Of a DNA stretch of 40,667 bases, positions 1 through 40,667 are shown piece after piece. Position numbers and translations under genes: made by a program. The notes below the pieces were generated by a model. The model worked only from the letters and a program-made list of their open reading frames with translations. It made no database searches and was not told the DNA's origin. The stretch comes from Myxococcales bacterium (GTDB taxonomy: Bacteria > Myxococcota > Myxococcia > Myxococcales > Myxococcaceae): assembly GCA_020846875.1 (NCBI GenBank), contig JADLDB010000165.1, positions 1 to 40,667 on the forward strand, read 5' to 3'. Position 1 is the stretch's first letter. Each line of letters starts with the position of its first letter.

Positions 1-31
1 ACTTCCTTCTCGAGCACGGAGTCGACAGTCG

Positions 32-1729
32 ATGAGCAGCGCACGCGGTGGTTCTTTCCTGCTGAGCCCGGTCGGATCGGTCGAGGTGATGTCCCCGGAG
101 TTCTTCTCTGCCGAGCAGAAGGCCTTCTTCGAGACGGCTTCCCGCTTCTCCCGCGAGGAGGTGCTGCCGAAGGCCGAGCGGATCGAGCACAAGGACTTCG
201 CGCTGCTTCGAGAGCTCCTGCGCAAGGCCGGCGAGGTGGGCCTGCTGGGCATCGACGTGCCGGAGGCGCACGGTGGGTCGGGCCTGGAGAAGACGACGTC
301 GCTGCTGGTGGCCGAGGCCAAGTCCATGCTGGGCAGTTGGTCCGTCACCTTCGGCGCGCAGACCTGCATCGGCACCCTGCCGATCGTCTTCTTCGGCAGC
401 GAGGCCCAGAAGGCGAAGTACCTGCCGAAGCTGGCCTCGGGCGAGTGGGTGAGCGCCTACGCCCTCACCGAGTCCGGATCCGGCAGCGACGCGCTGGGCG
501 CGAAGACGCGCGCGGTGAAGAGCTCCGACGGCAAGCACTGGGTGCTCAACGGCTCCAAGCAGTACATCACCAACGCCGGCTTCGCCGACGTCTTCATCGT
601 CTTCGCCAAGGTGGACGGCAACCTCTTCTCGGCCTTCATCGTCGAGCGCGGCACGCCCGGCCTCAGCGTGGGGCCCGAGGAGAAGAAGATGGGCATTCGC
701 GGCAGCTCCACCTGCCCGCTCATCTTCGAGGACGCGAAGGTGCCGGTGGAGAACCTGCTGGGAGAGGTGGGGCGCGGTCACAAGATCGCCTTCAACATCT
801 TGAACCTGGGGCGGCTCAAGCTGGGCGCGGGGGTGGCCGGCGGCATGAAGCTGCACCTGGCCGGCGCGGCGGCCTACGCGGCCGAGCGCAAGCAGTTCAA
901 CACCCCGCTGATGCGCTTCGGGCTGACGCGCGAGAAGCTGGCCCGCATGCTGGCCGACTCCTACGCGGTGGAGTCGATGGCGTACCGCACCAGCGGCCAC
1001 ATCGACGAGCTGATCGCCTCCGGCACCGAGACGCTCACCGCCATCGAGGAGTTCGCGATCGAGGCGTCGATCCTCAAGGTGATGGGATCGGAGCTGGCCT
1101 GCCAGTTGATCGACGACGCGGTGCAGCTCCACGGCGGCTACGGCTACATCGAGGAGTACGCGGTGGAGCGCGCCTACCGCGACGTGCGCATCAACCGCAT
1201 CTTCGAGGGCACCAACGAGATCAACCGCATGCTGGTGACGGGCATGCTGCTCAAGCGGGCGATGAAGGGCACCCTGGGGCTCTTCGACGGCGGCGAGACG
1301 AAGCCGGCCCCAGCCGACGCGCCGGTGGAGAACCTGAAGGCCCTGGGGCTGCACTGCCTCAAGGTGGCGGTGGAGGCCTTCGGGCAGGCGATCGAGGAGC
1401 ACCAGGTGGTGCTGGCCTCCATCGCCGACATCGTGATGGACGCCTACGCGCTCGAGTCGATGGAGGCGCGAAACCGGAGGCTGCAGAAGGCGAAGCCGCT
1501 GGAGCCCTGGCGCGTGGCGGCGGTGCAGGTCTTCACCAACGCCGCCCATGCCCGCGCCCTCGCCTCCGCCCGCCGGGCCTTGTGCGCCTCTTCGAAGGGC
1601 GACGCGCTCGACGCGCACTTGAAGCGCGCGCAGGCCCTGCAGGTGTACCTGCCCGTCGATCCCGAGGCGACCAACGAGGTGCTGGCCCAGGCGGTGGAGC
1701 AGGCCCGCGGCTACCCGTCGCTCGACTGA
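32..1729 (+). CDS. Acyl-CoA dehydrogenase, VLCAD/ACAD9-like long form
   Basis: This is an FAD-dependent acyl-CoA dehydrogenase of fatty-acid beta-oxidation: it oxidises an acyl-CoA to the trans-2-enoyl-CoA and passes electrons to an electron-transfer flavoprotein. The family signature YALTESGSGSDA lies in the middle beta domain. The C-terminal helical domain carries RIFEGTNEINR, in which Glu392 sits at the position of the catalytic base of the MCAD type. At 565 residues it is longer than the usual 380-residue enzymes. The extra ~150 residues at the C terminus resemble the extension of very-long-chain dehydrogenases, so a long-chain substrate is inferred. The start is uncertain: ATG 32 gives 565 residues, but ATG 89 (MSPEFFSAEQK) matches the usual N terminus of the family better. 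No ETF genes are adjacent. Confidence 0.93.
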   Translation: MSSARGGSFLLSPVGSVEVMSPEFFSAEQKAFFETASRFSREEVLPKAERIEHKDFALLRELLRKAGEVGLLGIDVPEAHGGSGLEKTTSLLVAEAKSMLGSWSVTFGAQTCIGTLPIVFFGSEAQKAKYLPKLASGEWVSAYALTESGSGSDALGAKTRAVKSSDGKHWVLNGSKQYITNAGFADVFIVFAKVDGNLFSAFIVERGTPGLSVGPEEKKMGIRGSSTCPLIFEDAKVPVENLLGEVGRGHKIAFNILNLGRLKLGAGVAGGMKLHLAGAAAYAAERKQFNTPLMRFGLTREKLARMLADSYAVESMAYRTSGHIDELIASGTETLTAIEEFAIEASILKVMGSELACQLIDDAVQLHGGYGYIEEYAVERAYRDVRINRIFEGTNEINRMLVTGMLLKRAMKGTLGLFDGGETKPAPADAPVENLKALGLHCLKVAVEAFGQAIEEHQVVLASIADIVMDAYALESMEARNRRLQKAKPLEPWRVAAVQVFTNAAHARALASARRALCASSKGDALDAHLKRAQALQVYLPVDPEATNEVLAQAVEQARGYPSLD

Positions 1730-1836
1730 GGTGCGCGGGGGGGATTGAGCCTCGACGCGCGGGAATCGGCTCAGGGGCTGCCGGTTGCCTCCACAGGCCT
1801 TCCGCGCCGGCCCTCAGGTCCGGCAACATCGCGCTC

Positions 1837-2748
1837 ATGCTGCTGGTCTCCCTTCTGCTGTCCGCCGCGCCCTTCACCTTCCCGCCGCCCACTCCGGCCA
1901 GCTTCCCCGAGAGCCTCGCCGCGGCCTGCACCGCCGACGGTACCCACCGGGTGTGCAAGGGCGTGCCGGCGGAGGAGGGCGGCCGCCCCGGGCTGGTGGT
2001 GGACGGCCCCGAGGAGCGCCACGTGGAGTGGGACGCCACCGCGCTGCCCGGCGATCTCGACGACTTCCAGGTGCTGCGCGCCGATCTCGACGGCGACGGC
2101 CACGACGAGCTGCTGGTGGCCAACCGGGCGGCCGAGGCGATCGGCGCGGCGGTGCGGCTGTGGGAGCTGGCGATCGTCGACGGCACCACTGACGAGGTGA
2201 CGCACGCGCTGGTGCATGACTGGGGCCCGGACGCGGTGGACGAGAAGGGCCGGCTGCTCCTCACCGAGTGGGACTGGCGCGACACGGTGGCCGGGGCGAT
2301 GGTCTTCGTGGGCCGCGAGTACACCTTTGGCGGCGGGCGCCTGTGGCCGACGAAGGCGCAGGTCCTGAAGCGCAAGCTGGACGCCGACTTCGAGCTCGAG
2401 CGCGCGCAGGTGCAGGGGCTGTTGTTGGCCCCGCGGCGCTTCCTCTCCCACAAGGCCACGACGCGCACCGCCGACGCGGTGGCGAAGGCGACGGCGAAGG
2501 CCACCGTGCTGGGGGTGAGCCGGGACGAGCCCTACCTCGGCGTCCACCTGCAGCGCGCCGACGGCACGCTGGAGACGCTGTCGGAGACGCCGGACTCGAG
2601 GCCGTTGCTGCGCCTGGGTGACGCGCGCAGCGCGCGGCTTTTCCCCATGGGCTACGCGCCCGCGGCGGCGGAGGAGTGGCTGATGGGCCGGGCGGTGCGG
2701 GTGGCCACCGACGACGCGAAGGTCGTCGGCAGCGTGTGGGTCGACTGA
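1837..2748 (+). CDS. Secreted FG-GAP/VCBS-like protein of unknown function
   Basis: I do not recognise a specific family. The start at ATG 1837 gives 303 residues beginning MLLVSLLLSAAPF, a short hydrophobic signal peptide, so export is likely. Around residues 85-100 there is a segment DLDGDGHDELLVANR, typical of one FG-GAP/VCBS-type calcium-binding blade. A full beta-propeller is not evident, since only one clear repeat is seen. The remainder is Asp/Glu/Arg-rich and soluble-looking. An open frame continues far upstream of 1837, but there it is antisense-like in composition and overlaps the dehydrogenase gene in another frame, so it was not used. The gene lies 107 bases after the dehydrogenase and ends 5 bases before the stop of a convergent gene. 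Confidence 0.7.
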   Translation: MLLVSLLLSAAPFTFPPPTPASFPESLAAACTADGTHRVCKGVPAEEGGRPGLVVDGPEERHVEWDATALPGDLDDFQVLRADLDGDGHDELLVANRAAEAIGAAVRLWELAIVDGTTDEVTHALVHDWGPDAVDEKGRLLLTEWDWRDTVAGAMVFVGREYTFGGGRLWPTKAQVLKRKLDADFELERAQVQGLLLAPRRFLSHKATTRTADAVAKATAKATVLGVSRDEPYLGVHLQRADGTLETLSETPDSRPLLRLGDARSARLFPMGYAPAAAEEWLMGRAVRVATDDAKVVGSVWVD

Positions 2749-2753
2749 AGGCG

Positions 2754-5700
2754 CTACCAGAGCGGGTTCAGATCCACCTTGAAGCCGTAGACCTCGAACT
2801 CGCCGTTGGTGACGCTCTTGAGCCCGCCCCAGGCCTGCTTGGCCACGCTGGCCACCTCGCCGCCGAAGTCGGCCAGCTTCTTCACCGCGTCGGTGGCCAG
2901 CCGGCTGCCCGCCTTGGCCAGGTTGGACAGGCGATCGACGGCGCCCTGCGCCAGCTGCCCGCCGATGGTGGCGAGATCCTTCAGCGCGTCCACGCCGGCG
3001 TCGCCCAGATCCTTCAGGCCGTCCAGCAGCGCCTTGCCGCCTTCGGTCAGGTTCGTCTTCCAGGCCTTCGCCACCTCCTTGAAGGAGGACACGCCGTCGG
3101 TGAGCAGCTCCTTGGCGGTGTTGATGGCCCACTCGGCGCGGCGATCGACGAACTCCTTCACGGCGGTGGCGGCCTTCTTCGCCGCCTCGCCGGTGCCCTT
3201 GGCCAGATCGGTCAGCGTGTCGCCCACCCAGGTGAGCGCCTTCTTGCCGGCCTCGCCCGGGTGCTCGGCGATGTACTTGAGCGTGTCCACCGCTGCCTCG
3301 CCGGCGTTCCTGAGGCCCCGCACCGCGCTCTCGGCGAAGTCGCGCGCCTGGCCGCCCAGCTTCACCACCTCGTCCCAGGTCTTCTTCGCCACCTCACCGC
3401 CCTTGGTGAGCAGCTCGCCGACCTTCTGCTTGGCCAGCTGTCCGACTTCGCCCGGGTGGGTAGCGGCCCAGGCCACCATGTCCACGGCCTTCTCGCCCAG
3501 CTCGACGGCCTTCTTGAGGCCGGCGTCGATCGCCTTGCCCGCGGTGCTGATCAGCTCCTTCGCCTTTTCCCTCGCGGCGCCCTTCAGGGTCTCCCAGCCC
3601 GCCTTCAGGTCGCCCAGCGTCTCCACCGCCTTCTGGTAGAGCGCCTTGCCGCCGGCCTTGGCCAGGTCGATGCCGCCGTCGATCATCGACTTGATCCCGT
3701 CGACGGCGATCTTCGCGGCCTCGCCCGGGTGCTGCGCGATCCAGCTCAGCGTCTTGAGGCCCTTCTCCCCGGCCGCCTTGAGCGAGTCGACCGCGTCGGA
3801 CAGGGCCTGCTTGGCTTCCTTCGCCAGCTCGCCGCCCTTCTGCACCAGGTCGCCGAGCTGCTGCGCGGCGTTCTGCACCAGCTCCTTGGCCTTGGCGCCG
3901 TACTTGGACGGGTTGCGGATCACGTCGGCCAGGGCGTGCATGCCCGCCGCGGTCAGCTTCATCTGCGCGCCCGCGGCGTCGGCCTGGGCCACGCCGGCCA
4001 TCTCGGCCAGCTTGATCGCCCCCTTCGCGCCGGCCTTGGCCAGGTCCTGCACCAGCACCGCCGCGCCTTCCGCCCCGTAGATGCTGGCGAGCTGCGCCAG
4101 GCCGGCCGGGCCCTGCGCCGCCGCCGCGCCCACGTTGACCGCCTTCATCCACATCGGCGCCTTGTAGTTGGTGGGATCCGCCTCGAACTTGGCCTTCTCG
4201 CTGGAGAAGGCGATGTCCATGGCCACCTCCGCCGCGCCCAGGCCGATCTGGATGGGCAGATCGATGTTGCCCACGCCGGTGGCCTCGATCACGCCCAGCA
4301 CCGTGTCAGCGGCGTTCAGGTTTCCGGCGGTCAGCGCGAAGAAGCGCAGATCGGGCGGCAGCTTGGTGTTGGCTGCCTCCATGTACATCTTCGCGGCGTC
4401 GACGCCGGACACCGCGGCGCCCGCGACGGGGATGATCTTCCCGACGCCCTTGAGCAGCTTGAGCGCCGCCTCGCCCGTCATCTTCACGCCCATCTTCTCG
4501 AGCAGCTCCGCGGAGGCCGACAGCGCCTTGCCCACCACCTTGGAGTCGGCCTTCTCGGCCACCTTGAGCAGCTCGCCCACCGCCTTGCCGTCCACCTTGC
4601 CGCCGACCTCGACCAGCCTGGCCAGCGCGTTCTCGTCGAAGCTCTTCACCACCTTGGCCAGGGAGTCCTTGCTCTTCTCCGGCAGCTTGGTGGCGAGCTC
4701 AGCCAGCGCGTCGAGCATGGGCTTGCCGTCCACCGACTTGGCCAGCGCCTTCTGCATCACCTCGCGGTCCAGCCCGCCCAGCGTCTCGAGCAGGGCCTTG
4801 CCGGACTTGCCGTCCATGCCGCCGACCTTGGCGAGGACGGTGTCGAGCTGCTGGGGATCCTGCACCCGCTCGAGGAACCTGGGCAGCACGTCCTTGAGAT
4901 CCTCGCTGGCAGCCAGCTTCTTCACCGTCTCCAACTGAGAGGGCGACAGCCGCTGGGCTGCGTCCGGCGAGAGGCCCTTCACGCCGGTGTCCGCCAGCTT
5001 CGTCGCGTCGGTGGCGATGGTGTCGGCGTTCTTCACGCCCTGGCTCTTGAGGAAGTCGCGGAACGCGGTGACGTCCTTCTTCAGGTCGGGGATCTCGACG
5101 GCCAGTTGGGCGGCGGCGAGCGCCTTGTCCTTGGGCTCGGCCTTCGGGTCGAGCAGCGTCAGCGCGGAGCTGACCGCCTTGAAGGAGCCGTCCAGCTTCC
5201 GCAGGTCATCGGCGATCTTCGGGAACTGCTCCCCGGCGAAGTCCTTCGCCGCCTGGGCGAGCTCGAAGGCCGCCTTGCCCTTGTCCAGCGCCGTCGCCTT
5301 GGGATCGGTGAAGGTGGCGATCGCCCCCACCAGGCCCTGCGCCGCCGGGCCCGCGCCGAGCGCCTTCTTCATGAAGCCCGAGACGTCTTCGGGGGCGAAG
5401 GCCTTACCGGCCGCGCTGGCCAGAGAGATCGCCGCCTTCGTCTTGTCGGCCGCCGTGGCGCTGCTGTCGGCGAGCGTGGACAGCGCCTTGTAGGCGTCCT
5501 TGTCCTGCACCAGCTTGCCGACCTTCGTGTCCTTGAGGCCCACCGTCTCCAGCGCCTTCTCGAGGCCCTTCGGGAAGGCCCCCACCAGCTCGGCGGCGGC
5601 CGAGAGCTGCTCGGAAGGCTTGCCGGTCTTCAGCTTGACCAGGTTGTCGTAGATCTTCTGGAGGTCCTCCTTCTTCTTGCCCTTGAGATCCGGGAAGAGC

Positions 5701-5924
5701 TTCTCCAGGCCCTCGGGAGACTTGGGCAGCGCTCCCGCCTTCACTTGCGCGTAGTCGTCCTTCGGGGCGCTGGCCGTCTTGGCCTTGGCGGCGTCGGCGG
5801 CGCGGCGTGCGGCCTCGGCTTCGGCGGCCTTTCGGGCGGCTTCCTCGGCGGCGCGGCGCTGCTGGGCTTCGATGGCGGCGGCAGACGACGACGACGACGA
5901 GACGTTCGAGGTTCGGCTGGTCAT
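2754..5924 (-). CDS. Giant Ala/Lys-rich helical repeat protein with Ser-run N terminus
   Basis: Unrecognised protein of 1056 residues. The ATG at 5924 is preferred over one at 6017 because it begins MTSRTSNVSSSSSS, a start followed by a Ser run, while the 31 residues before it look non-coding. Visible layout: Ser run (1-15); charged Ala/Arg/Glu helix (15-50); a repeat region (~90-250) in which units with the core DKxKAAxxLAxAA recur; Ala/Leu/Lys helices; a Gly/Ala hydrophobic stretch near residue 495 (IIPVAGAAVSGVDA) followed by further hydrophobic segments to about 570; then a long Ala/Gly/Lys amphipathic region in which an aromatic-containing HPGE motif occurs three times (~731, 822, 884). 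The C terminus is VDLNPLW. No classical signal peptide is seen. The family could be secreted by a non-Sec route or be structural; function is not assigned. The next gene upstream on the same strand encodes a PilZ protein. Confidence 0.82.
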   Translation of the reverse strand: MTSRTSNVSSSSSSAAAIEAQQRRAAEEAARKAAEAEAARRAADAAKAKTASAPKDDYAQVKAGALPKSPEGLEKLFPDLKGKKKEDLQKIYDNLVKLKTGKPSEQLSAAAELVGAFPKGLEKALETVGLKDTKVGKLVQDKDAYKALSTLADSSATAADKTKAAISLASAAGKAFAPEDVSGFMKKALGAGPAAQGLVGAIATFTDPKATALDKGKAAFELAQAAKDFAGEQFPKIADDLRKLDGSFKAVSSALTLLDPKAEPKDKALAAAQLAVEIPDLKKDVTAFRDFLKSQGVKNADTIATDATKLADTGVKGLSPDAAQRLSPSQLETVKKLAASEDLKDVLPRFLERVQDPQQLDTVLAKVGGMDGKSGKALLETLGGLDREVMQKALAKSVDGKPMLDALAELATKLPEKSKDSLAKVVKSFDENALARLVEVGGKVDGKAVGELLKVAEKADSKVVGKALSASAELLEKMGVKMTGEAALKLLKGVGKIIPVAGAAVSGVDAAKMYMEAANTKLPPDLRFFALTAGNLNAADTVLGVIEATGVGNIDLPIQIGLGAAEVAMDIAFSSEKAKFEADPTNYKAPMWMKAVNVGAAAAQGPAGLAQLASIYGAEGAAVLVQDLAKAGAKGAIKLAEMAGVAQADAAGAQMKLTAAGMHALADVIRNPSKYGAKAKELVQNAAQQLGDLVQKGGELAKEAKQALSDAVDSLKAAGEKGLKTLSWIAQHPGEAAKIAVDGIKSMIDGGIDLAKAGGKALYQKAVETLGDLKAGWETLKGAAREKAKELISTAGKAIDAGLKKAVELGEKAVDMVAWAATHPGEVGQLAKQKVGELLTKGGEVAKKTWDEVVKLGGQARDFAESAVRGLRNAGEAAVDTLKYIAEHPGEAGKKALTWVGDTLTDLAKGTGEAAKKAATAVKEFVDRRAEWAINTAKELLTDGVSSFKEVAKAWKTNLTEGGKALLDGLKDLGDAGVDALKDLATIGGQLAQGAVDRLSNLAKAGSRLATDAVKKLADFGGEVASVAKQAWGGLKSVTNGEFEVYGFKVDLNPLW

Positions 5925-6081
5925 GGGCTTTCCCGAGAGGAGAAGAAGGGAACGACAGGCTAGAGAGTGTCGCACGCCCGACGAGGCCGGTTGCGTGTTT
6001 GCACCGCAGCTCACCACGGCGCGTACGGCGGTGGAAGGGCGAGTCGTCAGAGGTGGGAGCGCGCCCCACTTCTTCAGGTGA

Positions 6082-6843
6082 TCAAAAGGGTTTGCTGGAA
6101 AGAGCTTCGGCCCCGAAGGTGAGGCGGGCGATCCACGGGGGAGCCGGGAGCGCGCGCAGGTTGAGCAGATCGTCCAGCATCTGCTCGCTCTCAGGCGGCA
6201 GGCGGGCGAAGGCCACCCCCAGGCGCAGGGGGATCCCGTCGGTGCGGGTGCCGTTGGTCCACACCACCTCGCCGCCCAGCACCAGGGGGCCGGTGGACAG
6301 CTTCATCCGCAGCAGAAAGGGGACGCCCGGGCGCACGTGCCGGGGCAGCACCTCGCCGTCCACGTCGATGCCCACGCCGCCCAGGCTGATGTCCCGCAGG
6401 CGGAAGATGGCCGAGTCCTGGCGATCTTCCACCGCCCGCACGTGGAGAGGGATGCGCGGGTGCTTGCGCTTCTTGTCCGAGCGGCCAGCGCTGACGATCG
6501 ACTTGAGCACGCTGTCGATGCCCTGGCGGCTCCTCGGCGGCTCGTACCGGATGTGCAGCACGTGGCGGCCGGGGGCGCTCTCGGTGACGGACATCACCGT
6601 GCCGAACACCTCCACCGGATCGCGCACGCCCGCCGAGTGCAGCTCGAAGATGAAGCTGGTGCCCACCGGGAGCGACCTCTTCGACTCGATGCGCACGCCT
6701 CCTCGGCCGACGCTCTTGGTGAGCTCAGCCAGGAGGGCTTCGGGGCTCTTGTACGCCACCCTCAGCCGGACCTGCTTGTTCGCCGCAGTCCCCACCGGAG
6801 GCAGGCTTCCTAGCAGGCTTTCACCGCCCCGGCCGCTGCGCAT
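6082..6843 (-). CDS. Two-PilZ-domain protein
   Basis: Predicted cytosolic cyclic-di-GMP responsive protein of 253 residues with two PilZ-type domains. The first (about residues 22-105) has the fold-like pattern TKSVGRGGVRI but lacks a clear RxxxR. The second (about 123-225) has both c-di-GMP binding signatures: RKHPR (R126-R130) and DISLGG (151-156). Binding by the second domain is therefore expected from the family and is not shown here. ATG 6843 is chosen because the 39 extra residues possible upstream look non-coding and run into the mraZ promoter region; GGGTGAA precedes this ATG. It is divergent from mraZ and separated by 158 bases, so the two may share a regulatory region. The downstream effector or partner is unknown. 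Confidence 0.82.
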   Translation of the reverse strand: MRSGRGGESLLGSLPPVGTAANKQVRLRVAYKSPEALLAELTKSVGRGGVRIESKRSLPVGTSFIFELHSAGVRDPVEVFGTVMSVTESAPGRHVLHIRYEPPRSRQGIDSVLKSIVSAGRSDKKRKHPRIPLHVRAVEDRQDSAIFRLRDISLGGVGIDVDGEVLPRHVRPGVPFLLRMKLSTGPLVLGGEVVWTNGTRTDGIPLRLGVAFARLPPESEQMLDDLLNLRALPAPPWIARLTFGAEALSSKPF

Positions 6844-6894
6844 TTCACCCACATCACAATCGTCGCCGATCGCGCGCCGCCGCCCCGGCCTTTC

Positions 6895-6923
6895 TTGACC
6901 CCCCGTGATTCCGACCCTATTTT
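6895..6923 (+). promoter_or_regulatory. Candidate sigma70 promoter of the dcw cluster
   Basis: TTGACC (6895-6900) and TATTTT (6918-6923) are separated by exactly 17 bases, close to the housekeeping consensus. Transcription would begin near 6930, just before the MraZ boxes and about 70 bases upstream of mraZ. This is the best promoter-like sequence seen ahead of the 18-kb cluster. The start point is inferred. Confidence 0.65.
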
Positions 6924-6931
6924 CCGGCCTG

Positions 6932-6956
6932 GTGGTAGGGAGTGGTAACTGGCGGA
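6932..6956 (+). promoter_or_regulatory. MraZ operator: three phased direct repeats
   Basis: Three pentamers are spaced exactly 10 bases apart: GTGGT (6932-6936), GTGGT (6942-6946) and GCGGA (6952-6956). This matches the known mode of MraZ binding, in which direct G-rich repeats separated by 5 bases lie upstream of mraZ. They fall immediately after the predicted transcription start, so bound MraZ would block the dcw promoter. The third box is degenerate. Confidence 0.7.
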
Positions 6957-7001
6957 TCAAATTCCCTCGCAGCGGCGGATCAGGGCAGCAGGCGGTGAAA
7001 C

Positions 7002-7454
7002 GTGTTCCGGGGCGTCTTCGAGCATCAGATCGACGCGAAGGGGCGAACGAGCTTCCCGGTGAAGCTGCGTGAGACCCTGGTGGGGCAGTACGACGATCGG
7101 TTGATCGTCACCACGGCCCTCGACGCCTGCCTGCACGCGTACCCGGTGCGGGAGTGGGAGCAACTGGAGGCGGCGCTGGGGCGGCGCAACCCGATGGAGC
7201 CAGGGGTCAAGTCGCTGCTGCGGCTGTACGTGGCGAGCGCGCAGGAGCTGCAGCTGGACAAGCTCGGGCGGATCCTGATCCCGCCCACGCTGCGGGCCCA
7301 CGCCCACCTGGAGAAGGACGTGATCTGGGCGGGGATGGTGAAGGTGATCGAGCTCTGGTCGAAGGACGGCTGGCAGAAGGCGCAGGAAGCGGCGCGCACC
7401 GAGGCGGACTCGGCCGACGTGATGCGCGTGTTGACGGAATTGCGGGCGGGCTGA
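7002..7454 (+). CDS. mraZ: Transcriptional regulator MraZ
   Basis: MraZ is a DNA-binding protein of the AbrB superfamily that forms ring-like oligomers and, in E. coli, represses the dcw operon by binding repeats upstream of its own gene. The 150-residue product has the expected two tandem SpoVT/AbrB-type half domains, each with the conserved DxxGR signature: DAKGR at 11-15 and DKLGR at 85-89. The start is GTG 7002, preceded by GGCGGTGAAAC; the sequence [11 protein letters not shown] matches the family N terminus. It is the first gene of the cluster, and the boxes at 6932-6956 make autoregulation likely. The STAS gene follows after 55 bases. Confidence 0.96.
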
Positions 7455-7509
7455 GGGCAGATCGTTTCGAGGCAGTCCCACGCGACGAACAAGAAGAGTC
7501 GAGGGCAAC

Positions 7510-7902
7510 GTGAGCGAGCTGGTGGAACCGGAAGTGGTGCACGAGGCGCGGCGCGCTACAGCCACATCGCGCGTCATGACGATGGTCCTCGAGGGAGAGA
7601 TCGGCCTGGACGAGATGAACGACGTCACCGCCATGCTGCTCCGCCTGGCCCGCAACGGCGTCAGCCGGGTGGTGATCGACTTCTGCGAGGTGTCGCACTT
7701 CGACTACCGGGGGGTGAGGACCCTGGTGCGGCACGCCGACGCCTTCCGCCAGCAGGGCGGTGATCTGCGGCTCTCGGGCCTGTCGCCGTACGTGTTCGCG
7801 ATCTTCCGCAGCGCGGGCGCGCACGACGCCTTCGACTACTTCGCCGACCTTGGGGATGCGCGGCGCTCCTTCGAGCGGGCCGTGCTGACGCAGGCCGGGT
7901 GA
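7510..7902 (+). CDS. STAS-domain protein (anti-sigma antagonist-like)
   Basis: A 130-residue single-domain STAS protein. The family includes SpoIIAA/RsbV antagonists, which bind anti-sigma kinases and are switched by Ser phosphorylation. Visible core: an N-terminal strand ending in [14 protein letters not shown], then [18 protein letters not shown] around residues 51-68. At the position of the usual phospho-Ser the sequence reads D65-Y66-R67-G68, so the regulatory Ser is absent and classical phospho-switching is unlikely. GTG 7510 is preceded by GAGGG. It sits between mraZ and rsmH, co-directional, and its stop is followed at once by rsmH. No anti-sigma kinase is seen in the window. A role in division or in localising partners can only be guessed. 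Confidence 0.83.
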
Positions 7903-7945
7903 GGCCATCGCCTTCGTCCACCAGACCGTCCTCCTCCAGGAGGCG

Positions 7946-8812
7946 GTGGACCTGCTTGAACCCCGGGAGGGGCGCGTGATCGTCGACGGAACGCTGGGCG
8001 GTGGAGGTCACTCGGAGGCGCTGCTTGCGCGCGGCGCCAGCGTGGTGGGCCTGGACCGCGATCCGTCGGCCCTCGAGGCGGCGTCCACCCGGCTGGCGCG
8101 CTTCGGGCCCCGCTTCCGCCCGGTGCAGGGCCGCTTCGGCGACGTGCTGGCCCTGGTGGACGGCCCGGTGGACGGCTTCCTCCTCGATCTCGGCGTCTCC
8201 AGCCCGCAGCTCGACACCGCCTCGCGCGGCTTCTCTTTTCAGCACGACGGACCGCTGGACATGCGCATGGGGCGGGAAGGAGAGACGGCCGCGGAGCTGA
8301 TCGCCCGCGTGGGTGAGCGAGAGCTGGCGGACTTGATCTACGAATTGGGGGAGGAGCGCTTCTCCCGTCCCATCGCCCGTCTGCTCAAGGCGCGGGCGCC
8401 GAAGCGCACGCACGAGGCGGTGGAGGCGGTCAAGGCGGCGGTGCCGCGCAAGGCCTGGCCCAGAGAGCTCCACGTGGCCACCCGCACCTTCCAGGCCCTG
8501 CGGCTGGCGGTGAACGACGAGCTGGGCGAGCTGGACCGCGCGCTCGCGGCGATCCCCGGGCTGCTCGCCCCCGGTGGCCGGGCCGCGATCATCAGCTTTC
8601 ACTCGCTGGAGGATCGCCGGGTGAAGCAGGCGTTTCGCGCCCTGTGCGGCGAGGCCCCGGACGAGCTGCCGCGCGGGCTGCCGGTGCAGCGCGAGCAGCG
8701 CGCCGACTTTGTGGCCCTGACGAAGAAGCCGGTGATCGCAACCGGCGAAGAGGTGGCGAACAACCCCAGATCCCGCAGCGCGAAGCTGCGGGCCGTGGAG
8801 AAGAAGTCATGA
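7946..8812 (+). CDS. rsmH: 16S rRNA (cytosine1402-N4)-methyltransferase RsmH
   Basis: RsmH (MraW) methylates N4 of C1402 in the 16S rRNA P-site using S-adenosylmethionine. The SAM loop [14 protein letters not shown] starts at residue 14. [27 protein letters not shown] and [15 protein letters not shown] are all family signatures. The annotated GTG 7946 is the first canonical start codon, but the conserved family segment before it ([10 protein letters not shown]) is encoded in frame from about 7919. Between the in-frame stop at 7886 and GTG 7946 there is no ATG, GTG or TTG; ATC 7907 is the only near-cognate candidate. The real N terminus is therefore probably about 13 residues longer. The end overlaps ftsL by an ATGA. 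Confidence 0.95.
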
Positions 8813-9129
8813 GCGTGGTGGTGGAGGCGAGGAGCCGGGGTGGCCTGTCCCTGTCGGTGATCCTGCTCGAGATCCTCCCGGCGGCGCTGGCGGTGCTGCT
8901 GCTGGCCGGGGTAGGGGTGGTGCACGTCACCGGCCGGGTGATGGTGGTGAAGATGGGGTACGAGCTGTCGCGCCTCGACGCTGCGGGCTCCGCGCTCACC
9001 CGGGAGAACGATCAGCTGCGGCTCGAGCTGGCCACCCTGAGAGGCCCGGTGCGGCTGGAAGGCATCGCCCGCTCGAAGCTTGGCCTCGCTCCACCCGCCG
9101 CCGGCGCGGTGATCCACTTGAAGCAGTGA
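8809..9129 (+). CDS. ftsL: Cell division protein FtsL-like
   Basis: A 106-residue bitopic membrane protein in the ftsL position. It has a short cytoplasmic N terminus, one transmembrane segment at about residues 14-40 and a periplasmic part whose heptad-like Leu pattern (about 50-78, [24 protein letters not shown]) suggests a coiled coil. FtsL works with FtsB and FtsQ to activate FtsW-FtsI at the septum. FtsL sequences diverge strongly, so identification rests on topology, size and location between rsmH and ftsI. ATG 8809 overlaps the rsmH stop (ATGA), and its own stop overlaps the possible GTG of ftsI, indicating translational coupling. Confidence 0.87.
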
Positions 9130-9131
9130 CC

Positions 9132-11159
9132 ATGCGCGACCTGAAGAACATGCAGGTGGTGGAAGGGCCTTCGTCGGGCATGCGCCTGCGCGTCGTCCTC
9201 CTGGGCGCGATCTTCCTGGCGCTCCTGGCTGTGGTGTTCGGCCGCGCGGTGCACCTGCAGGTCCACCAGCAGGAGAAGCTCAAGGCCTTCGCCGAAGATC
9301 AATACGTGCGGGCCGTGGAGATCCCCGCGCGGCGGGGCGACATCTTCGATCGCCGCGGGACGCCGCTGGCCCAGAGCGTGGAGGTGGACTCGGTGTGGGT
9401 CGATCCTTCGCTGCTCGGGGATCGGCCGGCCGCGGCCCGCGCGCTGGGCAAGGCCCTGGGCGTCGATCGCCACGAGCTGCAGGAGAAGCTGGAGAAGGGC
9501 CGGCGCTTCGCGTGGGTGAAGCGGCAGGTGACGCCGGCCGAGGCGGCGAAGGTGAAGGCGCTGGAGCTGCCCGGGGTGGGCTTCTTGCGCGAGCCCCGCC
9601 GCTTCTACCCGCAGCGGGAGCTGGCGGCGCACGTGCTGGGCCTGGTGGGCACCGACGCGCACGGGCTGGACGGGCTGGAGAAGTCCTTCGAGGACGAGCT
9701 GTCCGGCGAGCGCGTCACCCGCGAGGGCTTCCGCGACGCCAAGGGCCGCAAGCTGCTCACCAACGGCGTGGAGGATCCGCAGGCCCGCCAGGGAGCCGCG
9801 CTCACCCTGACCATCGACCGCCAGCTCCAGTACGTCACCGAGAAGGCGCTGGAGAAGGCCGTGGTGGACGCGAAGGCCGTCGCGGGCACCGCGGTGGTGC
9901 TCGATCCCCACACCGGCGAGGTGCTCGCCCTGGCCAACGTGCCGCGCTTCAACCCCAACTCCCCGAGGCACGCGAGCGAGGACGCGCTGCGCAACCGCGC
10001 GGTCACCGACACCTTCGAGCCCGGCTCCACCTTCAAGGCCTTCGTGATCGCCACCGCGCTGGACGAGAAGGTGATCACCGAGAGCTCCGAGTTCGACTGC
10101 GAGCAGGGCCGCCTGGCGATCGGCCGGCACGTGGTGCACGACACCCACCCCTACGGGCTGCTCAAGCCCCGGGGCATCCTCCAGGTGAGCAGCAACATCT
10201 GCGCGGCGAAGGTGGCCCAGAAGCTGGGGCGCGAGCGGCTGGTGGCGGCCTACGAGCGCTTCGGCTTCGGCGAGCGGGCGGGGCTGGGGCTGCCGGGAGA
10301 GGGGAAGGGGGCGCTGCCTTTCCCGAAGGCAGAAATCGCCCTCGCCACCCAGGCCTTCGGCCAGGGCCTCACCGCCACCGCGCTGCAGCTGGCCGCCGGC
10401 TACGGCGCCCTGGGCAACGGGGGAGTGTTGATGCGCCCCTACCTGGTGTCGAAGGTCGTGGATCCCGACGGACTGGTGCTGCTGGAGAACGGCCCCACCC
10501 CGGTGCGCCGGGTGGTGAGCGAGAAGGCGGCCAGGCAGGTGGTGTCGATGCTGGAGAGCGTGGTGGAGCCCGGCGGGACGGCCCCGCGCGCGCGCCTCGA
10601 CGAGTACCGGGTGGCGGGGAAGACGGGGACGGCGCAGAAGGCCGATCCCCTCGCCGGCGGCTACTCGGACAAGCGGATCGCCAGCTTCATCGGCCTGGTG
10701 CCTGCCGAGGCGCCCAAAGCGGTGATCCTGGTGGTGATCGACGAGCCGATGACGGACGTGTACGGCGGCCTGGTGGCGGCGCCCGCCTTCAAGGAGATCG
10801 CCCAGGAGGCGATGCCCCTGCTCGGCGTGCCTCCCTCGCGTCCGGGCGTGGTGGCGGCGCCTGCCCTGCGCGCCCCCCCGGCGAAGCCCGCGAAGTCGGC
10901 GGTGGTGGCGGCAATAGAGCGGCTGGAGCAGCTGGACACCGTCACCGAGTCCCAGGCCGAGGGCGCGGTGCGGGTGCCCGACCTGCGCGGGAAGAGCGGG
11001 CGGGTGGCGGTGAACGCGCTCATGGGCGTGGCGCTGGAGCCGCAGCTGTCGGGATCCGGCCTGGTGGCCAGCCAGCGACCCGCGGCGGGAACTCTCGTAG
11101 ACAGAGGCACGCGCATCTCTCTGCAGTTGGCAGGCCCCTTGCCACTCGGTACCCCCTGA
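9132..11159 (+). CDS. ftsI: Septal peptidoglycan transpeptidase FtsI (PBP3) with C-terminal PASTA domain
   Basis: Class B penicillin-binding protein that crosslinks septal peptidoglycan together with FtsW. Start ATG 9132 gives 675 residues; GTG 9126, overlapping the ftsL stop, is an alternative. Layout: short cytosolic tail, one membrane anchor (about 17-38), a PBP dimer/pedestal region containing RRGDIFDRRG, and a transpeptidase domain with all three active-site motifs: STFK (Ser299), SSN (353-355) and KTGT (497-500). After a Pro/Ala-rich linker, residues about 613-670 form one PASTA domain beginning VRVPDLRG. PASTA domains bind peptidoglycan or beta-lactams; they are usual in Gram-positive PBP2x/SpoVD but are absent from E. 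coli FtsI. Followed by murE after 34 bases. Confidence 0.95.
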   Translation: MRDLKNMQVVEGPSSGMRLRVVLLGAIFLALLAVVFGRAVHLQVHQQEKLKAFAEDQYVRAVEIPARRGDIFDRRGTPLAQSVEVDSVWVDPSLLGDRPAAARALGKALGVDRHELQEKLEKGRRFAWVKRQVTPAEAAKVKALELPGVGFLREPRRFYPQRELAAHVLGLVGTDAHGLDGLEKSFEDELSGERVTREGFRDAKGRKLLTNGVEDPQARQGAALTLTIDRQLQYVTEKALEKAVVDAKAVAGTAVVLDPHTGEVLALANVPRFNPNSPRHASEDALRNRAVTDTFEPGSTFKAFVIATALDEKVITESSEFDCEQGRLAIGRHVVHDTHPYGLLKPRGILQVSSNICAAKVAQKLGRERLVAAYERFGFGERAGLGLPGEGKGALPFPKAEIALATQAFGQGLTATALQLAAGYGALGNGGVLMRPYLVSKVVDPDGLVLLENGPTPVRRVVSEKAARQVVSMLESVVEPGGTAPRARLDEYRVAGKTGTAQKADPLAGGYSDKRIASFIGLVPAEAPKAVILVVIDEPMTDVYGGLVAAPAFKEIAQEAMPLLGVPPSRPGVVAAPALRAPPAKPAKSAVVAAIERLEQLDTVTESQAEGAVRVPDLRGKSGRVAVNALMGVALEPQLSGSGLVASQRPAAGTLVDRGTRISLQLAGPLPLGTP

Positions 11160-11193
11160 CGGCCCGGACACCGCGGCCAGGAAGACACGACTG

Positions 11194-12687
11194 ATGAAGC
11201 TCACGGAGTTGCTCGCGGGAGTGGGAACGGAGCCGGTCGCCTCGGCGAAGGCGAAGGTAGACGTGTCCGCCGTCACCTCTGACTCACGCCAGGTGAAGCC
11301 GGGCGCGCTCTTCGTGGCCGTGCCGGGGACGAAGGCCGACGGCACGCAGTTCGTCCACGACGCGGTGAAGGCGGGGGCGGTGGCGATCGTCGCCGAGAAG
11401 CCGGTGTCGGGCGTGCAGGTCCCCGTCTTCTCCGCGCCCAGCGCGCGCAAGGCGCTGTCGCTCATCGCCGGCAACTTCTACGGCAACCCGGCGCGGGAGC
11501 TGGTGCTGCTGGGCGTCACCGGCACCAACGGCAAGACGACCACCGCCTGGCTGGTGGAGAGCATCTGCCAGGCGGGGATGAGCTCGGTGGGCCTGTTCGG
11601 CACCATCGCGGTGCGCTTCGGTGGAGAGAGTCGGCCGCCCACCCACACCACGCCCGATCCCGTGCAGCTCCACCACACCTTCCGCCAGATGGTGGACGCG
11701 GGCGTGGACACGGTGGTGATGGAGGTGTCCAGCCACGCGCTCGATCAGGACCGGGTGCACGGCCTCACCTTCCGCGCGGCGGGCTTCACCAACCTCTCGC
11801 GCGATCACCTCGACTACCACAAGGACCTGGAGGCCTACTTCCAGGCCAAGCGCCGCCTCTTCACCGAGAACCTCTCGCCGGGCGGGCTGGCGGTGGTGAA
11901 CGGCGACGACACCTACACCAACCGCATCTATAGCGAGATGAAGCAGCTCAAGCGCCAAGCGTGGAAGTTCTCGCGCGCGGGCAACGGCGAGCTGTCGGCC
12001 TCGCAGGTGGAGCTGACGCCGAAGGGCATCGCCGCCACCCTGAAGACGCCGGCGGGGGACATTCCCATCAAGAGCAGCCTGGTGGGCGCGCACAACCTGG
12101 ACAACATTCTCCTGGCGGCGGGGATCGCGCTGGCGGCGGGGGCGAGCCGCCGCGACGTGCAGGACGGGATCGCGCGGGTGACGCGGGTGCCCGGCCGCAT
12201 GGAGCGGGTGTCGGGCCGGGGGATCACCGCGCTCATCGACTACGCGCACACCGACGAGGCGCTGCAGAAGGCGGTGGAGTCGGCGCGGGGCTTCACCAAG
12301 GGCAAGCTGATCGTCGTGTTCGGCTGCGGCGGCGATCGCGACACCGGCAAGCGCCCGCTGATGGGCGAGGCGGCCGCGCAGGCGGATCTGCCCGTCGTCA
12401 CCTCCGACAACCCGCGCAGCGAGGATCCGGACGAAATCATCTCGGACATCCTCCCCGGCCTCGAGAAGTCTGGCCTGCGGCGGATGAGCGCGGCGAAGGC
12501 ACGCACCGGTGAGAAGGGCTACCTGGTGGAGGCCGATCGCGGCGCGGCGATCGCCCTGGCCCTCTCCCTGGCGAAGGAAGGCGACACGGTGCTGATCGCC
12601 GGCAAGGGCCATGAGCCGTACCAGGAGATCGCAGGGAAGCGGGAGCACTTCGACGACGTGGAGGAGGCCCGTAAGGCGCTCGGCTGA
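11194..12687 (+). CDS. murE: UDP-MurNAc-tripeptide synthetase MurE (meso-DAP type)
   Basis: Cytosolic ATP-dependent Mur ligase that adds the third stem-peptide residue to UDP-MurNAc-L-Ala-D-Glu. Length 497 is normal. The P-loop GTNGKTT spans residues 110-116. The N-terminal UDP-binding domain contains SDSRQVKPGALFVA. The specificity motif DNPR (405-408, in DNPRSEDPDEI) marks enzymes that use meso-diaminopimelate rather than lysine, in agreement with a Gram-negative wall. The C-terminal domain ends with GKGHEPYQEI, also characteristic. The start is ATG 11194. murF begins 12 bases after the stop, so the two are almost certainly co-transcribed. Confidence 0.97.
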   Translation: MKLTELLAGVGTEPVASAKAKVDVSAVTSDSRQVKPGALFVAVPGTKADGTQFVHDAVKAGAVAIVAEKPVSGVQVPVFSAPSARKALSLIAGNFYGNPARELVLLGVTGTNGKTTTAWLVESICQAGMSSVGLFGTIAVRFGGESRPPTHTTPDPVQLHHTFRQMVDAGVDTVVMEVSSHALDQDRVHGLTFRAAGFTNLSRDHLDYHKDLEAYFQAKRRLFTENLSPGGLAVVNGDDTYTNRIYSEMKQLKRQAWKFSRAGNGELSASQVELTPKGIAATLKTPAGDIPIKSSLVGAHNLDNILLAAGIALAAGASRRDVQDGIARVTRVPGRMERVSGRGITALIDYAHTDEALQKAVESARGFTKGKLIVVFGCGGDRDTGKRPLMGEAAAQADLPVVTSDNPRSEDPDEIISDILPGLEKSGLRRMSAAKARTGEKGYLVEADRGAAIALALSLAKEGDTVLIAGKGHEPYQEIAGKREHFDDVEEARKALG

Positions 12688-12699
12688 GGACTGGAAGTC

Positions 12700-14100
12700 A
12701 TGGCGATTCGGCTGTCGGATCAACAGGTGGTGCAGGCGACGGGCGCGAACCGGACCCGCCTCGGCGCCCGTGCGTCCTACGAGGCTGTCTGCACCGACAG
12801 CCGGCAGGTGATCCCCGGGTGCCTCTTCGTGGCGCTGGAAGGGGACAAGTTCGACGCCCACGCCTTCGTGCAGCAGGCGGTCGAGGCGGGGGCCGCGGGC
12901 CTGGTGGTGAAGGCCGGGAAGAAGCTCGCGCTGATCGATCCCAACTGTGCGCTCTACGAGGTGCCAGACACCCTGCGCGCCCTGGGCGCCCTCGCCCGCT
13001 TCCACCGGCAGCGCTTCAAGGTGCCCATCGGCGCGGTCACCGGGAGCAACGGCAAGACGACCACCAAGGAGCTGGTGGGGGCGATCCTCGCCACCCGCGG
13101 CCCGGTGCTGAAGACGCAGGGCAACCTGAACAACGAGGTGGGCGTGCCGCTCACCCTGTTCGGCCTGGAGCCCAGGCACGTGGCGGCGATCGTGGAGATG
13201 GGCATGAATCACCCGGGGGAAATCGCTCGGCTCACCGACATTGCCCGGCCGGACGCGGGCCTCATCACCGCGGTGCAGCCGGCGCACCTCGAGGGCTGCG
13301 GCAGCCTCGACGGGGTGGCGAAGGCCAAGGGCGAGCTGTTCCACGGCCTCTTGGCGGAAGGCACGGCGGTGGTGAACCTGGACGACGCGCGGGTGGCCGC
13401 CCAGGCCAGGGGCATCGCCGCGAAGACGCTCACCTTCGGCCGCGCGCCGGACGCGCAGGTGCGCCTGGCGAAGGTGGAGCAGCACGGCCGCGACGGGCTC
13501 GCCATCGGCATCGAGTACCGGGGGAAGGAGTACCCGGTGGCGCTGCGGCTGGTGGGCGATCACAACGCGCTCAACGCCACCGGCGCCTTCGCCCTGACCA
13601 CGGCGCTGGGCTACTCGCCGGAGGAGTGCGTGCGGGGCCTGGAAGCGGCGCAGGCGCACGCGCGGCGCCTGGAAATCGTCGACGCGCCCGAGGGCGTGAC
13701 GGTGGTGGACGACTGCTACAACGCCAACCCGGCATCGATGACCGCGGCGCTGAGCACGCTGACGCAGTTGGCGGCTGAGGGGCGGGCGGTGGCGGTGCTG
13801 GGCGACATGCTGGAGCTCGGGGCAGGCGAGGGGCCCGAGCACGCGCGCATGGGCGTCACCGCGTCGGATCACGCGGCGGTGGTGGCCTTCTTCGGCCCGC
13901 GGATGAAGACGGCCCACGCCGAGGCGGCGAAGAAGCTGGGCGGCGACGCGGCGCACTTCGAGGACGTGGCGGCGCTCCTGGCCTGGCTCGGTCTGAAGCT
14001 GCGCCAGGGCGACGTGGTGCTGGTGAAGGCCAGCCGGGGCATGCGGCTGGAGCGCGTGGTGGAGGCGCTCACCGGCCACGCGTCGGGGAAGGGCCACTGA
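12700..14100 (+). CDS. murF: UDP-MurNAc-tripeptide:D-Ala-D-Ala ligase MurF
   Basis: Last cytosolic Mur ligase: it joins the dipeptide D-Ala-D-Ala to UDP-MurNAc-tripeptide using ATP. The 466-residue product has the ATP loop GSNGKTT at 115-121 followed by TKEL, typical of MurF. Further signatures are DSRQVIPGCLFVAL near the N terminus, EMGMNHPGEI in the central domain and VVDDCYNANPASM in the C-terminal domain. ATG 12700 lies 12 bases after murE, and mraY starts 1 base after the murF stop. Its substrate D-Ala-D-Ala requires Ddl, whose gene is not in this window. Confidence 0.97.
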   Translation: MAIRLSDQQVVQATGANRTRLGARASYEAVCTDSRQVIPGCLFVALEGDKFDAHAFVQQAVEAGAAGLVVKAGKKLALIDPNCALYEVPDTLRALGALARFHRQRFKVPIGAVTGSNGKTTTKELVGAILATRGPVLKTQGNLNNEVGVPLTLFGLEPRHVAAIVEMGMNHPGEIARLTDIARPDAGLITAVQPAHLEGCGSLDGVAKAKGELFHGLLAEGTAVVNLDDARVAAQARGIAAKTLTFGRAPDAQVRLAKVEQHGRDGLAIGIEYRGKEYPVALRLVGDHNALNATGAFALTTALGYSPEECVRGLEAAQAHARRLEIVDAPEGVTVVDDCYNANPASMTAALSTLTQLAAEGRAVAVLGDMLELGAGEGPEHARMGVTASDHAAVVAFFGPRMKTAHAEAAKKLGGDAAHFEDVAALLAWLGLKLRQGDVVLVKASRGMRLERVVEALTGHASGKGH

Positions 14101-14101
14101 C

Positions 14102-15268
14102 ATGCTCTACCTCCTCTACGAGTGGCTGAAGGACGGCGACGCGGGGAAGTGGCTCAACTTCCTGCGCTACCCGACGTTCCGGATCATCGCGGGCGGCGTC
14201 TCGTCGCTGCTCATCGGCATGCTGCTGGGGCCGCGGTTGATCGAGCGCCTGCGGATCGCCCAGCACGGCCAGTCCAACGTCCGGGAAGACACGCCCGAGA
14301 CGCACCAGAAGAAGAAGGGCACTCCCACGCTGGGCGGCGGCCTGATCCTCCTCGGCGTCTTCTTCGGCACGCTGCTCTTCGCGGATCTGCACAGCCGCGT
14401 GGTGTGGGTGGCGCTGTTGATGACCGCCGGCTACGGCTTCACCGGCTTCCTCGACGACTGGCTCAAGCTGTCGAAGAGGAACTCCAAGGGGCTGCCCGGC
14501 CGCTTCAAGCTGGTGCTGCAGACGCTGTTCTTCTTGATCGCCGTGTTCGGGATCATGTGCGACTGGTCGGGCGGCGCGCCGCGGCTGTTGATCGAGACGC
14601 GGATCACCATCCCCTTCATCCCTACCCGCCGGCTCAACCCGGACCTGGGCTGGCTGTACGTCTTCTTCGGGTGGATCGTGGTGGTGGGCACCTCGAACGC
14701 GGTGAACCTGACCGACGGGCTGGACGGGCTGGCGATCGCGCCGACGATGATCGCCTCGCTCGTCTTCGTGGTGCTCTGCTACGCCGCGGGCACCACGGTG
14801 GCCATCGCCGACTGGGAGACGGTGAACGGCGTGCGGCAGTTGGTGGGCGTTCCGGTGCACGAGTACCTGGGCATCGCGCGGGTGGAAGGCGGGGCGGAGC
14901 TGGCGGTCTTCTGCGCCTCCATCGTCGGCGCGGGGATCAGCTTCCTCTGGTTCAACGCCTACCCGGCCAGCGTCTTCATGGGCGACGTGGGCAGCCTGGC
15001 CCTGGGCGGCGCGCTGGGCACCGTGGCCATGCTGTCGAAGAACGAGGTGGTGAGCGCGATCATCCACGGGGTCTTCCTGGCCGAGATCCTCTCGGTGATG
15101 ATCCAGGTGGCCAGCTTCAAGCTGACCGGCAAGCGCGTCTTCAAGATGGCGCCTCTGCACCACCACTTCGAGAAGGCCGGCATGAGCGAGACGAAGATCG
15201 TCGTCCGCTTCTGGATCGTCTCCATCCTGCTGGGCGGCGTCGCGCTCGCCTCGCTCAAGCTGAGGTAG
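14102..15268 (+). CDS. mraY: Phospho-MurNAc-pentapeptide translocase MraY
   Basis: Integral membrane enzyme that transfers phospho-MurNAc-pentapeptide from UDP to undecaprenyl phosphate, forming lipid I. The 388-residue sequence is mostly hydrophobic, with about ten membrane segments. Diagnostic segments are THQKKKGTPTLGG, the DDWLKLSKR loop (catalytic DDxxK-type pattern), NLTDGLDGLA and GDVGSLALG, followed by MAPLHHHFE near the C terminus. It is slightly longer than the usual 360 residues; the extra length lies in the loop around ADWETVNGVRQLVG. ATG 14102 is 1 base past the murF stop. murD follows after 6 bases. Confidence 0.97.
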   Translation: MLYLLYEWLKDGDAGKWLNFLRYPTFRIIAGGVSSLLIGMLLGPRLIERLRIAQHGQSNVREDTPETHQKKKGTPTLGGGLILLGVFFGTLLFADLHSRVVWVALLMTAGYGFTGFLDDWLKLSKRNSKGLPGRFKLVLQTLFFLIAVFGIMCDWSGGAPRLLIETRITIPFIPTRRLNPDLGWLYVFFGWIVVVGTSNAVNLTDGLDGLAIAPTMIASLVFVVLCYAAGTTVAIADWETVNGVRQLVGVPVHEYLGIARVEGGAELAVFCASIVGAGISFLWFNAYPASVFMGDVGSLALGGALGTVAMLSKNEVVSAIIHGVFLAEILSVMIQVASFKLTGKRVFKMAPLHHHFEKAGMSETKIVVRFWIVSILLGGVALASLKLR

Positions 15269-15274
15269 CCCACC

Positions 15275-16627
15275 GTGTTCCACGGAAAGACCTTCGTCGT
15301 CATCGGGCTGGGCAAGAGCGGGGTGGGCGCCGCGAAGCTGCTCCTCAACCGCGGGGCCAGGGTGCTGGCGCTCGACGAGAAGGCCGACGCGAAGGCGCCC
15401 TTCGAGCACCCGAACCTGACGCTCAGAGCTGGCCCGTTGCCAGCGCGCTTCTGGGAAGGCGCAGAGGCGGTGGTGGTGAGCCCGGGCGTGCCCCTCTCGA
15501 AGAGCGAAATCCAGGCGGCGAAGGCCGCCGGCGCGCAGGTGTACGGAGAAATCGAGCTGGCGTGGCGCTGCCTGCCGAAGGGGGCCGGCCCTGTCCTCGG
15601 CGTCACCGGCACCAACGGCAAGAGCACCACCACCGCGCTGCTGGGCGAGCTCGTCAAGCAGCACGCGCCCAACACCTTCGTGGGCGGCAACCTGGGCACG
15701 GCCCTCACCCTGGCCTACGAGGATCCGCAGCGCGCGCCGTACGACTTCCACGTGGTGGAGCTGTCGTCCTTCCAGCTGGAGGGGATGGTGCAGGCCCAGG
15801 TGAAGGGCGCGGCGCTGCTCAACCTGCAGCCCGATCACCTCGATCGCTACGCCACCCCTGAGGACTACGGGAAGGCCAAGGCGCGGATCTTCGCGGAGCA
15901 GCCGAAGGACGGCTTCGCGGTGGTGAACGGCGACGATCCCAACGTGGTGGCGCTGTCCCGCGAGGCGCACGTGCCCGTGTACGCCTTCACCCTCGACGCG
16001 CAGCGCACCAGCGCGGGCTTCAAGGGCATGGCGGTGGGGGGGCCGGCCAAGTTCCTCCTGATGTTCGCGGGCAACGACGTCTTCAAGCTGCGCAACCGGG
16101 CGCTGCGGGGCACCCACAACGTACAGAACGCGATGGCCGCGGCGATGCTGGCCCGCCTCGCCGGCATTCCGTCCGAGGCCATCCAGAAGGGGTTGGACGT
16201 CTTCCCCGGGCTGCCGCACCGGCTGGAGTCGATCCGCGAGGTGAACGGCGTCGAGTACGTCAACGACTCCAAGGCCACCAACGTGGACAGCGCGCTGGTG
16301 GCGCTCAAGGCCTTCCCCGGCAACGTGTGGTTGATCGCCGGAGGGAAGGGGAAGGGCGCCCCGTACGCCCCGCTGGTGGAGGCGGCGCGCGGCGTGGTGA
16401 AGGGGGTGCTGACCCTCGGCCAGGACGCGCCGGCGATCGCCGAGGCCTTCACTGGCGTGTGTCCGGTGCACGCCTGCCAGACGCTGGAGGCGGCGGTCAG
16501 CAAGGCCCACGGCCTGGCGACGAAGGGCGACGTGGTGCTGCTCTCGCCCGCCTGCGCGTCCTACGACCAGTTCCGGCACTTCGAGCATCGCGGCGACACC
16601 TTCAAGACCCTGGTGAGGCAACTGTGA
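15275..16627 (+). CDS. murD: UDP-MurNAc-L-Ala:D-Glu ligase MurD
   Basis: Cytosolic ATP-dependent ligase that adds D-Glu to UDP-MurNAc-L-Ala. The GTG start at 15275 yields MFHGKTFVVIGLGKSG, the usual nucleotide-fold N terminus, and a 450-residue product of normal length. The ATP loop GTNGKST is at 112-118. The sequences LNLQPDHLDRY and RLESIREVNGVEYVNDSKATN identify MurD among the Mur ligases. Its TGA stop overlaps the GTG start of ftsW in a GTGA, so ftsW translation is probably coupled to it. Confidence 0.97.
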   Translation: MFHGKTFVVIGLGKSGVGAAKLLLNRGARVLALDEKADAKAPFEHPNLTLRAGPLPARFWEGAEAVVVSPGVPLSKSEIQAAKAAGAQVYGEIELAWRCLPKGAGPVLGVTGTNGKSTTTALLGELVKQHAPNTFVGGNLGTALTLAYEDPQRAPYDFHVVELSSFQLEGMVQAQVKGAALLNLQPDHLDRYATPEDYGKAKARIFAEQPKDGFAVVNGDDPNVVALSREAHVPVYAFTLDAQRTSAGFKGMAVGGPAKFLLMFAGNDVFKLRNRALRGTHNVQNAMAAAMLARLAGIPSEAIQKGLDVFPGLPHRLESIREVNGVEYVNDSKATNVDSALVALKAFPGNVWLIAGGKGKGAPYAPLVEAARGVVKGVLTLGQDAPAIAEAFTGVCPVHACQTLEAAVSKAHGLATKGDVVLLSPACASYDQFRHFEHRGDTFKTLVRQL

Positions 16628-17799
16628 CCGACGGACGCAAGGCGATTTCCTACGATCCGCTGCTGCTCTTCGCGGTCCTCTCGCTCGTCGGCTTCGGGCT
16701 GGTGATGGTGTTCTCCGCCAGCGCCATCACCGCGCAGGACAAGCTGGGCGACAGCTTCTACTTCCTGAAGCGCCAGGCGGTGGCGGCGGGCCTGGGGCTG
16801 GTGGCGATGGCGGTGGCGATGAAGCTGGGCTACCGGCGCATGGCGCGGCTGGCCTACCCGCTGCTGGTGCTGGCGATCATCCTCCTGGTGTTGGTGCTGA
16901 TCCCCGGCCTGGGCGCCAAGGTGGGCGGGGCGAAGCGCTGGCTGCGCCTGCCGGGCCTCAGCGTGCAGCCGGCAGAGATCGCCAAGCTGGCCTGGGTCAT
17001 CTACCTCTCGTACTCGCTGGCGAAGAAGCGCGAGAAGGTGCAGAGCTTCTCGGTGGGCTTCCTGCCGCACCTCGGGGTGGCGGGGCTCCTGGTGATCCTC
17101 TGCATGCTGGAGCCGGACTTCGGCAGCTCGGTGGCGCTGCTCTTCCTCATGTTCGTCATGCTCTTCGCGGCGGGCGCGAAGCTGTCGTACCTGGTGGGCA
17201 GCGTGCTGGCGGCGATCCCCTTCGCGTGGACGGCCATCGCGTCGTCGGCGTACCGGATGACGCGCATCACCGCCTTCCTCGATCCCTGGGCCAACCGGAG
17301 AGGCAGCGGCTACCAGGTGGCGGAGTCGCTCATGTCGATCGGCTCGGGCGGCGTCACCGGCCTGGGCCTGGGGGACGGGCGGCAGAAGCTCTTCTTCCTC
17401 CCCGAGGCGCACACCGACTTCATCGTGTCGATCATCGGCGAGGAATTGGGCCTGCTGGGGATCGCCGCGCTGATCGCCCTGTACGGCCTCATCATCTGGC
17501 GGGGGATCCGCGCGTCGCTCCATGCCACCGAGGCCTTCGGCACCTACCTGGGCCTGGGCATCACCTCGCTGGTGGCCTTCCAGGCGATCACCAACATGGC
17601 GGTGGCGATGGGGCTGGTCCCCACCAAGGGGCTCACGCTGCCCTTCATCAGCTACGGGGGCAGCTCGCTCGTCGTCCTGATGGGCGCGGCGGGGCTGCTC
17701 TTGTCGATCAGCGCCACCGCCGAAGGTGGGAAGCGGCGCACCCGGGTGATGAAGGCGAGGCCCGAGCCGCTGCCGCCGGGCATCGGAGCGGCCGCGTGA
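16624..17799 (+). CDS. ftsW: SEDS peptidoglycan polymerase FtsW
   Basis: Septal glycosyltransferase of the SEDS family that polymerises lipid II in partnership with FtsI. GTG 16624 overlaps the murD stop and gives 391 residues with about ten membrane segments. Conserved features are VMVFSASAI near the N terminus, the central segment EPDFGSSVALL, the GLGLGDGRQKLFFLPEAHTD loop with FIVSIIGEELG, and KGLTLPFISYGGSSL near the end. FtsW rather than RodA is chosen because of the location between murD and murG. The longer reading frame upstream of 16624 overlaps murD and is a shadow. The stop overlaps the murG start (GTGA). Confidence 0.96.
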   Translation: MTDGRKAISYDPLLLFAVLSLVGFGLVMVFSASAITAQDKLGDSFYFLKRQAVAAGLGLVAMAVAMKLGYRRMARLAYPLLVLAIILLVLVLIPGLGAKVGGAKRWLRLPGLSVQPAEIAKLAWVIYLSYSLAKKREKVQSFSVGFLPHLGVAGLLVILCMLEPDFGSSVALLFLMFVMLFAAGAKLSYLVGSVLAAIPFAWTAIASSAYRMTRITAFLDPWANRRGSGYQVAESLMSIGSGGVTGLGLGDGRQKLFFLPEAHTDFIVSIIGEELGLLGIAALIALYGLIIWRGIRASLHATEAFGTYLGLGITSLVAFQAITNMAVAMGLVPTKGLTLPFISYGGSSLVVLMGAAGLLLSISATAEGGKRRTRVMKARPEPLPPGIGAAA

Positions 17800-18947
17800 G
17801 GGTGTTGATCGCCGGCGGCGGCACCGGTGGCCACCTCTTCCCGGGCATCGCGCTCGCGGAGGAGGTGGTGACGCGCCACCCGAAGAACGACGTCGTCTTC
17901 GTGGGGACCGATCGCGGCCTGGAGGCGCGGGTGGTGCCGGCGAACGGCTTCGTCTTCGAGGCGATTCGATCGCGGGGCCTCAAGGGGATGGGCCCGCTGC
18001 GGCTGTTGCTGGGCCTGTTGCTCCTTCCGCTCAGCTTCTTCGAGTCGTGGCGGATCCTGCGCAAGTACAGGCCGGACGTGGTGGTGGGCGTGGGCGGCTA
18101 CTCGTCGGGGCCGGTGGTGCTGAGCGCGTGGCTGATGCGGATCCCCACCGCGCTGCAGGAGCAGAACGCGCTGCCCGGGCTGACCAACAAGGTGCTGGGG
18201 CGCTTCGTCAAGGCCGCCTTCGTCAGCTTCGACGACGCGAAGGCGTTCTTCTCGACCAGGCACACGCACCTGCTGGGCAACCCGATCCGCCGCGTGCTGC
18301 TGGAGAACTTCCTGCGCTCCCGCAAGCCACACGACAAGTTCACCGTGCTGATCTTCGGCGGATCGCTGGGCGCGCGCGGCCTCAACACCCGCGTCATCGA
18401 CGCGCTCGGCTACCTCGAGGCCCTCAAAGCCGAGCTCAACCTGATCCACCAGACGGGGAAGAACGACCTCGAGACGGTGAAGAAGGGGTACGAGGAGAAG
18501 GGCTTCACCGCCGAGCTCCGCGAGTTCATCGACGACATGTCGGCGGCGTACCTGGGCGCGGATCTGGTGGTCTGCCGGGCAGGCGCCACCACCCTGGCCG
18601 AGCTCACCGTCTGCAAGAAGCCGTCGATCCTCGTCCCCTTTCCGCACGCCACCGACGATCACCAGGCGGTGAACGCGAAGGCGCTGGTGGACGCGGGCGC
18701 CGCGCTCATGTTCCGCGAGGAGGAGCTGACCGGGGAGAAGCTGGCCCTCGCGATCAGGGATCTCAAGGAGCACCCCGAGAAGCTCAAGAAGATGGAGAAG
18801 GCGGCGGGCCTGCTGGGACGCCCCGAGGCCGCGCGAGAGATCGCCGACGTGCTCCAGCAGCTCTGCCTCGAGAAGTGGGGTGCGCTGACCGGGCAGAAGC
18901 GCGACGGCGAGCCGCTGCGGCCCAAGCGTGAGGAGAAAGCGCCGTGA
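17796..18947 (+). CDS. murG: Lipid I GlcNAc transferase MurG
   Basis: Membrane-associated glycosyltransferase that adds GlcNAc from UDP-GlcNAc to lipid I, giving lipid II. GTG 17796 overlaps the ftsW stop and yields [13 protein letters not shown], the family N terminus with the G loop at residues 8-13. Length is 383. Other signatures are [28 protein letters not shown], the second G loop [12 protein letters not shown], and [11 protein letters not shown] with [10 protein letters not shown] in the donor-binding domain. The C-terminal tail (about 360-383) is charged and specific to this protein. It overlaps the murC start by 4 bases. Confidence 0.97.
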
Positions 18948-20389
18948 ACATCGCTCCTGGGCCTCAGGGCAGCCGCTTCAAGACGCGCCACGCGGCGCGG
19001 GTGCACTTCGTCGGCATCGGCGGCATCGGCATGTCCGGCATCGCCGAGGTGCTCCTGAACCTCGGCTACCAGGTGTCCGGCTCGGATCTGAAGGAGTCGG
19101 ACGTCACCAGGCGCCTCGTCTCCCTCAACGCGCGCATTGCCTACGGCCACCGCGAGGAGAACCTCACCGACGTGGACGTCGTCGTCGTCTCCTCGGCGGT
19201 GAAGAAGGACAACCCCGAGGTGGTGGCGGCCCGGCGGAAGAAGATCCCCGTCATCCCCCGCGCCGAGATGCTCGCCGAGCTGATGCGCCTCAAGTACGCG
19301 GTGGCGATCGCCGGGAGCCACGGGAAGACGACCACCACCTCCATGGTGGCCACCGTGCTGAACGCGGCGGGACTCGATCCCACGGCCGTGGTGGGCGGCA
19401 AGGTGAACGTGCTGGGCAGCAACGCCAAGCTGGGCAAGAGCGAGCTGATGGTGGTGGAGGCCGACGAGTCCGACGGCAGCTTCCTGCACCTGCACCCGTC
19501 GATCTCGGTGGTCACCAACATCGATCCCGAGCACCTGGATCACTACGAGACGCTCGACGCGCTGAAGGACGCCTTCGTCGAGTTCTGCAACCGCGTGCCC
19601 TTCTACGGGCTGAACGTGCTGTGCCTCGATCACCCCAACGTGCAGGCGCTGCTGCCGCGGCTCGAGAAGCGCTTCGTCACCTACGGCAGCAGCCACGCGG
19701 CGGACTACCGGCTGGAAGGGGTGACGCTGGACGGCTTCAGCACCCGCTTCAAGGCGTTCCGGCGCGACGAGAGCCTGGGCGACTTCACGGTGAAGATGGT
19801 GGGCGCGCACAACGCGATGAACGCGCTGGCGGTGATCGCGGTGGCGGAAGAGCTGCACGTGCCGCTCGACGTGGTGCGTACCGCGCTGGCGGACTTCGGC
19901 GGGGTGCAGCGGCGCTTCACGGTGAAGGGCGAGGCGCAGGGGATCACCGTGGTGGACGACTACGGCCACCACCCCGCGGAGGTGCGGGCCACCCTGGCCG
20001 GCGCGCGCAAGGCCTTCGGGCGGCGGCTGGTGGTGGCCTTCCAGCCGCACCGCTACACCCGCACGCACGATCTGTTCGAGGACTTCTGCAGCGCCTTCAA
20101 CGACGCCGACGTGCTGTTCCTCACCGGCATCTACGCGGCGGGTGAGGACCCGATCGAAGGGGTGTCCTCCGAGCGGCTGGCCGAGGCGGTGCGGGCGCAC
20201 GGTCACCCCGACGTGGCCCTGGTGCCGAAGCGGGTAGACCTGGTCGCGGCGATGTTGGGCAGGCTCCAGCCCGGCGACCTCGTGCTCACCCTGGGCGCCG
20301 GCGACATCACCAACACCGGGCCGGAGTTGCTCTCCGCCCTCTCTCCCTCGCCCCCCTCGGGGGAGAGGCCCGGGCAGAGGGGAAGATGA
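18944..20389 (+). CDS. murC: UDP-MurNAc:L-Ala ligase MurC
   Basis: First Mur ligase: ATP-dependent addition of L-Ala to UDP-MurNAc. The GTG start at 18944 (AGGAG at 18930-18934) gives 481 residues. The N-terminal domain reads [17 protein letters not shown]; the ATP loop GSHGKTT is at 124-130; [11 protein letters not shown] and [10 protein letters not shown] follow; [10 protein letters not shown] and FQPHRYTRT lie in the third domain. The catalytic fold ends near [13 protein letters not shown]. The last ~17 residues ([15 protein letters not shown]) are unlike MurC and are the translation of a GC-rich repeat inserted over the 3' end, which also supplies the murB ribosome-binding site. Confidence 0.97.
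20341..20383 (+). repeat. REP-like GC palindrome within the 3' end of murC
   Basis: The segment contains CTCTCCC, then a compact CCCCCTCGGGGG hairpin, then GGGAGAG, followed by CCCGGGCAGAGGGGA. The pattern resembles repetitive extragenic palindromes common in high-GC genomes, whose translation reads like [10 protein letters not shown]. Here it is read through as the murC C terminus, and its AGAGGGGA end acts as the murB ribosome-binding site. No second copy was seen in this window. Confidence 0.5.
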
Positions 20390-21282
20390 TCGCCCTGCCG
20401 CCCGCGCTCACGCCCACCGAGGTGAAGCGGAACGAGCCGCTCGCCCCGTGGACGAGCGTGCGTGTGGGGGGCTCAGCCGAGGCGTTGATCCGCCCGGCGA
20501 CTCCCGATGCCCTGGTGGGGACGCTGCGTTTCGCGCGGGAGACGAACACCTCCCTCACCCTCCTCGGCGGGGGCGCGAACACGCTGGTGGGCGATCTCGG
20601 CGTGCCGGGCTTCACGCTCAAGCTGGCGAGCGACTACTTCCCCGAACAAGTCGACCCCTCCACCGGTCTCATCACCCTCAACGCCGGCTCCGCCATCGCC
20701 CGGATCGTCACCGTGATGAAACAGCACGCGCTGGTGGGCGCGGAGTTCCTCGCCGGCATCCCCGGGACCCTGGGGGGCGCCACGGCGATGAACGCGGGCA
20801 CCAAGCAGGGCGAGGCGATGACGGTGATCGACGCGGTCGAGCTCGCCACGCCCGACGGCCTGGGCTGGGTGACGGGCCTGTCGTACCGCTACCGCCACAC
20901 TGAGCTGCCCGCTGGCGCCGTCGTCACGCGGGTGCGCTTCCGCCTGCGCAAGGGCGACGTCGTCGAGTCGGCGGCGAAGATGGAGGCCGATCTCTCCTAC
21001 CGCAAGCGCACCCAGCCGCTGTCCCAGCCCAACTTCGGCAGCGTCTTCACCAACCCGCCGGGCCACTTCGCCGGCGCGCTGATCGAGCAGGTGAAGCTCA
21101 AAGGCCACCGCCTCGGCCAGGCGCAGATCTCCACCCTGCACGCCAACTGGATCGTCAACCTCGGGGGAGCCACCGCGCAGGACGTGACCTCGCTGATGGC
21201 GCTGGCGCAGGAGCGGGTGCGCGAGGCCACCGGCGTGGAGCTGGTGCCCGAGGTGAAGCGGGTGGGGAGGTTCCTCCCATGA
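20386..21282 (+). CDS. murB: UDP-N-acetylenolpyruvoylglucosamine reductase MurB
   Basis: FAD- and NADPH-dependent enzyme that reduces UDP-GlcNAc-enolpyruvate to UDP-MurNAc, the entry to the Mur pathway. ATG 20386 overlaps the murC stop (ATGA); the product has 298 residues. The FAD domain shows [13 protein letters not shown] and [12 protein letters not shown]; the substrate domain shows [15 protein letters not shown], the catalytic Ser219 in NFGSVFTNP, and Glu289 in LVPEVKRVG at the C terminus. The NFGSVFxNP form with a compact length points to the B. subtilis-like type II enzyme. It is followed by a 73-base gap holding a stem-loop, then ftsQ. Confidence 0.95.
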
Positions 21283-21317
21283 GCTACAGCCACATTGTTG
21301 TAGCCAGAAATTTGCCC
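21283..21317 (+). promoter_or_regulatory. Stem-loop element copy 1, between murB and ftsQ
   Basis: Directly after the murB stop, GCTACAGCC (21283-21291) and a downstream TGTAGC form an inverted repeat (GCTACA/TGTAGC) with a short loop, followed by CAGAAATTTGCCC. A close relative lies directly after ftsA (23480-23507). TTGCCC here is 17 bases from GACGAT, so an internal promoter for ftsQ is possible. The function is not known; a transcript-processing, attenuation or regulator site are alternatives. Confidence 0.45.
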
Positions 21318-21355
21318 CACCTCCGAAGCGGCCTGACGATGGGGCAGTCGCGGCC

Positions 21356-22210
21356 ATGATCCTCCGAACCAGGCGAAACCGACGCCGCCTCGACGTGGCG
21401 AAGAAGACCGGCGAGTTCAAGGCCGCGGCGCGGTCGCACGGCCCGGTGCTCCTCAAGGTGCTGCTCACCACGCTGGCCACCGTCGGCCTTGCCTGGGGGG
21501 CGTACGAGGGCTGGCGCTGGGCCCACACCTCGCCGCGCTTCGCGCTGACCGACGTCGTCTACCGCGGCACGGAGCGCGCCTCGGGGTCGGAGCTGTCGCG
21601 CCTCGCCGCCCTCACGCCCGGCCTCAACCTCTTCGCGCTGGACGTGGACGCCGCCGAGCGCGCGCTGGCCGCCCACCCGTGGGTGAAGTCGGTCAGGGTG
21701 ATCCGCCGGTTGCCGTCGCGGCTCGAGATCGTCGTGGTGGAGCACTCGCCGATCGCCGTGCTGGCGCTGGGCGAGCTCTACCTGGTGGACGAGGACGGAG
21801 CGCCCTTCAAGCGGCTGTCCCCGCAGGACGGGCTGGATCTGCCGCTGGTGACGGGGATCGACCGCGAGCGCTTCGTGGGCGATCGACAGGCGGCGCTCTT
21901 CGAGCTGTCCCAGGGCATCGACGCGGCGGTGGCGTACGGCCGCTCCAGCGCGGCGAAGGGGCACCCCTTGAGCGAGGTGCACCTGGAAGACGGCGAGGTG
22001 ACGGTGGTGACGGTGGACGGTGAGGAGATTCGATTCGGCGACGGCGCGCTGGCCGACAAGCTGGCGCGGCTGGCGCGGGTGAGGGCGGCGCTCGAGGACA
22101 AGCGCCTCTCGGCGGCGGTGATCCGCCTGGACGATCGCGTCCGCCCGTCGCGCGTGACTGTGCAGCTCTCCGCTCCGGGCCCCGAGAGGGGAACGGTCGC
22201 GGCTCATTGA
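21356..22210 (+). CDS. ftsQ: Cell division protein FtsQ
   Basis: Bitopic divisome protein that links FtsB/FtsL to the early ring. The 284-residue product has a basic cytoplasmic N terminus rich in Arg, one membrane segment at about 28-52 and a periplasmic POTRA domain (about 58-130) with FALTDVVYRGTER and NLFALDVDAAERALAAHPWVKSV in the usual pattern. The beta domain follows to about residue 255. The last ~25 residues are variable. ATG 21356 lies 73 bases after murB; only a weak GGGGC is seen as a ribosome-binding site. ddl, which commonly precedes ftsQ, is absent here. ftsA follows after 34 bases. Confidence 0.94.
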   Translation: MILRTRRNRRRLDVAKKTGEFKAAARSHGPVLLKVLLTTLATVGLAWGAYEGWRWAHTSPRFALTDVVYRGTERASGSELSRLAALTPGLNLFALDVDAAERALAAHPWVKSVRVIRRLPSRLEIVVVEHSPIAVLALGELYLVDEDGAPFKRLSPQDGLDLPLVTGIDRERFVGDRQAALFELSQGIDAAVAYGRSSAAKGHPLSEVHLEDGEVTVVTVDGEEIRFGDGALADKLARLARVRAALEDKRLSAAVIRLDDRVRPSRVTVQLSAPGPERGTVAAH

Positions 22211-22244
22211 CGGCTCTCCGAGAGGGGACTGGGAGGAAGACACC

Positions 22245-23477
22245 ATGGCAAGCAAGAAGGGCGGCGAGATCCTGGTCGGGCTCGACATCGGCACGACGAA
22301 GATCTGCGCGATCGTCGGAGAGCTCTCGGACGAAGGCATCGACATCATCGGCATCGGCAGCCACCCGTCGAAGGGGCTGCGCAAGGGCGTGGTGGTCAAC
22401 ATCGAGACCACCGTGCAGTCCATTCAGCGGGCGATCGACGAGGCCGAGGCCATGGCCGGCACGGAGATCACCCACGTGTACACCGGCATCGCCGGCGGCC
22501 ACATCAAGTCCTTCGGCGGCCGGGGAGTGGTGGCGCTCAAGGACCGCGAGGTGAAGGAGGCCGACGTCGCCCGCGTGATCGAGCAGGCCAAGACGGTCAA
22601 CATCCCCGTGGATCGCGAGGTGATCCACGTCCTCCCGCAGGAGTTCATCGTCGACGATCAGTCCGGCATCCGCGAGCCGCTGGGGATGACCGGCGCGCGC
22701 CTGGAGGCCAAGGTGCACATCGTCACCGGCGCGGTGGCCAGCGCGCAGAACATCATCAAGTGCGCCAACCGGGCGGGGCTCAACGTCGCCGACATCGTGC
22801 TGCAGCCGCTGGCCTCCAGCGAGGCGGTGCTGACCGAGGAGGAGAAGGAGCTGGGGGTGTGCCTGGTGGACATCGGCGGCGGCACCACCGACATCGCCAT
22901 CTTCCAGAACGGCTCCATCGTGCACACCGCGGTGATCGCGCTGGGCGGCCACAACTTGACCAACGACATCGCAGTGGGCTTGCGCACGCCCACCGAGCAC
23001 GCCGAGCGGATCAAGCAGAAGTACGGCTGCGCGCTGACCGCGATGGTGGACAAGCAGGAGATGATCGAGGTGCCGTCGGTGGGCGGCCGCGAGCCCCGGG
23101 TGATGGGGCGGCAGATCCTCTCGGAGATCCTCGAGCCGCGGGTGGAGGAGATCTTCCAGTTGGTCCACCACGAGGTGGAGCGCAACGGCTTCTCCGAGCT
23201 GCTCACCTCGGGCGTGGTGATCACCGGCGGCTCCACGCTGCTCCCGGGGATGACCGAGCTGGCCGAGGAGATCATGGGCGTGCCGGTGCGCCGGGGCGTG
23301 CCGCGCGGCATCGGCGGGCTGGTCGACGTGGTGAAGAGCCCCGTCTACGCCACCGGCGTGGGCCTGGTCGTCTACGGCGCCCGCCACCAGGACCGCAGCA
23401 TGTTCCGCATCCGCGAAGAGAACGTCTTCAAGAAGGTGAAGCGGCGCATGGGCGAGTGGCTGCAGGAAGTGTTCTGA
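22245..23477 (+). CDS. ftsA: Cell division protein FtsA
   Basis: Actin-fold ATPase that tethers FtsZ to the membrane and recruits later divisome proteins. The 410-residue product has the ATP-binding phosphate-1 loop VGLDIGTTKICAIVG at the N terminus, the phosphate-2 motif CLVDIGGGTTDIAIF, and a SHS2/1C subdomain between them. The last residues KKVKRRMGEWLQEVF form the amphipathic membrane-targeting helix typical of FtsA. ATG 22245 is preceded by a GGGAGGAAG ribosome-binding site. An 84-base gap containing a second stem-loop separates it from ftsZ. Confidence 0.97.
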   Translation: MASKKGGEILVGLDIGTTKICAIVGELSDEGIDIIGIGSHPSKGLRKGVVVNIETTVQSIQRAIDEAEAMAGTEITHVYTGIAGGHIKSFGGRGVVALKDREVKEADVARVIEQAKTVNIPVDREVIHVLPQEFIVDDQSGIREPLGMTGARLEAKVHIVTGAVASAQNIIKCANRAGLNVADIVLQPLASSEAVLTEEEKELGVCLVDIGGGTTDIAIFQNGSIVHTAVIALGGHNLTNDIAVGLRTPTEHAERIKQKYGCALTAMVDKQEMIEVPSVGGREPRVMGRQILSEILEPRVEEIFQLVHHEVERNGFSELLTSGVVITGGSTLLPGMTELAEEIMGVPVRRGVPRGIGGLVDVVKSPVYATGVGLVVYGARHQDRSMFRIREENVFKKVKRRMGEWLQEVF

Positions 23478-23479
23478 CC

Positions 23480-23508
23480 GCTACAGCCCCGTAGCTGAAA
23501 ACTTGCCA
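23480..23508 (+). promoter_or_regulatory. Stem-loop element copy 2, between ftsA and ftsZ
   Basis: GCTACAGCC (23480-23488) and GTAGC (23491-23495) form an inverted repeat (GCTAC/GTAGC), followed by TGAAAACTTGCCA. It matches the first copy at 21283 in the nine leading bases, the second arm and the trailing AAA.TTGCC. A further GC-rich hairpin GGCCC/GGGCC follows at 23509-23525. Placement before ftsZ suggests control of FtsZ level, which is an inference. Confidence 0.45.
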
Positions 23509-23561
23509 GGCCCCGGACCCGGGCCAAGCTCCTGGAAATACCTGACGAAACGGACCCCACC

Positions 23562-24845
23562 ATGAACGAGTTCGAGCAGAGCAAGCAGGTCGCGAAGATC
23601 CGCGTCGTCGGCGTCGGCGGCGCCGGGTGCAACGCCGTCAACACGATGATCTCCAGCGGGCTGGATCGGGTGGACTTCATCGCGCTCAACACGGACGTGC
23701 AGGCGCTGGCGGCCAACCAGGCCCAGACGCGCATGCAGATCGGCAAGGAGCTGACGCGCGGCCTGGGCGCGGGCGCCAACCCGGAGATGGGCCGGCAGGC
23801 GGCCACCGAGTCGCGCGACGACATCGCCCGGCTGCTGGAGGGCGCGGACATGGTGTTCGTCACCGCCGGCATGGGCGGCGGCACGGGCACGGGCGCGGCG
23901 CCGGTGATCGCCGACATCGCGCGCGAGCTGGGCGCGCTCACCGTGGGCGTCGTCACCAAGCCGTTCAACTTCGAAGGCAACCGCCGGCGCAAGGCGGCGG
24001 AGCAGGGCCTGCAGGAGCTCAAGGCCGCGGTGGACACGCTCATCCAGATCCCCAACCAGCGGCTGCTCACCCTGTCCACCGAGCCCCTGCCGCTGCTCGA
24101 GGCCTTCAAGAAGGCCGACGAGGTGCTGCTCAACGCGGTGCAGGGCATCTCTGATCTCATCCAGTACCATGGGTACATCAACGTCGACTTCGCCGACGTG
24201 AAGACGATCATGAGCGAGCAGGGCCTGGCGTTGATGGGCACCGGGCGCGCGTCGGGGGAGCTGCGGGCGCTCAAGGCGATGGAGCAGGCGATCAGCTCGC
24301 CGTTGCTCGAGGACGTGTCCATCGACGGGGCGCGGGGGCTGCTGATCAACATCACCGCGGGCCGGGACATCACCCTGCAGGAGATCAACGAGGCGATCTG
24401 CATCGCGCAGGAGGCCGCGGATCCGGAGGCGAACATCATCTTCGGCTCGCTGGTGGACGCCAACGCGCGTGACGAGGTGAAGATCACCGTGATCGCCACC
24501 GGCTTCGTGGCCCGCGAGACGCAGAAGCTCCGCTCGGCCGCCGATCTGCGCCCGCAGCAGCAGACCCTGCTGGCTCGCCCCACCACGCCGCTCGCCGCCG
24601 CGTCCACGCCCCTGGTGACGCCGGCCCCCGCCATGCCCGTGCAGGCGCTCACCACGCCGCCGCCGCGCGAGGAGGTCGCTTCCCTGGTGCCAGGCAAGTC
24701 GCCCGCGCGCACGCTGTCGGGAGAGCACCGGCTGCACGTCCCCGCGCCCCGCGCGGCCTCGCCTCGCGACTCGCTGGCCCTGGACGAGGATCAATACGAC
24801 ATTCCCACGTTCCTGCGCCGCCAGGGCCACACCGAGATGCCGTGA
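23562..24845 (+). CDS. ftsZ: Cell division GTPase FtsZ
   Basis: Tubulin-like GTPase that forms the division ring. Length 427. The GTP-binding domain (about 10-320) contains [12 protein letters not shown], the tubulin signature GGGTGTG (105-111) and the T7-loop region [11 protein letters not shown], whose Asp residues complete the GTPase site of the next subunit. A Pro/Ala/Thr-rich disordered linker covers about 330-405. The conserved C-terminal peptide [13 protein letters not shown] (about 410-422) binds FtsA and other partners. ATG 23562 is the family start. It is the last dcw gene; a lipoprotein gene follows after 52 bases, and no strong terminator is seen between them. Confidence 0.98.
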
Positions 24846-24897
24846 CGAAGCAGCCGCGCTAAGACGCGCCAGGACGTTCCAACCCAGGGAGAGTCAG

Positions 24898-25461
24898 ATG
24901 ACGCGCTTGGCGCTGGCTTTGGTGGCGGTAGTCCTCTCGTCGTGCGGCGGGCCCGGCAGCATGAGTGGCACCGTGGCGGGCATCAAGCTGGACGTGAAGG
25001 ACTCGATCTTCGCGCTGATCAAGAACCAGCAGGGCGAGACGGTGGGCATGTTCCTCGCCATGTCGGACAAGCCGGACGCGTGCGCGACGGTGAAGGCCAA
25101 CCGCCAGCCGAAGAACCTCACCGCGACCCTCTTCTCCATGGTCCGCTACACCGACCTGGGCACCACGCTGGCGCCCGACGTGGGGGACTACACGGTGATC
25201 AACGCCCAGCCGCCGCGCGGAGGGAACTACGCCGGGGCGCTCTTCACGCACACCGACACCAACTGCACCTCCACCATCTCGCAGGCTGCGGCGACGGGCT
25301 CGAGCGGGCTCATCAAGCTCACCTCGCTCAAGGGCGAGGCCAACGGCTACGCGTCGGGCAGCTACGACATCACCTTCGGCGCGTCCGACAAGGTGACGGG
25401 CTCGTTCAACGCGAAGTTCTGCGACATCCAGCAACTGCCCACCAACCCCAACTGCGAGTAG
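24898..25461 (+). CDS. Small lipoprotein of unknown function downstream of ftsZ
   Basis: Unrecognised 187-residue lipoprotein. The signal peptide is MTRLALALVAVVLSSC, with a lipobox ending in Cys16 (LSSC), so lipidation and an envelope location are expected. The mature part has SGTVAGIKLDVKDSIFALI and alternating hydrophobic strands, suggesting a beta-sandwich. Three further Cys residues (DACATV, TNCTST, KFCDI) and a fourth near the end (PNCE) could pair as disulfides. ATG 24898 follows GGGAGAG at a good distance. It is close behind ftsZ and in the same direction, so it may share the transcript. A convergent gene begins 113 bases after its stop. It is not a known division gene. Confidence 0.75.
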   Translation: MTRLALALVAVVLSSCGGPGSMSGTVAGIKLDVKDSIFALIKNQQGETVGMFLAMSDKPDACATVKANRQPKNLTATLFSMVRYTDLGTTLAPDVGDYTVINAQPPRGGNYAGALFTHTDTNCTSTISQAAATGSSGLIKLTSLKGEANGYASGSYDITFGASDKVTGSFNAKFCDIQQLPTNPNCE

Positions 25462-25574
25462 CGCAGGGCGCGGCGTCGGCTGGGTCGTCCGCGCACAAGG
25501 ACCTACGGCCTCGCGGCCGATGACGTACCGGGTGAAGGTGGCGCTGCCGTCCGGCGCCCACGCGTGAGTCGAGG

Positions 25575-26396
25575 CTACAGCGGCGTCACGCGCAGGTTGT
25601 CGAAGAAGAGCTGCGCCTCCCAGGACGAGAAGCCGAAGCGATCGTGGCCCTTGCCGGCGAGCGGGAAGGGATCGTCGAAGCTCATGAAGGGCTGGCCGTC
25701 GATGGACCAGGTGAGCACGCTGCCCCTGCGCTCGATGCGCCAGTGGTAGCTGCGGCCCTGCTCGACGCGGAAGGGGTTGGCCTCCACCCGCACCCGCGTG
25801 CCCGGGTTGTACACGCCCGAGGAGACGAGGTTGCCGCCGCGCTTCTGCGCTTCGGCGTTGAGGGCGGCCAGGGACGGCGCGTGCTCGTCCAGCCGCGCGA
25901 TGATGCTGATGCTGTTGTTCCACCCGCCGTGGATCAGCACGTAGCCCGACGCGTGATCGCTGCCGTCGCCGAAGAGCTCCACCTTGATGTCACCTTCCGC
26001 AGACATGGACTTCACGTCGAACTCCACCGCCACGTCCTGTGGCAACGACGCCTGCAGCCACAGCGGGTTGTTCTTCACGCCCGGCGACAGGAGCCACCCG
26101 TCCACCGTCCGCCACAGGCCGCCTGAGCTCCAGTAGTGCTGCGCCACCGTCGAGGGATCCGAGTAGTCGTCGGTGAAGGGCAGGGTGACGGTCGTCTTCG
26201 GCGCGGGCCGCAGGAGGAAGAAGTGCACCAGCGGCAGGTTCACCAGCAGCACCACCGCGGCGATGACACCCAGGGACACGCGAGAGGGGCGCGCCGGGGA
26301 GGACCAGGGCGCGGGGGCGGACTCGTTGGCGGCCGGCCCCGGGACGGCGTCCGTCTCGATGGCGTCGTGCTTTTCCTTGCGCTTGAGCTGTCCCAT
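25575..26396 (-). CDS. Membrane-anchored protein with a concanavalin-like (LamG/DUF1080-like) domain
   Basis: A 273-residue product with an N-terminal cytosolic segment, one transmembrane helix at about 41-62 (VSLGVIAAVVLLVNLPLVHFF) and a large extracytoplasmic domain. That domain (about 75-270) reads as a beta-sandwich of the glucanase/lectin type: DDYSDPSTVAQHYWSSGGLW near its start, WRIERRGSVLTWSIDGQ and FDNLRVTPL at its end, the usual pattern of DUF1080/LamG-like folds. Enzyme activity is not shown; sugar or glycan binding is possible. It is the last gene of a minus-strand group of three, 43 bases after its upstream neighbour. Confidence 0.7.
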   Translation of the reverse strand: MGQLKRKEKHDAIETDAVPGPAANESAPAPWSSPARPSRVSLGVIAAVVLLVNLPLVHFFLLRPAPKTTVTLPFTDDYSDPSTVAQHYWSSGGLWRTVDGWLLSPGVKNNPLWLQASLPQDVAVEFDVKSMSAEGDIKVELFGDGSDHASGYVLIHGGWNNSISIIARLDEHAPSLAALNAEAQKRGGNLVSSGVYNPGTRVRVEANPFRVEQGRSYHWRIERRGSVLTWSIDGQPFMSFDDPFPLAGKGHDRFGFSSWEAQLFFDNLRVTPL

Positions 26397-26439
26397 TTCC
26401 AGGAGGAGCCCCTAGCACAAAAGGCCCGCGCCGAAAGCG

Positions 26440-27177
26440 TCAGTCCTTCGCGTCCTTCGCGTGGCCCGCGGTGTACTTCTTCCACCGCTTCTCCTGGTCG
26501 GCGGCCTCTTTCGCGCGCTTCTTCGCGATGAACTTCTCGTGCCGGCGCTTCTCGGCTTCCTCCGGCGAGGGCCGCACGAAGAGCTGGAAGACGACGCCGG
26601 CGATCGCGAAGCACCCGGCGATGGACAGGACGGCGATGGGGTTGCCCGCCAGCCAGCCCACCGGCGCGAGGAAGGGGTTGAGCGCCGCCATCAGTCCCAG
26701 CATCGCCACCCACGCGCCCACCCCGGCCGACAGCACCGCGCCGACGATGCGGTGCATCACCACGCCCAGCGCCCCGCCCACCATGAAGCCGGGCAGGAAG
26801 CCGAGCAGCCAGTCCGCCGTGCCAGCCAACTGCCCTCCCAGCAGGCCCACCGGGATGCCGAAGGCGAAGAAGACGACGAACGGTGGGTAGAGGAGCCCCA
26901 GCCCCAGCAGCCCCAGCGACGCCGCCAGGGTGATGGTCCGCGCCGAGGCCCCGAAGCCGAAGCGCTGCGCCACCACGCCTGCCCACACCGTGGCGATCAC
27001 CGCGCCCAGGGGGCCCGCCACCAGGCGGAACAGGTTGCGTCCGCCGTACAAGAGCATCAGCGTGCCCACCACGATGGCGATGAGGCCGCCCCACACCGGG
27101 AGGAAACGGAACACGCCCACCCAGCCCAGCGGATCCAGGTGCCGGTACGGCTCGAAGGCTCGCTCGATCTGCTCCAA
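26440..27177 (-). CDS. Polytopic membrane protein of unknown function
   Basis: A 245-residue inner-membrane protein with about seven hydrophobic helices between residues 25 and 205 (for instance FLPVWGGLIAIVVGTLMLLY near 25-44). It has a strongly charged cytosolic tail of Lys/Glu/Arg from about 208 to the end. The layout recalls the DUF4203/TM7-type families, but the match is only at the level of topology. The start is TTG 27177 (MEQIERAFEP), with GGAAGG about 11 bases upstream. It lies 18 bases after the preceding small tail-anchored gene and 43 before the lectin-like gene, so the three probably form one operon. Confidence 0.7.
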   Translation of the reverse strand: MEQIERAFEPYRHLDPLGWVGVFRFLPVWGGLIAIVVGTLMLLYGGRNLFRLVAGPLGAVIATVWAGVVAQRFGFGASARTITLAASLGLLGLGLLYPPFVVFFAFGIPVGLLGGQLAGTADWLLGFLPGFMVGGALGVVMHRIVGAVLSAGVGAWVAMLGLMAALNPFLAPVGWLAGNPIAVLSIAGCFAIAGVVFQLFVRPSPEEAEKRRHEKFIAKKRAKEAADQEKRWKKYTAGHAKDAKD

Positions 27178-27195
27178 GAGCCGGAACGCCTTCCT

Positions 27196-27528
27196 TCAGT
27201 AGCGGATCGCCGCCAGCACCACCAACAACACGTACACGGCGGCCACCGCGGCGGCCATCACGTAGGGCTTGCCCATCACCTTCGTGCGCAGCAGCAGGTT
27301 CTGGGCCACGGCCTGCGGCGACTCATCCACCGGGCACTCGGGCGTGGACAGCTCGCCTGCGAGTTCCTTCGCCACCTGGGGATCGTCCTTGCCCACCTTC
27401 CCGGCCAGCACCTCGAGCGCCAGCTGGCGGGTCAGCACCACGTCGCCCCGGTTGAACGCCTCGTACGCAGGCTTCAGCACCGAGTGCGAGGACGCCTCTG
27501 CCTTCGATTTCTTCGGAGCCTTCGACAT
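27196..27528 (-). CDS. Small tail-anchored membrane protein of unknown function
   Basis: Unrecognised 110-residue protein. The N terminus is Lys/Ser-rich (MSKAPKKSKAEASS), followed by a helical soluble part (about 18-75) with AYEAFNRGDVVLTRQLALEVLAG, which looks like one TPR-like helix pair. One transmembrane helix lies at the C terminus (about 88-108, VMAAAVAAVYVLLVVLAAI). ATG 27528 is a clear start. It heads the minus-strand group and is divergent from the DUF4159 gene across 129 bases. Only a scaffolding or sensing role in the membrane could be guessed. Confidence 0.68.
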   Translation of the reverse strand: MSKAPKKSKAEASSHSVLKPAYEAFNRGDVVLTRQLALEVLAGKVGKDDPQVAKELAGELSTPECPVDESPQAVAQNLLLRTKVMGKPYVMAAAVAAVYVLLVVLAAIRY

Positions 27529-27657
27529 TGGAGCGGCGGGGGTTTACCCCATTTCGCCGGCGTGCGCGACGGCGCGGTCGGGCTATACCTTGCGTGCGTT
27601 CCACCGGAACGGCCGGGTGGTCCGCGCTGTTCCCGCTTCGACTCGACGAGCCTGCCC

Positions 27658-28401
27658 GTGCCCACTGCCTTTACCCGCCGAGCCCTGCTGACCGCCGCCC
27701 TGGGCACCCCGCTGGCCGCCCGCGCCTTCGGTGACGCGTCGCTGTTCGTCCCGGCCCTGGCCAGGCACGGGGGCCGCTGGGACGCCCGCGCCTCGGGCCT
27801 GCGCCGCCTGGCGTGGGAGCTGGAGAAGCGCACCAGCGTGGAGGTGCTCCTCGAGGCCCGGCCCATGCCGCTCGACAGCCCGCGCCTCTTCGAGCACCCC
27901 TTCCTCTACCTCTCGGCGGACGGCGAGCTGCCGCCCCTGTCTCCCGCGGAGGTGGAGAACCTGCGCCGCTACCTCACCTTCGGAGGCTTCCTCTTCGCCG
28001 ACGCCAACGACGGCTCCGACGGGGCCGGCTTCGACGCCTCCTTCCGGCGCGAGCTGGCCCGCGTGTTGCCCCAGACGACGCTCACCGCGCTCCCCTCCAA
28101 GCACGTCGTCTTCAAGACCTTCTTCATGCTGGACAGCGCCCCCGGCCGCTTCTTGAACAAGCCGGTGCTGGAGGCCGCGCTCATCAACAAGCGCGCCGCC
28201 GTCATGTACTCGCAGAACGACGTGCTGGGGGCGCTCAACCGCGACGAGTCCGGCACCTGGGAGTTCGAGCCGTCGCCCGGCGGCTCTCGCCAGCGCGAGC
28301 TGGCCACCCGCCTGGCCCTCAACATCGCCATGTACGCGCTGTGCCTCGACTACAAGGACGACGCGGTGCACCTGCCGGTGATCATGAATCGCCGCCGCTA
28401 A
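27658..28401 (+). CDS. DUF4159-family exported protein
   Basis: A 247-residue protein resembling DUF4159, a family of unknown function often found next to MoxR/BatA-type genes and structurally related to class I glutamine amidotransferase-like domains. GTG 27658 is chosen because it gives MPTAFTRRALLTAALG, a twin-arginine-type signal peptide (RR then hydrophobic core), after which ARAFGDASLF starts the mature part. The core includes LFEHPFLYLSADGELPPLS and NLRRYLTFGGFLFADANDG. The gene is followed after 3 bases by the large VWA/GATase-like gene, so the products probably act together. A longer upstream reading frame overlaps minus-strand genes and was not used. Confidence 0.8.
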   Translation: MPTAFTRRALLTAALGTPLAARAFGDASLFVPALARHGGRWDARASGLRRLAWELEKRTSVEVLLEARPMPLDSPRLFEHPFLYLSADGELPPLSPAEVENLRRYLTFGGFLFADANDGSDGAGFDASFRRELARVLPQTTLTALPSKHVVFKTFFMLDSAPGRFLNKPVLEAALINKRAAVMYSQNDVLGALNRDESGTWEFEPSPGGSRQRELATRLALNIAMYALCLDYKDDAVHLPVIMNRRR

Positions 28402-28404
28402 CCC

Positions 28405-30684
28405 ATGGAGTCCTTCGACACCTGGAAGCTCGTCAGCCTCTCGCCGCTGCCCGCGGTGGCGCTGGTGTTGCTCGTCGCCGCGCTGGCCCTGGGGGTCGGC
28501 CTCGCCTGCTGGGGCGTGCGCAACGAGGCCTCGCGGCGGCGCCGCTGGGTGCTGTGGACGCTGCGCGTGGCGGCCGGGCTGTGCGCGCTCTTCTTCCTCC
28601 TCGAGCCGGGGATGCGGCGCCTGCAGGTGGCGCGGGTGAAGAACCGCGTGGCGGTGCTGGTGGATCGCTCGGCGTCCATGGGCTTTCCGGTGTCCCCGAA
28701 AGGGCTCACCCGCAGCGCGGCGGTGGCCCAGGCCCTCGAAGCCCTCGGCCCCCAGTTCGACGCGCTGAAGGATCGCTACGCCTTCGAGGTCTACGGCTTC
28801 GATCCCGAGCTGGGGCCGGTGAACGTCGACGCGCTGAAGAGCCAGCCGCCCACCGCGGGGAAGAGCGATCTCTTCGCCGCCCTGCGCGCCGTGCAGGCGG
28901 GCCAGAGCGCGGGCGGGCGGAAGCTGTCGGGGGTGATCCTCTTCTCCGACGGAGTGGACAACGTCGATCTCTCTGCGGGCCTGTCCGGCCGGCCGCGCGC
29001 GGTGCTGGAGAAGTTCGGCGTGCCGGTGTCCACGGTGGCGGTGGGGAAGGGCAGCCTCACCGATCTCGCCATCGCCACCGTGAAGGTGGACGACTTCGCC
29101 TTCGTGCGGAACTCGGTGAGCGCCGACGTGGAGATCCACGCCCGCGGCTTCAAGGGCCAGGCGGTGCAGGTGGTGCTGCGGCGGGAAGGGCAGGTGGTGG
29201 GCACCCAGAACGTCACCTTCGGTGAGGACGACGACACCCAGCCGGTGCGCTTCACCTTCACCCCCGACCAGACCGGGCGCTTCGTCTACACGGTGAGCGT
29301 GCCCGTCTTCCCCGACGAGGCGGTGGTGGAGAACAACGTGAAGAGCTTCGCGCTCAAGGTGATCCGCGATCGCGTGCGCGTCCTGCTGGTGGCCGGCCGC
29401 CCCACCTGGGACGAGCGCTTCCTGCGCGGGCTGCTCCGGCAGGACGCCAACGTCGAGCTGATCAGCTTCTACATCCTGCGCTCTTCGAACGAGGCGTCGG
29501 GCGCCCAGCAGGAGTCCCGCGAGCTCTCCCTCATCCCCTTCCCGAAGGACGAGATCTTCCAGAAGAAGATCAACACCTTCGATCTGATCTTCGTCTTGAA
29601 CTTCGGGAACGAGGATCCGCAGACGTCGCTGAGCTACTTCCGCCACGACATCGAGTCCTATGTGACGAACGGCGGAGCGCTGGCCTACCTGGGCGGCGAT
29701 CGCAGCTTCGGGGAGGCGCGCGGGGGCCTCAACCCGCTGGACGGGGTGCTGCCCGTCACCACCGCCGGCTCGGCCGAGCTGGAGGCGTTTCAGCCGCGCC
29801 TCACCGCTGACGGGCTGCGGCACCCGATCACCGCGCTGGGCACGGGCGGGCTGTCCACCGAGGCGGTGTGGGCGGGCCTGCCGAAGATCCCGGGGATGAA
29901 CCTGGTGCGGCCGCGGCCGGGCGCCACGGTGCTGCTCGATCACCCCTTCTCCACGGTGGACGGGAAGAACGCGCCGCTGCTGGCGATCCAGGAGGTCGGC
30001 CGGGGCCGCACCCTCACGCTGGCCACCGACGCGGCCTGGTATTGGGCCTTCCCCTCGCACGCCCAAGGGGCGCCCACCCGCGCCTACGAGCGCTTCTGGA
30101 GCAACGCCATCCGCTGGCTGGTGCGCGATCCCGATCTCACCGCGCTGTCGGTGGCCGCCGATCCTCCCAGCGTCGAGCCGGGGCGGCCGGTGGCGGTGGT
30201 GGTGGGCGCGCGGACCCAGGACTACCAGCCGGCCCCGGGGGCCAGCATCTCCATCGAGCTCCTCTCCGCCGAGGACGGCCGCGTCGTGGGGCAGGCCACC
30301 GCCCTGGCGGGACCCGACGGCACCGCGCGCCTGGAGCTGCCCGCGCCCCCGCCCGGCGCCTACAAGGTGATCGGCCGCGCGACGAAGGACGGGAAGACCC
30401 TGGGCGAGAGCACCGACGCGGTGGCGGTGCGCGCGGTGGGCCCCGAGCTGTCCGACGCCCGCGTCAACGGCGCCTTGCTGTCCGAGATCGCGAAGGCCAC
30501 CGGCGGCGCCTTCTTCGACACGCCGTCCTTCAGCCTGTCCGACGTGCCGCTGCTCGAGCCCCCGCTGGTGGAGGTGGGCCGCTCCCGCGATCAGCCGCTG
30601 TGGGATCGCTGGTACTGGCTCACCCTGCTGGTGCTGGTGGTGGGCGCGGAGTGGGCCGTGCGCCGTCGCTTCGGCTACATCTGA
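28405..30684 (+). CDS. VWA/GATase-like membrane protein
   Basis: A 759-residue membrane protein. Two transmembrane helices lie at about 15-37 and 48-68 and one near the C terminus (about 735-752). Between them is a von Willebrand type A-like domain with a MIDAS motif DRSAS (from Asp87) and FSDGVDN. Then come beta-sandwich repeats and a class I glutamine amidotransferase-like fold (about 325-570) with RVLLVAGRPTWDERFLRGLL and YVTNGGALAYLGGD. No catalytic Cys typical of active amidotransferases was seen, so that domain is probably non-catalytic. Family relatives occur with MoxR ATPases and BatA-type proteins; none is present here. The 3-base gap after DUF4159 indicates an operon. Envelope function is likely but unproven. 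Confidence 0.8.
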   Translation: MESFDTWKLVSLSPLPAVALVLLVAALALGVGLACWGVRNEASRRRRWVLWTLRVAAGLCALFFLLEPGMRRLQVARVKNRVAVLVDRSASMGFPVSPKGLTRSAAVAQALEALGPQFDALKDRYAFEVYGFDPELGPVNVDALKSQPPTAGKSDLFAALRAVQAGQSAGGRKLSGVILFSDGVDNVDLSAGLSGRPRAVLEKFGVPVSTVAVGKGSLTDLAIATVKVDDFAFVRNSVSADVEIHARGFKGQAVQVVLRREGQVVGTQNVTFGEDDDTQPVRFTFTPDQTGRFVYTVSVPVFPDEAVVENNVKSFALKVIRDRVRVLLVAGRPTWDERFLRGLLRQDANVELISFYILRSSNEASGAQQESRELSLIPFPKDEIFQKKINTFDLIFVLNFGNEDPQTSLSYFRHDIESYVTNGGALAYLGGDRSFGEARGGLNPLDGVLPVTTAGSAELEAFQPRLTADGLRHPITALGTGGLSTEAVWAGLPKIPGMNLVRPRPGATVLLDHPFSTVDGKNAPLLAIQEVGRGRTLTLATDAAWYWAFPSHAQGAPTRAYERFWSNAIRWLVRDPDLTALSVAADPPSVEPGRPVAVVVGARTQDYQPAPGASISIELLSAEDGRVVGQATALAGPDGTARLELPAPPPGAYKVIGRATKDGKTLGESTDAVAVRAVGPELSDARVNGALLSEIAKATGGAFFDTPSFSLSDVPLLEPPLVEVGRSRDQPLWDRWYWLTLLVLVVGAEWAVRRRFGYI

Positions 30685-30727
30685 CGCGCGATGCACCCGG
30701 CGCGAAGTCGTGAGATAGTCCCGCGCC

Positions 30728-31183
30728 ATGAGCGAACAGGACGAGAATCAAGGCCCCCCGCAGGTCGAGATCCTCGACAAGGCGCCCCCCATCGATCCCG
30801 CGCTGCGCGAGAAGATCCTGGCCGATCCGAACGTGGCGAAGTTGGCCGCGGAGCTCGGCGTGCCGCTGGACGACTACGTCAACCAGATCGGCTACTTCAT
30901 CAACAACCCCGACACCCAGCCCGCCCTGGCCATGGCCAGTGACGAGGACTTGAAGAAGCACCTCGGGGTGGAGGCGCCCACGTTCGCCCAGATCGAAGCC
31001 AACCTGAAGGCCAGCAACGACGCCTTCATGGCCGGCCAGGCGCCCAGCGGCTTCACCGCCCACAAGAAGAACACCGTCGAAATGCCCTCCACCGGCGGCA
31101 AGGCCGTGGAAGTCGACACGGAGAAGACCGATCCCAAGCTGCTGGACGCCGTCAAGAAGGGCCGCTTCCCCTCAAAGGGCTGA
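30728..31183 (+). CDS. Small acidic protein of unknown function
   Basis: Unrecognised 151-residue protein, soluble and without signal peptide or membrane helix. It has an acidic start (MSEQDENQGPP), a helical core with PALREKILADPNVAKLAAELG and YVNQIGYFINNPDTQPAL, and a polar, Lys-rich end (KKGRFPSKG). ATG 30728 is the only reasonable start. The gene lies 43 bases after the VWA/GATase gene and may be read from that transcript; an 87-base gap separates it from the next gene. No known motif was seen. Confidence 0.65.
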   Translation: MSEQDENQGPPQVEILDKAPPIDPALREKILADPNVAKLAAELGVPLDDYVNQIGYFINNPDTQPALAMASDEDLKKHLGVEAPTFAQIEANLKASNDAFMAGQAPSGFTAHKKNTVEMPSTGGKAVEVDTEKTDPKLLDAVKKGRFPSKG

Positions 31184-31270
31184 TAGTACTGGGGAATTAT
31201 TTCTCGCAACCTGAGAGTCCCCTCGGACGAAACTCCCTTACGTTTTTCCTCTCACACTTCAGGTGACGAC

Positions 31271-31753
31271 ATGGGCTTCCTCGGCAAGGTCTTCAAGGGC
31301 ATCGGCAAAGTGGTCAAGAAGGTGGGCGACTTCGCGAAGAAGGCGGTGGCCTTCGGCGCGAAGATCATGAACGGCCCGCTGGGGACGATCCTGAGCTTCA
31401 TTCCCATCACCGCGCCGTTCGCGCGCGCCGCGACGCTGGCCCTCAACGTGGCCAACGGGGCGCTCAACGGCGGCGGCCTCAAGGGCATCGTCAGCGGGCT
31501 CGTCAGCGGCCTTGGAGGGATGGGCGGCGTCCTGGGCAAGGCCGGCTCGTTGCTCAGCGGCGCCGGGTTGAGCACGGTGGGCGGGCTCCTCAGCAAGGCC
31601 AGCTCCAGCGGCGTGATGGACATCGTGTCGGGGCTGATGGGACCGCGGAAGGGCGACCAGAGCCCGGTGGCGCAGGCCGAGACCTTCAACCTGTCGCAGC
31701 TCTCGGCGTTCCGCATGGCGGAGCTGTTCCGCGCGCAGCAGGCCGCGGCCTGA
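31271..31753 (+). CDS. Gly-rich amphipathic protein of unknown function
   Basis: Unrecognised 160-residue protein. Residues 1-32 are strongly cationic and amphipathic (GFLGKVFKGIGKVVKKVG and onward), resembling membrane-active peptides. A hydrophobic segment around 36-60 (PLGTILSFIPITAPFARAAT) and a Gly/Ser-rich region (66-125, with repeats of LKGIVSGLVSGLGG type) follow; the tail is polar and Ala-rich. There is no Sec signal. ATG 31271 is preceded by a weak CAGGTGACGAC. It forms its own unit: a comparatively AT-rich 87-base leader upstream and a strong intrinsic terminator 32 bases after the stop. High, separate expression is plausible. It could be a secreted structural or membrane-perturbing protein; function is not assigned. 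Confidence 0.7.
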   Translation: MGFLGKVFKGIGKVVKKVGDFAKKAVAFGAKIMNGPLGTILSFIPITAPFARAATLALNVANGALNGGGLKGIVSGLVSGLGGMGGVLGKAGSLLSGAGLSTVGGLLSKASSSGVMDIVSGLMGPRKGDQSPVAQAETFNLSQLSAFRMAELFRAQQAAA

Positions 31754-31784
31754 CGCTGGCACCCAGTCACTGACTGACAGCACC

Positions 31785-31825
31785 AGCCCGGACGAGCGCT
31801 TCTGCTCGCCCGGGCTTTCGTTTTT
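31785..31825 (+). terminator. Strong Rho-independent terminator
   Basis: A 13-bp stem with one mismatch pairs AGCCCGGACGAGC (31785-31797) with GCTCGCCCGGGCT (31804-31816). The loop is 6 bases, and TTTCGTTTTT follows. It ends the transcript of the Gly-rich protein at 31271-31753 and insulates the acylphosphatase gene downstream. It is the clearest intrinsic terminator in the window. Confidence 0.88.
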
Positions 31826-31871
31826 CGCGCTCACCCTCGCTGCGCGGCGCCGTGCTACACCTTGGCGTCGC

Positions 31872-32150
31872 GTGCAGCGTCGAAGCGTCCACTTGATCGT
31901 CAAAGGCCTGGTGCAGGGCGTGTGCTACCGCGCCACCGCGCAGGATGAGGCGCGCGCGCTGGGCCTCGCCGGCTGGGTGCGCAACCTGCCCAACGGCGAC
32001 GTGGAGGCGCGGGCCCAGGGCGACGGTCCGAAGGTGGACGCCTTCATCACCTGGTGCCGCAGAGGCCCCGACGAGGCGCGCGTGGAGGCGGTGCGGGTGG
32101 ACGACGTGCCTGTGGAGGACGGGCTGGCGGACTTCCGGGTGGCGCGATGA
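31872..32150 (+). CDS. acyP: Acylphosphatase
   Basis: Small cytosolic enzyme that hydrolyses the carboxyl-phosphate bond of acyl phosphates such as acetyl phosphate. The 92-residue product has the ferredoxin-like family pattern: VKGLVQGVCYR with the phosphate-binding Arg20, and GWVRNLPNGDVE with the catalytic Asn38. Both key residues are present. GTG 31872 is the start; TACACC about 11 bases upstream could be part of a promoter giving a very short leader. The stop overlaps the DUF3052-like gene (ATGA), so the two are probably coupled. Confidence 0.92.
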   Translation: MQRRSVHLIVKGLVQGVCYRATAQDEARALGLAGWVRNLPNGDVEARAQGDGPKVDAFITWCRRGPDEARVEAVRVDDVPVEDGLADFRVAR

Positions 32151-32584
32151 GCTTCGGAGGGCCGCTCTTGCTCGCCCCGCTGGCCTCGCTGCTGGGCATA
32201 CGCCCGGGAATGAACGTGTCGGTGCTCAACGCCCCCGCCGGCTTTCTGGAAGCGCTGTTGCCGCTGCCTGAAGGCGCCGCGCTGGTGGACACCTCGAAGA
32301 CGGGGCTCGACGTGCAGGTGCTCTTCACCGCGAAGAAGACGGAGCTGATCGAGAAGCTCACCCAGCTCACGCGCGGCATGGCCGTGCACGGGGCCCTGTG
32401 GATCTGCTTTCCCCCCGCGTCCGACAACCAGCAGGCTCCCACCGAAGACTTCGTGCGCTACGCCGCCCTGGAGATGGGCCTCGAGGACACCCGGAAGGTG
32501 CTGCTCGATCCCGCCTGGGTGGGCCTCAAGCTGCAGTGGCGGCCGCGCGCCCCCCGGGCAGAGAAGCCCCAGCTGCAGGCCTGA
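32147..32584 (+). CDS. DUF3052-like protein of unknown function
   Basis: A 145-residue cytosolic protein resembling DUF3052, a small alpha/beta family without known function. The N-terminal part LLGIRPGMNVSVLNAPAGFLEAL and the pattern GALWICFPPAS are the recognisable parts. ATG 32147 overlaps the acylphosphatase stop, and this start is preferred to a longer frame at 32054 that overlaps that gene fully. Co-translation with acylphosphatase is likely. A partial inverted repeat (CCGGAAA/TTTCCGG) lies after the stop, without a T-run. Confidence 0.75.
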   Translation: MSFGGPLLLAPLASLLGIRPGMNVSVLNAPAGFLEALLPLPEGAALVDTSKTGLDVQVLFTAKKTELIEKLTQLTRGMAVHGALWICFPPASDNQQAPTEDFVRYAALEMGLEDTRKVLLDPAWVGLKLQWRPRAPRAEKPQLQA

Positions 32585-32921
32585 TCCGGAAATGAGGCGG
32601 GAATCCTTTACTTTCCGGGGCATTCCGTGATTCGCTTCTGACTGTAAACGGATTTCAGACGGGGCTCTTTCTGAACGGACCTGGGTTTCAGGCCGGCATC
32701 CAGCGCTCGCTGGAGAGAGCAAGGTCGACCGGCGTGCTGGAGTGACGCCGGGGGCAGCTTCACTCGTGCAGGGGGTCGCGTGGCATCACGCGCCGTCACA
32801 GGACAGCGTACGCCGTCGGTGAGCGCACCTCCCTGCGTCTTCGCACAGTCGTCTCCTGGGTGGTCGCTGGCGTCCCGTCCGCCGGGCGCCCCGGGGAGCG
32901 TGGTGCAGGTGGGTTTCATTC
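32585..32921 (+). promoter_or_regulatory. 337-bp structured leader/promoter region of RNase E/G
   Basis: No gene is seen here. Visible structure: an inverted repeat CCGGAAA (32586-32592)/TTTCCGG (32612-32618); a 7-bp arm pair TCCAGCG/CGCTGGA at 32699-32714 around two central bases; and CCGGCGT/ACGCCGG at 32729-32751 around a 9-base loop. The promoter is not obvious; TGTAAA at 32643-32648 is a weak -10 candidate. In E. coli the rne leader is about 360 bases and mediates autoregulation by RNase E; a similar role is an inference. Confidence 0.45.
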
Positions 32922-35291
32922 ATGAGCAGTGTTCTCGTCATCAACGCCGCTGGTCGCGAGACCCGCGTGGCGCTGGTCGAAAACGGTCACATCGCTGAGT
33001 TCTATCTCGAGCGAAAAAAAGACAAGGGCATCGTCGGCAACATCTACAAGGGCCGCGTCACGCGCGTGCTCCCTGGCATGCAGGCCGCCTTCGTCGACAT
33101 CGGCCAGGACAAGGCGGCCTTCCTCTACGTGGGCGACGTGCTGTTCGACCCCGAGGTCACCCGTCACCAGTTCGACCTGACCGAAGGCGAGTCGGACGAC
33201 GAGGTGTCGGAGGTGCCAGAAGAGGAGGAGGGCGCTCAAGCCCAGGGCGAAGAGCAGCCCGCAGGGGAAGCAGGGGAAGCAGGGGAGGCGGCGCCGCAGC
33301 CCACGGCGCCTGACGCCGGCGTCGCGTCCGAGGCTCCGGTGGAGAGCGCGCTGCCGGTCCCCGACGCACCCGCGGTGACGGCGCCGGCGCCGGCCGCCGA
33401 GCCGCCCGCTGCAGTCGCGGAAGCATCGAGCGTCGTCGCTGCGTCCGAGGTGGTCGCCACCGCCGTGGCAGAAGCCACCCAGCCGACCGGGGGTGAAGTG
33501 GTGACCGCCGCGGTCGCCGAAGCCAGCGCCGCGCCCACCGGGGCCGAGGTGGTGACGGCCGCGGTGACGGGGGAAATCCCCGCTGTGGCCGATCGCGTCG
33601 ACGCGCCGCGCACCCAGGCTCCGCGGGAGCTGCGCTTCAAGGAGCAGCGCGACGGCCGTGACCGCCACCGCGACCGCGACCGGAAGAAGGAGCCGCCCCG
33701 CAAGCAGCAGCGGATCGAGGAGTTGCTCAAGGTCGGCCAGGAGGTCCTGGTCCAGGTCTCCAAGGATCCGATCGGCACCAAGGGCGCGCGCGTCACCTCC
33801 CACATCTCGATCCCCGGCCGGCACCTGGTGTTCATGCCCACCGTCGATCACGTGGGCATCAGCCGCCGCATCTCCAACGAGAAGGAGCGGCGCCGCCTGC
33901 GGGAGATCGTCGATGGCCTGCGCCCGCCCGGGACCGGCTTCATCGTGCGCACGGTGGCTGAGAACGTGCCAAAGGAGAAGCTGGAGGCGGACATCCGCTT
34001 CCTCATCGAGGTGTGGAACGAGACGGTGCGCAAGTCGGGCAAGGGAGGCAACCGCCCGGGCCTGATGCACCCCGACCTCGACCTCATCTTGCGCGCCACC
34101 CGCGACCTGTTCGCCCAGGACGTCGAGCAGTTGATCATCGACGACCGCGACGAGTGGGAACGGGTGCAGGGCTTCGTCGCCGCGCAGGACACCGCGCTCA
34201 AGGACCGGGTGGTGCTGCACGAAGGGGAGGAGCCGATCTTCGACGCCTACGGCATCGAAGAGGAAATCAAGCGCGCCACCGCCCGCAAGGTGTGGCTCAA
34301 GTCGGGCGGGTACCTGATCGTCGACCAGGCCGAGGCGCTCACCGCTATCGACGTGAACTCCGGCCGCTACGTGGGCAAGAAGAACCTCGAAGACACGATC
34401 GTGAAGATCAACGTCGAGGCGGCGAAAGAGATCGTCTACCAGCTCCGCCTGCGGAACATCGGCGGCATCATCATCTGCGACTTCATTGACATGGAGAAGC
34501 AGCAGAACCGCGACAAGGTGTTCAAGGCGCTGCACGAGGCGCTGGGCCGCGACAAGGCCAAGACGAACGTGCTGCGGATCAGCGAGCTGGGCCTCATCGA
34601 GATGACCCGCAAGCGCGTGCGCGAGTCCATCGGCCGCGTGCTGCACGAGGACTGCGGGTACTGCTCCGGCCAGGGCTACGTGAAGACGGCCACCACGGTG
34701 ACCTACGAGATCTTCCGCGAGCTGCGCCGCAACGGGCCCGCCTTCAAGGATCCGACGCTGGTGGTCCAGTGCCAGACCGAGGTGGCCAACGTGCTGCAGG
34801 GCGAGGAGCGGGAAGAGCTCCGGCACCTGATGGATCGCTACAACAAGACCATCCAGGTGCGGGCCCGCAACGACTTCCACCGCGAGCAGTACGAGATCTA
34901 CGCGCGGCCGGTGTCCGGCGTGGAGATCAAGGTGGCCTCCACCCAGGTGGAGTACGACCAGAACTCCTACTCGGGGGCCCGCAAGCCGGGCAGCAACGAG
35001 GCGCGCTTCGAGCGGGAGCGGGGCGGTGATCGCGAACGGGGCGGTGATCGGGAGCGCGACCGGGATCGGGACAGAGACCGCGAGCGCGGCGGGAGCGACA
35101 GGGATCGCGAGCGCGGCGGCCGCGACAGGGACCGCGATCGCAACCGGGGTCGGGATCGCAGCCGCGGACAGGGCGGACAGGGCGGACAGGGCGGGCAGGG
35201 ACAGGGCGGCGGCAACCAGAACCGGCCGCGGCCCTCGGCGCCTCCCCAGAGCTCCGAAGGTGTCCCGGGCACGGGCGAGCGGGGGCCTTGA
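32922..35291 (+). CDS. RNase E/G family endoribonuclease with S1-domain insertion
   Basis: Endoribonuclease of the RNase E/G family, acting in rRNA maturation and mRNA decay. The 789-residue product has an S1 domain starting at about 36 (GIVGNIYKGRVTRVLPGMQAAFVDIG), split by an insertion at about 87-262 rich in Ala/Glu/Pro. The domain resumes at EVLVQVSKDPIGTKG. The catalytic Asp residues are visible at 477 (AIDVNSG) and 520 (IICDFID). The Zn-link Cys pair is C578/C581 (CGYC). The tail after about 690 is Arg/Asp/Gly-rich with short repeats (RDRDRE, GQGGQGG), disordered and RNA-binding-like. ATG 32922 follows GGTGGGTTTCATTC. rne and rng cannot be told apart confidently. Confidence 0.93.
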   Translation: MSSVLVINAAGRETRVALVENGHIAEFYLERKKDKGIVGNIYKGRVTRVLPGMQAAFVDIGQDKAAFLYVGDVLFDPEVTRHQFDLTEGESDDEVSEVPEEEEGAQAQGEEQPAGEAGEAGEAAPQPTAPDAGVASEAPVESALPVPDAPAVTAPAPAAEPPAAVAEASSVVAASEVVATAVAEATQPTGGEVVTAAVAEASAAPTGAEVVTAAVTGEIPAVADRVDAPRTQAPRELRFKEQRDGRDRHRDRDRKKEPPRKQQRIEELLKVGQEVLVQVSKDPIGTKGARVTSHISIPGRHLVFMPTVDHVGISRRISNEKERRRLREIVDGLRPPGTGFIVRTVAENVPKEKLEADIRFLIEVWNETVRKSGKGGNRPGLMHPDLDLILRATRDLFAQDVEQLIIDDRDEWERVQGFVAAQDTALKDRVVLHEGEEPIFDAYGIEEEIKRATARKVWLKSGGYLIVDQAEALTAIDVNSGRYVGKKNLEDTIVKINVEAAKEIVYQLRLRNIGGIIICDFIDMEKQQNRDKVFKALHEALGRDKAKTNVLRISELGLIEMTRKRVRESIGRVLHEDCGYCSGQGYVKTATTVTYEIFRELRRNGPAFKDPTLVVQCQTEVANVLQGEEREELRHLMDRYNKTIQVRARNDFHREQYEIYARPVSGVEIKVASTQVEYDQNSYSGARKPGSNEARFERERGGDRERGGDRERDRDRDRDRERGGSDRDRERGGRDRDRDRNRGRDRSRGQGGQGGQGGQGQGGGNQNRPRPSAPPQSSEGVPGTGERGP

Positions 35292-35294
35292 GCC

Positions 35295-35621
35295 ATGAGC
35301 GGGGCGGTCGACCGACGGCAGGAGACCCGGCGCACCATCAACCACGAGTTCTCCTCGGTGGATCAGTTCATCCACGAGTACGTCACCAACATCAGCCGCA
35401 GCGGCGTCTTCATCCGCAGTGATGATCCGCTGCCCGTCGGCACGCTGGTCAACCTGCGCTTCACGGTGATCCTCGACGAGCTGGAGACGATCGAGGGGAT
35501 CGGCGAGGTGGTGCGCGTCGTCCCCGAAGGGCCCACCGAGGCGAAGGGCATGGGCGTGGTGTTCACCCAACTGAACCAGGTGTCGAAGGAGCTGATCGAG
35601 CGCATCCTCGTGCGCCGGTGA
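35295..35621 (+). CDS. Small PilZ-type protein (TIGR02266-like)
   Basis: A 108-residue single PilZ-type domain resembling TIGR02266, a domain abundant in Myxococcus. Both c-di-GMP contact motifs can be seen: RQETR (R8-R12) and NISRSG (32-37), followed by VFIRSDDPLPVGT. Binding is expected for the family and unproven here. ATG 35295 is 3 bases after the RNase gene, so it is co-transcribed with it, and the YihY-type gene starts 7 bases after its stop. A link between c-di-GMP and RNA decay or membrane function is a guess from this context. Confidence 0.8.
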   Translation: MSGAVDRRQETRRTINHEFSSVDQFIHEYVTNISRSGVFIRSDDPLPVGTLVNLRFTVILDELETIEGIGEVVRVVPEGPTEAKGMGVVFTQLNQVSKELIERILVRR

Positions 35622-35628
35622 GCGTTCG

Positions 35629-36933
35629 ATGGCCGAGCAGGCGACCAGCCGTCCGAAGTCGCGCACCGGTGAGCGCGTGGGCCGGGTGGCCCAGCGGGTG
35701 CTGCAGCTCTGGCGGTTGATCGTCGCGGTCATCCTGGGCTACCGGGGTGAGGCGCTGGCCCTGCGCGCCGGCAACCTGACCTTCATCACCATCACTTCGC
35801 TGGTGCCCTTCGTGGCGGTGATCCTCTCGCTGCTCCACGCGCTCAAGGCCAACGAGATCGATCCGCTGCTCCTGCGGCTGTTCGAGGACGTGCTGTCTCC
35901 GGGAGGGCGCGCCCAGTCCGAGGCCACCATTCGCAAGTTTGTCGCGGCGGCGTCGAGCCGCACGGCCGGGGGCCTGTCCTTCGCGGTGGTGCTGTTGTCG
36001 GCGGGGCTGCTGTTGCGCCACCTCGACGCCTCGCTCAACGACGTCTGGGCGGTGCGCCGGAAGCGGCCGATCCTGGTCAGCATCGGCCTGTACGCCGGGG
36101 TGCTGTTGGTGGGCCCGCTCTTGATCGCTCTGGCGCTGGTGGGCAGCGACGGCGCCAAGCGCCTGGTGATGCTGGCGAACCTGCCGTACTCGGCGCAGGC
36201 CTTCGTGGTGGCCTCGGCGCTGGCCGCGGCGGTCGTCTTCACGCTCTTGTACAAGTTCGCCCCTCACGCGCCCGTGCCGGTGAGCTCGGCCATCGTCGGC
36301 GGAGTGGTGGCGGGCGCGGCGTGGGAAGGGGCGCGGCACCTCTACAGCGCGGTGGCCGGGCTCTTCTTCAGCGCCAACCCGTTGTACGGCTCGCTGGGGG
36401 TGGCGCCCCTCTTCCTGATGTGGATCTACGTCGGGTGGTACATCATCCTCTCGGGCGCGCGGCTGGCCTACGCGGTCGAGCACGCGGACTTCCACGACGA
36501 GTTCCGGGAAATCCTCTCGCACCCGCGCAGCCAGGAGCTGATCGCTACCCGCATCGCCGAGCTGGTCACCCGCGCCGCGCTCGCCGGAGAGCCGGGGCCC
36601 ACCTCGAAGCTGCTCGCCGCCACCTTGAAGCTGCCGGAGCAGCGGATCATCGAGATCATCCTCGAGCTGCTCCAGGAAGGGCTCCTGGTGGCCGGCAAGA
36701 AAGGGGAGCTGTCCCCGGCGAAGGATCCGGCGGCGCTCACCCTCGCCGACATCTCCGCGGCGGTAGGGGGCACCGCAAGGCTGCTCAAGCGCGAGAAGTC
36801 CGCGCGCACGTCCCTCTTCGAAGCCGCGTCCTCCTTCTTTACCTCGGCAGACGAGACAACCGTGGAGAAACTCAAGGGAATTTCCTGGGTGCAGCTCGCG
36901 AAGGGCGGCGCGACCGGAGCAGAAAAACCGTAG
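35629..36933 (+). CDS. YihY/BrkB-family inner-membrane protein
   Basis: A 434-residue member of the YihY/BrkB family of unknown function (once called ribonuclease BN; the nuclease activity belongs elsewhere). About six membrane segments lie between residues 35 and 285, with the family patterns ALRAGNLTFITITSLVPF near the start and PLYGSLGVAPLFLMWIYVGWYI near the end. The cytosolic C-terminal part (about 300-400) contains a winged-helix-like segment LPEQRIIEIILELLQEGLL. ATG 35629 is 7 bases after the small PilZ gene. The gene ends shortly before the ihf/hup promoter. Confidence 0.88.
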   Translation: MAEQATSRPKSRTGERVGRVAQRVLQLWRLIVAVILGYRGEALALRAGNLTFITITSLVPFVAVILSLLHALKANEIDPLLLRLFEDVLSPGGRAQSEATIRKFVAAASSRTAGGLSFAVVLLSAGLLLRHLDASLNDVWAVRRKRPILVSIGLYAGVLLVGPLLIALALVGSDGAKRLVMLANLPYSAQAFVVASALAAAVVFTLLYKFAPHAPVPVSSAIVGGVVAGAAWEGARHLYSAVAGLFFSANPLYGSLGVAPLFLMWIYVGWYIILSGARLAYAVEHADFHDEFREILSHPRSQELIATRIAELVTRAALAGEPGPTSKLLAATLKLPEQRIIEIILELLQEGLLVAGKKGELSPAKDPAALTLADISAAVGGTARLLKREKSARTSLFEAASSFFTSADETTVEKLKGISWVQLAKGGATGAEKP

Positions 36934-36938
36934 CTTTC

Positions 36939-36968
36939 TTGCAGGGTTGAGGTTTTCCCGCGTACACT
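36939..36968 (+). promoter_or_regulatory. Candidate promoter of the IHF/HU gene
   Basis: TTGCAG (36939-36944) and TACACT (36963-36968) are separated by 18 bases. The inverted repeat CTGGACC/GGTCAG lies about 20 bases downstream, at 36988-37003, and could be an operator. Transcription would begin near 36975, giving a leader of about 55 bases before ATG 37031. The call rests on hexamer similarity only. Confidence 0.45.
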
Positions 36969-37030
36969 CTCGAAAAGAACAGTGATTCTGGACCGTTGGT
37001 CAGTCCTGCGCGGTCGCATGGGGGCATGAC

Positions 37031-37345
37031 ATGCTCAAGTCGGATCTGGTGAACGTGCTGGTGGCGAAGAAGGGTGTGACGCAGAAGCAGGCGGAAGCCG
37101 CGGTCGAGATCATCTTCGGGGCGATGAAGGAAGCGCTGGTGCGAGGCGAGAACATCGAGATCCGCGGGCTGGGCGCCTTCCACGTGAAGCACTACGGCGC
37201 CTACCAGGGCCGCAACCCGAAGACGGGCGAGCCGATCGCGGTACGCGCCAAGCGGGGCCTGTTGTTCCGCGCCGGCAAGGAGCTCAAGGACCGCGTCAAC
37301 CGCCCCGGTCCCGACGGCGCCGTGCCTCCGCTGCCCACCACCTGA
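37031..37345 (+). CDS. IHF/HU-family DNA-bending protein (IHF-beta-like)
   Basis: Nucleoid-associated protein that bends DNA. The 104-residue product has the whole family fold: LKSDLVNVLVAKKGVTQKQAEAAVEIIF at the N terminus, then IEIRGLGAFHVKHY and the DNA-contacting beta-arm tip GRNPKTGE, and FRAGKELKDRVN, a strong match to IHF-beta. The last 12 residues (PDGAVPPLPTT region) are an extra tail. ATG 37031 follows GGGGG at a good distance. HU and IHF subunits cannot be separated without a comparison, so no symbol is given. It has its own promoter candidate upstream. Confidence 0.93.
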   Translation: MLKSDLVNVLVAKKGVTQKQAEAAVEIIFGAMKEALVRGENIEIRGLGAFHVKHYGAYQGRNPKTGEPIAVRAKRGLLFRAGKELKDRVNRPGPDGAVPPLPTT

Positions 37346-37376
37346 CGCCAGGCTGTCCTCCGCAGGGCGCCGACCC

Positions 37377-37394
37377 GGGCACGAAATTGTGCCC
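37377..37394. promoter_or_regulatory. Palindromic operator candidate before adenosine deaminase
   Basis: GGGCAC (37377-37382) and GTGCCC (37389-37394) are perfect 6-base inverted arms around GAAATT. The right arm overlaps the proposed -35 hexamer TTGTGC, the position expected for a repressor site. No regulator gene adjoins. Confidence 0.4.
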
Positions 37395-37416
37395 CGCGGG
37401 AGGGCCTCTGTACGAT
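37387..37416 (+). promoter_or_regulatory. Candidate adenosine deaminase promoter with very short or absent leader
   Basis: TTGTGC (37387-37392) and TACGAT (37411-37416) are 18 bases apart. The ATG at 37422 starts 6 bases after the -10 hexamer, so transcription would begin about at the start codon, giving a leaderless message. There is no clear ribosome-binding site between them. Confidence 0.4.
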
Positions 37417-37421
37417 GGGGC

Positions 37422-38591
37422 ATGAGCTCGTTTCACGACGAAGACCCGGCATCGGGGGGTATTTCTTCCACCGCGTGGCACCCGCCGCCGCCCCCGCAGA
37501 TCGCCGTGCCCAAGGTGGAGGTGACGCAGGAGCTGTTGAAGGCCCTGCCCAAAACCGATCTCCACTGTCACCTCGACGGCTCGATGAGGCTCAAGACGAT
37601 CCTCGAGCTGGCCGAGCAGCAGAAGGTGAAGCTGCCGGCGGGCACGGAGGACGGCCTGGCGAAGGCGATCCACATGGGCGAGGTGTGCAACAGCCTCGAG
37701 GACTACCTGGTCGCCTTCGATGTCACCTGCTCGGTGCTGCAGACGGAAGAGGCGCTGTACCGGGCGGCCTACGAGCTGGCGATCGACGCCGCGGCGGAGA
37801 ACGTGAAGTACATCGAGGTGCGCTACGCGCCGGTGCTGCACCAGCAGCACGGGCTCAAGCTGACCACCATCGTCGACTCGGTGCTGGAGGGCCTGCGCAC
37901 CGCCAAGCACGAGACGCGGATCAAGTACGGCGTCATCCTCTGCGGGATCCGCCACATGGATCCACAGACCAGCGTGCGGCTGGCCGAGCTGTGCGTGGCG
38001 TACAAGAACCGGGGCGTGGTGGGCTTCGACCTGGCCGGCGCGGAAGCCAACTTCCCCGCCAAGGAGCACCGGCAGGCCTTCCAGTTGATCCTCAAGAACA
38101 ACGTCAACTGCACCGCGCACGCGGGCGAGGCGTACGGGCCGGAGTCGATCAGCCAGGCGCTGCACTACCTGGGCGCCCACCGGATCGGCCACGGGGTGCG
38201 GCTGCGGGAGGACGGCGACCTGCTCAACTACGTGAACGATCACCGCATCCCCATCGAGTGCTGCCCGTCGTCCAACGTGCAGACCGGCGCGGTGAGCGAG
38301 ATGAAGGCCCACCCGCTGAAGTTCTACTTCGACTACGGCCTGCGGGTGACCATCAACACCGACAACCGGCTGATCACCAACACCACGGTGACCAACGAGT
38401 ACCTGATCGCCTACCAGCAGCTCCGCCTCTCGCTGGAGGACATCACCACCGTGATGGTGTCGGGCTTCAAGAGCGCCTTCCTGCCGTTCCGCGAGAAGCA
38501 GGATCTGCTGCGCGCGGTGAACCACGAGATCGAAGAGACCCTGAAGGCCTTCGAGCGGCGCGCGCTGACGCCGGTGAAGCAGACGGGCTGA
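37422..38591 (+). CDS. add: Adenosine deaminase
   Basis: Zinc enzyme that deaminates adenosine (and deoxyadenosine) to inosine in purine salvage. The 389-residue product has all family motifs: TDLHCHLDGS (His48, His50), HAGE (233-236), HRIGHG (253-258) and INTDNR, where Asp314 ligates Zn. The residue after Asp314 is Asn rather than the Asp found in the vertebrate enzyme; TDNRL is common in bacterial forms such as the actinobacterial ones. ATG 37422 is used because the 11 preceding codons look like leader sequence, and a promoter is proposed just upstream. An N-terminal Pro-rich stretch of about 25 residues precedes the barrel. It stands alone between convergent and co-directional genes. Confidence 0.9.
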   Translation: MSSFHDEDPASGGISSTAWHPPPPPQIAVPKVEVTQELLKALPKTDLHCHLDGSMRLKTILELAEQQKVKLPAGTEDGLAKAIHMGEVCNSLEDYLVAFDVTCSVLQTEEALYRAAYELAIDAAAENVKYIEVRYAPVLHQQHGLKLTTIVDSVLEGLRTAKHETRIKYGVILCGIRHMDPQTSVRLAELCVAYKNRGVVGFDLAGAEANFPAKEHRQAFQLILKNNVNCTAHAGEAYGPESISQALHYLGAHRIGHGVRLREDGDLLNYVNDHRIPIECCPSSNVQTGAVSEMKAHPLKFYFDYGLRVTINTDNRLITNTTVTNEYLIAYQQLRLSLEDITTVMVSGFKSAFLPFREKQDLLRAVNHEIEETLKAFERRALTPVKQTG

Positions 38592-38604
38592 AGTCAGCGC
38601 GACG

Positions 38605-39093
38605 TCAGAGGGGTGCGGGCGGAGGGGGGGGCGGCGGCTGGTCGCCCCCCGGTGGCGGTTGCGTCTGGTAGCCCGGCGGCAAGGGCGCGGTGTCGTACGG
38701 GGCGCCCGGCTGGGGCGCGAAGTAGACGCTGCAGTGGTTCACCTCGAGCTCGTTCCAGGCGCCGCCGGCGTCGATGAAGGAGATGCAGCCGAGCAGCGGC
38801 GGGACGAAGAGGCACAGCAGCAGATCGGCCACGATGTAGCCGGTCGCGGGCGACAGCCGGGGCCAGCACGACTGGGGCGCGTAGCCGGGGTAGTTCAAGG
38901 AGATCTGCGGCGCGCGCTCCTTGCTCACCATCACCGTCACCGGGGTGGTGCCGATCGGCACGCCGTTGACCGCCACCGTGGCGCCGGGAGGCGTGGAGTA
39001 GATCATGTACGGCTCGGTGCGCGACGCGGTGATGGTCGCGCAGCCGGACGCGAGGAGCGACAGGCACAGGCTGGACGTCAGGGTGAGGCGCAC
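38605..39093 (-). CDS. Lipoprotein with PEGA domain
   Basis: Predicted lipoprotein of 162 residues. GTG 39093 is chosen because GGAGG stands 8 bases before it and the sequence starts directly with a signal peptide (VRLTLTSSLCLSLLASGC) ending in a Cys lipobox; an in-frame ATG at 39177 would add 28 residues and spoil the signal. The mature part has a PEGA-type domain (about 28-65, YSTPPGATVAVNGVPIGTTPVTV) and a hydrophobic stretch YIVADLLLCLFVPPLLG that may sit in the membrane. The C terminus is Pro-rich (ends with a run of Pro). PEGA domains are common in surface proteins. The O-antigen-ligase-like gene is upstream on the same strand, 98 bases away. Confidence 0.78.
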   Translation of the reverse strand: MRLTLTSSLCLSLLASGCATITASRTEPYMIYSTPPGATVAVNGVPIGTTPVTVMVSKERAPQISLNYPGYAPQSCWPRLSPATGYIVADLLLCLFVPPLLGCISFIDAGGAWNELEVNHCSVYFAPQPGAPYDTAPLPPGYQTQPPPGGDQPPPPPPPAPL

Positions 39094-39191
39094 GTGAGAA
39101 ACCTCCGGGGCGCGCTGACTCTTGCGAAGGCGGGCGCGCCGGTCCACCAGGAAGAGCGCGTCCTTGTCCGTCCCCATCGGGCAACGCTCGA

Positions 39192-40427
39192 TCACCGCGG
39201 AGCGGGCTCTTCGACCAGCCCAGCTTGGCGCCGAAGCGCCGCGCCGGCTCCGGCGCCGAGGATCAACATCAACGCCAGCGACGACTCCGGGTGGAAGAGG
39301 GGATCGTGCAGCAGGGCCAGCAGGAAGAAGAGCGCCACCGCCGCCACGCCCAGGGCGCCCGCCGGGAGCGCCGCCAGGCTGCGGCGCGCCAGGACGAAGA
39401 GCCACGCCAGCAGCAGCAACGCGGCAGGCACTCCGGCCTCCGCGGCGATGGTGACCAGTTGGTTGTGCGCCTTGCCCGGGTGCTCCTTCGCCTGCGCGGG
39501 CGCGTCCTCGGGCGTGAAGAGGCCGGGGCGGAAGCGGTCGAGGCCGAGGCCGGTGAGGGGGTGCTGGCGGATCGCCTCGACGCCGGCGGCGGTGATGGCT
39601 CCGCGCGCGCCGCTGCCCTCGGACGAGAGGGACGAGGCGAAGCGCAGCCTGAGCGAAGGCACGGCCGCCACCAGCAGCAGCGCCGCGGCCAGCAGCCCGA
39701 GGGATCCCAGCGCCGCCCGCCGCCGATTCTCCGCCGCGCACACCCAGGCCACGGCCACCGCGCCCACCGTCGCCGCCAGGGCCGCGCGGGCGTGAGGGAA
39801 CCAGCCGACACCTACCAGGCCCACCGCCGTCGCCGCCGCGAAGAGGCGCCACCTCGGCACGCGTCGCGCCACCGCCACCGCCCCCGCGGTGCACGCCGCC
39901 GCGGTGACGTTGGCGAACTTGAGGCGGTGGAGCAGCAGCCCTCCGGCCATGAAGCGATCGTCGCGGCCAGGGACGGCTTCGTACACCCGGTGGAAGCCCA
40001 GCTTCGTCCACGACAGCGCGGCGAAGGTGTCCTGCCCCGGCCACAGCCCGAAGTGCTGGAGCGCAGCGAAGGCGACGGAGACGAAGAGCATGACGGCGGC
40101 GGCGACGCCGATTCGCTCCAGGGACTGGGAGCTCACCCTCGAGACGGCGAAGGCCGCGGCCGGCACCAGGAGCCAGTCGGACAGGCGCGCGAGGCCCGTG
40201 GCCGAAGGAAGGTGGCCTCCCAGGAGCGGCGCCGCCAGGGCCACCGCGAGGAAGGCCGCCAGGAGCGCCCACGCGCGGAGCCCCTCCCGACGGACCGGCC
40301 AGGCCAGCACCACCCCCGCCAGCGCCGTCGTCCAGGCCCCCACCGTAGCGATCAGCTCGTGCACCTGCACGCCCACCGCCCAGAGGCCGAGGGTCCACGG
40401 CAGGAAGGTGAGGGCCCGCGTTCGCAT
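39192..40427 (-). CDS. O-antigen ligase/polymerase-like membrane protein
   Basis: A 411-residue polytopic inner-membrane protein with about 12 hydrophobic segments and a periplasmic loop typical of the Wzy_C/WaaL superfamily: IRQHPLTGLGLDRFRPGLF, then HPGKAHNQLVTIAAEAG. The His residues in this loop belong to the glycan-transfer site in the family. It could be an O-antigen ligase or a polysaccharide polymerase; no other glycan genes adjoin, so the substrate is unknown. ATG 40427 begins MRTRALTFLPWTLGL. The charged C terminus (LVEEPAPR) is cytosolic. A lipoprotein gene follows on the same strand. Confidence 0.82.
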   Translation of the reverse strand: MRTRALTFLPWTLGLWAVGVQVHELIATVGAWTTALAGVVLAWPVRREGLRAWALLAAFLAVALAAPLLGGHLPSATGLARLSDWLLVPAAAFAVSRVSSQSLERIGVAAAVMLFVSVAFAALQHFGLWPGQDTFAALSWTKLGFHRVYEAVPGRDDRFMAGGLLLHRLKFANVTAAACTAGAVAVARRVPRWRLFAAATAVGLVGVGWFPHARAALAATVGAVAVAWVCAAENRRRAALGSLGLLAAALLLVAAVPSLRLRFASSLSSEGSGARGAITAAGVEAIRQHPLTGLGLDRFRPGLFTPEDAPAQAKEHPGKAHNQLVTIAAEAGVPAALLLLAWLFVLARRSLAALPAGALGVAAVALFFLLALLHDPLFHPESSLALMLILGAGAGAALRRQAGLVEEPAPR

Positions 40428-40502
40428 CAGGTGGGCAGCGGCGTTTCGCGTCGCGTCATAGGCGCTTTCGCCCGGAGAGTCGAAGCGCGCGTGAGGGCTG
40501 TG

Positions 40503-40667
40503 CTAGAGCGCCGATCAGGTTGGGCGGACCGAGTGACGTCGGTGAGTTGCGAGCAGACCAAGGCGCGACGAGGGAAGCTGCTGGTGGGCAACTGACCGAG
40601 GAGCAACGACGGGATGCGACGCAAATCGCCGATGTCACGACGGGAGCTAACCTGTTCGGCGCTCTAG
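40503..40667. repeat. 19-bp inverted repeat pair bounding the right edge
   Basis: CTAGAGCGCCGATCAGGTT (40503-40521) recurs in inverted orientation at 40649-40667, with one mismatch at position 13. The 127 bases between contain no convincing gene. The right copy ends exactly at the window edge and may continue outside it. This could be a miniature inverted-repeat element, a pair of regulatory boxes, or the end of a larger element. Confidence 0.45.

What the first reader, a model, noticed from the sequence alone, without database searches (positions are those of the whole stretch)
2754..5924. Giant Ser-start, Ala/Lys-rich repeat protein with no assignable family
A 1056-residue protein begins with a Ser run followed by a charged Ala helix, then DKxKAAxxLA-type repeats and amphipathic regions. 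No signal peptide or catalytic motif is visible. The size, the architecture and a neighbour with a PilZ domain suggest an exported or contact-related protein of a new kind. That is an inference; a structural or scaffold role is equally possible.
Basis: partly seen in the sequence, partly recalled or inferred. Interest (0 to 1): 0.6.

Follow-up and report, generated by a model that had tools for sequence, protein, structure and literature searches.

The report
Modular effector-like giant protein of myxobacteria

Summary
The ORF is real: window 2754-5924, minus strand, 1056 aa. It matches no Pfam, NCBIfam, PHROGs or solved-structure family. It is conserved full length at 47-52% identity, but only in Myxococcaceae (39 of 96 genomes).

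Its parts are: a Ser-rich non-Sec N-terminus; an Ala/Arg/Glu helix; a 573-residue all-alpha domain (AlphaFold2 pLDDT 83, no known fold) that ends in a hydrophobic helical hairpin; and a 360-residue amphipathic helix with one unbroken period of 3.64 residues.

The N-terminus is shared with a second Myxococcaceae family, "NCLD", which carries an invariant Cys-His-Asp domain and very variable C-termini: annexin repeats, a calpain protease, and a full-length XopAJ/AvrRxo1 toxin. Two proteins join the NCLD domain and this protein's own core in one chain. So the protein belongs to a modular, polymorphic-effector-like class of predatory bacteria.

Every carrier genome has a type III export gate. T6SS is absent from the protein's own genome, which excludes that route there. 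I propose a membrane-acting effector exported without a Sec signal. Secretion, route and toxicity are all unproven. An intracellular membrane scaffold is the main rival.

The parts
2754..5924 (-). Whole gene, 1056 aa, plus stop codon
5874..5924 (-). Residues 1-17: Ser/Thr-rich disordered start, no Sec signal (10 of the first 25 residues are Ser or Thr)
   Evidence: pLDDT about 32-42
5775..5873 (-). Residues 18-50: Ala/Arg/Lys/Glu helix, the module shared with the NCLD family
5736..5774 (-). Residues 51-63: linker carrying a degenerate form (KDDYA) of the [RK]D-x-[FYL] box seen in homologues and in NCLD-family proteins
   Evidence: direct reading; regular-expression test only suggestive
4440..5735 (-). 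Residues 64-495: folded all-alpha domain; DKxKAAxxLA-type repeats at 160, 214 and 266
   Evidence: (model of residues 62-634, mean pLDDT 83.1)
4029..4475 (-). Residues 484-632: most conserved core with hydrophobic helical hairpin (helices about 524-548 and 556-582) and motif Y-x-AP-x-W-[MV]-K
   Evidence: residues 320-632 found fused to the NCLD domain in L129/L137
2817..3899 (-). Residues 676-1036: single-phase amphipathic helix about 360 residues long, period 3.64, no charge within 30 degrees of the centre of the apolar face
2757..2816 (-). Residues 1037-1056: short C-terminal cap (EVYGFKVDLNPLW), low confidence
6082..6960 (-). Upstream same-strand gene with TIGR02266-like and PilZ domains; its link to the finding is not supported

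Best explanation
Shown: the protein belongs to a Myxococcaceae-restricted modular class defined by a Ser-rich, non-Sec start followed by an Ala/Arg/Glu helix. In related chains this module is followed by a Cys-His-Asp ('NCLD') domain and by very different C-terminal bodies, including annexin repeats, calpain protease and XopAJ/AvrRxo1-type toxin. The core of this protein occurs behind the NCLD domain in two chains. Inferred: the class is a set of effectors used in predation or antagonism, and the N-terminal module is their export or sorting tag. Inferred: this member has no enzyme tip and acts on membranes. Its folded alpha domain would deliver a hydrophobic hairpin into the target bilayer, while the 360-residue amphipathic helix lies on or disorders the membrane surface. 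Inferred and least certain: export runs through the myxobacterial type III-like system (T3SS*) with the Kil pilus, whose effectors are still unknown (PMC10433427, PMC12075869).
For: Full-length conservation in 39 of 96 Myxococcaceae genomes (a few of the 39 are divergent or partial copies). The N-terminal helix rule is met by 26 of 32 members of this family, 15 of 29 NCLD proteins and 2 of 2 chains with both, against 3 of 854 other genes, none of them at a true N-terminus (Fisher p about 1e-54; rows are related and two seeds were found by the tag, so p is only indicative). L129 and L137 join tag, NCLD domain and this protein's core (hhalign probability 100, E 1.7e-63). NCLD bodies: annexin 1.7e-46, calpain 4.9e-28, XopAJ/AvrRxo1 421 bits over a cut-off of 300 at residues 948-1271 of 1275. 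Cys, His and Asp are invariant in the NCLD domain. The amphipathic tail is shown. The gene next to it in eight Corallococcus loci encodes a transglycosylase that starts with a Ser/Thr-rich segment and no signal peptide (SLT and PG_binding_1 domains checked in one of them). A T3SS export gate is present in every carrier genome.
Against: This member has no recognisable toxin domain and no conserved neighbour that could be an immunity gene. No 19-residue window passes mean hydropathy 1.6; the maximum is 1.42, so a classical transmembrane hairpin is not predicted. The T3SS gate is in 94 of 96 Myxococcaceae, so co-occurrence barely discriminates. None of its genes was found beside the type III loci. 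About half of NCLD proteins do not meet the helix rule. Secretion was not measured.
Confidence: 0.45

Rival explanations
1. Intracellular membrane scaffold or stress protein. The long amphipathic helix coats the inner membrane or lipid bodies, in the way perilipins or LEA proteins do, and the N-terminal helix is only a coiled-coil or solubility tag.
For: Single-phase amphipathic helix of 360 residues with period 3.64, no charge near the centre of the apolar face, acidic residues at the centre of the polar face and basic ones more evenly spread. No enzyme, no toxin domain, no immunity gene. Myxobacteria make lipid bodies during development (own knowledge).
Against: The N-terminus is shared with chains that carry toxin and protease tips. 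No match to perilipin, apolipoprotein or LEA models in Pfam. Patchy distribution, and the copy in G086 is broken into frames.
Confidence: 0.25
2. Delivery component rather than effector: a pore-forming translocator for the NCLD class, or for the needleless T3SS, which is described as lacking a translocon (PMC12075869).
For: Architecture of disordered start, Ala-rich coil, hydrophobic helical hairpin and C-terminal amphipathic helix resembles T3SS translocators in outline (own knowledge, not tested).
Against: Absent from more than half of the genomes that have the T3SS gate (39 carriers against 94), and only 19 genomes carry both this family and the NCLD family. No sequence or fold match to a translocator.
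Confidence: 0.08
3. T6SS cargo effector.
For: T6SS is common in the family (65 of 96 genomes).
Against: TssK is absent from the window's own genome and from seven other carrier genomes. No PAAR, VgrG or similar domain.
Confidence: 0.02
4. Phage tail tape-measure or tailocin remnant.
For: The top viral fold matches are tape-measure proteins (best E 7.7e-5).
Against: TM-scores of 0.13 or below and rmsd of 24 angstroms or more mean only shared long helices. No phage genes nearby. No match in phages or IMG/VR.
Confidence: 0.01
5. Secreted surface or matrix adhesin, structural rather than toxic.
For: Large repetitive helical protein without catalytic motifs in a social gliding bacterium.
Against: No signal peptide, surface anchor or adhesin domain; shares its N-terminus with toxin-tipped and protease-tipped chains.
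Confidence: 0.1

Closest known systems
Polymorphic toxin systems (Zhang et al. 2012, cited in PMC3894181) and myxobacterial SitA toxins (PMC10433427)
   Same: One conserved N-terminal module on chains with exchangeable C-terminal bodies, some of them toxins.
   Different: No Sec or lipoprotein signal, no Rhs or PAAR domain, no conserved immunity gene; this member has no toxin tip; the NCLD domain and the Ala-helix tag have no Pfam family.
Bacterial annexin-toxin fusions (PMC3894181; includes Corallococcus coralloides and Myxococcus stipitatus annexins)
   Same: Annexin repeats with toxin or protease domains occur in the related NCLD proteins.
   Different: The passages read do not mention the N-terminal tag or the NCLD domain; the protein in question has no annexin repeat.
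AvrRxo1/XopAJ zeta-toxin family (PMC4938570; myxobacterial homologues known)
   Same: One NCLD-class protein (L182) ends in a complete domain of this family.
   Different: The domain sits at the end of a 1275-aa chain behind NCLD domain and annexin repeats; the protein in question has none.
Perilipin, apolipoprotein and other long amphipathic-helix proteins
   Same: Long lipid-binding-type amphipathic helix.
   Different: 360 residues in one phase, attached to a folded alpha domain; no Pfam match.

Membership tests
Polymorphic toxin | Conserved N-terminal trafficking module on otherwise unrelated bodies | tested here: met
   shared module; bodies not homologous except L129/L137. That the module serves trafficking is inferred, not tested
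Polymorphic toxin | C-terminal toxin domain in this protein | tested here: not met
   none found (a relative has one)
Polymorphic toxin | Adjacent immunity gene | tested here: not met
   no neighbour conserved across genera
Type III secretion effector | Non-Sec, Ser-rich disordered N-terminus and type III export gate in every carrier genome | tested here: met
   weak evidence because 94 of 96 genomes have the gate
Type III secretion effector | Type III-dependent translocation | not testable with these tools
   needs a secretion assay
T6SS effector | T6SS in the same genome | tested here: not met
   TssK absent from G000 and seven other carriers
ZorA (anti-phage Zorya) | MotA/ExbB-type membrane domain | tested here: not met
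   PADLOC E 9e-6, but only residues 680-1017 against profile positions 303-565 of 699, with no MotA/TolQ region; NCBIfam ZorA 12 bits against a cut-off of 100
Phage tape measure | Located in a phage tail gene cluster | tested here: not met
Perilipin/apolipoprotein/LEA | Match to the family's profile | tested here: not met
   no Pfam match; helix type similar
T3SS translocator (IpaB/YopB type) | Homologous fold | tested here: inconclusive
   no match with Z of 8 or more for any fold
NCLD class | Cys-His-Asp NCLD domain in this protein | tested here: not met
   no NCLD motif in P0001, which has no Cys at all; present in L129/L137, which carry the same core

The most novel reading that the evidence does not exclude
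The Ser-start, Ala-helix N-terminus is a new export tag that marks the missing effectors of the myxobacterial Kil/needleless T3SS* predation machine, and this 1056-aa protein is its membrane-permeabilising (or translocon-like) effector.
Probability: 0.2. Interest if true: 0.85.

Novelty: new variant of a known kind. Interest (0 to 1): 0.58.

Why it matters
Reviews and a 2025 study state that the effectors of the Kil/T3SS* predation machinery of myxobacteria are unknown (PMC10433427, PMC12075869). A rare, recognisable N-terminal module that joins toxin-tipped, protease-tipped, annexin-bearing and membrane-type bodies gives a concrete list of candidates, more than 100 NCLD proteins and about 40 of this family in 96 genomes, and a tag that can be tested directly. 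It also fills in a large family of conserved myxobacterial proteins that carries no annotation.

Tried and rejected
Pfam, NCBIfam, PHROGs, PADLOC and PDB sequence searches gave nothing assignable; the ZorA and BurrH hits are weak, and I read them as composition artefacts. Fold searches with two models gave no E at or below 0.001 in PDB, Z at most 7.4 to designed helical repeats, and only long-helix tape-measure matches in BFVD; this does not prove a new fold. IMG/VR, phage and plasmid searches: no relative. Profile search over the phylum failed twice on the server, so the range beyond Myxococcaceae rests on a sample of 24 same-order genomes with no hit and the species-wide pattern scan. First DNA pattern for the tag was too strict. 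The box motif after the helix (F-x...-LDG) was tested by regular expression: 19 of 63 against 49 of 854, with many background and out-of-place matches, so I treat it as suggestive only. hhalign between this protein's core and the other NCLD bodies: no relation.

Full report
OBSERVATION. The ORF at 2754-5924 (minus) is real: 1056 aa, GC3 95%, with relatives in 16 named Myxococcaceae loci (Corallococcus, Archangium, Hyalangium and unnamed Myxococcaceae MAGs), most of them full length at 47-51% identity. In whole-genome searches it is in 39 of 96 Myxococcaceae genomes, including all sampled genomes of genus g26, and in none of 24 same-order genomes outside the family. The PilZ neighbour is real but not a conserved neighbour.

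NO KNOWN FAMILY. Pfam, NCBIfam, PHROGs and PDB sequence searches give nothing assignable. The PADLOC ZorA1 match (9e-6, residues 680-1017) covers only profile positions 303-565 of 699, without the MotA region, and is read as composition. AlphaFold2 with 17 homologues: residues 62-634 fold as an all-alpha domain of mean pLDDT 83; the C-terminal third is helix of low confidence. Foldseek finds no PDB match at E 0.001; VIA Z is at most 7.4, to designed repeats; viral matches are long-helix tape measures with TM 0.13 or below.

ANATOMY. Residues 1-17 are Ser-rich and disordered. Residues 11-50 form one helix. Residues 64-495 are alpha repeats. Residues 484-632 are the most conserved part and hold a hydrophobic helical hairpin; maximum Kyte-Doolittle mean is 1.42 over 19 residues, below the usual transmembrane threshold. 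Residues 676-1036 form an amphipathic helix that keeps a single phase for 361 residues: power 53 at period 3.64 against a shuffled maximum of 7.5, and the same 3.64 in all 15 homologues tested. No charged residue falls within 30 degrees of the apolar centre and only four within 60; acidic residues concentrate at the centre of the polar face. That is the pattern of membrane-surface helices (inference), though alpha bundles could also show it.

A MODULAR CLASS. Searching the own genome with the N-terminus led to two other large proteins with the same start. Their common body contains a domain I call NCLD: N-C-L...G-H...D-P, with Cys, His and Asp invariant in the 22 sequences collected (the regular expression that collected them required part of this motif, so the invariance is partly built in, but A5 also shows the Asp and flanking residues invariant; one of the two seeds, L055, has lost the Cys). 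It has no Pfam or PDB match, and a cysteine-peptidase role is an inference. Searched by this body, the NCLD family has more than 100 members in 43 of 96 Myxococcaceae genomes, with open frames from about 250 to 2600 codons. Their C-termini differ: annexin repeats (8 of 26 scanned), calpain protease, a peptidoglycan-binding domain in one chain, and one complete XopAJ/AvrRxo1 zeta-toxin domain at residues 948-1271 of 1275 in L182. L182 itself has a Pro/Ala-rich linker instead of the Ala helix, so the toxin is tied to this protein through the NCLD domain, not through the helix directly. Two proteins, L129 (1169 aa) and L137 (1143 aa), carry the N-terminal helix, the NCLD domain and then this protein's own core (residues 320-632; hhalign 100%, E 1.7e-63), while other NCLD bodies are unrelated to it. 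The N-terminal helix rule holds in 26 of 32 members of this family, 15 of 29 NCLD proteins and both joined chains, against 3 of 854 other genes, none truly N-terminal (Fisher about 1e-54). Related sequences are not independent, and two NCLD seeds were found through the tag; without them it is 13 of 27.

CONTEXT. The gene sits at different places in different genera and at the same place in most Corallococcus. There, in eight loci, the next gene on the same strand encodes a Ser/Thr/Asn-rich-start protein without a signal peptide; the one scanned has SLT transglycosylase and PG-binding domains. No neighbour is conserved across genera, so there is no obvious immunity gene. The copy in G086 is broken into frames.

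SECRETION ROUTES. The type III gate protein (PF00771) is in 94 of 96 genomes; the two that lack it (G020, G024) have neither family. TssK of T6SS is absent from the own genome and from seven other carriers, so T6SS is not the route there. The Kil/T3SS* system is described as required for contact killing and prey lysis, with unknown effectors and without secretin, needle or translocon (PMC12075869; PMC10433427). Bacterial annexins with toxin domains, including Corallococcus annexins, were noted before (PMC3894181), and myxobacterial AvrRxo1 homologues are known (PMC4938570). Neither paper, in the passages read, describes the tag, the NCLD domain or this protein.

JUDGEMENT. That the protein belongs to a modular class sharing an N-terminal module is about 0.85 likely. 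That the class is exported and acts as effectors is about 0.5. That this member acts on membranes through hairpin and amphipathic helix, given export, is about 0.6. That the route is T3SS*/Kil is about 0.25. The chief rival is an intracellular membrane or lipid-body scaffold (0.25).

Noticed in passing
L182:4691-8515 (minus): A 1275-aa NCLD-class protein ends in a full-length XopAJ/AvrRxo1 zeta-toxin domain behind annexin repeats.
   Followed up: partly
L146:6527-8467 (same gene as L101): A chain with NCLD, annexin repeats and a calpain-family protease in one bacterial protein.
   Followed up: partly
L143:775-4299: The C-terminus of this annexin-bearing NCLD protein contains SGHG and DACH, reminiscent of caspase-like peptidases; no profile match was found.
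   Followed up: no
L180, L181, L182, gene just upstream of the annexin-type NCLD gene: A conserved same-strand gene of 267-289 aa precedes annexin-type NCLD genes in three loci; possible partner or chaperone.
   Followed up: no
L018:12057-13661 and equivalents in L026, L028, L031, L032, L035, L036, L037: Transglycosylase (SLT plus PG_binding_1, checked in L018) without signal peptide directly downstream of the Corallococcus homologues; the L037 copy contains a DTFEPAG box like that of the NCLD proteins.
   Followed up: partly
L128:2980-8475: An 1832-aa chain starts with a long AARRAAEEAARR helix and ends in a divergent copy of this protein's core plus about 130 unrelated residues.
   Followed up: no
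L138:6397-8893: The homologue in G086 is split over several frames, as in a pseudogene.
   Followed up: no
window 7510-7902 (+): A small ORF that reads like a STAS or anti-sigma-antagonist domain lies between mraZ (7002-7454) and rsmH (7946-8812) in the division and cell-wall cluster; not checked by a profile search.
   Followed up: no
window 1771-2748 (+): A 325-residue stretch with weak FG-GAP repeat similarity next to the finding, convergent with it; no family above its cut-off.
   Followed up: no
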